Of a stretch of 64,000 nt of DNA, positions 1 to 64,000 are shown one piece after another. The first letter of the stretch is position 1; every line of letters begins with the position of its first letter. The DNA comes from Bacteroidota bacterium (GTDB taxonomy: Bacteria; Bacteroidota; Bacteroidia; NS11-12g; UBA9320). The notes beneath the pieces are model-generated. The model was given only the letters and a program-made list of their open reading frames with translations. It was not told where the DNA came from and searched no databases. The stretch is taken from contig JABWCE010000004.1 of the NCBI GenBank assembly GCA_013359235.1, positions 106,555 through 170,554 of the forward strand. The letters are read 5' to 3'. The translations under genes and the position numbers were made by a program.

Positions 1-1066
1 TATGATAAGTCCATCCATACTGAAAGCCCTCTTCTTCCATTCTTGTAGCAGTACTTTCGGGTATATCATTATCAATATCATGTATGCTATGCGACTTGAA
101 ACCCATTGAAGGATCATTTTCATACAATATTAAATATACATTGTGAATTGTTGGGTCATAATTTTGATATAATAATCTATTTATCGTTTCAGGATTATTT
201 TCTTTTCCTTTATTACATGTTCTACTTCCATTGCTTTTAGTTTTGCACCTTTTTATATCACAATTTTTCCCCCAAGCAGTAGCATGCCATAGATATTCTC
301 TTGTTGCCGTAGAATTGTTGTCAACCTCAGAACGTCTATCTATAAGTTTCAATGGTGTTGCCCTCGTAGTAGAGTTAGTCATATCAAAAATTCCATAGGT
401 ATAATAAATTTCATATTTTCCTATTAAATGACTTTCTTGAAATTCGTTAGTTGGGTGAGAACTTGAATTTTTATCTTTTTCATCCTTTGTAGATTTTAAA
501 TCAAGAATATAAAATTCTTTTCTCCCCGAAATTTTTGTATTTATTGAAACAGGATCTGTACAGTCTGTACAATTTTCTTTTGTTTCTCCATATTCTTCTT
601 CGCACTTACCATCATTATCACAAACTTCATGTGATGATAACCCAAATCCAAACTCATCATGGCAGGTATTGTAAGTTCCTACCACCCATACATAATAATC
701 ATCAATATTATTTTCATCAATAATTACACTATCTAAATGCGAAATACCGCCTGTAGAATTAATAAAATAACCATAATTATCTGTTTGATAATTAAAATCA
801 GCAGATGGTATAGCTAAAAACTGCTTAGTTTTATCAATATTGTCTAATTCAGGAATAGAAACACCTATAAACCATAAACAATCTTTAAAATAAAATTGAT
901 AAAAAAGGCTTGAATCAAAGTCATTAGATGCAAACCTATTATTTACGTTATTATATACAGAGTTTTGATAATTTATACTCCTATTATTTAGTAATTCATA
1001 TTGAATATGTTCGTTCATCGCCCAGTACAATATATTACTAATACAAAGACCTTCAACATCCCTCAT
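1..1066 (-). CDS. Partial secreted/lipoprotein-like hypothetical protein (runs off left edge); probably the downstream part of the ORF at 1053-1304 after a frameshift
   Basis: Hand translation of the minus strand from ATG at 1066 stays open to base 1 (MRDVEGLCISNILYWAMNEHIQYELL...CDNDGKCEEEYGETKENCTDC...); overlaps the end of the lipoprotein ORF in another frame. Confidence 0.6.
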   Translation of the reverse strand, partial: MRDVEGLCISNILYWAMNEHIQYELLNNRSINYQNSVYNNVNNRFASNDFDSSLFYQFYFKDCLWFIGVSIPELDNIDKTKQFLAIPSADFNYQTDNYGYFINSTGGISHLDSVIIDENNIDDYYVWVVGTYNTCHDEFGFGLSSHEVCDNDGKCEEEYGETKENCTDCTDPVSINTKISGRKEFYILDLKSTKDEKDKNSSSHPTNEFQESHLIGKYEIYYTYGIFDMTNSTTRATPLKLIDRRSEVDNNSTATREYLWHATAWGKNCDIKRCKTKSNGSRTCNKGKENNPETINRLLYQNYDPTIHNVYLILYENDPSMGFKSHSIHDIDNDIPESTATRMEEEGFQYGWTYH

Positions 1067-1304
1067 TATATTTTGTATCGTTTTGTACTAAGTCTGGTAT
1101 TCCTCTGGCTATCCATCTTATTTGCCTTTCAATAATTGAAGAATCGTTAATTGTAGGTATATAAGATGAAATACCATCAGAGCCCATTCCCGAAAAAATA
1201 AAATTACCTTTTTTAGAATCTAATTTTTCTCTTTTACATCCAAAATGAATTAATGTTACTATTGCTATAAATGCAATGATAAAGTTTAAATTTTTATTTT
1301 TCAT
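1053..1304 (-). CDS. Lipoprotein N-terminal fragment, hypothetical
   Basis: ORF with signal peptide and lipobox-like LIHFGC; ends where the next frame opens. Confidence 0.6.
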   Translation of the reverse strand: MKNKNLNFIIAFIAIVTLIHFGCKREKLDSKKGNFIFSGMGSDGISSYIPTINDSSIIERQIRWIARGIPDLVQNDTKYNEGC

Positions 1305-1425
1305 AATTATAAATTTTTGATTATTTCAATTGATTATTTTAAATATTAAAACAAAGATAAAATAAAAAATTTAAATTATACAAATATGTATCAAAATTTT
1401 TTTTTAAATCTTAGTATTTCGTCAT

Positions 1426-1674
1426 GTGGTGCTAAAAAGAGACATTAACAAATTAAAAATAATAGGGTCTCATATCCGAAAATTAAGAAAAGCACAAAAA
1501 ATATCACAAGAACAATTAGGTTTTGAGTCAAATATTCCAAGAATGCAAATTGCTAGGGTAGAAAGAGGTGAAATTAATATGGGTATATTGTCTATTATTT
1601 CGATTTGTCAAGCATTAAACATAAGTTTAGAAGAATTTTTCAGTCAAATAAATTTAATAGATGAAATAGATTAA
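1426..1674 (+). CDS. XRE-family helix-turn-helix transcriptional regulator
   Basis: IGSHIRKLRKAQKISQEQLGFESNIPRMQIARVERGEINMG matches the Cro/C1 HTH pattern; GTG start. Confidence 0.85.
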   Translation: MVLKRDINKLKIIGSHIRKLRKAQKISQEQLGFESNIPRMQIARVERGEINMGILSIISICQALNISLEEFFSQINLIDEID

Positions 1675-1736
1675 TTCAAATTCCAATAAAAATTATCTAT
1701 TATTTTATATAATGATTATTTAACATTAAAATAAAC

Positions 1737-1767
1737 TTTGCCCTTATTTTCATTAATATTACTTTTG
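1737..1767 (+). promoter_or_regulatory. Bacteroidetes-type promoter (TTTG - 19 bp - TACTTTTG)
   Basis: TTTG 1737-1740 and TACTTTTG 1760-1767 match the -33/-7 consensus (TTTG / TAnnTTTG) just upstream of ATG 1781. Confidence 0.6.
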
Positions 1768-1780
1768 CAAACCTATAAAA

Positions 1781-4120
1781 ATGTGGGAAAAGATAGCTAA
1801 TTTGGTTTTGAGGAACCGCTTTTGGTTAATAATATTACTAATAGCCAGTACCGTTTTTATGACATTTCAGTCAAGCAAAAGCAAACTTGCTTATGATAAT
1901 GCTAAATTTATTCCCGAAGATGATTCAATTCTTGTAGTTTACAAAAAGTTCAAAAAACAATTTGGCGATGATGGCAATGTAATAGTTATAGGAATTAAAA
2001 CCCCTGAAATAAAAAAACTTGCATTTTTTAATGCATGGTACGATTTAACACATCAACTTGAAAAAACCAAAGGTGTAAAACGTTTACTTTCTATTGCCAA
2101 TATTCAAAACCTTGTTATAAATGATTCGGGCTATTTTGGCGAAACAAAAATCTTTAAAAACAAACCTAAAACCCAAGCAGAGCTTGATACTTTGTATAAC
2201 AAACTACATTCATTAAAATTTTATGAAGGTTTAATTTTCAATAAATCGGGCGATTTTTCAGTGATGGCTATTACTATGGAATCTTCAATTGTAGATAGTC
2301 GTTACCGCATTGATTTTACTAATGAATTAGAAAAAAAAGTAAAGAGTATATGTAAAAAACATAATGTTGAACCGCATTTTTCGGGTTTGCCATTTATCAG
2401 AACTCAATATTCCATTATCATAAAGCACGAATTAGTTTATTTTACAATATTTTCATTTGTAATTACATCGCTTATTATGCTTTTTTTCTTTAGGTCATTT
2501 TATACCCTTTTGTTTGCACAGTTTGTTGTAGTTATTGGTGTAATTTGGACCCTCGGCATAAATGCTTCGCTTGGGTATAAAATTTCGATTTTTACAGGTC
2601 TTATGCCGCCATTGATGGTAGTAATTGGTATAACCAATTGCATTTATTTATTAAACAAATACCATGATGAATACCGAAATCATAAAAACAAAATAAAGGC
2701 ACTGCAAAGAGTAATATCAAAAGTAGGTGCAGCTATTTTTTTCATAAATCTTACAACAGCATTTGGTTTTGGAGTTTTCTATTTTTCCGACAGCAAAATA
2801 TTAAAAGAATTTGGTATAGTTTCATTTTGGGCTATAATGGCTGTTTATGTAATTTCAATGGTTTTGATACCAATTATTTTCAGCTATTTACCACCACCAT
2901 CAAAAAAACAAACAAGGCATTTAGACAGTAAATATCTTCAGTTTATTGTAAATTATCTCGTAAAAATAGTTTCTACAAAGCGAAGGATAATTTATAATAT
3001 TACTATATTATTAAGTGTCCTATCTATTATAGGTTGTTTTTTAATTTCTGCCGTAGGCTATATGGTTGACGATATTTCGAAAAATAACCCATTATATGTT
3101 GATTTAAAGTTTTTTGAAAAAAATATCAAAGGTTTAATGCCTTATGAAATAGAAATTGATACGCGACAAACAGACGGAATAAAAAATGTAAGAACTCTTC
3201 AAAGAATAGATTTACTGGAAAGAAAAATTTCTTCAATGCCTGAGTTTTCGCAATCTGTATCTATTGCCAAAGTTATTAGATTTGCAAATCAAACTTACAA
3301 TGATGGTGATTCAAATCGTTTTCTCATACCCAATTTTATTGATTTGGGCGGTATTATGTCTATGATGCCTAACAGAGAAAAAAAGGGTAACTTTTTGCAC
3401 AATCTTGTTGACAGCAGTTTTAGTAAAGCCCGTATAAGCTTTCAAATGGCTGATGTAGGTTCTGTGAGAATTAAAGAAATTAATGATACTATTAAAAAAA
3501 TTGCTTATAATATTTTCCCTGCAAAAGATTATACAATTTCTACTACCGGCAATAGCTTAGTTTTTCTTGAAGGCAACAAATATCTTTTTGATGATCTTTT
3601 TCAAAGTGTATTATTTGCATTGCTTGCCAATTCGTTAGTTATGGCTTTGATTTTCTTTAACTGGCGTATGATTATTATTTCATTTATCCCAAACATTATA
3701 CCTATGCTGATGACTGTAGCAATAATGGGATATTTTGGTATTGATTTTAAACCAAGCACTATTATTGTATTTTCTATTGCTTATGGTATTGCAGTTGATT
3801 ATAGCATACATTTTTTGGCAAAATACAGGCAGGAACTCAAAAAAAATAAGTATAAAATTCCTATTTCAGTGGCAAATGCACTTAGCGAATCGGGTGTAAG
3901 CATGATTTATTCGGCAGTTGTGTTGTTTTTCGGGTTTTTGATATTTGCATTTTCATCGTTTGGCGGAACAATAATGCTGGGAATACTTACCAGTATAAAT
4001 CTTATACTTGCTCTTTTATCAAACTTAGTGTTGTTGCCGGCTTTGCTACACAGTTACGATGTGGCTAAAGCAAAAAAGCGAGGCGAAATTAGTCTTGTAG
4101 ATTTAGATAGTTTTGAGTAA
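1781..4120 (+). CDS. MMPL/RND-family transporter
   Basis: 779 aa; two repeated halves of large extracytoplasmic loop plus TM bundle; GIAVDYSIHFLAKYRQE typical of MMPL/SSD proteins. Confidence 0.85.
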   Translation: MWEKIANLVLRNRFWLIILLIASTVFMTFQSSKSKLAYDNAKFIPEDDSILVVYKKFKKQFGDDGNVIVIGIKTPEIKKLAFFNAWYDLTHQLEKTKGVKRLLSIANIQNLVINDSGYFGETKIFKNKPKTQAELDTLYNKLHSLKFYEGLIFNKSGDFSVMAITMESSIVDSRYRIDFTNELEKKVKSICKKHNVEPHFSGLPFIRTQYSIIIKHELVYFTIFSFVITSLIMLFFFRSFYTLLFAQFVVVIGVIWTLGINASLGYKISIFTGLMPPLMVVIGITNCIYLLNKYHDEYRNHKNKIKALQRVISKVGAAIFFINLTTAFGFGVFYFSDSKILKEFGIVSFWAIMAVYVISMVLIPIIFSYLPPPSKKQTRHLDSKYLQFIVNYLVKIVSTKRRIIYNITILLSVLSIIGCFLISAVGYMVDDISKNNPLYVDLKFFEKNIKGLMPYEIEIDTRQTDGIKNVRTLQRIDLLERKISSMPEFSQSVSIAKVIRFANQTYNDGDSNRFLIPNFIDLGGIMSMMPNREKKGNFLHNLVDSSFSKARISFQMADVGSVRIKEINDTIKKIAYNIFPAKDYTISTTGNSLVFLEGNKYLFDDLFQSVLFALLANSLVMALIFFNWRMIIISFIPNIIPMLMTVAIMGYFGIDFKPSTIIVFSIAYGIAVDYSIHFLAKYRQELKKNKYKIPISVANALSESGVSMIYSAVVLFFGFLIFAFSSFGGTIMLGILTSINLILALLSNLVLLPALLHSYDVAKAKKRGEISLVDLDSFE

Positions 4121-4128
4121 AAAATAAA

Positions 4129-5355
4129 CTATTTTATAACAAGTTTTTCGCCCGAGTACCAAATTATTTTGCCGTTTCGGTTTATCAATGCCTTTTCAAA
4201 ATGTTCGAGTTTACCGTTTTTATAGCTTTTTTTATCAGTGTATTTTACGATTGCAAAACCATTTTTATCAAAATTTTCTACTTCGTAAAATTGAGGTGAT
4301 ATTAAAAAAATGCCATTTTTATTAATAAATCCCCAATTGTCGTTTTCATCTTTAACGGCTGCTGTTTCTCCGTTAAATTCAATAACATCATTGTACACCA
4401 AATCAATTGCAATATTTCCTTTTTTATCAATGAAACCGCACTTATTGTTTAAACAAACTTTTGCAAAACCATCAGAAAACGACCCCGCAAAGCTATACAT
4501 AGGTTTTACGATGTATTTTGAGGTGCTGTCAATAAATCCCCACTGGTTGTAAATTCTTACCGATGCTAAACCATTGCTAAAACCATTGATTTTTTCAAAA
4601 ATACATGATGTAATTGGTTTACCTTGTTTATTAATATATCCAAATTTGCCTTTTATGCTTGAATATGGAGCAAAACCATTTACAAAATCCCCAACATAGT
4701 TTTCGTTTGAAGTTTCAAAAACCGAAAAACCCGAAGTGTCAATAAATGCAGTGTATTGATTAATTCTTTTGCAATTTGACAAACCATCGCTAAATGGCGA
4801 AACATTTTCATAATCAACCGAAATTTCTTTTAACTTGCCATTTTTTGACAAGATATACCAAAAATTGCCCGATTTTGCTACTGTCCAATTATAGTTCATA
4901 TCATAGCTGTTTTCAGATTCAAACTGTTTTTCACAAATTTCAATGCCTTTAGTATTTATGTATTTGCAATAGTAACCAATGGTTTCGTTTGTAGCATTGT
5001 CAATAATTTCATCGGTAAAAACTCTTGCTACACCATTATAAAATGTAAATTGTTCAAGGTAATTTCCATTAATAATTGTGTCGCCATTTTCGTTAAGGCA
5101 ACCCCATTTATTTGGTTCATTAGCTTGTTTTTTAAAATTAATGCAAATTAAGCCGCAACTAAAACTATCGGTAATATTGGTTTTCAAATGTGTACCTATC
5201 TTACATTTATTGCCAAATGTATCAATAAAATTACAAAATTTGCTTTCAGGGTCATCTACTTTATACCATTTTTTTTGAGCAAAAGCATGATAACCAAAAA
5301 GTATAAAAAATAAAATTATAAATTTAACTTTCAAATTATTAGTAAAAAATGGCAA
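4129..5355 (-). CDS. WG-repeat-containing secreted protein
   Basis: Repeated 'WGFINKNG/GFIDKKGN/FGYINKQGK' units after a signal peptide. Confidence 0.85.
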   Translation of the reverse strand: MPFFTNNLKVKFIILFFILFGYHAFAQKKWYKVDDPESKFCNFIDTFGNKCKIGTHLKTNITDSFSCGLICINFKKQANEPNKWGCLNENGDTIINGNYLEQFTFYNGVARVFTDEIIDNATNETIGYYCKYINTKGIEICEKQFESENSYDMNYNWTVAKSGNFWYILSKNGKLKEISVDYENVSPFSDGLSNCKRINQYTAFIDTSGFSVFETSNENYVGDFVNGFAPYSSIKGKFGYINKQGKPITSCIFEKINGFSNGLASVRIYNQWGFIDSTSKYIVKPMYSFAGSFSDGFAKVCLNNKCGFIDKKGNIAIDLVYNDVIEFNGETAAVKDENDNWGFINKNGIFLISPQFYEVENFDKNGFAIVKYTDKKSYKNGKLEHFEKALINRNGKIIWYSGEKLVIK

Positions 5356-5401
5356 TTATAAACATTTAGTTTTAATGAATTTCTCATAAAATTTTATAGT
5401 T

Positions 5402-6151
5402 TTGATTTTTAATAAGCATTTTATATCTATGTTAAAATCTAAAATCATCATATCAATATTTTTTGTATTCTTATCAGTAAAAGTGTTTTCGCAAGTTGGA
5501 GGAAATATGGGATTGGGTTACAATGTTGGAACTCACTTTTCTAATAAAGGACTAAATTTTGTACTTGACCGATATAATGAAACCCGTTCATACCTTTCTA
5601 CCAAAATGGGCAAACCTTCATTTTACAGAGGAATGACATATTATTTGGATTTTTATTTTCCCAAAGGCATTATTGATTTAGACCTTACATACAACAAATC
5701 ATATTGTTTTGCCGAAGGTGTTGATGCTACAAAAACCTTGATACATCGCGATATAAAATTTAAGGCATCATCATGGGCAATGGGTTTTGGGAAAAAAATT
5801 TATAAAACCAAAGGAACTATGGGAATTTACGCCGGATGCGATGGTAATCTATTATTTATAAGTGTTTATTCAAGAAAATATACTGTTGGGCAATACAAGC
5901 CTGATTATGAAAAAATAGTATCTGATGTAAATCTCGGAATAACCCCTTTTGTGCAATGGGTTGGCAATAGAATTTCAACAAAAGCTTATATCAGATTAAC
6001 AATTTTAAAAAATTATTATCAAGAGCTAAACAGGTATTTAAACCCTAATACAGCTTTTAAAGACAATACCAATGATACAGAAGGATTCTTGCATTCTATG
6101 GGTTTTAGTGCGAGGTACAACCTTTTTAAAAATTATAAAAAAAGAAAATAA
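5402..6151 (+). CDS. Hypothetical outer-membrane (PorT-like beta-barrel) protein
   Basis: Signal peptide ...VFLSVKVFSQ then glycine/aromatic-rich strands; true start may be the internal Met (MLKSKIII). Confidence 0.5.
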   Translation: MIFNKHFISMLKSKIIISIFFVFLSVKVFSQVGGNMGLGYNVGTHFSNKGLNFVLDRYNETRSYLSTKMGKPSFYRGMTYYLDFYFPKGIIDLDLTYNKSYCFAEGVDATKTLIHRDIKFKASSWAMGFGKKIYKTKGTMGIYAGCDGNLLFISVYSRKYTVGQYKPDYEKIVSDVNLGITPFVQWVGNRISTKAYIRLTILKNYYQELNRYLNPNTAFKDNTNDTEGFLHSMGFSARYNLFKNYKKRK

Positions 6152-6280
6152 TTACTAATCTCTCTCAAATTTTTTTATAGTTTTTATTGATTTTGTATTA
6201 GCATTTTCTATCATCGAATTTGGCTTTAGTAACAAAAGCATTTTTAAATTTGTTTATCTTCGCAACTTTTTATAAGTAAA

Positions 6281-9200
6281 GTGCAGGCAAAGCAAGAACA
6301 AAAATTATATCCTGAGTATTCACATTCAGATTTTCCGGGTTTTGAAAAAGAAATTTCAAAATATTGGAAAGAGCATAATATTTTTCAGAAAACAATAGAA
6401 AACAGGGCAAATTCAAAGGAATTTATTTTTTACGAAGGTCCACCTTCTGCAAACGGGATGCCCGGTATTCATCATGTAATGAGCAGAACTATTAAAGATT
6501 TGTTTTGCCGTTTTAAAACACTTGAAGGTTATAAAGTAAATAGAAAAGCCGGTTGGGATACACATGGCTTGCCAATTGAACTTCAGGTAGAAAAAAAACT
6601 TGGGATAACAAAAGATGATATAGGTAAAAAAATAAGTATTGAAGATTACAATGCCGAATGCAGAAAAGATGTAATGAAATTTAAAGGCATTTGGGACGAC
6701 CTTACTGAGAAAATTGGATATTGGGTTGACCTTCAAAACCCCTATATTACTTACGAAAACAACTATATTGAAACTGTTTGGTTTTTGCTGAAAGAAATAT
6801 ATAAAAAAGGCTATTTGTACAAAGGTTATACCATACAGCCCTATTCACCGGCAGCAGGTACAGGACTAAGCAGCCATGAACTAAACCAACCGGGCACATA
6901 CCGCGATGTAAAAGATACTTCGGCTGTCGCACAATTTAAAGTGAAAATTGATGAATTAAACAAACTTGGAAACACAGATGGCGAGGTTTTTTTTCTTGCA
7001 TGGACTACTACTCCATGGACATTACCCTCAAACACAGCCCTTGCCGTAGGCAAATCAATTAAATATGTACTTGTTAAAACATTTAATCAATACACATTTA
7101 AACCTATAAATGTAATTTTGGCAAAAGATTTGGTTTCAAAATTCTTCAAAAATGAAGATTCTGATTTAGAATTTGAAAATTACAAACCTGGTGACAAAAA
7201 AATACCTTTCAAAATTTTGAATGAATATACCGGAAAAAACCTTATAGGAATAAGGTATGAGCAACTATTACAATACACATTGCCCGCCGAAAATCCCGAA
7301 AAAGCTTTTGTAGTAATTGAAGGAGATTTTGTAAGCACCGAAGATGGTACAGGCATTGTTCACATTGCCCCAACCTTTGGAGCAGACGATGCACGAGTAG
7401 CTAAAAAAGCCGGGGTACCTGCCATGCTTGTAAAAAATGCCGATGGCAAACTTGTACCTCTTGTTGATTTACAAGGAAAATTTATAGAAGTAATGGGAGA
7501 ATTTGCTGGTAAATATGTAAAAAATGAATTTTACAAAAATGCACCCGAAAAATCTGTAGATGTCGAAATAGCTGTTAAACTAAAAGAAGAAAACAAAGCT
7601 TTTAAGGTTGAAAAATACGAACACAGCTATCCTCATTGTTGGCGTACAGACAAGCCGGTTTTGTATTATCCTCTTGAGAGTTGGTTTATAAAAACAACTG
7701 CAATAAAAGACAAATTAATAAGCCTTAATAAAACTATTAATTGGAAACCACAATCAACCGGTGAAGGGCGTTTTGGCAACTGGCTCCAAAACCTTGTTGA
7801 CTGGAACCTCAGCCGCAGCCGTTACTGGGGAACTCCTTTGCCAATTTGGAGAACAGAAGATGGCAAAGAAGAAATTTGTATTGGCTCAATCGAAGAATTA
7901 AAATTTGAAATTCAAAAAGCAATTAAAGCCGGACTTTCAAATTCTTCGGTTTTAGATAGTGGACATGGATTAGACCTTCATCGCCCTTATGTTGACAACA
8001 TTGTTTTGGTTTCGCCAAGCGGAAAACCAATGAAACGAGAAACTGATCTTATTGACGTTTGGTTTGATAGCGGTGCTATGCCTTATGCACAATGGGGTTT
8101 AGATAAATTGATAGATAACAAAAATTCAAAGTTAAACTTAAATGGTATTTTCCCAGCCGATTTTATTGCCGAAGGTGTTGACCAAACAAGAGGCTGGTTT
8201 TTTACACTCCATGCAATTGGAGTTATGCTTTTTGACTCGGTTGCATTTAAAAATGTAGTAGCAAATGGGCTTGTGCTTGACAAAAACGGCAACAAAATGA
8301 GCAAAAGATTAAGCAATACGGTAGACCCATTTATCACTGTAGAAAAATACGGAGCTGATGCCACAAGATGGTATCTAATTGGAAATGCAGCTCCTTGGGA
8401 TAATTTAAAATTTGATATTGAAGGTCTTGCCGAAACTCAAAGAAAATTTTTTGGCACACTTTACAATACTTATTCTTTTTTCGCATTATATGCCAATCTT
8501 GATAAATTTGTTTATATTAAAGATGATGAAATACCTTATAACGAACTATCAGAACTTGATAAATGGATAATTTCTGAACTTAACAAACTCATAGATGATG
8601 TTAAAAAATATTTTGACAATTACGAACCACATCTTGCAACAAGAGCCATTCAAGATTTTGTAAACGATAATCTCAGCAATTGGCATGTAAGGCTTTCAAG
8701 ACGAAGATTTTGGAAAAGCGAGTCGGGGGCAGATAAAAAATCTGCTTTCGAAACTCTGTACAAATGCCTCGAAACTGTAAGTGTTCTTATGAGTCCTGTA
8801 GCTCCTTTTTTTGCCGACTGGCTTTATAAAAACCTAAATGGAGTTTTTCAAAAAAATCAAAGTCAAATTTCTGTTCATTTATGCAATTTCCCTCAATCAG
8901 AAAAAAGTAAAATTGATAAAAAACTGATGGAAAGTATGGCTCTTGCTCAAAAAATTTGCAGCATGATACTTGCAATCAGAAAAAAAGAAAAAATAAAAGT
9001 AAGGCAACCCCTGCAAACTATACTTATACCGGTAATTAACAAAAATTTTGAAACCAGAATAAAAAGTGTAAAAGATTTGATACTTACCGAAGTAAATGTA
9101 AAAGAAATTAAATTTTTGCACGATGGAGAAAATTCAATTATTGTAAAAACCGCCAAGCCTGATTTTAAAAAACTTGGTCCAAAAGTTGGCTCTAAAATGA

Positions 9201-9661
9201 AAGAATTGGGAGTTGCAATTTCAAATTTTACTGCGAAAGAAATTAATAAAATTGAACAAGAAGGCTCGTTAAACATTGATCTTGGAGCATTTAGCTTTCA
9301 ATTATTGCTCGAAGACATTGAAATATTAACCAAAGATATTGAAGGATGGCAGGTATCGGTAAATGATAATTTAACAGTTGCCCTTGATTTAAAAATTAAC
9401 GATGAATTGTACCTTGAAGGATTGTCGAGAGAAATTATAAATAAAATACAAAACCTGCGAAAAGACAAAGGATTTAAAGTTGACGACAGAATAAACGTAT
9501 TAATAAGCAAACAAAATGAAATAGATAGTGCCATATTTCAATACAAAGACTATATTTGCACCGAAATTTTGGCTAAAAGCATAATTTCAGTAAATTCAGT
9601 TGAAGGAGATATAATTGACATCAACGGAATTGAAATAAAAGTAGCAATTAATAAGGATTAA
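6281..9661 (+). CDS. ileS: Isoleucyl-tRNA synthetase
   Basis: 1126 aa; GPPSANGMPGIHHVMSRTIKD (HIGH) and NKMSKRLSN (KMSKS). Confidence 0.97.
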   Translation: MQAKQEQKLYPEYSHSDFPGFEKEISKYWKEHNIFQKTIENRANSKEFIFYEGPPSANGMPGIHHVMSRTIKDLFCRFKTLEGYKVNRKAGWDTHGLPIELQVEKKLGITKDDIGKKISIEDYNAECRKDVMKFKGIWDDLTEKIGYWVDLQNPYITYENNYIETVWFLLKEIYKKGYLYKGYTIQPYSPAAGTGLSSHELNQPGTYRDVKDTSAVAQFKVKIDELNKLGNTDGEVFFLAWTTTPWTLPSNTALAVGKSIKYVLVKTFNQYTFKPINVILAKDLVSKFFKNEDSDLEFENYKPGDKKIPFKILNEYTGKNLIGIRYEQLLQYTLPAENPEKAFVVIEGDFVSTEDGTGIVHIAPTFGADDARVAKKAGVPAMLVKNADGKLVPLVDLQGKFIEVMGEFAGKYVKNEFYKNAPEKSVDVEIAVKLKEENKAFKVEKYEHSYPHCWRTDKPVLYYPLESWFIKTTAIKDKLISLNKTINWKPQSTGEGRFGNWLQNLVDWNLSRSRYWGTPLPIWRTEDGKEEICIGSIEELKFEIQKAIKAGLSNSSVLDSGHGLDLHRPYVDNIVLVSPSGKPMKRETDLIDVWFDSGAMPYAQWGLDKLIDNKNSKLNLNGIFPADFIAEGVDQTRGWFFTLHAIGVMLFDSVAFKNVVANGLVLDKNGNKMSKRLSNTVDPFITVEKYGADATRWYLIGNAAPWDNLKFDIEGLAETQRKFFGTLYNTYSFFALYANLDKFVYIKDDEIPYNELSELDKWIISELNKLIDDVKKYFDNYEPHLATRAIQDFVNDNLSNWHVRLSRRRFWKSESGADKKSAFETLYKCLETVSVLMSPVAPFFADWLYKNLNGVFQKNQSQISVHLCNFPQSEKSKIDKKLMESMALAQKICSMILAIRKKEKIKVRQPLQTILIPVINKNFETRIKSVKDLILTEVNVKEIKFLHDGENSIIVKTAKPDFKKLGPKVGSKMKELGVAISNFTAKEINKIEQEGSLNIDLGAFSFQLLLEDIEILTKDIEGWQVSVNDNLTVALDLKINDELYLEGLSREIINKIQNLRKDKGFKVDDRINVLISKQNEIDSAIFQYKDYICTEILAKSIISVNSVEGDIIDINGIEIKVAINKD

Positions 9662-9663
9662 AT

Positions 9664-10044
9664 ATGGAACAAAAAGAAAAATCTTATTACACTGATGAAG
9701 AGTTGCAGGAATTTAAAGAATTGATTTTAAAAAAACTCGAATCTGCTAAAGCCGAATTAAAGGATTTGGCTGAGTCAGGTAACAATTCTAATGGTACTGA
9801 TGATACCGGAAGTGTTTATAAGACAATGGAAGATGGTAATTCTACCTTGTTAAAAGAAAACATTTCTCAACTTGCTTCAAGACAAAGAAAATTTATTGAC
9901 AATTTAGAAATGGCATTGCTGAGAATTGAAAATAAAACTTATGGAATTTGCAAAGTTACCGGTAAATTAATTCCAAAAGAAAGATTGTTGGCTGTACCGC
10001 ATACTACTCAAAGTATGGAAGCTAAACTAAAACAATATAAGTAA
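9664..10044 (+). CDS. TraR/DksA-family protein
   Basis: 126 aa; NGTDDTGSVYKTMEDGN, YGICKVTGKLIPKERL as in Bacteroidetes TraR/DksA proteins. Confidence 0.85.
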   Translation: MEQKEKSYYTDEELQEFKELILKKLESAKAELKDLAESGNNSNGTDDTGSVYKTMEDGNSTLLKENISQLASRQRKFIDNLEMALLRIENKTYGICKVTGKLIPKERLLAVPHTTQSMEAKLKQYK

Positions 10045-10049
10045 ACTGC

Positions 10050-10721
10050 TTGAAATTATCAAATAGACAAAAATACTGGTTTGTAGCAGCTATTGTATTA
10101 TTTACTGTTTTGTTTTGCGACCAGTTTTTTAAAAACTGGGTTTTACATAATATGTATCTTGGCGAAACCCGTAAAATGCTTGGTAATTGGTTTTTTCTTC
10201 ACTTTACAGAAAACAACGGAATGGCTTTTGGTCTTGAAATAGGTGGTAAATCAGGCAAATATTTTCTTACAGCTTTTAGATTGATTGCAGTAGCAGGTAT
10301 AGTTTGGTATCTTATAAAACAAATTAAAAATAATGCTCACTTAGGATTCATCGTATGTATATCGTTAATATTAGCAGGAGCCATTGGTAATATTATTGAC
10401 AGTATGTTTTACGGTGTTTGGTATAAAAATTTAGTAACTTATGACCAAGCAGGTAAATACTTATTAGGCAGAGTAGTTGATATGCTATATTTTCCAATAA
10501 TTGAAACAAATTACCCTTCGTGGGTTCCATTATGGGGTGGTAAAAGTTTTATTTTTTTCAGGCCTGTTTTCAACCTTGCCGATGCAAGCATAAGTATAGG
10601 AGTAATTGCGATAATTTTATTTCAAAAAAGCTTTTTCAAACATGAAAGAGATGAAAATATTGAATCAACCCAAGACAATCAAATCAATACTGAACCAGAA
10701 GAAATAGAGGAAACTCAATAG
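10050..10721 (+). CDS. lspA: Lipoprotein signal peptidase (signal peptidase II)
   Basis: FTENNGMAFG, GAIGNIIDS, GRVVDM and FNLADASIS catalytic motifs; TTG start. Confidence 0.93.
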   Translation: MKLSNRQKYWFVAAIVLFTVLFCDQFFKNWVLHNMYLGETRKMLGNWFFLHFTENNGMAFGLEIGGKSGKYFLTAFRLIAVAGIVWYLIKQIKNNAHLGFIVCISLILAGAIGNIIDSMFYGVWYKNLVTYDQAGKYLLGRVVDMLYFPIIETNYPSWVPLWGGKSFIFFRPVFNLADASISIGVIAIILFQKSFFKHERDENIESTQDNQINTEPEEIEETQ

Positions 10722-10814
10722 TTGTTTTATTAAAGCAAAATACAAACTAAATGTTTTAAAAATTGTTTTATCTAATAGTTTAAAAAATAAAAAATTATAT
10801 AAAAATATAAAATT

Positions 10815-11231
10815 ATGCCATATCCAGAAATGATGCTTACCCCAATGAGGGCTGAACTTACAAGTAATGGTTTTACTGAACTAAAATCAGCAGAAGATGT
10901 AGAAAATGCTTTTCAAAATGCCGAAGGTACAATGTTAATAGTTGTTAATTCGGTATGTGGTTGTGCTGCAGGTGCTGCACGCCCCGGTGTTATTGAATCG
11001 TTAAACAATGAAAAAAAACCTTCAAAGCTATTTACAGTTTTTGCCGGTCAAGACCTTGATGCAACTGCTACTGCAAGAGGTTTTATGTTGCCATTTCCTC
11101 CATCAAGCCCTTCGGTTGCACTGTTTAAAGATGGTAAAATTGTACACATGGTAGAACGCAAAAACATTGAAGGATACAATTATATTGCTATAGCCGACAA
11201 TCTAAAAACTGCATACAATAAATTTTGCTGA
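10815..11231 (+). CDS. Bacilliredoxin (BrxA/BrxB, YphP/YqiW family)
   Basis: 138 aa; VVNSVCGCAAGAARPG CGC motif typical of the family. Confidence 0.9.
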   Translation: MPYPEMMLTPMRAELTSNGFTELKSAEDVENAFQNAEGTMLIVVNSVCGCAAGAARPGVIESLNNEKKPSKLFTVFAGQDLDATATARGFMLPFPPSSPSVALFKDGKIVHMVERKNIEGYNYIAIADNLKTAYNKFC

Positions 11232-11238
11232 AAATAGC

Positions 11239-13773
11239 TTAAAATTTAAATACAAAATTAAATTTTACGCCAAAAGGCTTAGCTTTATCTTTGTACAAGT
11301 ATGTCATACGATGTATGAAATCTACTCTTACAAATTTAAAAATATTCTCTATCCCATAACCTAATTCAAGATATGGAGTATTGTATTTGTATCTTCCAAT
11401 ATTTGTAACTTCTTTGCCATAAGCATCGCTTGGAGGCACAAGGTTTAAATTTTTATTGTTTAGACTGCCGTAAATTGTTTTTACATTGTAAAAAAACCTC
11501 CATTTTAAATCTTTTATTAATGGAATGCGGTTGAAAATTAGTCCGTTGTCGTTGTGTTCGTAATGAAGTGAAACATATTGGTCACTTACAAATTCAAAAA
11601 ATCTCATCATATTGTATCCGTAAAATGATGAATTGGGCGATTCATTACCTCTTGCTACTTCTAATATTGGATAAGGAATAGTACCAAAAGTTTTTCCTGC
11701 CTGAATTGTATATTCAAAATTGCCAAAATTAGCCCAACTGTTATATTGCCATATTTTGAAACCAATTTTATCAAATTCATATTGTCCGTTTATTATTTTC
11801 ATGCCTTTGGTATAGCTTAAAGTAATAACTGGTTGCTTTAAATTTCCAAAATTATAACGGTCAACATGGCGGTAAACAAATTGCTGTTTTAATGAAATCT
11901 TTGTTACAAGATTTAATGTAGTTACACTGAACTTGTTTGAAATATGATCTGTTTCCGGATTTTTATAGTATGCAAAATTAAATTTTGAATTTGGTTCAAA
12001 CTGGTAATCATTATGCCTCATATTTGCTTTAAAAGTAATACCTTTAAAAAATTCGCGTTCGGCAAAAATTTTATATTCAAAAGTGTAATTCAATCTGTAA
12101 GAACCTAATGTGTTCAATGATTTATAAAGGCTGCTTGTTACAAAGGGGTCATCGGTTACACCCAAAAGGTCAACATCGTTTTTTATACCAAAACCTGCTT
12201 TTGACCATCGTTTGCGGTCTAAAACCCATACTGCATCAAGTCCGTATTTAATTTTTTTATCGCCAAAACCATAAGCACAAAATGTTTCTATCATCGAATT
12301 TGGAAACAATTTTTCGGTAGTTCTAACCCCCGCCCTCACTCTAAAACCCTCTAATGGATTAAAACCTATTATTGATATATATGGACCAATTTCAATATTT
12401 CCCTTTGCAATAGGTTTATAACCCTCTGCTATAATTTCGGCAACATCAACATAGGTTTTAATCAAAGGTTTATTTTTGAATGAATCTACGAGATTGTATA
12501 TTTTAATATCGGCATTCGAGAGTTTTTCATGTCGCGATGTATCCCAAAATTTATCGTTTTTGCTGTAAGCATCCGCTTTAACTTCTACTTTTTGTTCAAA
12601 AAATTTGGCATCGTGTTTTATATTTACTTTCTGATTTTTTGTGCTTGTATAATATGTGCCAATCATTCCAAGCGAATTGTTTGTAAGCTCTGATACATCT
12701 ATCAATACACGAGTTTTTGAAGGAAGCCATGCATCTTTCTCAACTTCAGTCATTTCTTGTTGAATTTTAATTTTTTCAATAAAATTGATATTTGCTTCTT
12801 TCGATATTTCGAGCGATACTTGTTTTAGAGCAAAACTTGTGTCTTGAATCCAAATATGACCTGTAAATACAAGGTCTTTCTTGTTTTTGGGCCACACTCT
12901 TATTTTATAGGTTTTATGTCCTTCTATTTCCAAACTGTCTAAAAGTGCATAATGATAATATGTAAGCGAAAGTATTGATAGAGGCGAAATAAAATCTTTA
13001 TCAAACAAATAGAGATTGTTTTCGTAAAAATTATACTGCTGAAATGATGACCCGAGAACTTGAGCTACATAGCTTTCTTCACCAACTCCTACGCCTTTTA
13101 TTCTTGTAGCTTTTATTATTTCTTTGGTTCTGTAAGGCGATTTGTTGTAATAATAATCACTTAGAGTTTCAGAAACAAAAACCGGCAAAACCGGGATAGC
13201 ATTTGTATCAGCTTTAAGACTACTAATGGTATCGAAAAGCGATTCCATTTCGCGAAATATCTTTCTTTTTTTAAACTTTTCTGAAATATTATCTACTGCT
13301 ATTTGAATTTTTGTGAAACTTTCGTATTCATACTGTTCAAGTTTTTCAATATTGTATTTTTTGCGGTTTGACTGTGCATTTCTAATAATTCTTATTGCTT
13401 TGTTAACGCCTGGTTTTACAACAACTTCATTCAGGCTATTGCTGTTGGGCTGTAATGCAAAGTTTATTTCTTGAACTTTTCCTTGAATAATTTTTTTTGA
13501 AGCAGTGATATATCCAATTGATTTTGCCGAAATACTATCAGTTTTTTGAGTGGTTTTAAGTTCATAAAAACCTTCAAAATCGGTAGATGTACCAATGTTT
13601 GTGTTTTTGAAAAAAACTGTAATAAAAGGTAGTGCTTCGCCCGATTCGGCATCGGTTATTTTACCTTTTACAATTGTATGTTGTGCCAAGACTTTTGTAC
13701 AAACACACAGTAAAAAAAGTAAAGTTCTTATACTTTTTGGCCATCCTATCATTCTTGTGGCAATAATAAACAA
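11239..13773 (-). CDS. DUF5686/carboxypeptidase-regulatory-like domain outer-membrane protein
   Basis: 844 aa; signal peptide, KGKITDAESGEALPFITVFFKNTNIGTSTDFEGFYEL plug-like domain, C-terminal barrel-like strands. Confidence 0.8.
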   Translation of the reverse strand: MFIIATRMIGWPKSIRTLLFLLCVCTKVLAQHTIVKGKITDAESGEALPFITVFFKNTNIGTSTDFEGFYELKTTQKTDSISAKSIGYITASKKIIQGKVQEINFALQPNSNSLNEVVVKPGVNKAIRIIRNAQSNRKKYNIEKLEQYEYESFTKIQIAVDNISEKFKKRKIFREMESLFDTISSLKADTNAIPVLPVFVSETLSDYYYNKSPYRTKEIIKATRIKGVGVGEESYVAQVLGSSFQQYNFYENNLYLFDKDFISPLSILSLTYYHYALLDSLEIEGHKTYKIRVWPKNKKDLVFTGHIWIQDTSFALKQVSLEISKEANINFIEKIKIQQEMTEVEKDAWLPSKTRVLIDVSELTNNSLGMIGTYYTSTKNQKVNIKHDAKFFEQKVEVKADAYSKNDKFWDTSRHEKLSNADIKIYNLVDSFKNKPLIKTYVDVAEIIAEGYKPIAKGNIEIGPYISIIGFNPLEGFRVRAGVRTTEKLFPNSMIETFCAYGFGDKKIKYGLDAVWVLDRKRWSKAGFGIKNDVDLLGVTDDPFVTSSLYKSLNTLGSYRLNYTFEYKIFAEREFFKGITFKANMRHNDYQFEPNSKFNFAYYKNPETDHISNKFSVTTLNLVTKISLKQQFVYRHVDRYNFGNLKQPVITLSYTKGMKIINGQYEFDKIGFKIWQYNSWANFGNFEYTIQAGKTFGTIPYPILEVARGNESPNSSFYGYNMMRFFEFVSDQYVSLHYEHNDNGLIFNRIPLIKDLKWRFFYNVKTIYGSLNNKNLNLVPPSDAYGKEVTNIGRYKYNTPYLELGYGIENIFKFVRVDFIHRMTYLYKDKAKPFGVKFNFVFKF

Positions 13774-13782
13774 TATTGGAAA

Positions 13783-14550
13783 TTAATTTTTAAAAAAAGA
13801 GTTGGTTTCACTCAAAAAATCATTTGGATTATCAGCATGTATCCAATGTTCGGCATTTTTTATGGTTTTAATTTGTGCATTTAAAAAGTAATTATTAATC
13901 ATTATTTCATCATCAGAATTTATGTAGTTTGAAAACTCGCCTTTCAAAAAAAGCACCGGGATTTTTATTTTCTCAATAAAATCAATAGCTGCAATAAGAT
14001 TTTCATAGTTTTTCTCTATTGAATCAAGATTTATTTTCAATGCAAAATTATTGGTTTCGGTTCTAATTAAATTTTTCAAAATAAAAAGTAATTCGCTGCG
14101 GTTTGTAATTTTTTTTGAAAGATTTTCTTCTATTTCTATTCGGCTTTTGGAATTGTAATTTATTTCTTTCATTGCATTAATGTATTTGTAATGGCTTGCA
14201 GAATATTGCTTTGGCGAAATATCTACAACTATCATTTTAAGAATTTTTTGGGGAAATAAGTTTGCAAACATCATACAAACTTTACCACCTAAAGAATGAC
14301 CTATTAAATAAATTTTACCAATATTTTCATTTTCAATAAAATTGTTTACATCTTCTGCCATAAGTTTAAAATTCATTTCGAATGTATGTGGCGAATTTCC
14401 GTGATTTCTAAGATCGAGAGTATAAACTGTAAAATTTTCAGAAAGTCTTTTTGCAATGTTGTGCCAATTATCGCTCATGCCAAACAACCCATGTAAAATA
14501 ACAATAGGTGGATTTTGCTCACCATATTTTCTGAAAAATAAATTTAACAT
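13783..14550 (-). CDS. Alpha/beta-fold hydrolase (YbfF-like esterase)
   Basis: ILHGLFGMSDNWHNIAKRL, LDLRNHGNSPH, GHSLGGK. Confidence 0.9.
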   Translation of the reverse strand: MLNLFFRKYGEQNPPIVILHGLFGMSDNWHNIAKRLSENFTVYTLDLRNHGNSPHTFEMNFKLMAEDVNNFIENENIGKIYLIGHSLGGKVCMMFANLFPQKILKMIVVDISPKQYSASHYKYINAMKEINYNSKSRIEIEENLSKKITNRSELLFILKNLIRTETNNFALKINLDSIEKNYENLIAAIDFIEKIKIPVLFLKGEFSNYINSDDEIMINNYFLNAQIKTIKNAEHWIHADNPNDFLSETNSFFKN

Positions 14551-14700
14551 CTGGCGAAAATACTTACATAAAGTATAATTGATTACTAAAATGAATAATT
14601 TTTTGTAAGTCTTTAAAATTTGTGAATATTTAACTTATTAATTTAAAATTTGATTAGTATTTATAAATAAATTTGTTTCGTTAAATAAAACTACAAAGCT

Positions 14701-15087
14701 ATGGTAAATGCAATTACTAATGACATTGATGTAACTGTAGAGAGCAATTACATCGAATCGCAATCGAAGCCCGAAATGGATTTTTTTCTATTTTCTTACA
14801 AAATAAAAATATCTAATCAGGGGAATGAAGCTGTTCAGCTTATTAGTCGTTATTGGAATATTTTCGATTCGATAAACGAAAAACACATAGTAGAAGGTGA
14901 AGGGGTTGTAGGTTTTAAGCCATTGATTGAACCTGGTCAGTTTTTCGAATACGAATCATTTTGCCAACTGAAAAGTGATGGAGGCACAATGAAAGGTTAT
15001 TATACCTTGCTAAAAGTTTCTGACAATTCTTATTTTAAAGCAGTTATTCCTGATTTTATATTAATGCCCGAGTACAGATTTAATTAA
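14701..15087 (+). CDS. apaG: Co2+/Mg2+ efflux protein ApaG
   Basis: 128 aa; RYWNIFDSINEKHIVEGEGVVGFKPLIEPGQFFEYES. Confidence 0.92.
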   Translation: MVNAITNDIDVTVESNYIESQSKPEMDFFLFSYKIKISNQGNEAVQLISRYWNIFDSINEKHIVEGEGVVGFKPLIEPGQFFEYESFCQLKSDGGTMKGYYTLLKVSDNSYFKAVIPDFILMPEYRFN

Positions 15088-15089
15088 AT

Positions 15090-17258
15090 TTATTTCAAAA
15101 TCTGGTTTGCATGATTCTTGGTATCAACCTTTTCAATTATTTCTGTTATTGTTCCGTTTTCTATAATAAAGGTAACTCGTGCCATACCCATGTAGCTCCG
15201 CCCATACATACTCTTTTCTACCCATGTTCCATAGGCTTCGGCTATTTTATGGTCTTCATCTGTAAGCAAATCGAATGGTAACTTGTATTTTTCTATAAAT
15301 TTTATATGCTGCTTAATGCTGTCGGGGCTTACGCCAAATATTTTATAACCTTTTGATAAGAGCATTTCGTAATTGTCGCGAAGGTTGCAAGCTTCGGCAG
15401 TACAGCCCGGAGTATCGTCTTTAGGATAAAAATACAATACTACTTTTGTTTTGCTAATTTCCGAAAAATTAACTGTATTTCCGTTTTGGTCTTTGGTTGT
15501 GAAATTTGGAGCTTTATCTCCTGTTTTAAGTTTCATACTTTTTAAACAATTATTAGTACTGAAAGTTTGTTCAAAAACATTGCTATTGCCTGAATTATCT
15601 GATATTTTTAATGAAAATTTATGAATGCCGCATTTAATAAAATCCGGTATTTTTCCTTCAATCAAATTTTTTTTGGGTTCATAATATGCAAGTATCCATT
15701 TATCGTCAATTTTTACAAGATAATCTTTTATACCTGTAAAATTGTCTTTAATTATTGCAGAAAATTTATTTTCATCAATTATCACATCGGTTATATACGG
15801 CTTAGTTGTATCAATATCAAGTATAAATAAACCTGTATTTTTTATTTTGGCATAAATAAATCCATCTTTTTCAAATGTAATTTCAGGTTTTTTTTGTTTT
15901 TCTTTAGTAAGTCGGGTAATAATTTTTCTTTCGGTATTAGAAGTTTTAAAATACAAAAACAAATTATCATTAAGTGGAATACAGCTATTTGAAATTTGCC
16001 ATACGTTTTTCCCTTCAAAAATTTCATCTGTTTTTGTAATACCAAACAAAACCGTATCATAAAAAACCCCGACAGGTGCTTCTACTTTCACTGTTTCTCC
16101 ATTGCTTTCATATTTCAAAATATTTGTTTTATGAGGGTAAAACAATGCCGATTGATGGTATTTGATTGTATCTGTTTTATATTGTTTAAATTGTAAATCG
16201 GCTTTAATGCTATTTTCGCCTGTCAATACAAAGCTTATTGAATCTTTGTTTTTAGCAAAATCTGAAATTATAATTCTGATTCTTAGTTTGTCAGATTTTT
16301 TTAAGGTAATTTTTCCTCTGTTTTGTGCAATTGGATAAAAATTCAAATTATTTCCATCATCAATAAATAATTTAACTACACGAGTTTCATTTTCGTCAAA
16401 CAATGCGTAATCCATGTAACAATTAACCTTTCGAGTGTTTGAAAAGCTGAATTTATCTACCTTTTGTTCAAAGTAAAGTTTGTTGTCAACATAAATTCTT
16501 ATTTTATAAATGCCCATGCCAAATCCTGCATCATGTATCATATCTTGATATGTAATTCCAAAAGCAAAAACTCCGGTTCCTGCATGTATTATTTTATCTT
16601 TAAAACTGTGATTTGAAATATCAAACTTTGCAAATCTGTAATTTCCATAATGTGTTTTATAGTTATTGTCAATTCTATATAGATACAATGATTTAATTAA
16701 GGGTTTTAAATTATCTTTTAAGTTCAAACCCCAAAGCAAAGGGTTTACAATTTCTTCGGTTTTTGTATTTCTAATTTCAAAATGCAGATGTGGTCCTGCC
16801 GAACCTCCTGTATTTCCTGAATAAGCAATCAATTCGCCTTTTTTAATTTTTAAAAAGTTTCTTTCGGGAAAAATTTCGGTTTCGTACACTTGTTTTTGGT
16901 ATTGAATTTTTTCAGAGTAATTTTCAATTTTTTTTATAAATCTATCAAGATGCCCGTAAACAGTAGTAAAACCGTTTGGGTGACTAATATACAAAGCTTT
17001 TCCATATCCTTTTGATGAAATGTTTATTCTGCTAATATACCCATCAGCCGATGCATAAACTGGTACACCAATATTGCCGTTTTCGGTTCTCAAATCAAGT
17101 CCTGAATGAAAATGATTAGTACGTATTTCTCCAAAATTACCACTAAGATCAATTTTGCCTTTTAAAGGCCACGAAAAGTAATTTTTAGAAAATTGCTGTG
17201 CATTTGCAAAAAAACTGTTTAAAAAAAGCAATGAAATTAAAGAAAATCTAAAGTACAT
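15090..17258 (-). CDS. M23-family metallopeptidase fused in frame to a Bcp-type thioredoxin-dependent peroxiredoxin
   Basis: N-terminal: signal peptide, HFHSGLDLRTENG, GPHLHFEIRN (LytM/M23). C-terminal 148 aa (15090-15536): MKLKTGDKAPNFTTKDQNG...FYPKDDTPGCTAEACNLRDN (Bcp). Confidence 0.9.
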   Translation of the reverse strand: MYFRFSLISLLFLNSFFANAQQFSKNYFSWPLKGKIDLSGNFGEIRTNHFHSGLDLRTENGNIGVPVYASADGYISRINISSKGYGKALYISHPNGFTTVYGHLDRFIKKIENYSEKIQYQKQVYETEIFPERNFLKIKKGELIAYSGNTGGSAGPHLHFEIRNTKTEEIVNPLLWGLNLKDNLKPLIKSLYLYRIDNNYKTHYGNYRFAKFDISNHSFKDKIIHAGTGVFAFGITYQDMIHDAGFGMGIYKIRIYVDNKLYFEQKVDKFSFSNTRKVNCYMDYALFDENETRVVKLFIDDGNNLNFYPIAQNRGKITLKKSDKLRIRIIISDFAKNKDSISFVLTGENSIKADLQFKQYKTDTIKYHQSALFYPHKTNILKYESNGETVKVEAPVGVFYDTVLFGITKTDEIFEGKNVWQISNSCIPLNDNLFLYFKTSNTERKIITRLTKEKQKKPEITFEKDGFIYAKIKNTGLFILDIDTTKPYITDVIIDENKFSAIIKDNFTGIKDYLVKIDDKWILAYYEPKKNLIEGKIPDFIKCGIHKFSLKISDNSGNSNVFEQTFSTNNCLKSMKLKTGDKAPNFTTKDQNGNTVNFSEISKTKVVLYFYPKDDTPGCTAEACNLRDNYEMLLSKGYKIFGVSPDSIKQHIKFIEKYKLPFDLLTDEDHKIAEAYGTWVEKSMYGRSYMGMARVTFIIENGTITEIIEKVDTKNHANQILK

Positions 17259-19139
17259 TTATTTTAAAATAACAGCAACAGATTGAACCGAAACTGAGTG
17301 ATAGCCTGTTTTAGCTTTATCAAAAACCATTTTAGCCCATTTTTTACCATTTTCTGTCTTAGCAAGCTCTTCATAGATAGGTAAAATCATTTTGCGTCTT
17401 CCTACTCTTATTAGAAATTTTTCGGTTTGTTCAGTGTTTTTTGTATATGCAATTTTAGCTGATAACGTAAACCAATCACATAAAATTTCACAATTGCTGC
17501 GGTTTGAAAAACTGAATACTTTTTCAAATTCTTCTACTTGGTTCAAGTTTGCTTTTTTTGAAAATTGCCTGATAAGATATTGCCAATGATGTGATGTAAA
17601 ACCTGCGGTATCAAACTCTTCAGGTTTTTTTAATCCTTCAAAATACGATAAAAGCATTTTATCTACTTTTATTAGTTCTTCGGAAACAGGCTTTACTGCA
17701 CTTTTTGGAAGTCCTTCACCATAAATCCAGTTTTGGGCTTCGGCTTCTTTTTTCCATCTGATATTTTTGTTAAGTAGTTCTTTATTCAAATAGCTTAAAA
17801 AATCTTCAGTATTCATATATTTAAAGGCGTTTTTAGTAAAATATTTTTTTAAAAAATCATCAAAGTTTTTTTCACCGGTTACTTTTAATAAGTGGCAAAG
17901 AAAAAATCTTCCTTTCTCATAAGCTATGTCGCTTAAGCCATCATCGGGGTTTCTGCCTTTAAGGTCAAGTTTTAATTTTGTATCTGCCAAAGCACCGCTT
18001 ATGGTAAGTTCATTTATGGTTTTTTCGAGGTCATTCCATGCTATTAATTGTCGCATGCGGTCATAAGGTTTACCATAAATTTTTTCCATTATACGTTGTT
18101 CAAAGAAGTTTGTAAAACCTTCGTTCAGCCAAAAATCATTCCATGTTTCGTTTGTAACCAAATTTCCGCTCCATGAATGTGCAAGTTCATGAGCTATAAG
18201 AGCTACCTGGCTCCTATCACCTGTAATTACAGTAGGAGTGGCAAAAGTTAAACGTGGATTTTCCATACCCCCAAAAGGAAAACTTGGCGGTAAAACTAAA
18301 ACATCGTATCTGCCCCAAACGTATTTTCCATATAAATCGCTTGCCACATCAATCATTTTTTGCATATCTGCAAATTCCCATGCTGCTTTTTCAATCATTG
18401 ATGGCTCGGCATATATTCCGCAATTTTTTCCAAGCGGTTTAAAAATTAATTTTCCGGAAGCTAATGCAACAAGATATGACGATACGGGTTGTTCCATTTT
18501 AAAGTTGTAAATTCCTGTATTGCTTAATTTTTGAGGATTTTCGGCACTCATAAGTACCCAATATCCCGGTTTTGTTTTTACAGTTGCATTATATGTGAAT
18601 TTTACAGAGGGAGCATCTTGGCATGGAAACCACGAACGTGCAAGTATTGCCTGACTTTGGCTGTATAAAAATTCATCAGTTTTGTCCGAAGTTTGTTCTT
18701 TGGCTGCCCATTGAAGTGCTTCGGCTGAATTTGTATTGTACAATATTTTTAAAACAGTATCTTCTTTTGATAATAAAATATAAAGCGGAGTGCCAAATAT
18801 CTCATCTGTTTTACCTTTCCACCATTTTCTCTTTGAACCGTTTATTGCAAAAATTTCTTTTATTTCCAGGTCTTTAGTATCTAAAATAAGAGTATCGGCA
18901 GTTTCATTTTTTGTAAATAAAATTTGAACAAACCCATCGAGAATATGCTTTTCCCAATTAATTTCAAGATTAAAAAATATATGGCGTAGCCTTATTTTAT
19001 TGATATTGGCAAACGAATGTGGGTCTAATGTGGAAATAAAATCAGATTTTTTTTTATAATTTATATATTTTTTTTCGTTTTGACACGTTGTAAAAAGAAA
19101 AATTAAAATAATAAATAAATATGATAGTTTTAATTTCAT
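17259..19139 (-). CDS. M1-family aminopeptidase, predicted lipoprotein
   Basis: HELAHSW...NEGFTNFFE zinc motif; GGMENPRLTF; N-terminal lipobox FLFTTCQ. Confidence 0.92.
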   Translation of the reverse strand: MKLKLSYLFIILIFLFTTCQNEKKYINYKKKSDFISTLDPHSFANINKIRLRHIFFNLEINWEKHILDGFVQILFTKNETADTLILDTKDLEIKEIFAINGSKRKWWKGKTDEIFGTPLYILLSKEDTVLKILYNTNSAEALQWAAKEQTSDKTDEFLYSQSQAILARSWFPCQDAPSVKFTYNATVKTKPGYWVLMSAENPQKLSNTGIYNFKMEQPVSSYLVALASGKLIFKPLGKNCGIYAEPSMIEKAAWEFADMQKMIDVASDLYGKYVWGRYDVLVLPPSFPFGGMENPRLTFATPTVITGDRSQVALIAHELAHSWSGNLVTNETWNDFWLNEGFTNFFEQRIMEKIYGKPYDRMRQLIAWNDLEKTINELTISGALADTKLKLDLKGRNPDDGLSDIAYEKGRFFLCHLLKVTGEKNFDDFLKKYFTKNAFKYMNTEDFLSYLNKELLNKNIRWKKEAEAQNWIYGEGLPKSAVKPVSEELIKVDKMLLSYFEGLKKPEEFDTAGFTSHHWQYLIRQFSKKANLNQVEEFEKVFSFSNRSNCEILCDWFTLSAKIAYTKNTEQTEKFLIRVGRRKMILPIYEELAKTENGKKWAKMVFDKAKTGYHSVSVQSVAVILK

Positions 19140-19267
19140 TTCTGGTATTTTATATATACAGCAAATTTAGTATTGTTAGAAAAATTAAACCAATTGATTT
19201 TTAGTGGATAATTAATGACTAATTTAATAATTTACATTTTAAACAAAGTTTTATTTTTGCAGTTTTA

Positions 19268-19969
19268 ATGAAAAGTTTAACAATGAGAATTAATGCTAAA
19301 ACTATTGTTTTTGTTGCAATAGCAATATTATACAGTTTTAATTTACGAGCACAATTTGATACAAATCCCGATTCAAGCAATTCAAATGTATTTGGAATTG
19401 ATACTTCTTCTACTCCAATTTCCGAATCAGGTCCACCACAACCTGTAAAAAAGCCTTATATTAGATTTGTTGTACCTTTTGATACAATTACAGAACTTGT
19501 AACTTATTTAGAAGTAGTAACAGATGATGAATCTCCCGGAAATGATTCATTATATGCCCGTGCAAAAAGATGGATAAGATATGAATTTGGCAAAAGCAAA
19601 CAGAAGCAAGTGATAAAAAAAGACTTGAAAAAAGAGTACAAACTTGTGCTTGAGTGCGAATTTCCATTATATATTGAAACAAACAAATATTCAAAAACAC
19701 AAAATGGCAGAGTGGCTTTTGATATGGAAATAAGATTTAAAGAAGACAGGTACCGATATAAAATTAATAATTTGGTGCATATTGTTGATCCTCCTCCAGG
19801 CGAAGAAAAAGAAATTAGAACTTATTTTGAGTTTTATCGTAAGTCAAATATAAACCCTAAAGGAAATGATATGATTTTGATGGCTGCAGATAAAAAAATA
19901 AATAAAATGATTAAAGATTTAAAGAAATTCTGCAAAGGTCCAATATTTGTTGATGAAGACGACTGGTAA
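19268..19969 (+). CDS. Secreted hypothetical protein (DUF4468-like)
   Basis: Signal peptide, conserved-looking FVVPFDTITELVTYLEV...RAKRWI and C-terminal KKINKMIKDLKKF. Confidence 0.5.
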   Translation: MKSLTMRINAKTIVFVAIAILYSFNLRAQFDTNPDSSNSNVFGIDTSSTPISESGPPQPVKKPYIRFVVPFDTITELVTYLEVVTDDESPGNDSLYARAKRWIRYEFGKSKQKQVIKKDLKKEYKLVLECEFPLYIETNKYSKTQNGRVAFDMEIRFKEDRYRYKINNLVHIVDPPPGEEKEIRTYFEFYRKSNINPKGNDMILMAADKKINKMIKDLKKFCKGPIFVDEDDW

Positions 19970-20010
19970 ATTGCTTTCAGATAATTTCTGATTTTTTCTT
20001 TAAAGTATAA

Positions 20011-20853
20011 TTACATTAAAACACACAAAGCATTTTTAATTTCACCTTTTTCAAGCAGCAAAGTTGCTAATTTTTCTTTTTCACTGAAGTTTTCATAAAG
20101 TTTTTTTACATCTTCAATTTCTTCTTTAGCGGGCAATTTGTCAATACTTGCAAGTAATCCAAGTTGATTACCGGTTAAAATTTTGCTGAATTTAATACTA
20201 TCGGGTAATGAATCTACTCCAATACCTATTGATGCAAGAGGCTTTTTTACTTCAAACATAGAATTTGAATTAGTACGACAATACCAGTTGCCACCCATAC
20301 GAGCAATAAAATCAACTTTATTTTGGTCTATTTCATTATTTTCATTCAAAATATTTTCTGAAATATGAATTAATTTAATTTCACAAATAATTAAATTACC
20401 TGCTCCGCCATTAGTACCAAGTTCTATTATTTGTTTTACTTCACATTCAAATTGAACAGGACTTTCTTTAACCCTAAATGGCTTTACTAATTCAGATTTA
20501 ACTGGAGTGAATCCTGATTTTTCAAATTCATCAATATCATCTTCAAATTCGCTGCTGGCAAGATTCATTTGATGCAACATTTCGTAGTTTACAGCATTTA
20601 TTACTACTTCTGATGTTTCTTTAATATTGTTAAATGTATGTTTTTGTTTGGCAGTGCGTCCGCTTCGGGCAGGCGAAAAAACCAAAACAGGCGGATTGGA
20701 ACTAAAAATATTGTAAAAACTGAAAGGTGCCAAATTTCTTTTTCCGTTTGCATTAATAGTACTTGCAAGGGCAATGGGTCTGGGGGCAACAGCACCTTGC
20801 AGATATTGCTGCAATTTAGAAATTGGCAGTTCAGAAGGATTTATTTTGTACAT
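20011..20853 (-). CDS. Flavin reductase-family protein (FMN-binding)
   Basis: QGAVAPRPIALASTINANGKRNLAPFSFYNIFSSNPPVL typical of the flavin reductase/DIM6 fold. Confidence 0.88.
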   Translation of the reverse strand: MYKINPSELPISKLQQYLQGAVAPRPIALASTINANGKRNLAPFSFYNIFSSNPPVLVFSPARSGRTAKQKHTFNNIKETSEVVINAVNYEMLHQMNLASSEFEDDIDEFEKSGFTPVKSELVKPFRVKESPVQFECEVKQIIELGTNGGAGNLIICEIKLIHISENILNENNEIDQNKVDFIARMGGNWYCRTNSNSMFEVKKPLASIGIGVDSLPDSIKFSKILTGNQLGLLASIDKLPAKEEIEDVKKLYENFSEKEKLATLLLEKGEIKNALCVLM

Positions 20854-20856
20854 TAT

Positions 20857-22080
20857 TTAAGCAATTAATATTACAGGTTCTTCCAAAATTTCTTTTAAAG
20901 TGTTTAAAAATTTAGCTCCTGATACTCCATCTACAACACGATGGTCACAACTAAGGGTAACTTTCATGGTTTTAACAGGTTTTATTTCACCGTTTATTAT
21001 ACCTACAGTATCTTTTATAGCTCCAACAGCAAGAATACAAGAATCGGGTGGGTTTATAATTGCTGTGAATTCTTCAATTCCAAACATACCCAAGCTGCTA
21101 ATTGTAAAAGTATTACCTTGCCAATCGGCAGGTTGTAATTTTTTGTTTTTGGCTTTTAAACTGAGATCTTTTATTTCAATACTCAAATCGCTAATTGATT
21201 TATGATTTGCAAATCGCACAACGGGCACAAGCAAACCCTCGTCAACCGAAACAGCTATGCCGAGATGAATATGATTATTGTATCGTATTTTATTGCCAAG
21301 CCACGACGAGTTTATTGTGGGATGCTTTTGCAATGCAATAGCACAAGCTTTTACTACAAAATCATTGAATGAAATTTTTGTTTCAGCAAATTTGTTTATT
21401 TTATCACGTGCATCATATACTTTATCCATATTAATCTCCATTGTTAGATAAAAATGTGGTGAAGAAAATTTGCTTTCAGCAAGACGTGCAGCAATAGTTT
21501 TTCGCATTTGCGAAACCGGAACATCCTTAAAACTTTCATTCCATTTATTTTCCGAAGGTTTTGAAATTGTTTTTGGTGAATTAGAATTTATCAATTCAAG
21601 GTCTCGTTTTATAATTCTTCCATTATCGCCGCTACCTTCAATTTTTGAAATTTCAATTCCACGTTCTACAGCTATTTTGCGAGCTAAAGGGCTAATTTTT
21701 AGCCTTTGTTTTTCATCATTTTCTAAAAAAAAATCTTTTTGTTCTGGCTCGGTTGATTTTATTTTTACAGTACTTGCATTTTCTTTTGTGTTCAGCAATG
21801 CCAAATTACTTTTTTCAGAAAATATATTAGAAATATCTTCGCCGGGGTTGCCTACCACAGCTATTGGTTCGTTAACTGGAATTGTTACACCTTCTTCGGC
21901 TTTTAGAAGCAAAACAGTACCCTTAGCAAAGTTTTCGAGTTCCATCGTTGCTTTATCCGTTTCTACTTCGGCTAATATATCGCCTGGTTTTACTGTATCA
22001 CCCGTTTTTACAATCCATTTCACAATAACACCCTCTTCCATTGTATCGCTCATTTTGGGCAATTTTATTACTTCTGCCAT
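20857..22080 (-). CDS. Dihydrolipoamide acetyltransferase (E2) of a pyruvate dehydrogenase-type complex
   Basis: Lipoyl domain EVETDKATMELE, E3-binding domain KISPLARKIAVERGIEISKIEGSG, catalytic SCDHRVVDGVSGAKF. Confidence 0.93.
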   Translation of the reverse strand: MAEVIKLPKMSDTMEEGVIVKWIVKTGDTVKPGDILAEVETDKATMELENFAKGTVLLLKAEEGVTIPVNEPIAVVGNPGEDISNIFSEKSNLALLNTKENASTVKIKSTEPEQKDFFLENDEKQRLKISPLARKIAVERGIEISKIEGSGDNGRIIKRDLELINSNSPKTISKPSENKWNESFKDVPVSQMRKTIAARLAESKFSSPHFYLTMEINMDKVYDARDKINKFAETKISFNDFVVKACAIALQKHPTINSSWLGNKIRYNNHIHLGIAVSVDEGLLVPVVRFANHKSISDLSIEIKDLSLKAKNKKLQPADWQGNTFTISSLGMFGIEEFTAIINPPDSCILAVGAIKDTVGIINGEIKPVKTMKVTLSCDHRVVDGVSGAKFLNTLKEILEEPVILIA

Positions 22081-22190
22081 ATTTTAAATAAGTTGCAAAA
22101 TTATTAAATATAAACCTCATTAATTATAAATTTGTTTGGCAATTTGATTGGTTTGTTTACTTTGAATACAAATCGTGTATATTATTTTCA

Positions 22191-22586
22191 ATGTATCGAG
22201 GTTTATTGCTTTTATTATTCATATTGTTTTCAATAGAAGGGTTTAGCCAACATTATGAAGTGAAAATTGATAGTGGAAAATACATTGATTACACAATTAT
22301 TGAAGATTTATTAACTTTAAATGAATTTGCAGATAAAATTGGTTTTAAATATTCAGAAAAAATAAATTTTGATGAAGAGTTTTTAATATATAACAGTATT
22401 TGGACAGATTGCAATGGTAGTTATAAAATTACAACAGAATATGATTCGCTAACCAATATTTTAACATTAAAAATATATAAAAAATATGGAGGAAGCAGGG
22501 GAATGTGCCCACAAGACTGCTATACCAAAATAAAAAAACACAATCCTGGTATGAAAATTATTTTTAAAGAAATCAAATTGAAGTAA
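22191..22586 (+). CDS. Secreted hypothetical protein
   Basis: 131-aa ORF with signal peptide (LFILFSIEGFSQ). Confidence 0.5.
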   Translation: MYRGLLLLLFILFSIEGFSQHYEVKIDSGKYIDYTIIEDLLTLNEFADKIGFKYSEKINFDEEFLIYNSIWTDCNGSYKITTEYDSLTNILTLKIYKKYGGSRGMCPQDCYTKIKKHNPGMKIIFKEIKLK

Positions 22587-22632
22587 TAGAAAAATCCTGA
22601 TATTTTTTTAAAAAATCATCTGAAAACATTCC

Positions 22633-22663
22633 TTGAATATAAAATTTAAAATATCTACTTTTG
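22633..22663 (+). promoter_or_regulatory. Bacteroidetes-type promoter (TTG - 20 bp - TACTTTTG) for secDF
   Basis: TTG 22633-22635, TACTTTTG 22656-22663, ATG at 22701. Confidence 0.55.
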
Positions 22664-22700
22664 CCCTCTTTTAAAAAAAGAAGAAAAATTTAGATTTAAT

Positions 22701-25676
22701 ATGAAAAATAAAGGATTTATACAGGTTTTTACTATATTACTTGCTTTGGCGTGTATTTACCAACTATCGTTTACATGGAAAACAAAGAGTGTAGAAAAAA
22801 AAGCTGAAGAATGGGCAAAAAAAACAGGTAAAACCGCAGCCTACTACTTGGATTCTATGGGTCCACAAACGGTTTACAACATGTTGGGTATTATTAAATA
22901 TACCTATATGGAATGTAAAGAAAAGGAAATAGGATTAGGACTTGACCTCAAAGGCGGTATGAACGTAACCATGGAAGTATCTGTTGCAGATATTGTAAAA
23001 GGTTTGTCAAACAACAGCAAAAATCAGAAATTTCTTGATGCTCTTGAAAATGCAAATAAAAAATTTACAGGACAAACTAATTTTATTGATCTATTTAAAG
23101 CAGAATGGGAAAAACTTGCACCAAACGAAAAATTAGCTCCAATATTTACAAACAAAGACTTAAAAGATGAATTACCCTACGATGCATCTAACCAAAAAGT
23201 GTATGACTGGCTTAGTAAGCAAGCCAAACAATCGGTATCAAGGGCATATCAGATTATAAACCAAAGGATAGACCAGTTTGGTGTTGTTCAGCCCAATGTT
23301 CAGGAACTTGGAAATGGTAGAATTCTTGTTGAATTGCCGGGTGTTGACGACCCAAAGCGTGTTAGAAACATACTACAAAGTTCGGCTAAACTTGAATTTT
23401 GGAACACTTACCACAATTACGAATCATGGAAGTTTTTAGAGTCAGCAAACGAAATAGTAAAAAACAAACTTGCTGCCGAAGAAATGTTAAATAATGGTGA
23501 TAAAAAAGATACTTCAAAAGCAATAACACTTACGGGAGTAAGCAAAGACAGTTCAAAAACAGACACTTCAAAAAAACAAGGCACATTAACTCAAACAGGT
23601 TCAAAAACTGATACTTCTAAAAACAAAAGTCCTGAACAGTTAAAAAAAGAAAATCCAATTTTATCACTTATTATTCCAAACACAATGGAAGACCCACAGT
23701 CAAAACAACAAAGATGGGCTGATGGTGCAGGTATAGGATATGTGCCAACAAAGGAAATGGCTAAATTAGATGAGTATTTCAATTTACCTGAGGTTAAGGC
23801 TGTTTTACCTCCAAATTTTATGTTGAGATGGAGTTTTAAATCAACTGACAAAAACCGTGCTTTTTATATGTTATATGGTATAAAAGCCGGTAGAGACGGA
23901 CTACCTGCATTACCGGGTGATGTTGTAACAAGTGCAAGAAAAACTGTAAATCCAGGTGGTGAAATTGCTGTTTCGATGACTATGAGCCCCGAAGGTGCAA
24001 ACGATTGGAGAAGAATTACCGCTCAAGCTGCACCAACAGTAGATGCTGTTGCAATTATGCTTGATGATAAGATTTATTCAGCTCCTACTGTGAGGTCAGA
24101 AATTGCAAATGGTATGTCAGAAATTTCGGGTGGTTTTGACGACCGTGAAGCTGATGACCTTGCAAACATACTTAAAGCAGGAAAATTACCTGCCCCTACC
24201 CGTATAGTTGAAGAAAGTATTGTTGGTCCTACACTTGGTGAATCTGCTCGCAAAGCCGGTATTTTCTCATTGTTTTTAGGATTTGTAGCTGTTGTTGTAT
24301 TTGTTTTTGCATACTACGGACGTGGTGCTTGGTATGGTGTAATTGCTCTTTTGATTAATTTATTTTTCCTTATTGCAATTATGGCCGGGTTTAACGCTGC
24401 TTTAACTTTGCCAGGTTTGGCAGGTTTAGTTTTAACAATGGGTATGGCTTTGGATTGTAATGTGTTGATTAATGAACGTATAAAAGAAGAACTATCATTA
24501 GGTAAAAGTTATGCAAACGCTGTGACTATTGGATATAAACACGCTTTTTCGGCAATCTTAGACTCTCACGTTACACAACTTATTGCAGCTATTATAATGG
24601 CGTATTATGGCTCAGGTCCTGTAAAAGGTTTTGCTGTGGTACTTATAATTGGTATTTTCACTTCGCTTTACACAGGTGTATTGCTTTCGCGATTAATTAA
24701 TGAATGGGATATGAAACGCGGTCATGTTTGTACATTTACAACAAATCTATTTAAAGGTTTTCAAAATCATAAAATTTATAACTTTATGTCAAAACGCAAA
24801 TTGTTTTATATTAGCTCGGGTTTGTTTATTCTTTTGGGAATTGGAAGTATGTTTTACAAAGGTTTTAGCACAGGGGTTGATTTTAAAGGAGGTTGGACAT
24901 TTACAGTTCAGTTTAAAGACAATAAAGTTACAGGTGATGAAATTAAAATAGCTTTGGGTAAAGTAATAAAAGAAAACGTAGAGGTAAAAACCTATGGAAC
25001 TAATAACAGATTTAGAATAACTACTGCTTATAAAATTGATGACCAAAGCCACGATATTTCTGAAAAAGTGGAAGCAACGGTTTTAGAAGGTTTAAAAGAA
25101 TTTAATATTAAAAAATCTGATATTTTGTCAACGAGCAAAATTGGTCCTACAATAGCTGCTGATGTAAGAAAAGGGTCGTTTATGGCTGTAATACTTGCTG
25201 TAATTGGTATTTTTCTTTACATAGTTATAAGATTTAAAAAACTTGAATTTGGTATGGGTGGTGCAATTTCATTATTGCATGACGTTTTGATTATACTTGC
25301 AATTTTCTCGTTATTATGGGGAATTATGCCATTTCCAATGGATGTAGATCAAGCATTTATCGGGGCATTGCTCACAGTTTTGGGTTATTCTATAAACGAC
25401 ACTGTGGTAGTGTTTGACCGTATCAGAGAATTTTTAGGTTTTAACAAATACGATGAGCAGGAAGAAGTAATCAATGGTGCGGTTAACCAAACTCTAAGCC
25501 GAACTATAGTAACTGCACTTTGTACTATTATTACATTGTTAATGCTTTTCTTATTTGGTGGCGAAGGCTTGAAAGGGTTTACATTTGCTCTTTTGATAGG
25601 AATTATTGTGGGTACATACTCTTCAATCTTTATTGCTTCAGCTATTGCAGTAGATTTTGGAAAAAAGAAAAAATAA
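22701..25676 (+). CDS. secDF: Fused protein translocase subunit SecDF
   Basis: 991 aa; GLDLKGGMNVTMEV, GVVQPNVQELGNGRILVELPGVDDPKR, ALDCNVLINERIKEE; SecF half FKGGWTFTVQF, VLGYSINDTVVVFDRIRE. Confidence 0.96.
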   Translation: MKNKGFIQVFTILLALACIYQLSFTWKTKSVEKKAEEWAKKTGKTAAYYLDSMGPQTVYNMLGIIKYTYMECKEKEIGLGLDLKGGMNVTMEVSVADIVKGLSNNSKNQKFLDALENANKKFTGQTNFIDLFKAEWEKLAPNEKLAPIFTNKDLKDELPYDASNQKVYDWLSKQAKQSVSRAYQIINQRIDQFGVVQPNVQELGNGRILVELPGVDDPKRVRNILQSSAKLEFWNTYHNYESWKFLESANEIVKNKLAAEEMLNNGDKKDTSKAITLTGVSKDSSKTDTSKKQGTLTQTGSKTDTSKNKSPEQLKKENPILSLIIPNTMEDPQSKQQRWADGAGIGYVPTKEMAKLDEYFNLPEVKAVLPPNFMLRWSFKSTDKNRAFYMLYGIKAGRDGLPALPGDVVTSARKTVNPGGEIAVSMTMSPEGANDWRRITAQAAPTVDAVAIMLDDKIYSAPTVRSEIANGMSEISGGFDDREADDLANILKAGKLPAPTRIVEESIVGPTLGESARKAGIFSLFLGFVAVVVFVFAYYGRGAWYGVIALLINLFFLIAIMAGFNAALTLPGLAGLVLTMGMALDCNVLINERIKEELSLGKSYANAVTIGYKHAFSAILDSHVTQLIAAIIMAYYGSGPVKGFAVVLIIGIFTSLYTGVLLSRLINEWDMKRGHVCTFTTNLFKGFQNHKIYNFMSKRKLFYISSGLFILLGIGSMFYKGFSTGVDFKGGWTFTVQFKDNKVTGDEIKIALGKVIKENVEVKTYGTNNRFRITTAYKIDDQSHDISEKVEATVLEGLKEFNIKKSDILSTSKIGPTIAADVRKGSFMAVILAVIGIFLYIVIRFKKLEFGMGGAISLLHDVLIILAIFSLLWGIMPFPMDVDQAFIGALLTVLGYSINDTVVVFDRIREFLGFNKYDEQEEVINGAVNQTLSRTIVTALCTIITLLMLFLFGGEGLKGFTFALLIGIIVGTYSSIFIASAIAVDFGKKKK

Positions 25677-25702
25677 AAACTATAATATTTTAAATATCAA
25701 AA

Positions 25703-25740
25703 CAGCCCGAAATTTAGATATTATCGGGCTGCTTTGTTTT
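25703..25740. terminator. Rho-independent-type terminator between convergent secDF and E1 genes
   Basis: CAGCCCGA (25703-25710) ... TCGGGCTG (25724-25731) 8-bp stem followed by CTTTGTTTT. Confidence 0.7.
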
Positions 25741-25778
25741 ATATTGATTTATAAATAGTTTGCTTTTTTAATTTGGTT

Positions 25779-28193
25779 TTAGAACAATGATGGATATACT
25801 GAAGGATTGTAATTGTGCATTAAATCGTAAATTTTTTCAAAAACTGTTTCAACATTGGGTTTTGAAAAATAATCACCGTCAGAACCATAAGCCGGACGAT
25901 GTTCTTGTGCGGAGATTGTTAAAGGTTCGGCATCAAGATAGTTAAAACCATGTTGTTTTTCTAAGATTTGTTGTAATATAAAAGCAGAGGCTCCTCCGGG
26001 AACATCTTCGTCAAGTATTGCTAATTTATTGGTTTTTTTAACCGATTCAACAATTGTATTGTTAATATCAAAAGGCAATAAACTTTGAATATCTATCAGT
26101 TCAACCGAAATGCCCGATTTTTCTAATTTTTTACATGCCTCAGAAGCAATTCTGCAACAACTGCCATAAGTAACAAGCGTAATATCGTTTCCGTTAATTA
26201 ATATTTCGGGAGTGCCTGGCTTTAATGTAAATTCACCAAAATTATCTGGTAGTTTTTCTTTTATTCTGTAACCATTTAATGGCTCAATTAGCAATGCAGG
26301 TTCATCGCATTTTAACAAGGCGTTGTAAAACCCAACAGCCTGAGTCATATTGCGTGGAACCAAAACGTGTACCCCTCTGATAGCATTAAGAATCATGCCC
26401 ATTGGCGAACCGCTGTGCCATATACCTTCAAGTCTGTGACCCCTTGTTCTAATTATTACAGGAGCTTTTTGACCTGCTGCTGTTCTATAATGTAAAGTTG
26501 CCAAATCATCGCTTACAATTTGTATGGCATATAAAAAATAATCGAGATATTGAATTTCTGCAATAGGGCGTAAACCACGCAAAGCCAATCCTATTGCTTG
26601 TCCTACAATACTAAGTTCACGTATTGCTGTGTCTGATATTCTGTTTTCGCCATATTTTACTTGTAATCCGGCAAAACCTTGATTAACATCTCCAATATTA
26701 CCTACGTCTTCACCAAAAGCTATTATACGATTATCGCGTTCAAATGCTTTATCAAAAAAAGTTTGTAAAATTTTATACCCATCCATAGTTTTTGAATTTT
26801 CGCTATATATGGGTTTTATTTCATCTACTTTTAATAGCGAATTGTGGCTAGAACTGTATAAATTTGAATTGTATTTTGAAAAATTTGCTTTTTCAAAGTT
26901 TTTATAAAGATTCAAAAGCTCATTTCGTTTCTCGTTTTTTTCAGTTATTGTAATTTGCAGTGTTTCAAAAATTGCACTATAAATATCTCTTCTTTCAGGA
27001 ATATCAATACTTGAAAGTTTGTTTGCAATATTGGTGATTTCCGTATTTTTAGTTGATTCTGTTGCTATTTTATTTAAAACAGCAATTGTTTCATCTCTTT
27101 CATTTTTTATAGGTTGAAGATATTCTGTCCAAGCTGTAGCTTGTATATTTTTTACAACTTCTATTGCACTTTTTTCGATATCATCAATTTCATTTGCATC
27201 TGCTAAACCTGTTTTTTCTATCCAATTTCGCATTTGCAAAATGCAATCAAATTCTTTTTCCCAATCAAGCCTCTCTTTTGATTTGTAACGCTCGTGAGAA
27301 CCGGAGGTTGAGTGTCCCTGCGGTTGTGTGAGTTCAACAACATGTACAATACAAGGAATGTGGTCTTTTCTACATTCTTCAACAGCTTGTTTGTAGGTTT
27401 TGATAAGTGATGGATAATCCCACCCTTTCACTCTGTATAGATGATACCCTTTCCCATTTTCATCTGTTTTAAAACCTTCTAAAATTGCACTCAGGTTTTC
27501 TTTGGTTGTTTGATATTTTGCAGGTACAGAAATTCCGTATTGGTCGTCCCAAATGCTTATAAGCAAAGGAACCTGAAGTACCCCTCCTGCATTTATCACT
27601 TCCCAAAACATTCCTTCAGAAGTGCTTGCATCGCCTATTGTACCGAATGCTATTTCGTTTCCACTAATAGAAAAATCTTTTAAATTATGAAGTTTTTCAT
27701 TTTGTCGGTAAAGCTTTGATGCATAAGCAAGCCCTAATAATCGTGGCATTTGCGAAGCAGTAGGAGAAATATCTGATGTGGAATTGAAATTTTCGGTTTG
27801 TGTAAGCCAATTGCCGTTTTCATCGAGCAAACGTGTTGCAAAATGACTGTTCATACTCCTTCCGCCCGAAGATGGATCGGCATTGGGTTCGGTATTGGCA
27901 TAAAGTTGGGCAAAAAACTCTTTAATGGTTCTCATGCCTGTGGCAAACATAAAAGTTTGGTCGCGGTAGTAGCCCGAGCGAAAATCTCCCTTTTCAAAAA
28001 ACTTTGCCAATACTATTTGTGGAATTTCTTTTCCATCGCCAAAAATTCCGAATTTTGCTTTTCCGGTCAAAACTTCTTTTCTTCCCAAAAGGCTTGCCTG
28101 GCGACTTTCATAAGCTAAACGGTAATCGCTTAAAACTTGCTGCTTAAACTTGTCTTTAGATATTGATTCGTTGATGGCACCTGAATTAATCAT
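25779..28193 (-). CDS. Fused 2-oxoacid (pyruvate/branched-chain-type) dehydrogenase E1 alpha-beta
   Basis: 804 aa; alpha part with GDASTSEGMFWEVINAG TPP motif, beta part IIAFGEDVGNIGDVNQGFAGLQ...DEDVPGGASAFI. Confidence 0.9.
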   Translation of the reverse strand: MINSGAINESISKDKFKQQVLSDYRLAYESRQASLLGRKEVLTGKAKFGIFGDGKEIPQIVLAKFFEKGDFRSGYYRDQTFMFATGMRTIKEFFAQLYANTEPNADPSSGGRSMNSHFATRLLDENGNWLTQTENFNSTSDISPTASQMPRLLGLAYASKLYRQNEKLHNLKDFSISGNEIAFGTIGDASTSEGMFWEVINAGGVLQVPLLISIWDDQYGISVPAKYQTTKENLSAILEGFKTDENGKGYHLYRVKGWDYPSLIKTYKQAVEECRKDHIPCIVHVVELTQPQGHSTSGSHERYKSKERLDWEKEFDCILQMRNWIEKTGLADANEIDDIEKSAIEVVKNIQATAWTEYLQPIKNERDETIAVLNKIATESTKNTEITNIANKLSSIDIPERRDIYSAIFETLQITITEKNEKRNELLNLYKNFEKANFSKYNSNLYSSSHNSLLKVDEIKPIYSENSKTMDGYKILQTFFDKAFERDNRIIAFGEDVGNIGDVNQGFAGLQVKYGENRISDTAIRELSIVGQAIGLALRGLRPIAEIQYLDYFLYAIQIVSDDLATLHYRTAAGQKAPVIIRTRGHRLEGIWHSGSPMGMILNAIRGVHVLVPRNMTQAVGFYNALLKCDEPALLIEPLNGYRIKEKLPDNFGEFTLKPGTPEILINGNDITLVTYGSCCRIASEACKKLEKSGISVELIDIQSLLPFDINNTIVESVKKTNKLAILDEDVPGGASAFILQQILEKQHGFNYLDAEPLTISAQEHRPAYGSDGDYFSKPNVETVFEKIYDLMHNYNPSVYPSLF

Positions 28194-28380
28194 TTTGCAG
28201 CAAAAATAATTTATTTGAAATTATTAAAATAAGTAAAATATATTACAAACTGTATTTCATTATTTTGAAACGAAATAAATTTCTTTTTGTTTTTGTAAAT
28301 AATACATCATGGGTAAAATTTTAAAAACATTTAATATTTTACTAAATATTACCTTTGAAACTGTTTTTTAAAAAAATAAT

Positions 28381-29364
28381 TTGGTAAAAATAGGCGAAAT
28401 ACAAGTTGGCGAATTCCCGTTATTGCTAGCCCCGATGGAAGATGTTAGCGGTCCGCCATTTAGGGCTGTTTGCAAAGCAAACGGAGCAGATTTGGTTTTC
28501 AGCGAATTTATTTCGTCAGAGGGGTTGATAAGAAATGCTGTAAAAAGTGTAAAAAAACTCGATATTTTTGAAAATGAACGCCCTGTTGGAATTCAACTTT
28601 TTGGCAGTAATGTTCAATCTATGAAAGAAGCTGCTATTGTTGCAACCACAGCAAACCCCGATTTGATTGATATAAATTATGGCTGCCCTGTAAAAGCAGT
28701 GGCATGTAAAGGAGCAGGAGCTGCATTGCTCAAAGATGTTCCAAAAATGGTAGAAATGACAAAAGCAGTGGTTGACAGTACACATTTACCTGTAACTGTT
28801 AAAACTAGGTTAGGCTGGGATGAAACAAGCAAAAACATTGAGGAAGTTGCCGAACGCTTACAAGATATTGGTATAAAGGCATTATGTATTCATGGAAGAA
28901 CAAGAGTTCAATTGTATAAAGGCAGTGCAGATTGGTCGCTTATTGCAAAGGTGAAAAACAACCAAAGAATAAAAATTCCTATTTTTGGTAATGGTGATAT
29001 AGATACTCCCGAAAAAGCCCTTGAATATAAAAATAGGTATAATGTTGATGGAATAATGATTGGAAGGGCTGCAATTGGCAATCCATGGATATTTAACGAA
29101 ATTAAATATTTTATTAAATATGGCAAAAAACTTCCTTATCCTGATATTAGTGAAAGAGTAAAAGCCTGCAAAACACATCTGCTACAAAACATCTTATGGA
29201 AAAATAATGTTGTTGGAATATTGGAAATGCGAAAACATTATTCAAATTATTTTAAAGGCTTACCTCATTTCAAAGAAATAAAAAACAAACTCGTTACCGC
29301 AGTAGAATTAGAGGTTATACTCGATTTGCTCGATAAAATTGAAACAGAGATATTCATAAATTGA
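28381..29364 (+). CDS. dusB: tRNA-dihydrouridine synthase
   Basis: LAPMEDVSGPPFRAVCKANGADLVFSEF, NYGCPVKAVACKGAGAALL, CIHGRTRVQLYKGSADW. Confidence 0.93.
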   Translation: MVKIGEIQVGEFPLLLAPMEDVSGPPFRAVCKANGADLVFSEFISSEGLIRNAVKSVKKLDIFENERPVGIQLFGSNVQSMKEAAIVATTANPDLIDINYGCPVKAVACKGAGAALLKDVPKMVEMTKAVVDSTHLPVTVKTRLGWDETSKNIEEVAERLQDIGIKALCIHGRTRVQLYKGSADWSLIAKVKNNQRIKIPIFGNGDIDTPEKALEYKNRYNVDGIMIGRAAIGNPWIFNEIKYFIKYGKKLPYPDISERVKACKTHLLQNILWKNNVVGILEMRKHYSNYFKGLPHFKEIKNKLVTAVELEVILDLLDKIETEIFIN

Positions 29365-29386
29365 AAAATTATAAATAAGAAAAAAA

Positions 29387-32050
29387 TTGAAAGAAAAAAA
29401 CGTACTCGAATTAAGCGGCCTTGAACCCTTGAAGGTTTGGGAGGGAATGAATTTTATAAATATTGGCGAACGGACTAATGTTACAGGATCAAAGCATTTT
29501 GCAAGACTAATTCTTCAGGGTAAATTTGAAGAAGCTGTTTCTATTGCACGCCAACAAGTAGAAAATGGTGCCCAGATAATTGATGTGAATATGGATGAAG
29601 CTATGCTTGACGGCGTAGCTACTATGGTTCATTTTTTAAATCTTATAGCTTCTGAACCTGATATTTGCAAAGTTCCTGTAATGATAGACTCGTCAAAATG
29701 GGAGATTATAGAAGCCGGCTTGCAATGTTTACAAGGCAAAGGTGTTGTAAATTCAATTAGTCTTAAAAACGGTGAAGAAGAATTTGTAAAACAAGCAAAA
29801 CTTGTAAAAATGTATGGTGCCGCCGTTGTAGTTATGGCTTTTGACGAAAAAGGACAAGCAGATTCTTACATCAGAAGAATAGAAATTTGCAAACGCAGTT
29901 ATGATATTTTAACTCAAAGAGTGAAATTTAAACCATCTGATATAATTTTTGACCCCAATATACTTACAGTAGCAACCGGGCTAGAAGAACATAATAATTA
30001 TGCACTTGATTATATAAACTCAGTAAAATGGATAAAAGAAAATTTAAAACACGCTAAAGTAAGTGGTGGAGTAAGTAATATTTCGTTTTCTTTCAGGGGA
30101 AATGATACTGTAAGAGAAGCCATGCATTCAATTTTTTTGTATCACGCAATAAAAGCAGGCATGGATATGGGTATTGTAAATGCAGGAATGATATCAGTTT
30201 ATGATGAAATAAACCCCGAACTTTTAGAAAGAATAGAAGATGTTTTGTTTAACAGAAGAAGCGATGCAACCGACAGGCTTATTGAATTTGCCAATTCGGT
30301 AAAATCCGGTGGTGTAAAAATTAAAGATGAACTTGAATGGAGAAAACTTAAAATAGAAGAAAGAGTGAAACACTCGCTTGTAAATGGTATTAGCGAATTT
30401 GTTGATGATGATATTGAAGAACTTCTTTTAGAAGTAAATAGCCCTATAAAAATTATAGAGGGCACGCTAATGGATGGTATGAACATAGTAGGCGACCTAT
30501 TTGGCAGCGGCAAAATGTTTTTGCCACAGGTAGTAAAAAGTGCCAGAGTTATGAAAAAAGCAGTGGCATACCTCGAACCATTCATTTTACAAGAAAAAGA
30601 AAAATTTAAAACATCAGAAAATAATGAAAAGATTAAAATTTTGCTTGCAACAGTAAAAGGCGATGTTCATGATATTGGTAAAAATATTGTAGGTGTGGTA
30701 CTTGCATGCAACAATTACGAGATTTACGACCTTGGAGTTATGGTACATTCTGATACCATTATAAGTAAAGCAAATGAAATTAAAGCAGATTTGATAGGAT
30801 TGAGCGGACTTATTACACCAAGCCTCGAAGAGATGGTTCATGTTGCCGAAGAAATGCAAAGTAGCGGAATGAAAACTCCTTTGCTGATTGGGGGTGCAAC
30901 TACTTCGCGATTACATACCGCAGTAAAAATAGCACCTGCTTACGAAAATGGAGTTGTACATGTAGTTGATGCAAGCAAAAGCGTTCAGATTGTAAAAAAT
31001 ATTTTAAATAAAAATAGCAAAACAGAATATTTGAATAAAATTAATAAAGAATATGAAGAACTAAGAAAAAACCATACTAAAAAGAAAAGCAATAAAGAAT
31101 TGTTGAGTTTAATACAAGCAAAAAACAATAGCTATAAAGCAGAAAACAAAGTTTTTAAACCCTTATTTACAGGAACAAAAGTGTTTAAAAGCATTGATTT
31201 TAGCATTTTGCGTAACTTTATAGATTGGGATCCCTTTTTTCATACATGGCAGCTAAAAGGCAAATTTCCCCAAATATTTGATGATAAAACAAAAGGCACA
31301 GAAGCCCGAAAACTTTATGATGATGCCAATTTGCTAATTGATAAAATAATAAATGAAAAAATTATAGAAGCCAATGCTGTTATAGGAATTTTTGATGCCC
31401 AAAAAAGAGGTGATGATGTTATGATTTTTGAAAATTCAAAAAGAGATAAACCATTACAAACCTTTTGTTTTTTAAGACAACAACGCAAAATGGCTGATGG
31501 TGTTCCTAATATTTCACTTGCCGATTTTATTAATGAAAATGATGATTATATAGGTTTTTTTGCACTTACTACAGGCATTGGGGTGAATAAAGTAGTTGAA
31601 GATTATGAAAAAAACCATGACCATTACAATAGCATTTTATTCAAATCAGTTGCCGACCGTTTAGCCGAAGCCCTTGCCGAATACATACATAAAATTGTAA
31701 GAACACAAATTTGGGGCTACAGCCCGAACGAACAGTTTACCAATGACGAACTAATCTATGAAAAATACACAGGCATAAGACCTGCACCCGGATATCCTGC
31801 ATGCCCCGAACACTCTGAAAAAATTAAAATATTTAAACTGTTAAATGTTGAAGAAAATACAGGTATATCCTTGACAGAGAGTTTTGCAATGTACCCTGCA
31901 GCATCAGTTTGCGGATATTATTTTGCATCGCCTCAAAGTAAATATTTTTCTGTAGGAAAAATAGACAAAGACCAAGTTGAAGATTATGCTTTGAGAAAAG
32001 GCATCACCCACAAAGAAGCAGAAAAATTATTAAAACCTTTGATTTTGTAA
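29387..32050 (+). CDS. metH: Cobalamin-dependent methionine synthase, C-terminal portion (pterin, B12, activation domains)
   Basis: 887 aa; [14 protein letters not shown] pterin domain, [32 protein letters not shown]12 domain (DVHDIG), [17 protein letters not shown] activation domain; no N-terminal homocysteine-methyltransferase domain. Confidence 0.95.
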
Positions 32051-32230
32051 AAATTATATACAAAGAAGCCAACATTTTATCCAAAATTTTATTTTGAGTT
32101 TTAAAAAGTTAAATCACGAGTATTAGGTTGTTTGACAGTTTGGATATTGCCAAATGCTGGACTTTAGAAATCTATAAACTTCATGATTATACAGTAAAAA
32201 GTTTATTTAATGTTATAATATTCATTTTAC

Positions 32231-32884
32231 CTATGTCTTCCCCTTTTTGTGCCAAGTGCCGTTATGTTTATGTTTGTTTATTCTGTCAGCTATTTGCCAT
32301 CCTATGTAGTCTTTTAATTTGGGGTATAATTTTCTGTAATACTCGTTCCAATAGCTTATCATTCTACTCTCTGTCTGTTGCCAATATTCTAAATTTTCAT
32401 TCACAAATCGCACATAGTTGTCGATTGTCTTATCATTTACATGTTTGTCTAATACTTGCAAGATTTCGTTTACATATTCTCCTAAAAACTGAATTGTAAA
32501 AGGTATTAGCCAATATTCATTCTTGTCAACGAGTTTATTTAATCTCTTTTGTCTTAAATAGCCGTTATGATGTCGTAAGTATATGCAGTTTAATATAATT
32601 TGTTGTTTGTCGGTTAGTTTGCTTTCTTTTTCGCTATCTGGCTCATTAAAATAAATTCTATAAGGAATGGTCAGCAATTCATGGTCTAATTGAATAGTCA
32701 GAGTAGTTGAATGAATTAAATTGTCAACCATTTGATATTGCCCACCTGTTAGCTTAACATTATTAATATCAAACGGCAAAATATTCAATACTGCTTCAAC
32801 ATCACTTTTCAATATCTTTGGAAAAGCTTTAAAAAGTATGCCCCTATACTCCGAATAATTTTCTTTTTTAAACCAAAAAATCAT
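32231..32884 (-). CDS. Hypothetical protein
   Basis: 217-aa ORF, no recognised family. Confidence 0.5.
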   Translation of the reverse strand: MIFWFKKENYSEYRGILFKAFPKILKSDVEAVLNILPFDINNVKLTGGQYQMVDNLIHSTTLTIQLDHELLTIPYRIYFNEPDSEKESKLTDKQQIILNCIYLRHHNGYLRQKRLNKLVDKNEYWLIPFTIQFLGEYVNEILQVLDKHVNDKTIDNYVRFVNENLEYWQQTESRMISYWNEYYRKLYPKLKDYIGWQIADRINKHKHNGTWHKKGKT

Positions 32885-32948
32885 TTTTATTAGCCTATCG
32901 CCCTAAAATTGTCTGCAATGGCAAATTTCCAAATGCTCTGAAACTTCC

Positions 32949-33007
32949 ATTGTTTGGCAATAATAATTAAATTTTTTGATTCATTTTATCTATAATTGCC
33001 AAACAAT
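32949..33007. repeat. 13-bp perfect inverted repeat
   Basis: ATTGTTTGGCAAT (32949-32961) and ATTGCCAAACAAT (32995-33007) separated by 33 nt. Confidence 0.75.
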
Positions 33008-33061
33008 AGCGGTTTATAGATAGGTTGAAGATATAAGTTATTTTAAACGAAAACAAAAAAT

Positions 33062-33979
33062 ATGACAAAAAAAATTCTAACAATATTATTCATTTCTACA
33101 GTATTTACTACTTTTGGTCAAATCAATATGGCTGACTCAACGGCACAAGTTGTTTCATACTGGGAAAAAGGCGAAAAGCAGAACTACACAGTTACAACAA
33201 AAAAAATTAAACTAAAGGGGACCGATACGACTTCAAATGAAATAACAACTTATGATGTAGAAATAACAGTTTTAAACCAAGCGGACAAATCTTACACAAT
33301 TCAATGGTTGTATAAGAACATAAAAACAAATAGCACAAACCCGACAATTCAAAAACTTTTGAATATCACTACGGATATGAAAGTTATTTTCAAAACCGAC
33401 GAACTTGGAGCATTTATGGAAGTAGTAAATTGGAATGAAATTAAAGACTATATTCAAAAAGCGACAAACTCGATAAGCAAAGAATTTTCTGCAATTCCAG
33501 AAATGGAAAAATTACTAAAACAAATAACAGCGACATATTCGAGCAAAGAAGCTATTGAATCAGCCGGTATCAAAGACATACAACAATTTCATACATTTCA
33601 CGGGGCCAAATATAAACTTGGTGAAGTTATAGAAGGTCAAATAAAAGTTCCAAACATATATGGAACAGAGCCTTTTGATTCTGACTTTACAATTTATCTT
33701 GACGAAATAAATGAAACTGAAAATAATTTTATAATGCGAGCAACACAAAATGTAAATAAAGAACAATTAACGAATGCTACATTTGACTATTTGACAAAAT
33801 TGGCAAACACTTTGAAAATTACACCGCCAAAACGTGAAGATTTGAAAGACTTAAAAAACGAAATCTTAACCGCTTCTAGAATACACGGAACAGGTTGGGT
33901 TGTTTACAGCGTTCAGACAACAACTGTAACTTCTGACAACGTAACAAATATTGAAGAACTAACAATAGAAATAAAATAA
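33062..33979 (+). CDS. Secreted hypothetical protein
   Basis: 305-aa ORF with signal peptide (ILTILFISTVFTTFGQ). Confidence 0.6.
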   Translation: MTKKILTILFISTVFTTFGQINMADSTAQVVSYWEKGEKQNYTVTTKKIKLKGTDTTSNEITTYDVEITVLNQADKSYTIQWLYKNIKTNSTNPTIQKLLNITTDMKVIFKTDELGAFMEVVNWNEIKDYIQKATNSISKEFSAIPEMEKLLKQITATYSSKEAIESAGIKDIQQFHTFHGAKYKLGEVIEGQIKVPNIYGTEPFDSDFTIYLDEINETENNFIMRATQNVNKEQLTNATFDYLTKLANTLKITPPKREDLKDLKNEILTASRIHGTGWVVYSVQTTTVTSDNVTNIEELTIEIK

Positions 33980-34107
33980 AAAACTGATTATTACATCAGT
34001 TTAGCTAAAAATGCGTGTTGTGCTTCTATTTTAACATTTGTGCCTTGTACTAAACAGGTTTTCCCAAAAAACTGTAAACAATTATCAATACTTAACTCTA
34101 CAAAATA

Positions 34108-35127
34108 TTATATCCAAATTTTGCTACCCTCGCTGCAATTTCGGCATATATCTATATTTTTTCTCGACTTCAAAATTTCCTTTCTAAATTTTTTATACTT
34201 ATCATTTTTCCAAATTTCAGTAAAATTACTATTTTCAATTTTACCAAATTTATATTCAGCATCCTTATCAAAACAGCATGGTACAACGTATCCGTTCCAA
34301 GTAATTACACACCCTTGCCACATACGCCAACAATGATTCATCAAGCGGTTTTTAATTTTAAAACCCTCATTTTTTTCATATCTTGAGTATTTTGAATTTT
34401 CGGGCAGCAAAGCTTCATTTTCGTTGCTCAGGTTATAGATTTGTGCTGTTTTAAATTTTAGTTTATCAACTTGATATTCATTAGCCATTTTTTTAATTAA
34501 ATCTATTTCGTGTTCATTGTGCTTAAAAATTATAAACTGCCATATAATATAAGGTTTTAGGCTATTTAATTTGTTTCGTGCATTCAAAATATTTTTTGTT
34601 CCTTCAATTACTTTTTCAAATGTTCCGCCTTTGCGATATATAGAATAACTTTGTGCTGTAGCTCCATCAATAGAAATTATTAACCTGTCAAGTCCGCTAT
34701 TTACAATTTGTTCAGAAACTTTGGTATTCAAAAAATGTGCATTGGTACTTGTAGAAGTATAAATACCTGAATCACCTGCATATTTTACCATTTTGCAAAA
34801 TTCTTTGTTTAGCAATGGTTCGCCCTGAAAATAGATGTTTAAATAAATCAGTTCCCTTTTTAATCCGTCAAAATAAATCTTAAAGTTTTCAAAGTTCAGC
34901 ATACCGGTTGCTCTATTAAAATTACGTTGTCCGCTTGGGCACTCCGAACATTGCAAATTGCATGATGTAGTAGGCTCAATACTTGCACTAATGGGCATAC
35001 CACAAATTAAATTTTTTCGAAATAATCTCGATACATAAAATGTAAAAAATAAGCCGAAAAAATTAGTTAATTTAGTAAAAGTTAACTTTGAAATCAAATT
35101 AAGAGTATCACGCAATTTTGCATACAT
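34108..35127 (-). CDS. Radical SAM/SPASM domain protein
   Basis: TSCNLQCSECPSGQRNF (CxxxCxxC) and C-terminal SPASM cysteines GYVVPCCFDKDAEYKFG...CRNCSEG. Confidence 0.9.
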   Translation of the reverse strand: MYAKLRDTLNLISKLTFTKLTNFFGLFFTFYVSRLFRKNLICGMPISASIEPTTSCNLQCSECPSGQRNFNRATGMLNFENFKIYFDGLKRELIYLNIYFQGEPLLNKEFCKMVKYAGDSGIYTSTSTNAHFLNTKVSEQIVNSGLDRLIISIDGATAQSYSIYRKGGTFEKVIEGTKNILNARNKLNSLKPYIIWQFIIFKHNEHEIDLIKKMANEYQVDKLKFKTAQIYNLSNENEALLPENSKYSRYEKNEGFKIKNRLMNHCWRMWQGCVITWNGYVVPCCFDKDAEYKFGKIENSNFTEIWKNDKYKKFRKEILKSRKNIDICRNCSEGSKIWI

Positions 35128-35245
35128 ATTTTATTAAACAAAAATAAAACCCCAAAAGTGTTTTGATTTTTTTTATAAAAAAAAATAAATTTTTAAAACA
35201 TTTATATTAATAATTTGTTCTAATATTGTAAGTCATAAAAACAAA

Positions 35246-35881
35246 ATGTTAATAGGAAAAAAAGCTCCGGTATTTAAAGCAGATGCACTAGTAAAAGGGC
35301 AATTTGTTGAAAATTTTTCATTAGAGCAATATTTGGGAAAACAACATGTGATTTTTTTCTTTTACCCACTTGATTTCACATTTGTTTGCCCAACCGAACT
35401 TATAGCATTTCAAAGAAGAATTAAAGATTTTGAAAATAAAAATTGTGCAGTAGTTGGGTGTTCGGTTGATTCTAAATTCAGCCATTGGGCATGGGTAAAT
35501 ACCCCATTGAACAAGGGAGGAATAGAAGGAGTAGAATATCCATTAGTTGCCGATATTAATAAAACAATATCTTTAAATTATGAAGTACTTGCCGGACACT
35601 ATGACGTTGATGAAAACGGCAATCAAATATGGGTAGGTAATAACGGTGCAAATGCCGTTGCTTACCGTGGGCTTTTTTTGATTGACAAGAAGGGAATCGT
35701 AAAACATTGCATTGTTAACGATTTGCCGCTTGGACGTAGCATTGACGAGGCATTGAGAATGTTGACAGCACTGCAGTTTAATGAAGAATTTGGTGAAGTT
35801 TGCCCTGCAGATTGGAAAGAAGGTAAAGATTCCTTTAAAGGAAATGCCGAAGGAGTAGCAAGTTATTTAGCGTCGCACTAA
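35246..35881 (+). CDS. Typical 2-Cys peroxiredoxin (AhpC/Prx family)
   Basis: FFYPLDFTFVCPTELIAF and GEVCPADWKEG resolving Cys. Confidence 0.95.
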   Translation: MLIGKKAPVFKADALVKGQFVENFSLEQYLGKQHVIFFFYPLDFTFVCPTELIAFQRRIKDFENKNCAVVGCSVDSKFSHWAWVNTPLNKGGIEGVEYPLVADINKTISLNYEVLAGHYDVDENGNQIWVGNNGANAVAYRGLFLIDKKGIVKHCIVNDLPLGRSIDEALRMLTALQFNEEFGEVCPADWKEGKDSFKGNAEGVASYLASH

Positions 35882-35908
35882 AAGGGTTTTTAGGTTTTTC
35901 ATAATTTG

Positions 35909-35941
35909 GGCACAGTGCTTTATGCATTGTGCCTTTTTTTT
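35909..35941 (+). terminator. Rho-independent terminator after peroxiredoxin
   Basis: GGCACAGTG...CATTGTGCC stem (one G-T wobble) followed by T8. Confidence 0.8.
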
Positions 35942-35991
35942 ATAAAATAGTTTAAAACGCTATAAAGTTATAATTAAAATTTGAAGTAATT

Positions 35992-36687
35992 TTGCAAAAA
36001 AAATATTCATTGATTTACTCTAACTGGTGGAAATATACAGGGGTTGTTTTGGTTCTTTATTCATTAATTGGAGGGCTTTTATTTGTCAACCCCAATAATC
36101 TTTTGTTTTTAGACGAGACGGTAAGAAACCTCAATTATCATGTGCCTATGTGGTTTGCGATGATTTCGTTGTTAACTATTTCAGTAGCTTCGAGTATATT
36201 ATACCTTAAAACTTTTAATGAAAAATACGATATAATAGCATCGAAAAGTGCCGTAGTTGCTGTTTTCTTTGGCTTAATGGGTCTTGCCACAGGTTCATTT
36301 TGGGCTAAATTCAGTTGGGGTACATGGTGGACTACAGATTATAAGCTAAACGGAGCTGCAATTGGTGAACTAATATATTTTGCCTACCTAATTCTGCGTT
36401 CATCTGTTGAAGAACCTTCAAAAAAAGCTCGGTTATCATCAGTTTACAGCATATTTGCATTTCCGCTTTTTGTTGTTTTTACTCTTATACTTCCAAAACT
36501 TGCAAGTAATTCAATGCACCCGGGCAGTGGTGATACTGTTGGTTTTAACAAATATCCGCTAAACAACAATTTAAGAATTACATTTTACCCTGCTGTTTTG
36601 GGATGGATAGCAATTTCGTGGTGGATTACAACAATTTTGATAAGAATTGAATTTTTAAAATCAAACAAATATTCAGATGAAAATTAA
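35992..36687 (+). CDS. ccmC: Cytochrome c biogenesis protein CcmC/CcsA-type (WWD domain)
   Basis: FWAKFSWGTWWTTDYKLNGAAIG tryptophan-rich motif, six TM segments; start codon uncertain (TTG 35992 overlaps a putative -7 box). Confidence 0.9.
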   Translation: MQKKYSLIYSNWWKYTGVVLVLYSLIGGLLFVNPNNLLFLDETVRNLNYHVPMWFAMISLLTISVASSILYLKTFNEKYDIIASKSAVVAVFFGLMGLATGSFWAKFSWGTWWTTDYKLNGAAIGELIYFAYLILRSSVEEPSKKARLSSVYSIFAFPLFVVFTLILPKLASNSMHPGSGDTVGFNKYPLNNNLRITFYPAVLGWIAISWWITTILIRIEFLKSNKYSDEN

Positions 36688-36895
36688 ATTATTTTTAATA
36701 TTACTTTTAAGTTTCTTAACCAAAAATTTATTTGCACAAACAACCCAAAACCCTTTTTACACCAACGGCAAAATTTATGTTGTAGTTGCTGTAATACTTA
36801 TTATTTTTACAGGTATAATAATATTTTTAATAAGTATTGACCGCCGCTTAACTAAAACCGAAAAAGAATTGAAAGAAAATAATAAGAAAGATTAG
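36677..36895 (+). CDS. CcmD-like small membrane protein
   Basis: 72 aa, signal/TM + single TM, located between ccmC and ccmE. Confidence 0.65.
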   Translation: MKIKLFLILLLSFLTKNLFAQTTQNPFYTNGKIYVVVAVILIIFTGIIIFLISIDRRLTKTEKELKENNKKD

Positions 36896-36916
36896 ATAAT
36901 AAAAAATTATCAATAA

Positions 36917-37306
36917 ATGAAAACCATAAATATTATAATTTTAATTGTAATTGCAGTTGCGATAGCAATATTTGTAAGTGTTTATAACGATAGTAGTATG
37001 TATGTTGATTTTAATACTGCCAAAAAAAATATTGGAAACGAATATCATGTTGTTGGAACATTAAACAGAGAAAAACCTATGATATACAACCCCGAAGTAA
37101 ACCCAAACCATTTTGAATTTTATATGAAAGACTCTACAGGAACCGAAGTTAAGGTAATTTACAACGAGCCAAAACCTGCAGATTTTGACCGTAGTGACAA
37201 GGTAGTTGTAATTGGAAAATTTAAAGAACCTAAAGGAGATTTCATTGCACAAAAAATTCTACTGAAATGTCCTTCGAAATATGAAGCCGAAGAAAATACA
37301 AAATGA
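36917..37306 (+). CDS. ccmE: Cytochrome c maturation protein CcmE, CXXXY variant
   Basis: N-terminal TM, OB-fold VVGTLNREKPMIYNPEVNPNHFEFYMKDSTGTEVKVIYNEPKPADF; haem-site position reads LLKCPSKYEAE. Confidence 0.9.
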   Translation: MKTINIIILIVIAVAIAIFVSVYNDSSMYVDFNTAKKNIGNEYHVVGTLNREKPMIYNPEVNPNHFEFYMKDSTGTEVKVIYNEPKPADFDRSDKVVVIGKFKEPKGDFIAQKILLKCPSKYEAEENTK

Positions 37307-39849
37307 AAGAAATTTTATATACAGGCGAAAATCTATTGCTTGGCAATATTGGACATTTTTGCGTAGCACTTGCTTTTTGCTCAGCTATATTTAGTGGTAT
37401 TTCTTATTTTCTGGCTGTTGAGAAAGATGTTTTTTGGAAAAAATACGGACGTATTGGATTTATAATTCATTCAATAGCAGTTTCAGGAATTTTTATTAGC
37501 CTTTTTTCAATTATTTATGGGCATTATTTTGAGTACAAATACGCTTGGCAACACAGTTCAAAATCTTTACCATGGTACTATATGCTCTCATGCTTTTGGG
37601 AAGGGCAAGAAGGTAGTTTTCTGTTATGGATGTTTTGGAATGCTGTAATTGGTCTTTTACTTATTTTTAAAATAAAAAACTGGGAAAGCCCTGTATTAGC
37701 AATAGTTTGTATTACACAGGCTGTTCTATCAAGCATGTTACTCGGTATTGAAATTGGCAATTTATACAAAATTGGCAGTAGTCCATTTGAGCTATTGCGA
37801 GTTGCAATGATAGATACAGCACCTGTTTTCAAAAATGCTGATTATTTATCAAACATTACCGATGGCAGAGGTTTAAACCCTTTGTTGCAAAATTATTGGA
37901 TGGTAATTCATCCTCCATTCTTGTTTTTCGGTTTTGCTTCCGGTATTGTTCCATTTGCATTTGCAGTTAGTGGGTTATGGACCGGAAATTTTAAAGAATG
38001 GCTAAAACCTGCTCTACCATGGACAATAGTATCGGCAATGTTGCTTGGTGCAGGAATAATTATGGGAGGTTTCTGGGCTTATGAATCTTTGTCTTTTGGC
38101 GGTTATTGGGCTTGGGATCCTGTTGAAAATGCCTCTCTTGTTCCTTGGCTTATACTTATTGCTGCATTGCATATTATGATTGTGTATAAAAATACAGGAA
38201 CCAGCATTATAATAACTTACATATTTACAATTCTTCCATTTTTACTTATTCTTTATGCAACATTTCTTACCCGTAGCGGTATTCTTGGCGATTCAAGCGT
38301 ACATTCATTTACCGATCTTGGATTAAGCGGGCAATTACTTGTATTCATCTTCTTGTTTTATGCTTTGCCTCTTTTTGCCATTGTAAAAACAAAAAAACAA
38401 AAAATATTTTTACATCTTAGTTACTGGGTTGTTTTTACATTAAATATACTTTTGGCTTTTATTAATAAAAATCAAACATTAATAGAAATTATAAAATGGA
38501 TAGATATTGTTTTTTTAATTTTTATCACAGTGTGGTTTGTTGTAAGTTTATACAAAATTTTTCCATCAAGCAAAACTGAAGAAAGTTTTAAAAACCGTAG
38601 TCTATGGTTGTTTTTGGGAAGTCTTGCACTTGTACTTTCTGCTTTTCAGGTGCTACTTGTAACTTCATTTCCTGTAATAAATAAATTATTTTCTACCAAA
38701 CTTGCACCCCCTGTAGATGCAATGGCTTCGTACAACAAATTTCATCTTCCGGTAGCTATTGTTATTGCTTTGCTTTCTGCCATTTCGCAGTTTTTTAAAT
38801 TTAAAAACACTAATATTTCAAAAACACTAATTCATATTTTTAAAAATTTTGTGTTTTCATTAATATTATCAGCGGTTTTAATGTATGTATTCAAAATTTT
38901 TACCATAAAATACTTATTTCTTTTACTTGCATCAGTTTTTACAATAATATCAAATATTTCATATTTTGTTGAGGTATTAAAAGGCAAATTAAAAATATCA
39001 GGAGCCTCTGTAGCCCATATAGGATTTGGTTTTATGCTAATAGGCATTCTTGTTTCGAGTGAAAAAAAACAAGTAATTTCAATAAACCGAACAATAGATT
39101 TTGGAACTGAAACTGACGAAAAAACCAAGCGAGAAAATATACTTTTGCCTCGTGGAGATACAATTTTAATGAACCCTTACAAAGTTACTTACCTGAAAGA
39201 TACAATTAAAGGGCAAAATACCTATTACAAAATACTTTACAAATCTTTAACAAAAAACGAAGAATTTATACTTGAACCCAATGCAAGAATAAACGAAGGG
39301 CAACTAATGGCAAATCCCGATATAAAAAGATATCTTACACATGATATTTATTCGTATGTAAGCAGTGTGCCCGACCGCGAAAAGCAAGATGCGCAGCCCT
39401 GGGGCGAAACAAAACAACATAAAGTGAAACCCGGTGATACCGTTTTGACAGAAAATGGAATTGTGATTTTTGAAAGTATTGATAAAAACGTAAAACTAAG
39501 TACTGCAAGGGTTGACAACGAAATGTGGGGTGCTAATCTCAAAATTATTTCACAGGGTAAAACTTATTCGGCAAAACCAATTTTTGCTATAACTAAAAAT
39601 TCTTTTTATACCATCGAAGACCAAATAAACGAAGCAGGTATGAAAATTATTTTTTATGTAAAAGCCGATAATGGTAGCGTTTCTGCTTATATTGATATAG
39701 CCGAACGAGCCCCTGTTAGAGATTTTATTATTCTCAAAGCAATAATGTTTCCATACATTAATCTATTATGGGGAGGTGTAATTATCATGACAGCAGGTTT
39801 TATAATTTCTGCTGTAAAAAGAAGTAAAGACTATAGAAAATCTAATTGA
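37303..39849 (+). CDS. ccmF: Cytochrome c-type biogenesis protein CcmF
   Basis: 848 aa; WEGQEGSFLLWMFW, GGYWAWDPVENASLVPWL WWD motif. Confidence 0.95.
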   Translation: MKEILYTGENLLLGNIGHFCVALAFCSAIFSGISYFLAVEKDVFWKKYGRIGFIIHSIAVSGIFISLFSIIYGHYFEYKYAWQHSSKSLPWYYMLSCFWEGQEGSFLLWMFWNAVIGLLLIFKIKNWESPVLAIVCITQAVLSSMLLGIEIGNLYKIGSSPFELLRVAMIDTAPVFKNADYLSNITDGRGLNPLLQNYWMVIHPPFLFFGFASGIVPFAFAVSGLWTGNFKEWLKPALPWTIVSAMLLGAGIIMGGFWAYESLSFGGYWAWDPVENASLVPWLILIAALHIMIVYKNTGTSIIITYIFTILPFLLILYATFLTRSGILGDSSVHSFTDLGLSGQLLVFIFLFYALPLFAIVKTKKQKIFLHLSYWVVFTLNILLAFINKNQTLIEIIKWIDIVFLIFITVWFVVSLYKIFPSSKTEESFKNRSLWLFLGSLALVLSAFQVLLVTSFPVINKLFSTKLAPPVDAMASYNKFHLPVAIVIALLSAISQFFKFKNTNISKTLIHIFKNFVFSLILSAVLMYVFKIFTIKYLFLLLASVFTIISNISYFVEVLKGKLKISGASVAHIGFGFMLIGILVSSEKKQVISINRTIDFGTETDEKTKRENILLPRGDTILMNPYKVTYLKDTIKGQNTYYKILYKSLTKNEEFILEPNARINEGQLMANPDIKRYLTHDIYSYVSSVPDREKQDAQPWGETKQHKVKPGDTVLTENGIVIFESIDKNVKLSTARVDNEMWGANLKIISQGKTYSAKPIFAITKNSFYTIEDQINEAGMKIIFYVKADNGSVSAYIDIAERAPVRDFIILKAIMFPYINLLWGGVIIMTAGFIISAVKRSKDYRKSN

Positions 39850-40613
39850 AATCAAAAATTTCATTCATAGGTGCAGGCAATCTTTCATTTCATTTGGCAA
39901 ATGCTTTTGACCTTGCTGGTTACACAATTCATCAGATAATAAGCCGAAATGAAAATATCGGGAAAAACCTTGCTAAAAAATATTCGGCATTTTTTGATAT
40001 AAACCCCGAAAATATTGCCGAAGACAGCGATTTTGTTTTTATTACCGTACCCGACAATTTTATCGAAGAAATTGTAAAAAAAACAATAACTACAAACCCC
40101 TGTTTTGTACACTGTGCCGGCAGTATCTCACTCTCAGCAATATCAAATTATAAAACTGATGCTGCTATATTTTATCCTCTACAAAGTTTCACAAAAAACC
40201 GAAAACTCAATTATTTCGCAATACCTGTATTTATTGAAGCAAGCAACAATCTTGCCTATAATAAAATTAAAAATCTTGCTAACGACTTTTCTAATCAAGT
40301 TGAAGAGCTTAGCTCAGAAAAAAGAAGAATTTTGCATCTTGCTGCAGTAATTTCTAATAATTTTACAAATCATCTTCTTAGCCAGTCAGAACATTTGCTG
40401 AAAAAAGCCGATATGCCAATTAAATGGCTCAAACCACTGCTTGAAGAAACTGTTTCAAAAGCCTTTGAACTTGGACCTGAGCAAAGCCAAACAGGACCTG
40501 CAAAAAGACATGATGAACTAACAATAAATACACATCTTGAAATATTGCAAAATGAAACCGCAATAAAAGAAATTTATAAAATTATTTCGGAGCAAATAAA
40601 AGCCAAATATTAA
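39846..40613 (+). CDS. Rossmann-like/DUF2520 domain protein (NADP oxidoreductase-like)
   Basis: SFIGAGNLSFHLANAFDLAGY; C-terminal ELGPEQSQTGPAKRHDELTINTHLEIL typical of DUF2520. Confidence 0.88.
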   Translation: MKSKISFIGAGNLSFHLANAFDLAGYTIHQIISRNENIGKNLAKKYSAFFDINPENIAEDSDFVFITVPDNFIEEIVKKTITTNPCFVHCAGSISLSAISNYKTDAAIFYPLQSFTKNRKLNYFAIPVFIEASNNLAYNKIKNLANDFSNQVEELSSEKRRILHLAAVISNNFTNHLLSQSEHLLKKADMPIKWLKPLLEETVSKAFELGPEQSQTGPAKRHDELTINTHLEILQNETAIKEIYKIISEQIKAKY

Positions 40614-40680
40614 AATTCCAATATTTTCATTTGATATTTTTAATAACAATTGAACTTGTAAAATACAAAAGTTATTGGGT

Positions 40681-40712
40681 TTTGTATTATTATAGATTTA
40701 TTTTTAACTTCG
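40681..40712 (+). promoter_or_regulatory. Promoter variant (TTTG - 20 bp - TAACTTCG) upstream of fbaB
   Basis: TTTG 40681-40684, TAACTTCG 40705-40712; ATG 40742. Confidence 0.45.
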
Positions 40713-40741
40713 CAGCCCTTATTTCAATTTAAAACTGAAAA

Positions 40742-41800
40742 ATGAGTTTATCAAAAATAAAAGAATTACTTGGTTCTAATGCCGATTACCTATTGAACCA
40801 TGAATGTAAAACAATTTCAAAAGACAGATTACACAAACCAAACTCAAACTATTTCATTGATTCGTTTGGCGATAGCAATAGAAATCCACAAGTATTGCGT
40901 AGCCTTTCGCAGATCTTTAACAATGGAAGATTGGGAGGAACCGGATATGTTTCAATACTGCCAGTAGATCAAGGAATAGAGCATAGTGCAGGGGCATCTT
41001 TTGCACCAAATCCCGATTATTTTGATCCTGAAAATATTGTAAAACTCGCTATCGAAGGCGGTTGTAATGCTGTGGCTTCATCATTTGGTGTACTTGCGGC
41101 ATGTTCGAGAAAATATGCTCATAAAATACCTTTTATCGTAAAAATAAATCATAACGAATTTATTTCGTTTCCAAACAGATACAATCAGATAATGTTTGGG
41201 TCAGTAGAAGAAGCATGGAACCTTGGAGCAGTTGCTGTTGGTGCTACAATTTATTTTGGGTCAGACGAAAGTCATCAACAAATTATTGAAGTTGCAGAAG
41301 CATTTGAGCAAGCACATCAGTTAGGAATGGCTACTGTACTTTGGTGCTATCTCAGAAATAATTCATTTAAAAAAGATGGGGTTGATTACCATGCCAGTTC
41401 TGACCTTACAGCACAGGCAAATCATCTTGGGGTAACAATTCAAGCAGATATTATTAAACAAAAACTTCCGGTAAATAATGGTGGTTTTACAGCAATAAAC
41501 TTTAGCAAAACACATCCAAAAGTTTACAGCGAACTAACAAGCGAACATCCAATAGATTTGTGCCGTTATCAGGTAGCAAATTGCTATATGGGAAAAATAG
41601 GATTAATAAACTCTGGTGGTGAAAGCAAAGGAGCAAGTGACCTATCAGAAGCAGTTTCAACGGCTGTAATTAACAAACGTGCAGGTGGGTGTGGGCTTAT
41701 TTCGGGAAGAAAAGCTTTTCAAAAACCTATAAATGAAGGCATAAATTTATTAAATGCAATACAAGATGTTTATCTCGAAAAAGAGGTAACAATAGCATAA
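40742..41800 (+). CDS. fbaB: Class I fructose-bisphosphate aldolase (FbaB/DhnA type)
   Basis: [51 protein letters not shown]. Confidence 0.93.
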
Positions 41801-41829
41801 TTTTACTTTTTTTAAAAAAACTATAAGAA

Positions 41830-42708
41830 ATGAGTTGGTTTAAAAGAGTTAAAGAAGGAATAGCAACCAAAACACAAGACAAAAAAGAAACACCTGATGG
41901 TCTTTGGCACCAGTGCCCAAAATGCAAAAAACCTGTATTGGCAAAAGACCTGATTAAAAATAGCTGGGTTTGTCCACATTGCGATTTTCACGAAAAAATT
42001 GGTTCAGAAGGATATTTTCGTATTATTTACGATGATGAAAAATATACTTTGATGTTTGATAATATTACATCTGCCGATCCATTAAAATTTGTAGATTCAA
42101 AACCTTACCCCGAAAAAATAAAGGATGCTATATTAAAAACCGGGCTTAACGATGCAGTAAGAGTTGCTGTTGGAAAATTGAACGGTAAAAAATTAGTTAC
42201 CGCCTGTATGGATTTTAAATTTATAGGTGGCTCAATGGGAAGTGTAGTTGGTGAAAAAATAGCAAGAGCTATAGACTATGCCAGAGAACACCATATTCCG
42301 CTACTTATAATTTCAAAATCAGGTGGGGCAAGAATGATGGAATCGTCATATTCACTAATGCAAATGGCTAAAACTTCAGCCAAACTTGCTTTGCTATCGC
42401 AAAGTAAAATTCCATTTATTTCATTAATGACTGACCCTACAACCGGTGGGGTAACTGCATCATTTGCCATGCTTGGCGATTTTAATATTGCCGAACCCGA
42501 GTCTTTAATAGGATTTGCCGGACCCAGAGTTATCAAAGAAACAATAGGTAAAGACCTTCCCAAAGGGTTTCAAAGAGCTGAGTTTCTGGTTGAAAAAGGT
42601 TTTTTAGATTATATAATTAATCGCAAAGAACTTAAACAAAACCTTTCAACACTTCTTTCAATTATATGGGACAAAAAAACTAAGAAAAAAGAAAGTGAAG
42701 AAGTATAA
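41830..42708 (+). CDS. accD: Acetyl-CoA carboxylase carboxyltransferase subunit beta
   Basis: Zinc ribbon CPKCKKPV..CPHCDF; SGGARMMESSYSLMQMAKTSA. Confidence 0.96.
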   Translation: MSWFKRVKEGIATKTQDKKETPDGLWHQCPKCKKPVLAKDLIKNSWVCPHCDFHEKIGSEGYFRIIYDDEKYTLMFDNITSADPLKFVDSKPYPEKIKDAILKTGLNDAVRVAVGKLNGKKLVTACMDFKFIGGSMGSVVGEKIARAIDYAREHHIPLLIISKSGGARMMESSYSLMQMAKTSAKLALLSQSKIPFISLMTDPTTGGVTASFAMLGDFNIAEPESLIGFAGPRVIKETIGKDLPKGFQRAEFLVEKGFLDYIINRKELKQNLSTLLSIIWDKKTKKKESEEV

Positions 42709-42757
42709 ATACAGAAATTAAAAAAACATTAGATTTGCAAAAATTTTATCAGAAAAT

Positions 42758-43135
42758 ATGGAATTCCCAAAAGAATTAAAATACACAAAAGAACATGAAT
42801 GGATAAAAGTAAACGGAGATGTAGCTACCATTGGTATTACTGAATTTGCACAATCAGAACTTGGCGACATTGTTTTTGTAGAAATTGAAACCGTTGGAGA
42901 GGTTCTAAACACACATGATGTATTTGGCACAGTTGAAGCAGTGAAAACAGTGTCAGACTTGTTTTTACCGGTAGGAGGTGAAATAATTGAAAAAAATCCC
43001 GAATTAGATACCAATCCTCAACTTGTAAACACCGACCCCTATGGTAACGGCTGGATGATAAAAGTGAAAATGAACAATAACGACGATATAAAAAACCTAC
43101 TTTCATCTGACGAATACGCTCAGATAGCAGGATAA
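42758..43135 (+). CDS. gcvH: Glycine cleavage system H protein
   Basis: FGTVEAVKTVSDLFLPVGGEIIEKN lipoyl-lysine motif. Confidence 0.96.
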   Translation: MEFPKELKYTKEHEWIKVNGDVATIGITEFAQSELGDIVFVEIETVGEVLNTHDVFGTVEAVKTVSDLFLPVGGEIIEKNPELDTNPQLVNTDPYGNGWMIKVKMNNNDDIKNLLSSDEYAQIAG

Positions 43136-43155
43136 TTTAATATCGTAAATTACAA

Positions 43156-43186
43156 TTTGCATTTAATTAAAATTATTTTAATTTTG
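43156..43186 (+). promoter_or_regulatory. Bacteroidetes-type promoter (TTTG - 19 bp - TAATTTTG) for rpmH
   Basis: TTTG 43156-43159, TAATTTTG 43179-43186, ATG 43214. Confidence 0.6.
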
Positions 43187-43213
43187 CAGTCCTTTTAAAA
43201 AATACATTTTCAG

Positions 43214-43372
43214 ATGAAACGTACTTTTCAACCATCGAACAGAAAAAGAAAAAACAAACACGGTTTCAGAACCCGTATGGCTACCAAAAACGGACGTAAA
43301 GTTTTGGCAGCCCGCAGAGCAAAAGGTCGTAAAAAGCTTACAGTTTCTGACGAAGCTCGTCATAAATATTAA
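43214..43372 (+). CDS. rpmH: 50S ribosomal protein L34 (absent from supplied ORF list)
   Basis: Hand translation [52 protein letters not shown]. Confidence 0.98.
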
Positions 43373-43394
43373 TAGTAGAAACTAAAGCCATACA

Positions 43395-43778
43395 ATGGCA
43401 GGTATTTACTCATTATCTAAAGGCGAAATTCTATCCAGCACCAAATTAATAGAAAAAATATTCAAAAGAGAGGGTGAAATGATATCTAAATTTCCCCTCT
43501 CTTTTATTTTTATTAAACATGATTTTGAAGAAAAAACAAAAGCTAAAATTTTGTTTTCTGTATCATCAAAAAAAATAAAAAAAGCCCATGACCGAAACCG
43601 TATAAAACGACTAATGAAGGAATGTTATCGCCTGTATAAACCTGAACTTTATAATAAAATAGATAGCAACAAATACATCTTTTGTATGAGTTACAACTCT
43701 CACAAGTTGTGTGAATTTGATGAAATAAACAAAAAATACAATATCTTGCTTAATGAATTTTATAAAAAAATTTCTTAA
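43395..43778 (+). CDS. rnpA: Ribonuclease P protein component
   Basis: [24 protein letters not shown]; directly after rpmH. Confidence 0.95.
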
Positions 43779-43992
43779 AATTCTTGCATACCCCTTGCTT
43801 ATACTTATCTGGTTTTATCAGAAATTTATTTCACCTTTATTGCCTTCATCGTGCCGCTACACTCCCACTTGCTCACAATACGCAAAAGAGGCACTTTACA
43901 AATATGGAATTTTAAAAGGTAGTTTTTTAGCTGCGAAGAGAATACTTAGTTGTAATCCATGGGGAGGACATGGACACGACCCTGTTCCTTAA
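43753..43992 (+). CDS. yidD: Membrane protein insertion efficiency factor YidD
   Basis: [27 protein letters not shown]...[13 protein letters not shown]. Confidence 0.97.
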
Positions 43993-44024
43993 CTTTATTC
44001 TATAGTTTGCTAATTTTTTAATTG

Positions 44025-44762
44025 CTATTCAATCTTAAATTTTAAAGCAATTACCGAAACTAAAACATAACCTAAAATTGCAATAGAAATACCTTGAAAA
44101 CCAAATGAAATCAATGAAACAGCACCTATTAAAATAACTATCCACCGATATAGATTTTCTTTTATTGCAAAATTTTTAAACTTTAATGCAAGTAACGGAA
44201 TTTCTGAAACCATCAGCATACACAAAATAAAAATTAGAAATGTTACAAACCAGGGATTAATCATAAATGAAAGCATTCCGTTTTTTTCAACAAAAGGCAG
44301 CGATGCCACTATTAGCCCCGAACTTGGAACTGGTAAACCCAAAAACGAATCTGTTTGGCGACTATCAATATTGAATTTTGCTAAACGAATTGCCGAAAAC
44401 AACCCAATAAACAACCCAAATATCGAATAATCTCCCATAAAGCTATATGCAATGATTATAAATGAAGGAGCAACACCAAAACTTACTACATCGGCAAGAC
44501 TATCCAACTGTTTTCCCAACTCGGTATTTATTTTTAGAATTCTTGCAGCAAAGCCATCTAAAAAATCAAAAACAGAAGAAGCAAAAATAAAAAGTGAAGG
44601 CGAAACCAAAAGCCATTTACTCGATATAGAATTTTGATTTTGTAAAAAGTCGGGAATATTAAACGCCGCCACCCAACACGCAATCATACCACAAGCAAGG
44701 TTAGCAAGCGTTAAAATATTAGGTATCCAATTTTTTATAAACTTCATAATTTTACTTTGCAA
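44025..44762 (-). CDS. pssA: CDP-diacylglycerol--serine O-phosphatidyltransferase
   Basis: FDFLDGFAARILKINTELGKQLDSLADVVSFGVAPS CDP-alcohol phosphotransferase motif. Confidence 0.94.
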   Translation of the reverse strand: MQSKIMKFIKNWIPNILTLANLACGMIACWVAAFNIPDFLQNQNSISSKWLLVSPSLFIFASSVFDFLDGFAARILKINTELGKQLDSLADVVSFGVAPSFIIIAYSFMGDYSIFGLFIGLFSAIRLAKFNIDSRQTDSFLGLPVPSSGLIVASLPFVEKNGMLSFMINPWFVTFLIFILCMLMVSEIPLLALKFKNFAIKENLYRWIVILIGAVSLISFGFQGISIAILGYVLVSVIALKFKIE

Positions 44763-44910
44763 ATAAAAACTAATAAAACATGTATATAAAATTAAAAAAT
44801 GCTTAAATCAAATTTAGATTACAATACTAAAAATCATTTTATCTGATTTTATACTAAAATTGTCTAAGTAAAAATTTGCTATACTTTTTCATACAATAAT
44901 TTCGCACCTC

Positions 44911-47283
44911 ATGAAACCAAAATCCATTTTAATTTTAGTGTTTTTTGCCTTTTGGGCTAATATTTTAAAAGCACAATCATATACAATAAGCGGAAGAATA
45001 ACCGATGAAAAAACAGGTGAAGACTTAGCAGGTGCAACCGTTTTAGTAAAGGGCACATCAAACGGTGTAAGTTCAAATAACTATGGTTTTTATTCATTAA
45101 CTGTACCAAAGGGAAATATTACTTTGATAATTAGATATGTTGGATATTCGGAAATTGAAAAATTAATTTCTTTATCAAAAAACATTACTTTAAATGTAGA
45201 ACTTAATGAAAAATCAAAAGATATTGATGAGGTTGTAATAAGTGCCCAAATACAAGAATCAAAAACCGAAAACAAACAAATAAATGTTATGAAACTCGAT
45301 ATGCAATCAATAAAAAGAGTTCCTATGGTTTTTGGCGAAGTTGATATATTAAAAACTGTTACCATGCTACCCGGCATAGTAAGTGCCGGCGAGGGCAACT
45401 CTGGTTTTAGTGTTAGAGGTGGCACACAAGATCAAAATCTTATTTTGTTAGATGAAGCTACAGTTTACAACATTTCTCATCTGCTTGGTTTTTTTTCGGT
45501 TTTTAATGGCGATGCAATAAGAGATTTAGATGTTTACAAAGGCGGCATACCTCCTCAATACGGAGGAAGGCTATCTTCTTTAATAGATGTACGAATGAAA
45601 GAAGGCAATAACAAAAAATATACAGGCGCCGGTGGAATAGGTTTACTTTCGAGCAGGTTTACCTTCGAAGGTCCTATTATTAAAAATAAAGCCTCATTTA
45701 TTGTATCTGGCAGGCGTTCGTATGCTGATATTTTCTTGCCTCTTTCAAAAGTAGAAGGTGCAAAAAACAGCAAATTGTACTTTTATGATTTTAATGCAAA
45801 AATTAATTATAAAATAAGTGATAAAGACAAACTTTTTATTTCGGGGTATTTTGGCAGAGACAAATTTGAATTTTCGGGATTGTTTGGAAATAGCTGGGGA
45901 AATAAAACAGCTACCGTAAGATGGAACCATTTGTTTAACAAAAAACTTTTTTGCAACCAAACATTTATTTTTAGCGATTTTGATTATTACTTCAGTTTCA
46001 ATTTTTCTGAAGCAAGCAATTTAGAATTTTTGCAAGGTATAAGAGATTACAGCTATAAAACAGATTTTTCGTGGTATTACAATCCTGCAAACAAATTAAA
46101 CTTTGGCGGAATAATAACACATCACAATTTTAATCCAGGTGAAATAAGACCAATAACTTCTGAATCATTTTTAAAAAGTGATATTATTATGGATAGACGC
46201 AAAGCTCTTGAAAGTGCAATTTATGGAGAACATGAACATAAATTTAATACACGATTTAAAATAAGATACGGGGTTCGATATTCAATTTTTAACAACCTGG
46301 GCAGTAGCAAAGAGTATGCATTCAGCTATGATAGTATTGGGGCTCCTCCTATTGTTAATGATACATTTACATATAAGAAAAATTCAATTTACAATACTTA
46401 TGGCGGTTTAGAACCACGCATGAGTGCAAGTTATAATTTTACTAAAAATGATGCATTAAAATTTTCATACAACAGAACTCTTCAATATTTGCAACAGGCT
46501 TCAAATACAGGCTTTGCTTTGCCAACCGACCAATGGATACCTGCAAATATTAATATAAAACCACAGGTTTCTGACCAGTTTGCAATTGGTTTTTTTAAAA
46601 ACTTTGATTTAGGGCTTGAAACTTCAGTTGAAGTATATTATAAATGGATGAAAAACCAAGTAGATTTTAGAGACAATGCTGCACTTTTTTTAAATGATTA
46701 TGTATATGGCGAATTGCTCACAGGCACAGGCTGGAGTTATGGTTCAGAGTTTTTTATAAAAAAAACAAAAGGTAATTTTAAAGGTTTTATAAGTTATACT
46801 TTATCGCGGTCTATGAGAAAAATAAATGGTATTAACCAAAACAAAGCATATCCTACAAATACCGACCGTACTCATAATCTCACAGTAAATTCAACTTATG
46901 AAATAAATAAATTATGGGATTTAAACCTCAATTTTGTTTTTATAACGGGCAATCCGGTAACTTTGCCACAAGGCAGATGGGAGTTTGATGGTAAACTTAT
47001 ACCTTTCTATGGTCCTCGAAATTCACAGCGTTTTCCGGCATATCACAGGATGGATATTGGTGTAAACTATTATCCTAAAAAACTTATATTTAAAAAATTT
47101 GAAAATTCGTGGAACCTCTCAGTGTACAACCTTTATGGCAGAAAAAATCCTTATGCTATACTTACAGGAACAAGAAAAATTAAAGACGAAAACAATAAAG
47201 AAATAGATACCGGTATTCCGATTACAGAAAAGTTTGCATTATTCAGATGGGTGCCATCAGTTACTTGGAATTTTAAATTTTAA
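44911..47283 (+). CDS. TonB-dependent receptor with carboxypeptidase-like regulatory domain
   Basis: SGRITDEKTGEDLAGATVLVKGTSNG; FSVRGGTQDQNLILLDEATVYNISHLLG plug; C-terminal barrel. Confidence 0.92.
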   Translation: MKPKSILILVFFAFWANILKAQSYTISGRITDEKTGEDLAGATVLVKGTSNGVSSNNYGFYSLTVPKGNITLIIRYVGYSEIEKLISLSKNITLNVELNEKSKDIDEVVISAQIQESKTENKQINVMKLDMQSIKRVPMVFGEVDILKTVTMLPGIVSAGEGNSGFSVRGGTQDQNLILLDEATVYNISHLLGFFSVFNGDAIRDLDVYKGGIPPQYGGRLSSLIDVRMKEGNNKKYTGAGGIGLLSSRFTFEGPIIKNKASFIVSGRRSYADIFLPLSKVEGAKNSKLYFYDFNAKINYKISDKDKLFISGYFGRDKFEFSGLFGNSWGNKTATVRWNHLFNKKLFCNQTFIFSDFDYYFSFNFSEASNLEFLQGIRDYSYKTDFSWYYNPANKLNFGGIITHHNFNPGEIRPITSESFLKSDIIMDRRKALESAIYGEHEHKFNTRFKIRYGVRYSIFNNLGSSKEYAFSYDSIGAPPIVNDTFTYKKNSIYNTYGGLEPRMSASYNFTKNDALKFSYNRTLQYLQQASNTGFALPTDQWIPANINIKPQVSDQFAIGFFKNFDLGLETSVEVYYKWMKNQVDFRDNAALFLNDYVYGELLTGTGWSYGSEFFIKKTKGNFKGFISYTLSRSMRKINGINQNKAYPTNTDRTHNLTVNSTYEINKLWDLNLNFVFITGNPVTLPQGRWEFDGKLIPFYGPRNSQRFPAYHRMDIGVNYYPKKLIFKKFENSWNLSVYNLYGRKNPYAILTGTRKIKDENNKEIDTGIPITEKFALFRWVPSVTWNFKF

Positions 47284-47295
47284 TAATTAAAAAAA

Positions 47296-48096
47296 ATGAA
47301 AAAAATAAAAACACAAATCATATTAAGCATATCAATTTTAATAATATTAGGCTCATGCCGCGAAGAAGTAATATTAGACCTTAATACAGTAGGACCAATA
47401 CCTGTTATCGAAGCAAAAATCAGCAATGACAGCATACCTTTTAAAGTACGTGTTCGTACCACTGCTGATTATTATTCAATATCATTACCAGTTGTAAATG
47501 ATGCTTTGGTGATAATTGAAGGAAATGGTTACAGTGATACATTAGTTTACGATACAGCAGGTTTTTACATTTCAAAAACCATACACCCATGTAAAGTAGG
47601 CTTTAGTTATACTTTGAAAGTAACACACAAAGGAAAAGTCTATCAAGCAACAGAAACCTGTCGCCCACAGGCACCAGTTGACTCGGTAAAAGCAATATAT
47701 TACCCCAAAAGAGGTTTTTTGCCGGCAGGCTATTATATCTGGGAATGGGTTTTTGAAAAACCAGGCAGAGGCGATTGTTATAAATGGGATATTTATCAAA
47801 ATGATACTTTAATTAATAAAGATTTTTATTTGATGAATGAAGACGCATGGGTTGATGGCACATACATTGGCAATGATTTTCCATTCCCATTTCGCTATGG
47901 CGATTCTATAATTTTTGAACAATGGGCTATTTCAAAACAATATTATCTGTATTTAAACTCAATACAAGAACAAGCAGGCAGAGATGGCAGTCCATTTTCT
48001 TCGCCACCATCAAATATTGGCGGAAATATTAGCGGCGGGGCTTTTGGCTATTTTTCGGTAAATAATATTATTAGAAAAGCATTAAAAATTAAATAA
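47296..48096 (+). CDS. DUF4249-family lipoprotein
   Basis: Lipobox ILGSC; located immediately after the TonB receptor, VIEAKISNDSIPFKVRV..TADYYS. Confidence 0.82.
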   Translation: MKKIKTQIILSISILIILGSCREEVILDLNTVGPIPVIEAKISNDSIPFKVRVRTTADYYSISLPVVNDALVIIEGNGYSDTLVYDTAGFYISKTIHPCKVGFSYTLKVTHKGKVYQATETCRPQAPVDSVKAIYYPKRGFLPAGYYIWEWVFEKPGRGDCYKWDIYQNDTLINKDFYLMNEDAWVDGTYIGNDFPFPFRYGDSIIFEQWAISKQYYLYLNSIQEQAGRDGSPFSSPPSNIGGNISGGAFGYFSVNNIIRKALKIK

Positions 48097-48103
48097 AGCT
48101 GCA

Positions 48104-49351
48104 TTGATTTCAAGAGTTCTGATATTATTATTTTTTACTTCGCTTTTACTGCTTATAGATTTTTATGTTTTCAGCGGTTTTAAAACTCTTATAAGTAACA
48201 GCAATAATGGAACTCAAAAGTTTTTAAAAAATATATATTGGCTTGTAAGTGCTGTAAATATTGCTCTCATTATAATTTTTAATATTTTAACACCTCAAAA
48301 GTTTTGGACATTAAGAGCTGTAATAATGACATTTATAGTAGCTCAATATCTGGGAAAATTTATTTGGCTTTGCTTTTTGTTTATTGACGATTTTATACGT
48401 TTTATAAAACTTATAGTTTCATATTTCACTGTTGAAAAAACATCAAGCACAGGAGGAATCAGCCGTTCTGATTTTTTGGTAAAAGCAGGTGCAATTGCCG
48501 GTTCAGGGCTTATAGCTTCATTGGGTTGGGGCATTGCACGAGGTGCATATAATTATAAAATACACAGAAAAACTATTCATCTTAAAAATCTTCCAAATTC
48601 ATTTGATGGTATAAAAATAGTTCAGATTAGCGATATTCATTCCGGTTCATTTTGGAATAAAGAAGCGGTTGAACGAGGTGTAAAAATGGCAATAGACCAA
48701 AATCCTGATATTGTATTTTTTACAGGTGATTTAGTAAACAACGAAGCAAAAGAAATGGAACCGTGGATAGATACTTTTGCTAAAATACAAGCTCCGATGG
48801 GTGTTTTCAGCATTTTCGGAAATCACGATTATGGTGATTATGTGTTTTGGAACAGTATAGATGAAAAAACAAAAAACATCGAATATTTGAAAAATATTCA
48901 TAAAAAACTCGGTTGGAATCTATTGCTAAATCAAAATGTAAAACTCACAAAAAACGAAGAATCTATTGGAATTATTGGCGTTGAAAATTGGAGCAATAGA
49001 GGTAGATTTAAAAAATACGGCAATATGGAATTGGCAACAAATGATATGGGCAATGTAGCTGTAAAACTGCTCCTTTCACACGACCCAAGCCATTGGCGTG
49101 GCGAAATTCTCAAAAAATATCCTGATATTGATATAATGTTTGCAGGGCATACACACGGAATGCAGTTTGGCGTTGAATTAGGTAAATACAAGTGGAGCCC
49201 TGTAAAATACATGTATCCCGAATGGGCAGATTTACACCAAAGTGGAAATCAATTTCTTTATGTAAACCGAGGTTTTGGTTTTATAGGCTACCCGGGCAGG
49301 TTTGGTATTTTACCCGAAATTACTTTAATAGAATTGAAAAGAAAATCGTAA
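48104..49351 (+). CDS. Membrane-anchored metallophosphoesterase (YaeI/YkuE type)
   Basis: IVQISDIHSGSFW, FFTGDLVNNEA, IFGNHDYGDY, MFAGHTHGMQFG. Confidence 0.93.
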   Translation: MISRVLILLFFTSLLLLIDFYVFSGFKTLISNSNNGTQKFLKNIYWLVSAVNIALIIIFNILTPQKFWTLRAVIMTFIVAQYLGKFIWLCFLFIDDFIRFIKLIVSYFTVEKTSSTGGISRSDFLVKAGAIAGSGLIASLGWGIARGAYNYKIHRKTIHLKNLPNSFDGIKIVQISDIHSGSFWNKEAVERGVKMAIDQNPDIVFFTGDLVNNEAKEMEPWIDTFAKIQAPMGVFSIFGNHDYGDYVFWNSIDEKTKNIEYLKNIHKKLGWNLLLNQNVKLTKNEESIGIIGVENWSNRGRFKKYGNMELATNDMGNVAVKLLLSHDPSHWRGEILKKYPDIDIMFAGHTHGMQFGVELGKYKWSPVKYMYPEWADLHQSGNQFLYVNRGFGFIGYPGRFGILPEITLIELKRKS

Positions 49352-49356
49352 AGTTT

Positions 49357-49782
49357 TTACAATTTCCATTCAGCAAAGGTTTCATCTGTTTCAAAAATCT
49401 TTAACCCACTAAGAACAACGCCTTGAGGTAGTTTGTTTTTAAGTTTTTTTCTTATATATACCAATAAATTTTCTAAAGTAGGTTCTGCATCCCAAACTAT
49501 CAAATTTCCATGATTTGAAAACTCCGGATTTGTTTTCAAATAATTTTTTGATAATAAAAGTTTATGGTCGAAATTTGAAATAATCTCAGCTTTTATAATT
49601 TCTTTCAATTCTTCAAAATTTACTATATAACCTGGCGATTTTACATATTTTTCAATATCGTGTTTTGACGAAAATGTTACATGCAACTTATATGAATGAC
49701 CATGAATATATTGACAAACACCGGGAAAATTGTCAATTGCATGAGCCATTTCAAAATGGAAAATTTTAGTTAAACTAATCAT
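49357..49782 (-). CDS. queD: 6-carboxytetrahydropterin synthase / 6-pyruvoyl-tetrahydropterin synthase family
   Basis: FEMAHAIDNFPGVCQYIHGHSYKLHV; ATGA overlap with the norB-like stop codon. Confidence 0.88.
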   Translation of the reverse strand: MISLTKIFHFEMAHAIDNFPGVCQYIHGHSYKLHVTFSSKHDIEKYVKSPGYIVNFEELKEIIKAEIISNFDHKLLLSKNYLKTNPEFSNHGNLIVWDAEPTLENLLVYIRKKLKNKLPQGVVLSGLKIFETDETFAEWKL

Positions 49783-51152
49783 AATTCCGTTTTTTCAATT
49801 TGCTTACCTTCGGTATTCAAAATACAGAGGACCTGATTTTTTACAAGTGGATAAATAACCATAATAAGCCCTGTAGCAAGTACAGTACCTGCAATCAGAA
49901 ATGAATAAAAATAAGGTTTAAGCATTTCTTTCATTTCTGCAAAAGGTATTTGCTCTGTGCTCATTTGCCATTTTGACTTTAAAATACCGGCTATTATAAG
50001 CGAAATCCAAAATATAAATAGTGAAAAATTTGCAATCCAATAGCCAGATTTCATAAGTTTTTTATATGGTTCAAAACTAATACACGAATTGCTCAATGTT
50101 TCGTAAGCTATTGCTAAAAGCAGCATGGTGTTTATACCTATTGTGGTTCCCATTGTATGAGCTACGGTAATATGAGTACCATGTGTATAAAGATTTATTG
50201 CAGGAATTGACATCATAATTGCAAGCAAAAGGTTTAAAAAAATCCAAACATCGGCTGCTGCAAGAAACCTATAAGAAGAGCGGTAAAAATTCTTTTTTGC
50301 TTCTGATAATGTAGAATTCCATTTGTATATAATTCGTCCAATAATGAACAATTCGGTCATACTCACAAGATAACTGATATGTTTAATAAAATTATGGGTT
50401 GGTAATACATAAATATGATGCCCCCAGTTAAACATCAAATTAAACAAACCTGTAAAATACAAAGCAAAAGCAATATTAGAGCGGGCATAAGCCTTATTCC
50501 CGCTTATTTTATCCATTAAATAAATGCTGCAACCATAAATCAACATATTCCACGAACCAACCATTGAACCGTAAGATTTCCATTGTATTGTCATATCATT
50601 TACAACATTGTTTCTAAAATATGGGAATATCCAAAGATATGATTCTAAAAAAGTGAAAAGAAAAAATACTGTTCCTGTAAACCACATCCAAACATATACC
50701 GGATGATGTTTTATAGTTTTTATAGTTTTAATAAAATTTATAATAAACAATACCCAACCTAAAACAATAGGTAAAGCCAGCAATGGAGGGAACTCCCAAT
50801 ACTCTCTACCCCCAAAAACACCAAAGAAATATGAAATGAGAATAGCAATAAATGTAAATACAAAAAGTATAAGTTGAATTTTTATTAAGATTGATGAGTA
50901 TATTTTTTTTTGAGTATATTCAAGAATATAAGTCCAGGTACCTCCTACTGCCGTAATTATTATCCAGAAAATAACAGACGAAACATGCAATGGTCTTACT
51001 TTTTCGAATGATAAATATTCTTTAAAAAGACCCGGTATTATGTATTGAAAGGCTCCTACAATGCCAAATAGCAGCCCAAAAACTACCAGAAACAAACCTG
51101 ATAATATAAAGAGTTTTGGTGTTGTGATTTTTTCAGTATTCAATTGTTCCAT
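49779..51152 (-). CDS. NorB-like haem-copper oxidase superfamily subunit (divergent)
   Basis: 12-TM protein; RPLHVSSVIFW, FNWGHHIYVLP, YTHGTHITVAHTMGTTIG resemble NorB/cbb3 subunit I; paired with a NorC-like cytochrome. Confidence 0.85.
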   Translation of the reverse strand: MEQLNTEKITTPKLFILSGLFLVVFGLLFGIVGAFQYIIPGLFKEYLSFEKVRPLHVSSVIFWIIITAVGGTWTYILEYTQKKIYSSILIKIQLILFVFTFIAILISYFFGVFGGREYWEFPPLLALPIVLGWVLFIINFIKTIKTIKHHPVYVWMWFTGTVFFLFTFLESYLWIFPYFRNNVVNDMTIQWKSYGSMVGSWNMLIYGCSIYLMDKISGNKAYARSNIAFALYFTGLFNLMFNWGHHIYVLPTHNFIKHISYLVSMTELFIIGRIIYKWNSTLSEAKKNFYRSSYRFLAAADVWIFLNLLLAIMMSIPAINLYTHGTHITVAHTMGTTIGINTMLLLAIAYETLSNSCISFEPYKKLMKSGYWIANFSLFIFWISLIIAGILKSKWQMSTEQIPFAEMKEMLKPYFYSFLIAGTVLATGLIMVIYPLVKNQVLCILNTEGKQIEKTEL

Positions 51153-51534
51153 CCTTGTTTATTTTATATGTACGTGGGTCGGCTTTACCGCTTTTATCCA
51201 TCATTTCAAGAAATGCTAAGAGTGATTTTATTTCGTCTTCACTAAAATTAAACTTTGGCATTATCTGCGTTCCTGATTGTAAAAAAGCTGCTATATATTC
51301 AGGTCCTCTTTTTGAATATACATTTGTGAGGTCAGGTCCTAAGTAGCCTCCAAGTCCATATACCTGATGACATGCATTACAATTGTATTTTTGCCACAAA
51401 TCCATACCTTTTACACATTGTTCTGAAATTTTTCGTTGCTTATACGGCAAAAATGTGTACAGATACACAGAATACGATAGAAAAGCAATCGTCAGAAAAA
51501 TAATCAAAACAAGTTTTTGTTTTTCCGATAGCAT
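51133..51534 (-). CDS. NorC-like membrane-anchored monohaem cytochrome c
   Basis: N-terminal TM, WQKYNCNACHQVYGLGGYLGPDLTNVYSKRG (CxxCH) and IMPKF Met ligand; overlaps norB-like ORF. Confidence 0.9.
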   Translation of the reverse strand: MLSEKQKLVLIIFLTIAFLSYSVYLYTFLPYKQRKISEQCVKGMDLWQKYNCNACHQVYGLGGYLGPDLTNVYSKRGPEYIAAFLQSGTQIMPKFNFSEDEIKSLLAFLEMMDKSGKADPRTYKINKDGTIEY

Positions 51535-51578
51535 TTAATAAAAATAATAAAGGACAAAATTATCCTGATTTATTAATT

Positions 51579-52643
51579 TTGCCAAACGTTTTAAAATATT
51601 GCTCTTTAAAATTTAAAATGAACGATAAGTTTATAAAAAAATACAGCTCGATGACAGGCAGTTCAAATACTGCATACATCGAAAAGTTATTACCTCTGAT
51701 TGAGGAAATAAAAGAATTGAAAAAAAAGCACAATGCAGTAGTACTTTCTCATTATTACATGACACCCGAATTGCAAATTGAGGAAAAAGAGGGTGGAATT
51801 GCTGATTTTGTAGGCGATTCGTTAGGCTTGAGTGTAGCTGCTACTAAAACCGATGCAGATTACATTGTTTTTTGCGGAGTAAAATTTATGGCAGAAACTG
51901 CTTTTATTTTAAATCCAAAGAAAACGGTTTTATTGCCCGATGACGATGCAGGGTGTTCGCTTGCCGAAAGTATCACAGGCGATGATGTTATAAAATTAAA
52001 ATCAAAATATCCAGGTATTCCCGTAATTGCTTATATAAATACTTATGCCGAAACAAAAGCCGAATGTGATGTGTGTTGTACTTCGCGAAATGCCATAAAA
52101 ATAGCCAAATCGTTCGAAAGTAAAGAACTTATTTTTATTCCCGATCAATTTATGGGACAAAATCTCGCTGTAAAATTTGCCACCGAAACCGATAAAAAAT
52201 TGATTTTATGGTCTGGCACATGTGAGGTTCATGAGCAATTTAGAACAAATATAGAAAGTTTAACTTTAGCAAATCCAGGCGCTGAACTATTGTTACACTG
52301 GGAAGTACCTCAAGAAACAGTTGAATCTACCCTTAAAAACAATAAAGGAATAGTTGGAAGCACTTCTGATATTTTGAACTATGTTGAAAACAGTAAATCA
52401 AGAGAATTTATTTTAGGTTCAGAATGTGACTTGGGTGCTACATTAAAAGGAATGTACCCCGATAGGCAATTTATAACACCATGTATAATGTGCCGTCACA
52501 TGAAACTTATAACTTTGCAAAAAACACTTGATGCACTTAGGTCAATTAATACCGAAACTGAAATAAAATATAAGATAAAAGTTGACGAACCTGTTTTATC
52601 AAAAGCTTATATTCCTATAAAACGAATGTTGGACTTAAGCTGA
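51579..52643 (+). CDS. nadA: Quinolinate synthase
   Basis: VVLSHYYMTPELQ, NTYAETKAECDVCCTSRNA, PCIMCRHMKLITL. Confidence 0.94.
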   Translation: MPNVLKYCSLKFKMNDKFIKKYSSMTGSSNTAYIEKLLPLIEEIKELKKKHNAVVLSHYYMTPELQIEEKEGGIADFVGDSLGLSVAATKTDADYIVFCGVKFMAETAFILNPKKTVLLPDDDAGCSLAESITGDDVIKLKSKYPGIPVIAYINTYAETKAECDVCCTSRNAIKIAKSFESKELIFIPDQFMGQNLAVKFATETDKKLILWSGTCEVHEQFRTNIESLTLANPGAELLLHWEVPQETVESTLKNNKGIVGSTSDILNYVENSKSREFILGSECDLGATLKGMYPDRQFITPCIMCRHMKLITLQKTLDALRSINTETEIKYKIKVDEPVLSKAYIPIKRMLDLS

Positions 52644-52646
52644 TAA

Positions 52647-54170
52647 ATGAAAACCCTCAAAACAGATATACTTGTACTTGGAAGCGGAATAGCCGGGCTT
52701 AGTTTTGCTATTAAAGCTGCAAAACTCGGCAAAGTATGTATTGCAACCAAAGCTGCTTGTGCCGAAAGTAATACACGACTTGCTCAAGGTGGTATTGCAA
52801 GTGTACAAGGTAAAGATGATTCTTTTAAATCTCATATACAAGATACTTTAACTGCAGGTGCCGGTCATTGTGATATATCGGCTGTAGAAATGGTTGTAAA
52901 AAAAGCACCAAAAATGATTGACGAACTGTACCAAATGGGAGTTAAATTCAATCTTTCTGAAAAAAACACACTTGATTTAGGTAAAGAAGGAGGACACTCC
53001 CACAACCGCATAGTTCATGTAGAAGACCGCTCTGGCATGGCTGTAGAAAATATTTTGCTTAAAAAAGCAAGAGAAAACAAAAACATTACATTTTATGAAT
53101 ATCATTTTGCAATTGATTTTGTTAAAAAAAATAAAAAATGCACAGGTGCAATAGTTTGGGATATTAAAAACAATGTAGATATTTTTTTTAATTCAAAAAT
53201 AACAGTGCTTGCCACCGGTGGAGCCGGGCAGGTTTATAAAACAACTACAAACCCCCCAATAGCTACAGGAGATGGAATTGCAATGGCGTATAATGCTGAT
53301 GTAAAAATAAGCGATATGGAATTTGTACAGTTTCATCCTACCTCTCTTTTTCATCCTAAGGCTAATGGATTTTTAATAAGCGAAGCTCTTAGAGGATTTG
53401 GTGCCGAATTATCTAATAAAGATGGCAAACCATTTATGAACCAATATCACGAAAAAGGTTCATTAGCTCCGAGAGATGTGGTTTCGAGAGCTATATTCAA
53501 CGAAATGAAAAAAAACAAAACCGAATGTATGTATCTAAATGCCACATTACTTGATAGTGATAGTCTTAAAAAAAATTTCCCCTCAATTTACAATACCTGT
53601 CTTGGCTTGGGTATTGATATCACCAAACAACTAATTCCAATAATTCCGGCAGCACATTACATTTGTGGCGGTGTAAAAACTAATCTTCATGGGCAAACAA
53701 GTCTCGATAGGCTATTTGCTCTTGGCGAGGTTTCTTGTACGGGATTGCATGGTGCAAATCGTTTAGCCAGCAATTCGCTTCTCGAAGGTCTTGTGTTTGC
53801 TGATGCCGCAATTAATTTTATAAAAAAAAACTTTATTAAATTAGAAAATATTGATGAAAATGAAATTTTAGATATAAACTTTAATAAAAAACCTTTGAAA
53901 ACTAACATTCAGATTTCAAAACTTGAAAACAAAATAAGAGAAACCATGTGGAAATTTGTTGGTATTGTGCGTAAAGCCGAAGGTTTAAAAAAAGCCGAAC
54001 TTATCTTAAATGAAATTGAAAAATCAATAAATTTATTGCTATTAAATTATAAAAAAAATCAAGAATTAATAGAACTTCGCAATTTGTTAATCACTTCAAA
54101 AATAATTACTTCGGCAGCAATAAAACGTAAACACAGTTTGGGCACACATTTTATTATTGGAAACCAATAA
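52647..54170 (+). CDS. nadB: L-aspartate oxidase
   Basis: LGSGIAGLSFAIKAAK FAD motif; GGHSHNRIVHVEDRSGMAVE; AAHYICGGVKTNLHGQTSLDRLFALGEVSCTGLHGANRLASNSLLEGLVF. Confidence 0.96.
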   Translation: MKTLKTDILVLGSGIAGLSFAIKAAKLGKVCIATKAACAESNTRLAQGGIASVQGKDDSFKSHIQDTLTAGAGHCDISAVEMVVKKAPKMIDELYQMGVKFNLSEKNTLDLGKEGGHSHNRIVHVEDRSGMAVENILLKKARENKNITFYEYHFAIDFVKKNKKCTGAIVWDIKNNVDIFFNSKITVLATGGAGQVYKTTTNPPIATGDGIAMAYNADVKISDMEFVQFHPTSLFHPKANGFLISEALRGFGAELSNKDGKPFMNQYHEKGSLAPRDVVSRAIFNEMKKNKTECMYLNATLLDSDSLKKNFPSIYNTCLGLGIDITKQLIPIIPAAHYICGGVKTNLHGQTSLDRLFALGEVSCTGLHGANRLASNSLLEGLVFADAAINFIKKNFIKLENIDENEILDINFNKKPLKTNIQISKLENKIRETMWKFVGIVRKAEGLKKAELILNEIEKSINLLLLNYKKNQELIELRNLLITSKIITSAAIKRKHSLGTHFIIGNQ

Positions 54171-54292
54171 TTATTTTTCGTACTTTAAATTAAACATTTA
54201 CATTTGAATTGTGCTAAAATAAAATTAAATCTTTAAGTAAATTTAATCAATATTGTATCGCTTTGATTTTATAAAAAATACATAATCTGGTA

Positions 54293-55309
54293 ATGAAAAT
54301 TTTAAAGATTATTATTCTATTTCTGATTGTAACAACCGGGCTTTATCTTGGAGCATGTTTTTTCCTCCCAAAAAATTACACAATTGAAAAAAAACTTGAA
54401 ATAAACTCGCCTGCTGACTTGGTTTTTGAACAAGTTCAATTTTTGGAAAACTGGAAAAACTGGAACCCTTTTTTTAAATCAAACTATAAAATATCGAGCT
54501 TGACAGGGGGCGAAAACGGCAAAGAAAATTCGTACATACGATGGAAAAACAAAAATGGACAAGAAGGTAAACTGAAATTTATCAAAATTGAACCCCTTAA
54601 AAAAATTGAATGTGTGCTTACAATAGAAAAACCTAAACCTATAACTGTTAATGGATACATTTCATTTGAACCACTTGAAAAAAACACAACAGTTACATTT
54701 CATTTCGAGGGAAATAATCAATTTTATCTTAGAATTCTTAATGTTTTTATAGAAAAAAAATATAAAAAAGATTTAGAGAAAACACTTGAAATGCTTGCCG
54801 AAGCTTCGGTTAAAGAGTATGAAATTTTAAAAAATGAATATTTTGGTTATAAAATAAAAGAATCAGTTTTTGAAGAACGAACTGTGGGCTATGTTAGAAA
54901 AACCATTGAATATGAAAAATTGAACGAATTTTTTCATAACAATTTTAATAAAATAAAAATTGAAGCACGAAATTGTAATTTTAAAATTAGTGGTCATGAA
55001 CTTTCGCTTTATTACAAACCCGATGATGTAAATAAGGTGTACAATGTAGCCGCTGCTGTTCCTATACAAGGTGATTCAACACTTGGCAAAGACTACAGCC
55101 AAATAAAACTCGAAAAACAAAAGGCAATTTTTCTAAACTATTACGGAGGGTATTACAATATACCTACAGCCGAAACAGCATTAATTAATTATACAAGAAA
55201 CAAAAAACTATCATTAAAAAAACCAATAATAAGAGAACATTTAAAAGGTCCCGAACAAGAACCCGATTCAAACAAATGGCATACAGTAATTTGGTTTTTG
55301 ATTAATTAA
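54293..55309 (+). CDS. SRPBCC (polyketide cyclase-like) + GyrI-like domain protein
   Basis: EKKLEINSPADLVFEQVQFLENWKNWNPFF SRPBCC; C-terminal GyrI-like YYGGYYNIPTAETALINYTRNKK. Confidence 0.78.
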   Translation: MKILKIIILFLIVTTGLYLGACFFLPKNYTIEKKLEINSPADLVFEQVQFLENWKNWNPFFKSNYKISSLTGGENGKENSYIRWKNKNGQEGKLKFIKIEPLKKIECVLTIEKPKPITVNGYISFEPLEKNTTVTFHFEGNNQFYLRILNVFIEKKYKKDLEKTLEMLAEASVKEYEILKNEYFGYKIKESVFEERTVGYVRKTIEYEKLNEFFHNNFNKIKIEARNCNFKISGHELSLYYKPDDVNKVYNVAAAVPIQGDSTLGKDYSQIKLEKQKAIFLNYYGGYYNIPTAETALINYTRNKKLSLKKPIIREHLKGPEQEPDSNKWHTVIWFLIN

Positions 55310-55396
55310 AAAAAAATAAAAATATTTTAGAATTTAAACAGTTTAATCAATTCCTTAATATTAAATTTGTGACACTTTAAAAAAATACCAAAATTC

Positions 55397-56686
55397 ATGG
55401 CTTCACATGCAAAAATTATAATTGACGAAAAGGAAATAGAGCTACCTACAATTGTTGGAACAGAAAATGAAATTGGAGTAGATATTTCAGATTTGCGTTC
55501 GAAAACCGGTGCAATTACACTCGATGTAGGTTATAAAAACTCAGGCTCTACAACAAGCGCAATTACATATTTAGACGGAGAACAGGGAATTTTACGCCAC
55601 AGAGGTTATGCCATTGAAGAACTTGCTTCAAATGCAACCTTTCTCGAAGTTGCTTATTTGCTTATAAATGGAGAATTGCCCAAAAATGAAGAACTCACAG
55701 CTTTTGAAACAAATATAAGTCGTCATACATTAGTAAACGAAGATATGAAAAATATCTTTAACGCATGGCCCACAGGTAGCCATCCTATGGGGCAACTTAT
55801 TGCAATGATTTCATCACTTTCATCTTTTTATCCCGAAAGCCTTGAAACCAACCAAACAGAGCACACTAAGCAACTTAATGTATTTCGCCTGCTGGCAAAA
55901 ATGCCAACTATTTGTGCAATGATTTACAAAAAGAGTTTAGGACATCCTTTTGTTTATCCCCAAAACAAACTTGATTATGTTTCAAATTTCCTTAACATGT
56001 CTTTTAAACATGTTACAGAAGATTATACAATAGAGCCAGTAATGGTTGATGCACTTAATAAACTATTAATACTTCATGCCGACCATGAGCAGAATTGCAG
56101 TACATCTACCGTAAGACTTGTAGGCTCTTCAAATGCCAATCTTTACGCTTCTATCGGTGCAGGGGTTGCGGCACTTTGGGGACCATTGCACGGAGGGGCA
56201 AATCAAGAAGTAATAGAAATGCTTGAACGTATAAAAAATGATGGTGGCGATGTTTCTAAATGGATTGACAAAGCAAAAGACAAAAACGACAGTTTCAGGC
56301 TTATGGGATTTGGTCATAGAGTTTACAAAAATTTTGACCCAAGAGCTAAAATTATTAAAAAAGCATGCGACGAAGTATTGAATAAACTTGGAATAAATGA
56401 CCCCACGCTTGAAATAGCAAAAAAACTTGAAGAAAACGCATTAAAAGATCCTTATTTCATAGAAAGAAAATTATTTCCAAATGTTGATTTTTACTCAGGT
56501 ATAATATATAGAGCTATGGGCTTCCCTGTAGAAATGTTCACAGTGCTTTTTGCACTTGGACGATTACCGGGTTGGATTGCTCAATTCAACGAATTACGTT
56601 CACAAAAACAACCAATTGGCAGACCACGTCAAATTTATACAGGCTATACTTTTCGCCATTTTGTAAAAAGAGGCGATAGAAAATAG
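55397..56686 (+). CDS. gltA: Citrate synthase
   Basis: ITYLDGEQGILRHRGYAIEELA, LWGPLHGGANQEVIEML, MGFGHRVYKNFDPRAKI. Confidence 0.97.
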   Translation: MASHAKIIIDEKEIELPTIVGTENEIGVDISDLRSKTGAITLDVGYKNSGSTTSAITYLDGEQGILRHRGYAIEELASNATFLEVAYLLINGELPKNEELTAFETNISRHTLVNEDMKNIFNAWPTGSHPMGQLIAMISSLSSFYPESLETNQTEHTKQLNVFRLLAKMPTICAMIYKKSLGHPFVYPQNKLDYVSNFLNMSFKHVTEDYTIEPVMVDALNKLLILHADHEQNCSTSTVRLVGSSNANLYASIGAGVAALWGPLHGGANQEVIEMLERIKNDGGDVSKWIDKAKDKNDSFRLMGFGHRVYKNFDPRAKIIKKACDEVLNKLGINDPTLEIAKKLEENALKDPYFIERKLFPNVDFYSGIIYRAMGFPVEMFTVLFALGRLPGWIAQFNELRSQKQPIGRPRQIYTGYTFRHFVKRGDRK

Positions 56687-56753
56687 AAAGTATTTTTCTC
56701 ATTTTTTATAAATTTTATAACCACTATTTACTAAATTTGCTCCGTATTTAAGG

Positions 56754-56842
56754 AAAAAGGGGTGCTTTTTTATATTTTTTAAAAAAGGCTGAGAATATAC
56801 CCATAAAACCTGATTCGGGTAATGCCGACGTAGGGAATTTAA
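56754..56842 (+). ncRNA. TPP (THI-element) riboswitch
   Basis: GGGGTGC...GGCTGAGAATATACCC...ACCTGATTCGGGTAATGCCGACGTAGGGAA matches the THI-box core; upstream of a TonB receptor. Confidence 0.95.
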
Positions 56843-56902
56843 GCTATCGGTACTTCTAAAATCCTCTTTTTACAAAATACTTTATAAAAAATTATTTAAA
56901 AG

Positions 56903-59356
56903 ATGAAAAGAGTTTTAATATTTACCCCGATTTTATTTTGCATTTGGGCTAATGCCCAAAAAAGTTTAAAAGTACTCGTTCTAAATTCTACCGATTCGCT
57001 TCCTATAATTGAAGCAAACGTAGAGTTGAGATATTTAAATCAAAAACATAAAAATCAAAGTATTAAAACAGATAGTTACGGTGTTGCCTTATTTAATATA
57101 AATCAAAACGGGCAATTTAATATTTTGGTTAGTAAAGATGGTTATAAAACATATTACTTAAATTTTTACTCAAAAGTAGATGAAATAAAAATACTGCTAT
57201 CTCCATTGTTTTTTGATGCCGAAGAAGTAACTGTTACCGCAACACGCAGTGGTATTTCTAATACTGCAACAAATACAGTTATCACAAAAAAAGAAATAGC
57301 CCAAAGAGATTTTGGACAAGACATACCTTTAATTTTAAACACTATGCCGTCAACTGTTTCTACAAGCGACGCAGGATGTGGTGTAGGATATTCAGGCATA
57401 AGTATAAGAGGAACTGATGCAACAAGAATAAACGTTACAATAAACGGAGTACCACTTAATGATGCAGAGTCGCAAGGTGTTTTTTGGGTTGATTTGCCTG
57501 ATTTTTCGGGAAGTACTGAAAATATTCAAGTACAACGTGGTGTTGGTACTTCTACCAATGGTGCAGCAGCTTTCGGGGCGGGTATAAATATTAAAACCGA
57601 TAAGTTTTCTGAAACTCAATTTTCAAAAATTTCATTTTCGGCTGGTAGCTTTAATACATTTAAACAATCTATAAAAATTGGAACAGGCAAAACCAAAAAC
57701 AATTGGTACACCGAATGTAGATTATCACAGATAAAAAGTGATGGATACATAGATAGAGCAAGTTCTAACCTTCAGTCCTTCAGTTTTAATACAGGACATA
57801 AAACCGATAAAAGCCTTTTTCAAATATTATTTTTTACGGGAAAAGAAAAAACTTATCAAGCCTGGAATGGTGTACCGCTTACAAAATTTAACGAAAATCA
57901 AGCCGAAACCGATTCATTAATAAGTTTTTTGTGGTACGATAGCCTTCATGCAGCACAACTTAGAAATTCAAAATCTCAAACTTATAACTATTGCTCATAT
58001 CCTAACGAAACAGACAATTACAGTCAAAGTCATTTGCAAATAATTTACAATTTGAAATTAAATAAAAACAGCTTTTTAAATTTTGTTTTACATGGTACAG
58101 CCGGAAAAGGATATTATGAAAATTTTGAATACAATACAAATCTTTCGAAATATGTTGATACACCTATAATTTACAATGGAAATAAATACTATTCATCAGA
58201 TCTTATAAGGCAACGTTGGCTCGATAATAAACTTGCAGGTTTTGTGTTTTCATTCAACCGAAACAGGGCAGTTAATGAAAATATATTAGGTGGTGGTTTC
58301 AATATATACAAAGGGAAGCATTTTGGAGAAATTATTTGGCATGAATTTATGAATTTGAAAAACGGAAGTTTTAAATACTACAATAACAATAGTACAAAAA
58401 CCGATGGAAATATTTATTGGAAAATGCAACACAAATTTTCATCAAAACTCACATTTTTTACCGATGTACAAATACGTCATGTTTATTATAGCTGGTACGG
58501 ACCCGATACATCAGGAATACAAAAACAACAAAATAAAACTTACTTTTTTTTCAATCCAAAAACAGGCTTACAATACCAGATTCATAAAAACAGTCTATTT
58601 TATATCACCTATGGCAGAGCAAGCCGCGAACCGGTAAGAGATGATTTTATAAATACAAGTAGAAAAAGTTTACCCTATCAAGAGTTTTTAAACAATATTG
58701 AAGCAGGATTTAAAAAAAATATAAAAAAAACAAGTTACTCTATCACCGCATTTTACATGGGTTATGTTAATCAACTTGCTTTGAGCGGAAAAATAAATGA
58801 TGTTGGTAGCTATTCGAGAATAAATATAGAAAAAAGTTATCGCTGTGGATTAGAATTAGAAACAAGTACCGAAATAGCTATAAAAATTGAATGGAAGTTT
58901 AACTTAACATTAAGCCAAAATAAAGCAAAACAATTTACTGAATATATTGACGACTGGACAAACGGAGGACAAGTAAAAAATGATATGAAAAATACAACTT
59001 TAGCATTGTCGCCTTCAATAATTATGGGTTCGCAGCTTATTTATAAACCTCTTAATAAAATGTATGTTATTTTCAATACAAAATACGTTGGCAGGCAGTA
59101 TCTTGACAATACTCAAACTCTAAGCCGAAGTATTTCTCCATTTTTACTTAATGATTTTATAATTCAATACGATTTTAAAATTAAAACCATAAAAAATATA
59201 AATGTCGGCTTGATGATAAATAATATTGGAAATACAATGTACGCAGCCAGTGGATATAACTTTAGTGGAATTATAAACAACAGCCGAAAGGATTTCAGTT
59301 TTGTTTTCCCGCAGGCAGGTACAAATTTTTTGGCAAGGGTGATTTTAGATTTTTAG
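56903..59356 (+). CDS. TonB-dependent receptor, probable thiamine(-derivative) uptake
   Basis: Signal peptide, plug VTVTATRSGISNTATNTVITKKEIAQRDFGQDIPLILNTMPSTVSTSDAGCGVGYSGISIRGTDATRINVTINGVPLNDAESQGVFWVDLPD; TPP riboswitch in leader. Confidence 0.9.
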   Translation: MKRVLIFTPILFCIWANAQKSLKVLVLNSTDSLPIIEANVELRYLNQKHKNQSIKTDSYGVALFNINQNGQFNILVSKDGYKTYYLNFYSKVDEIKILLSPLFFDAEEVTVTATRSGISNTATNTVITKKEIAQRDFGQDIPLILNTMPSTVSTSDAGCGVGYSGISIRGTDATRINVTINGVPLNDAESQGVFWVDLPDFSGSTENIQVQRGVGTSTNGAAAFGAGINIKTDKFSETQFSKISFSAGSFNTFKQSIKIGTGKTKNNWYTECRLSQIKSDGYIDRASSNLQSFSFNTGHKTDKSLFQILFFTGKEKTYQAWNGVPLTKFNENQAETDSLISFLWYDSLHAAQLRNSKSQTYNYCSYPNETDNYSQSHLQIIYNLKLNKNSFLNFVLHGTAGKGYYENFEYNTNLSKYVDTPIIYNGNKYYSSDLIRQRWLDNKLAGFVFSFNRNRAVNENILGGGFNIYKGKHFGEIIWHEFMNLKNGSFKYYNNNSTKTDGNIYWKMQHKFSSKLTFFTDVQIRHVYYSWYGPDTSGIQKQQNKTYFFFNPKTGLQYQIHKNSLFYITYGRASREPVRDDFINTSRKSLPYQEFLNNIEAGFKKNIKKTSYSITAFYMGYVNQLALSGKINDVGSYSRINIEKSYRCGLELETSTEIAIKIEWKFNLTLSQNKAKQFTEYIDDWTNGGQVKNDMKNTTLALSPSIIMGSQLIYKPLNKMYVIFNTKYVGRQYLDNTQTLSRSISPFLLNDFIIQYDFKIKTIKNINVGLMINNIGNTMYAASGYNFSGIINNSRKDFSFVFPQAGTNFLARVILDF

Positions 59357-61155
59357 CTACCAAGTTCTTCGCTTAGTATTTTTTGGCGTTTGCGAGCTTC
59401 AACTGTAAAAAGGCTACTTGTATAATTAAAAATTAATTTTTCATAAGTTTCTTTTGCTTTTTTCTTGTCTTTCAGCTTAAAATCGTAAATTTTGGCAAGG
59501 TTGTAAATGGCATTATCGGCAAAAATATCATCACCAAAGAGTGTAATTAAAGATTCGTAAAGTTTTATAGCCATCGAAAAATCTTTCTTTTTTTCCATTA
59601 TTCGTGCTTTTGCAAACAAAATATCATCTTCAAGGTCGTGATGAGGAAATGTGAATGGAAAGAGATTTAAGATTTCCAAAGCTTTGTCTAAATTGTTTTG
59701 AAAAATAAGCAAATCGGCTTTTGCAAATTGCTCAAGTGCATCAGTTGTACTGTCTAACCCTGTATTTTCCTGTATCATTAGGCTAAGTTCTAAAGCATCA
59801 TTTGCTATGAGTTGCGAAGTTGCTGTTTTTAATATATCGAGTTGTTCTTTTGCCCATTCAAAATCACCATTAAAATATGATAATCTGGCGTTTCTAAATT
59901 TTGCTTCTTGTCCAAGCGGGTCTTCTTTAAAATCTTTGTCAACCTGGCTGTAAAGCAACTGTGCCTCCCAAATATCGCCACTTATAAGATAAGCATCGGC
60001 CAATTGCAATTTTGATTCGGAAACAAATCTTGCCGAAACACCGGGTATTGAACTTATTTCTTCAAGCAAAGTAATAGCCTTTGCAATGTCGTATTGGTAA
60101 AACATATACAAATCGGCTAATTGTTTGATACTTTTTGATGTATTTGAATTTTTTCCAAAACGTTTTAAAAAATCATTGTATTCGTTTATGCATTTTGAAA
60201 CATAATTTGAACTGTCGTTGTTTCCCGAAGTTATTACCATGTATTTAGTTTCTAACAAACCATAGCTTGCATTTACAAAAAAACTTCCGTTTTCGCCAAG
60301 AGCAATTATGTATTTAAGGCATTTTACTGCTGTTTCGTAATCGTAATTTGACAAACATATTTGTGCAAGATCTAACAATCTATACCCTTCTCCCTTTTCT
60401 CTTTTGTCAATAGCAACACTTTGACGATAGGCACCTGCAAAATCACGGCTTTGAATAAATGTCCAAATAAATAAATCGTCAAAAACTTTTTTTTCGGGAT
60501 GTTTTGATACTGTCTCAATACATTTTTGTTTCAGATAATCAATATCAGTTTTTTTATCAAAAATCTTTATTAAATACTCTTTAGATTTTTCAAAATATTG
60601 GTTATTGAAAACCAATATTTTTATGCATTCATCTATCAATTCTTTGCTCTTACCGGTAAGTACAAAAAGGTCGAGAAGATTTTCGGAGTACAATTGTTCA
60701 TTTTTTAAGTATTTTCTTGTATTAATGTAAGTTGAAATTGCGTAATCGGGCAAATCACGTCTTAAAAAAGCGGTTGCAAGTTGCACAGTTCCCGAAGGAT
60801 ATTTTTCTAATGATTTTATTAAATTGTTATAAATTTCGGATGCATCATCATTTTTATTTTGCTTTTGAAGAATATATCCCTGGTCAACTCTGAAAAAATA
60901 ATTGTCGGGAAAGTTTTTCACCTGTTTTTTTATCATTTTTTCAGCATCACTCCAGCTTTTTAGCTCTATATAACAAGTAAGTAGATTAATGTAATAATAT
61001 GGCGAAGCGTTGTCTTTTTTTAACAACTTTTCGTACAAAACGGCGGCTTTTTCAAATTCCTTATTGTTGAGAAATTCGGCGGCAAGCTCTTCGTCATTTA
61101 CCTGTGCAAATGCCCTAAATGATAAAAACACTATTAAAACACACCAGATTCTCAT
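59353..61155 (-). CDS. TPR-repeat secreted protein
   Basis: 600 aa; signal peptide; repeated helix-pair motifs (AAVLYEKLLKKDNASPYYYINLLTCYIEL...YNLAKIYDFKLKDKKKAKETYEKLIFNY). Confidence 0.85.
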   Translation of the reverse strand: MRIWCVLIVFLSFRAFAQVNDEELAAEFLNNKEFEKAAVLYEKLLKKDNASPYYYINLLTCYIELKSWSDAEKMIKKQVKNFPDNYFFRVDQGYILQKQNKNDDASEIYNNLIKSLEKYPSGTVQLATAFLRRDLPDYAISTYINTRKYLKNEQLYSENLLDLFVLTGKSKELIDECIKILVFNNQYFEKSKEYLIKIFDKKTDIDYLKQKCIETVSKHPEKKVFDDLFIWTFIQSRDFAGAYRQSVAIDKREKGEGYRLLDLAQICLSNYDYETAVKCLKYIIALGENGSFFVNASYGLLETKYMVITSGNNDSSNYVSKCINEYNDFLKRFGKNSNTSKSIKQLADLYMFYQYDIAKAITLLEEISSIPGVSARFVSESKLQLADAYLISGDIWEAQLLYSQVDKDFKEDPLGQEAKFRNARLSYFNGDFEWAKEQLDILKTATSQLIANDALELSLMIQENTGLDSTTDALEQFAKADLLIFQNNLDKALEILNLFPFTFPHHDLEDDILFAKARIMEKKKDFSMAIKLYESLITLFGDDIFADNAIYNLAKIYDFKLKDKKKAKETYEKLIFNYTSSLFTVEARKRQKILSEELGS

Positions 61156-61337
61156 TTTACTGCAAATATCAAACGTATTTGATAAATAATTGTTGCTGTA
61201 TAGTATTTATTGTATTAATTATGTCAAAAATATATAGTTTCATGTAAAAACACTTTTATTTTTTAAACTATGTTTTATTAAAACTGTTTTTTAAAATATT
61301 TTAAAAAACAAATAAATTATCTTTGCAATAATAAAAA

Positions 61338-63209
61338 ATGGCACTGATACCTGTAAATATTAAGGACGGCACTTTAAAAAAAAATGAAATTATTGTTGGA
61401 ATTGACCTCGGCACAACCAATAGCCTTATTGCTATTATTGATAGGGAAACTAATAAGCCAATAGTAATTTCAACAAATGATTATGAATTATTAGTTCCAT
61501 CAATAGTTTATCTTGGTAAAAACCAAAATCCCTTAATAGGCAACAAAGCCCGAAAATACTTGGTAGAAGAACCCCAAAATACAATTTTTTCAGTAAAAAG
61601 ACTCATGGGAAAATCGTACAAAGATGTAGCCGAAAATCATACAATAAAATCATACAAAATTATAGATGATAATACCGAAAGTCTTGTAAAAATAGAAGTT
61701 GATGGTAAATTTTATACCCCAGTTGAACTTTCGTCTTTTATTTTAAAAGAATTGAAAAATCAGGCTGAATCAAAGTTGAATGTACAAATTACTAAAGCTG
61801 TAATTACAGTTCCTGCATATTTTAACGATTCACAACGTCAAGCAACACGCGATGCAGGAAAATTGGCAGGACTTGATGTGCTGAGAATTATTAACGAACC
61901 TACCGCCGCAAGTCTCGCTTATGGAATTGGCATTGCCGAAGGTGAACAAAAAATAATAGCCGTTTATGATTTGGGAGGCGGTACATTTGATATTTCAATA
62001 CTTAAAATAACTGATGGTATTTTCGAGGTACTCTCAACCAATGGAGATACAAACCTTGGCGGAGATGATTTTGATGAGGAAATTGTAAAATTCTGGTTAA
62101 AGAAATATTTTATAAATAATGATATTTCAAATAGTAAAAATGATTTACAAAAACTTAGGCTAATTGCCGAAAATGCTAAGATTTTACTTAGCAAAACCAA
62201 TTCTTTTTTTGTTGAGTATGATTATAAAAACCAAAAGATAAAATTAGAATTATCAATAGACGAATTTGAAGGTTTAATTAATAATTTAGTAGAAAAAACC
62301 ATAAAATCTTGTGAAACAGCTATGAAAGATGCAAATTTAAAAAATAGTGATATTGATGAAATAATTTTAGTGGGCGGAAGTACAAGGGTAAATCTGGTGA
62401 AAGAAAAAGTTAAACAATTTTTTAATAAATCAGAACTACACGACAAATTAAATCCTGACGAAACTGTTGCTCTTGGAGCCGCAATAGAAGCTGATATACT
62501 TGCAGGCAACCGCAAAGACATATTATTACTTGATGTTACACCTTTGTCGTTAGGTATTGAAACAATGGGTGAATTGATGGACGTGATTATACCTCGAAAT
62601 TCAAAAGTTCCTCAAAGTGTTGCAAAACAATACACAACATCTAAAGATGGTCAGAAAAATTTGCGAATAAGCATATATCAAGGCGAAAGAGATAAAGTTT
62701 CTTTCAATCGCAAACTTGGTGAATTTAACCTTAGCGGGATACCCGCCATGCCTGCAGGTTTACCAAAAATAGAAATTTCGTTTATGCTCGATGCCGATGG
62801 AATTTTAAAAGTTAAAGCTAAAGAATTGCGTTCGGGCATTGAACAAAAAATAGAAGTAAAACCACAATACGGCCTCACAGACGAAGAACTAGAAAAAATG
62901 CTGCTCGATTCTTTAGTAAATGCAAAAAATGATGTTGAATATAGATCGTTACAAGAAGCAAAAACGGAAGCCGAACAATTAATTTATACAACCCAGCGTT
63001 TTATTGAAAAAAACAAAAACGAACTTTCTGATATTGAAATACAACAAAGTAATAAATTTGTAGAAGTTTTAAATACAGCTTTAAAAACAGATAATAAAAA
63101 TGAAATATTAAAGGCTCATGAAGCTCTCAACCATTTTACAAAACCATTTGCCGAAAGGCTTATGGACAAAGCAATTGCATTTGCTGTTAAAGGTAAGAAA
63201 ATTGAATGA
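61338..63209 (+). CDS. hscA: Hsp70 chaperone, HscA-like
   Basis: GIDLGTTNSLIAI, VITVPAYFNDSQRQATRDAGKLAGLDVLRIINEPTAASLAYG, DLGGGTFDISIL; N-terminal lead like HscA of Bacteroidetes. Confidence 0.87.
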   Translation: MALIPVNIKDGTLKKNEIIVGIDLGTTNSLIAIIDRETNKPIVISTNDYELLVPSIVYLGKNQNPLIGNKARKYLVEEPQNTIFSVKRLMGKSYKDVAENHTIKSYKIIDDNTESLVKIEVDGKFYTPVELSSFILKELKNQAESKLNVQITKAVITVPAYFNDSQRQATRDAGKLAGLDVLRIINEPTAASLAYGIGIAEGEQKIIAVYDLGGGTFDISILKITDGIFEVLSTNGDTNLGGDDFDEEIVKFWLKKYFINNDISNSKNDLQKLRLIAENAKILLSKTNSFFVEYDYKNQKIKLELSIDEFEGLINNLVEKTIKSCETAMKDANLKNSDIDEIILVGGSTRVNLVKEKVKQFFNKSELHDKLNPDETVALGAAIEADILAGNRKDILLLDVTPLSLGIETMGELMDVIIPRNSKVPQSVAKQYTTSKDGQKNLRISIYQGERDKVSFNRKLGEFNLSGIPAMPAGLPKIEISFMLDADGILKVKAKELRSGIEQKIEVKPQYGLTDEELEKMLLDSLVNAKNDVEYRSLQEAKTEAEQLIYTTQRFIEKNKNELSDIEIQQSNKFVEVLNTALKTDNKNEILKAHEALNHFTKPFAERLMDKAIAFAVKGKKIE

Positions 63210-63852
63210 TTTTTTTATAATACTTTTACTGTTACTTACATTTTCGGTAAAAAAATCATACAGCCAAAAATATGTTGGCGACGATAAATTTAAAGCCGGA
63301 CTAAAAGCCGGTATTTCTTTAAATACTTTTAAAGGAAATGCTTTTACAACTTCGTATTTTACTAGGGGGTTTTCGCTTGGGCTGTATTACAGGCAAAAAT
63401 TTAAAAATGGTATTCACTTTCAAACCGAAATTACTCCTGCAATTAGAGGTGCAAAATTTACCAATAGCAGCGATACCGGTTATGAAAAAATCAATTTGCT
63501 TTACATTGATTTTACCCAGTTACTTATAAAAGACCTTAACAAAAACAATAATACACATTGTTTGCTTGCTGGTATTCAACCATCAGTTCTATTACAATCG
63601 TGGGTATATAATAATTATTACAAACTTTCACCTGCTGCACGTGATATTGCTCTAAACAGTATAGATTTTTCAATTGTAGCCGGCTATCAATTAAATAAAA
63701 AAACTTTTGGAATTCAATCTTTAATAAAAATAGGGCTTTTAAATATAAATCGTGGTTTAAACATGCGTGACCATGATGGTCGCCGCTTAGGACCAACTAA
63801 CGACAAAGGAACTATAAGAAATTTGAGTTTGGAAACTTCTATAACATTTTAG
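63202..63852 (+). CDS. PorT-family outer-membrane beta-barrel protein
   Basis: In-frame TTG at 63202 gives signal peptide LNDFFIILLLLLTFSVKKSYSQ; ORF-tool start at 63118 lies inside hscA. FKAGLKAGISLNTFKGNAF typical PorT-like strand. Confidence 0.65.
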   Translation: MNDFFIILLLLLTFSVKKSYSQKYVGDDKFKAGLKAGISLNTFKGNAFTTSYFTRGFSLGLYYRQKFKNGIHFQTEITPAIRGAKFTNSSDTGYEKINLLYIDFTQLLIKDLNKNNNTHCLLAGIQPSVLLQSWVYNNYYKLSPAARDIALNSIDFSIVAGYQLNKKTFGIQSLIKIGLLNINRGLNMRDHDGRRLGPTNDKGTIRNLSLETSITF

Positions 63853-63863
63853 TAGTTTTTCTA

Positions 63864-64000
63864 ATGCCCGGCAAAGAAATTCCCTTTACATTCACCCAAG
63901 TAAATCAAAACACAAAAACCATCCAAATCCCCACCGGCAAAGGCATTTACTTTGTAAAAATAAAATCAGGCAATGATGTTTTTGTGCAGAGGGTTTTGGT
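63864..64000 (+). other. T9SS C-terminal sorting-domain-like fragment, truncated by window edge
   Basis: MPGKEIPFTFTQVNQNTKTIQIPTGKGIYFVKIKSGNDVFVQRVL... resembles the terminal half of a type-A CTD. Confidence 0.55.

Follow-up and report, generated by a model that had tools for sequence, protein, structure and literature searches.

The window analysed here, a 64,000-nucleotide stretch of a Bacteroidota genome, encodes a NorB-like protein whose family holds at canonical positions four of the six histidines of the signature sextet that defines the haem-copper superfamily (PMC3413370). The family is a conserved and widespread variant that is undescribed as far as the literature searched shows; no description was found there, the primary 2024 NOR classification lying outside that scope. 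We tentatively propose, as a plausible though doubtful whole, that its members would combine a two-His site (perhaps Lys-assisted or metal-free) with a low-spin haem b on His and Met, and would act as an NO-consuming partner of clade II NosZ in non-denitrifying, N2O-respiring Bacteroidota that are mostly scored as NOR-less.

Ligand changes in a NorB-like subunit and its family

The NorC-like ORF precedes the NorB-like ORF and overlaps it by 20 bases (Table 1). The layout given by the initial annotation, a CNACH cytochrome followed by a subunit of 12 transmembrane helices as is usual for such pairs, agrees with the ORFs and with the AlphaFold model of the NorB-like protein (64 sequences, pLDDT 87, pTM 0.89, 12 long helices). 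The 12-helix COX1 fold of the haem-copper superfamily is present, as seen from the Pfam COX1 match and from a structure search with the model, which retrieved 6xkw (cbb3), 3o0r (cNOR) and 4xyd at TM ~0.8. By sequence the nearest solved structures are cNOR and subunit I of cbb3, at low identity, the best PDB match being Roseobacter NorB 4xyd. None of the NCBIfam equivalog models scored above its own cut-off (78.7 bits for the ccoN model TIGR00780, whose cut-off is 583). The protein consists of the COX1 domain only, NorC being separate, and the N-terminal cytochrome-c-like extension of qNOR and NO dismutase is absent.

Table 1. Genes and ligand segments of the NorB-like locus in the window
Feature	Position	Strand	Basis
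Membrane-anchored cytochrome c resembling NorC; CNACH, Met in GTQIMPKF	51133..51534	-	Pfam Cytochrome_CBB3
Haem-copper subunit resembling NorB (457 aa, 12 transmembrane helices)	49779..51152	-	ORF; Pfam COX1 E=7e-38
PTPS/QueD-like gene, start overlapping norB stop	49357..49782	-	Pfam PTPS
Helix II H56, putative ligand of the low-spin haem, retained	50985..50987	-	101/101 conserved
Helix VI segment Q190-G207 (QWKSYGSMVGSWNMLIYG), FeB/CuB His and cNOR Glu absent	50532..50585	-	
K192, Lys invariant in and specific to the family, three positions ahead of G195; Trp in cNOR/cbb3	50577..50579	-	
Helix VII H245-H246, two retained non-haem metal ligands (putative)	50415..50420	-	101/101 conserved
Helix X H332-T-M334, His of haem b3 retained, invariant Met in place of the low-spin haem His	50151..50159	-	

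Homologues were searched in named genomes, in the order, in the phylum and in the family of one carrier. The resulting set comprises 101 distinct intact proteins with at least 40% identity to the window protein and down to 32% among themselves. The helix-II His, the helix-VII HH and the helix-X His, noted earlier as kept in the window protein, are indeed there and in every relative (H56, H245, H246 and H332, 101/101). Only one further His, H324, is invariant, and it is found in cNOR too; among the 101 homologues there is no newly invariant His able to replace the lost ligands.

Helix VI was described at first as lacking both His and Glu. This holds for all 101 homologues, but the segment spans 50532-50585, one codon longer than the 50532-50582 originally given. 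Its consensus throughout the set is QWKxxGxxVGxWN, with Q190, W191, K192, G195, V198, G199 and N202 invariant; His, Glu and Asp are absent from residues 187-207 in 101/101, and position 200 is Cys in seven proteins. The position that the missing His would occupy is uncertain by one residue: alignment to cNOR puts it at Y194 with MAFFT, whereas hhalign to cNOR leaves a gap of one residue there, between Y194 and G195, and hhalign to cbb3 puts it at G195. We favour G195 because this would put W191 four residues ahead of the ligand, the arrangement found in RWWVVH of cNOR and QWWYGH of cbb3; the A-type enzyme of the window's genome (WFLGH) has the same Trp-to-ligand spacing of four. Since position 194 varies within the family (Y/N/M/A/S/G), Y194 is no conserved replacement ligand. 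The Glu of cNOR aligns at V198. Another register that would restore a His was rejected, as each of the three independent alignments gives a non-ligand at the site, and neither MAFFT nor the two hhalign alignments yield another His as third metal ligand. Two apparent cbb3 proteins without the helix-VI His (L119, L121) proved to carry NWWFGHNAVG, in which the His is present.

In helix X, hhalign pairs H332-T-M334 without gaps with the H-G-H of cNOR and with the H-V-H of cbb3, and M334 is invariant in 101/101, which bears out the original reading of the HxH motif as H-T-M. Compared with cNOR, the second ligand position of the bis-His low-spin haem b is therefore occupied in this family by an invariant Met, and the FeB site of three His and a Glu is reduced to the helix-VII HH, the helix-VI His and Glu being absent in 101/101. 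The suggestion of altered metal binding and a His/Met low-spin haem stands as far as the ligand positions are concerned, whereas the actual ligation of the haems, like the metal site and the reaction, is what we infer from the sequences.

The ligand loss is a family trait, not a peculiarity of the single gene in the window. Between the window gene and its nearest relative, dN is 0.08 and dS 2.6, a mark of purifying selection. This substitution pattern, together with the conservation in 101/101, rules out sequencing error or chance as the source of the changes and also a decayed gene in the window.

Other elements of the cNOR architecture persist. The GRExWE motif aligns with the GRxxxE stretch that forms a calcium site in cNOR, E267 in helix VIII aligns with SALE of cNOR, and THGT is kept; together with a NorC that carries CxxCH, these features suggest that electrons still enter through the cytochrome c subunit. 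This retained input of electrons via haem c, the absence of any fused sensor or output domain and the invariance of both helix-VII His make it quite unlikely that the protein is a haem-only enzyme or sensor, which would hold no non-haem metal, place Lys192 in the space of the third ligand and bind NO or turn it over slowly, even though no member has the third His or the Glu, and an invariant Lys lies three residues from the expected ligand.

Relation to known haem-copper enzymes

In a tree of 57 rows with cNOR, qNOR and cbb3 of Bacteroidota as references, all members of the NorB-like family fall in one clade (support 100/98), whose long branch sits between cNOR/qNOR on one side and cbb3 on the other. 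cNOR is a separate clade (100/99), and the family lies outside the cNOR, qNOR and CcoN clades. Its deep placement is provisional because the tree is unrooted, uses Bacteroidota references only and includes no B-family NOR. At the sequence level, the earlier assignment to a divergent NOR-like clade is strongly supported by this separate clade and by the changed ligand positions.

With cNOR (3o0r of Pseudomonas aeruginosa, 4xyd of Roseobacter denitrificans) the family shares the NorC-NorB pair, the 12 helices, the helix-II His, the helix-VII HH, the first His of helix X, THGT, GRExxE and the helix-VIII Glu (E267). It differs from it in lacking the helix-VI His and Glu, in H-x-M for H-x-H, in an identity of 21-24% and in its separate clade. 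With CcoN of cbb3 it has in common the QW at the start of helix VI, a TM of 0.8 and an hhalign probability of 99.7%, whereas neither the His of helix VI nor the second His of helix X is present and the clade is again separate; no CcoO- or CcoP-type subunits were seen beside the NorB-like gene. By its sequence features the family would thus be filed outside cNOR, because metal site, low-spin ligands and clade disagree, and equally outside cbb3, for which ligands, clade and model cut-off disagree, and outside qNOR/NOD, whose N-terminal domain it lacks.

The cbb3 oxidases are nevertheless its second-closest relatives, and the window's genome has no strong cbb3 match, as would suit a high-affinity O2 reductase of microoxic N2O respirers. 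To our knowledge, all O2 reductases characterised so far keep the six His and the cross-linked Tyr, and the genes adjoining the NorB-like gene indicate NO and N2O rather than O2; we therefore regard this role as very improbable. Apart from the NorB-like protein, the window's genome encodes just one haem-copper subunit I, an ordinary O2 reductase of the HPEVY type, so that the NorB-like protein is its only NOR-like haem-copper protein.

The families that the 2024 NOR classification added (eNOR, sNOR, gNOR and nNOR), and likewise bNOR, comprise haem-copper NORs whose active sites depart from the canonical one. PMC11388526 relates them to the B-family oxidases. Since the NorB-like family has C-type and cNOR proteins as its relatives by sequence and fold, and groups with them in a tree of cNOR, qNOR and cbb3 references, it is probably distinct from these families. 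The putative NO dismutases of the qNOR group (Methylomirabilis) offer another precedent, as they too are changed at one His of the metal site and at the Glu close to it; the other His are kept, Asn and Gln stand at the changed sites and there is apparently no uptake of external electrons (PMC3413370). The NorB-like proteins are not qNOR-like, have residues other than Asn and Gln at these sites, are changed at a low-spin ligand as well and retain NorC as cytochrome c donor, so that an NO dismutase-like or other N-N-forming activity needing no external electrons seems extremely improbable.

Gene neighbourhood and the link to clade II nosZ

Neighbours were counted within ~5 kb of the NorB-like gene at 90 loci. 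A NorC-like ORF adjoins it in 87 of them; CxxCH is present in these 87 proteins, 67 of which have a Met-[PQ]-x-Phe motif. The other recurrent neighbours are genes for Rrf2 (42 loci), PTPS (36), DGC-domain (24) and beta-eliminating lyase (23) proteins, followed by qNOR (14), RIC/ScdA (9), Crp (9) and globin (6), and at least one NO-type neighbour occurs in 56/90 loci. Nearly all of the Rrf2 proteins near NorB-like genes (43/46) contain C-x6-C-x5-C, presumably the NsrR-like spacing of these regulators, and their matches to the NCBIfam NsrR model stay below cut-off. The PTPS/QueD-like gene is probably co-transcribed with norB, given its overlap with the end of norB and its recurrence in the family.

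Several neighbours were recorded in their own right. The genes nadA and nadB adjoin norCB in the window (51579-54170) and in other lineages with norCB near nosZ (L145-L148; L023, L024, L026, L028). The beta-eliminating lyase gene recurs near norC (L148:3607-4989, L028:2384-3775 and ~20 other loci), without an evident connection to NO or N2O metabolism, and its copy in L148 passes the tyrosine phenol-lyase model. A protein of 433 aa (L034:8097-9398 and six other loci) with partial COX1 similarity below cut-off adjoins a DUF2249/DUF1858 protein and is possibly NnrS-like or a reduced haem-copper relative. A membrane protein of 407 aa with the His-rich, HCO-like motif LHAHSHFAFGGW (L062:3223-4446 and six other loci) has no confident family match.

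The genomic link of the family to N2O respiration is strong. Across the 108 genomes of the order to which the window's genome belongs, clade II nosZ is above cut-off in 8/10 carriers (G000, G002, G004, G006, G051, G057, G059, G062, G063 and G064) versus 4/98 non-carriers (Fisher p=5.9e-8). It is also above cut-off in 50/57 further carriers, and in another family it is found in 11/12 intact carriers versus 20/64 non-carriers (p=1.3e-4). When pooled, after removal of two genomes counted twice with identical coordinates (G510 = G491, G552 = G006), about 67/77 carriers have nosZ. On a single contig in each of G004, G006, G051, G057 and G059, norCB lies 7-15 kb from nosZ, inside a conserved nosZ-nosD-nosF-nosY block. 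The three truncated or frameshifted NorB-like copies (L167, L168 and L169, in G687, G648 and G670, respectively) are all in genomes without nosZ, which suggests co-loss of the two genes; all three may derive from one shared loss event. Incomplete MAGs blur the remaining presence calls for carriers and nosZ.

In the window's genome (G000), clade II NosZ is encoded on contig C28 (161644-163455), a small cytochrome c gene precedes nosZ and there is no match to the NirK model TIGR02376. The organism is by genotype a non-denitrifying N2O reducer, as scored from NosZ present and NirK, the nitrite reductase searched for, not detected. NirK was above cut-off in only 2/10 carriers of the order. A search of 65 carriers with a cNOR from Bacteroidota matched a NOR of canonical or cNOR-like kind in 24 and none in the other 41; among the 24 co-occurring NORs, 16 are of qNOR size and eight are cNOR-like, three of these only 32-35% identical. 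The family is no simple replacement for canonical NOR, because NOR is also present in 24 carriers and qNOR adjoins it in 14 of the 90 loci.

Near confinement to nosZ genomes, physical linkage to nos genes, broken copies where nosZ is missing and the small cytochrome c gene before nosZ would all be expected if the protein supported NosZ without reducing NO, either by redox exchange with the periplasmic cytochrome c pool that feeds NosZ or by binding NO at haem b3 and so shielding NosZ. Such a role deserves attention but is unlikely: many nosZ genomes do without the gene, as in the 20/64 non-carriers, NO-response genes adjoin it, and the haem b3 His and the metal HH never vary, although a mere electron relay could do without them. 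The nosZ link and the NO-response neighbours together narrow the likely function of the family.

Proposed function and its significance

We consider the protein to be a cytochrome-c-fed membrane enzyme of the C-type/NOR branch in clade II NosZ N2O respirers, with NO consumption as its most likely activity, a reading to which we give slightly less than even credence. In the model, the haem c of the NorC-like subunit would donate electrons to a low-spin haem b on His56 and Met334, and this in turn to a high-spin haem b3 on His332. With Met as a ligand, the low-spin haem should have a higher potential. Beside haem b3, a non-haem metal would be held by His245 and His246 only, with the invariant Lys192 and Asn202 nearby, and the substrate would be reduced at haem b3 next to this two-His site. 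As a speculation, K192, one turn before the lost ligand, could fill space, neutralise charge or contact a propionate. NO would be consumed and probably reduced to N2O, which NosZ would then remove, serving detoxification or a modest respiration.

NO is the likeliest substrate because of the gene setting; the genomic association, however, is as much with NosZ as with NO. Characterised cNORs cannot do without the helix-VI His and Glu that are lost here, which makes NO reduction by the standard mechanism doubtful, and confidence in NO reduction as such is tempered by the absence of residues that cNOR needs. Cloacibacterium CB-01, an isolate with clade II nosZ and an annotated cNor that may or may not be of this family, showed minor NO reductase activity only (PMC11168931).

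A conserved and widespread haem-copper group without two of the six His would provide a natural test of which ligands are required for NO chemistry. Bacteroidota with nosZ and no nir mostly lack nor, only 17% having it (PMC4250227), and a recent survey dropped NOR candidates without the conserved ligands (PMC12569097). If the NorB-like family consumes NO, many nosZ-bearing Bacteroidota have been wrongly scored for NOR; if it does not, norB annotations mislead in strains meant for N2O mitigation. The family bears in this way on N2O emissions, and it may represent an enzyme of gas metabolism that has so far gone unrecognised and whose active site is of a novel type.
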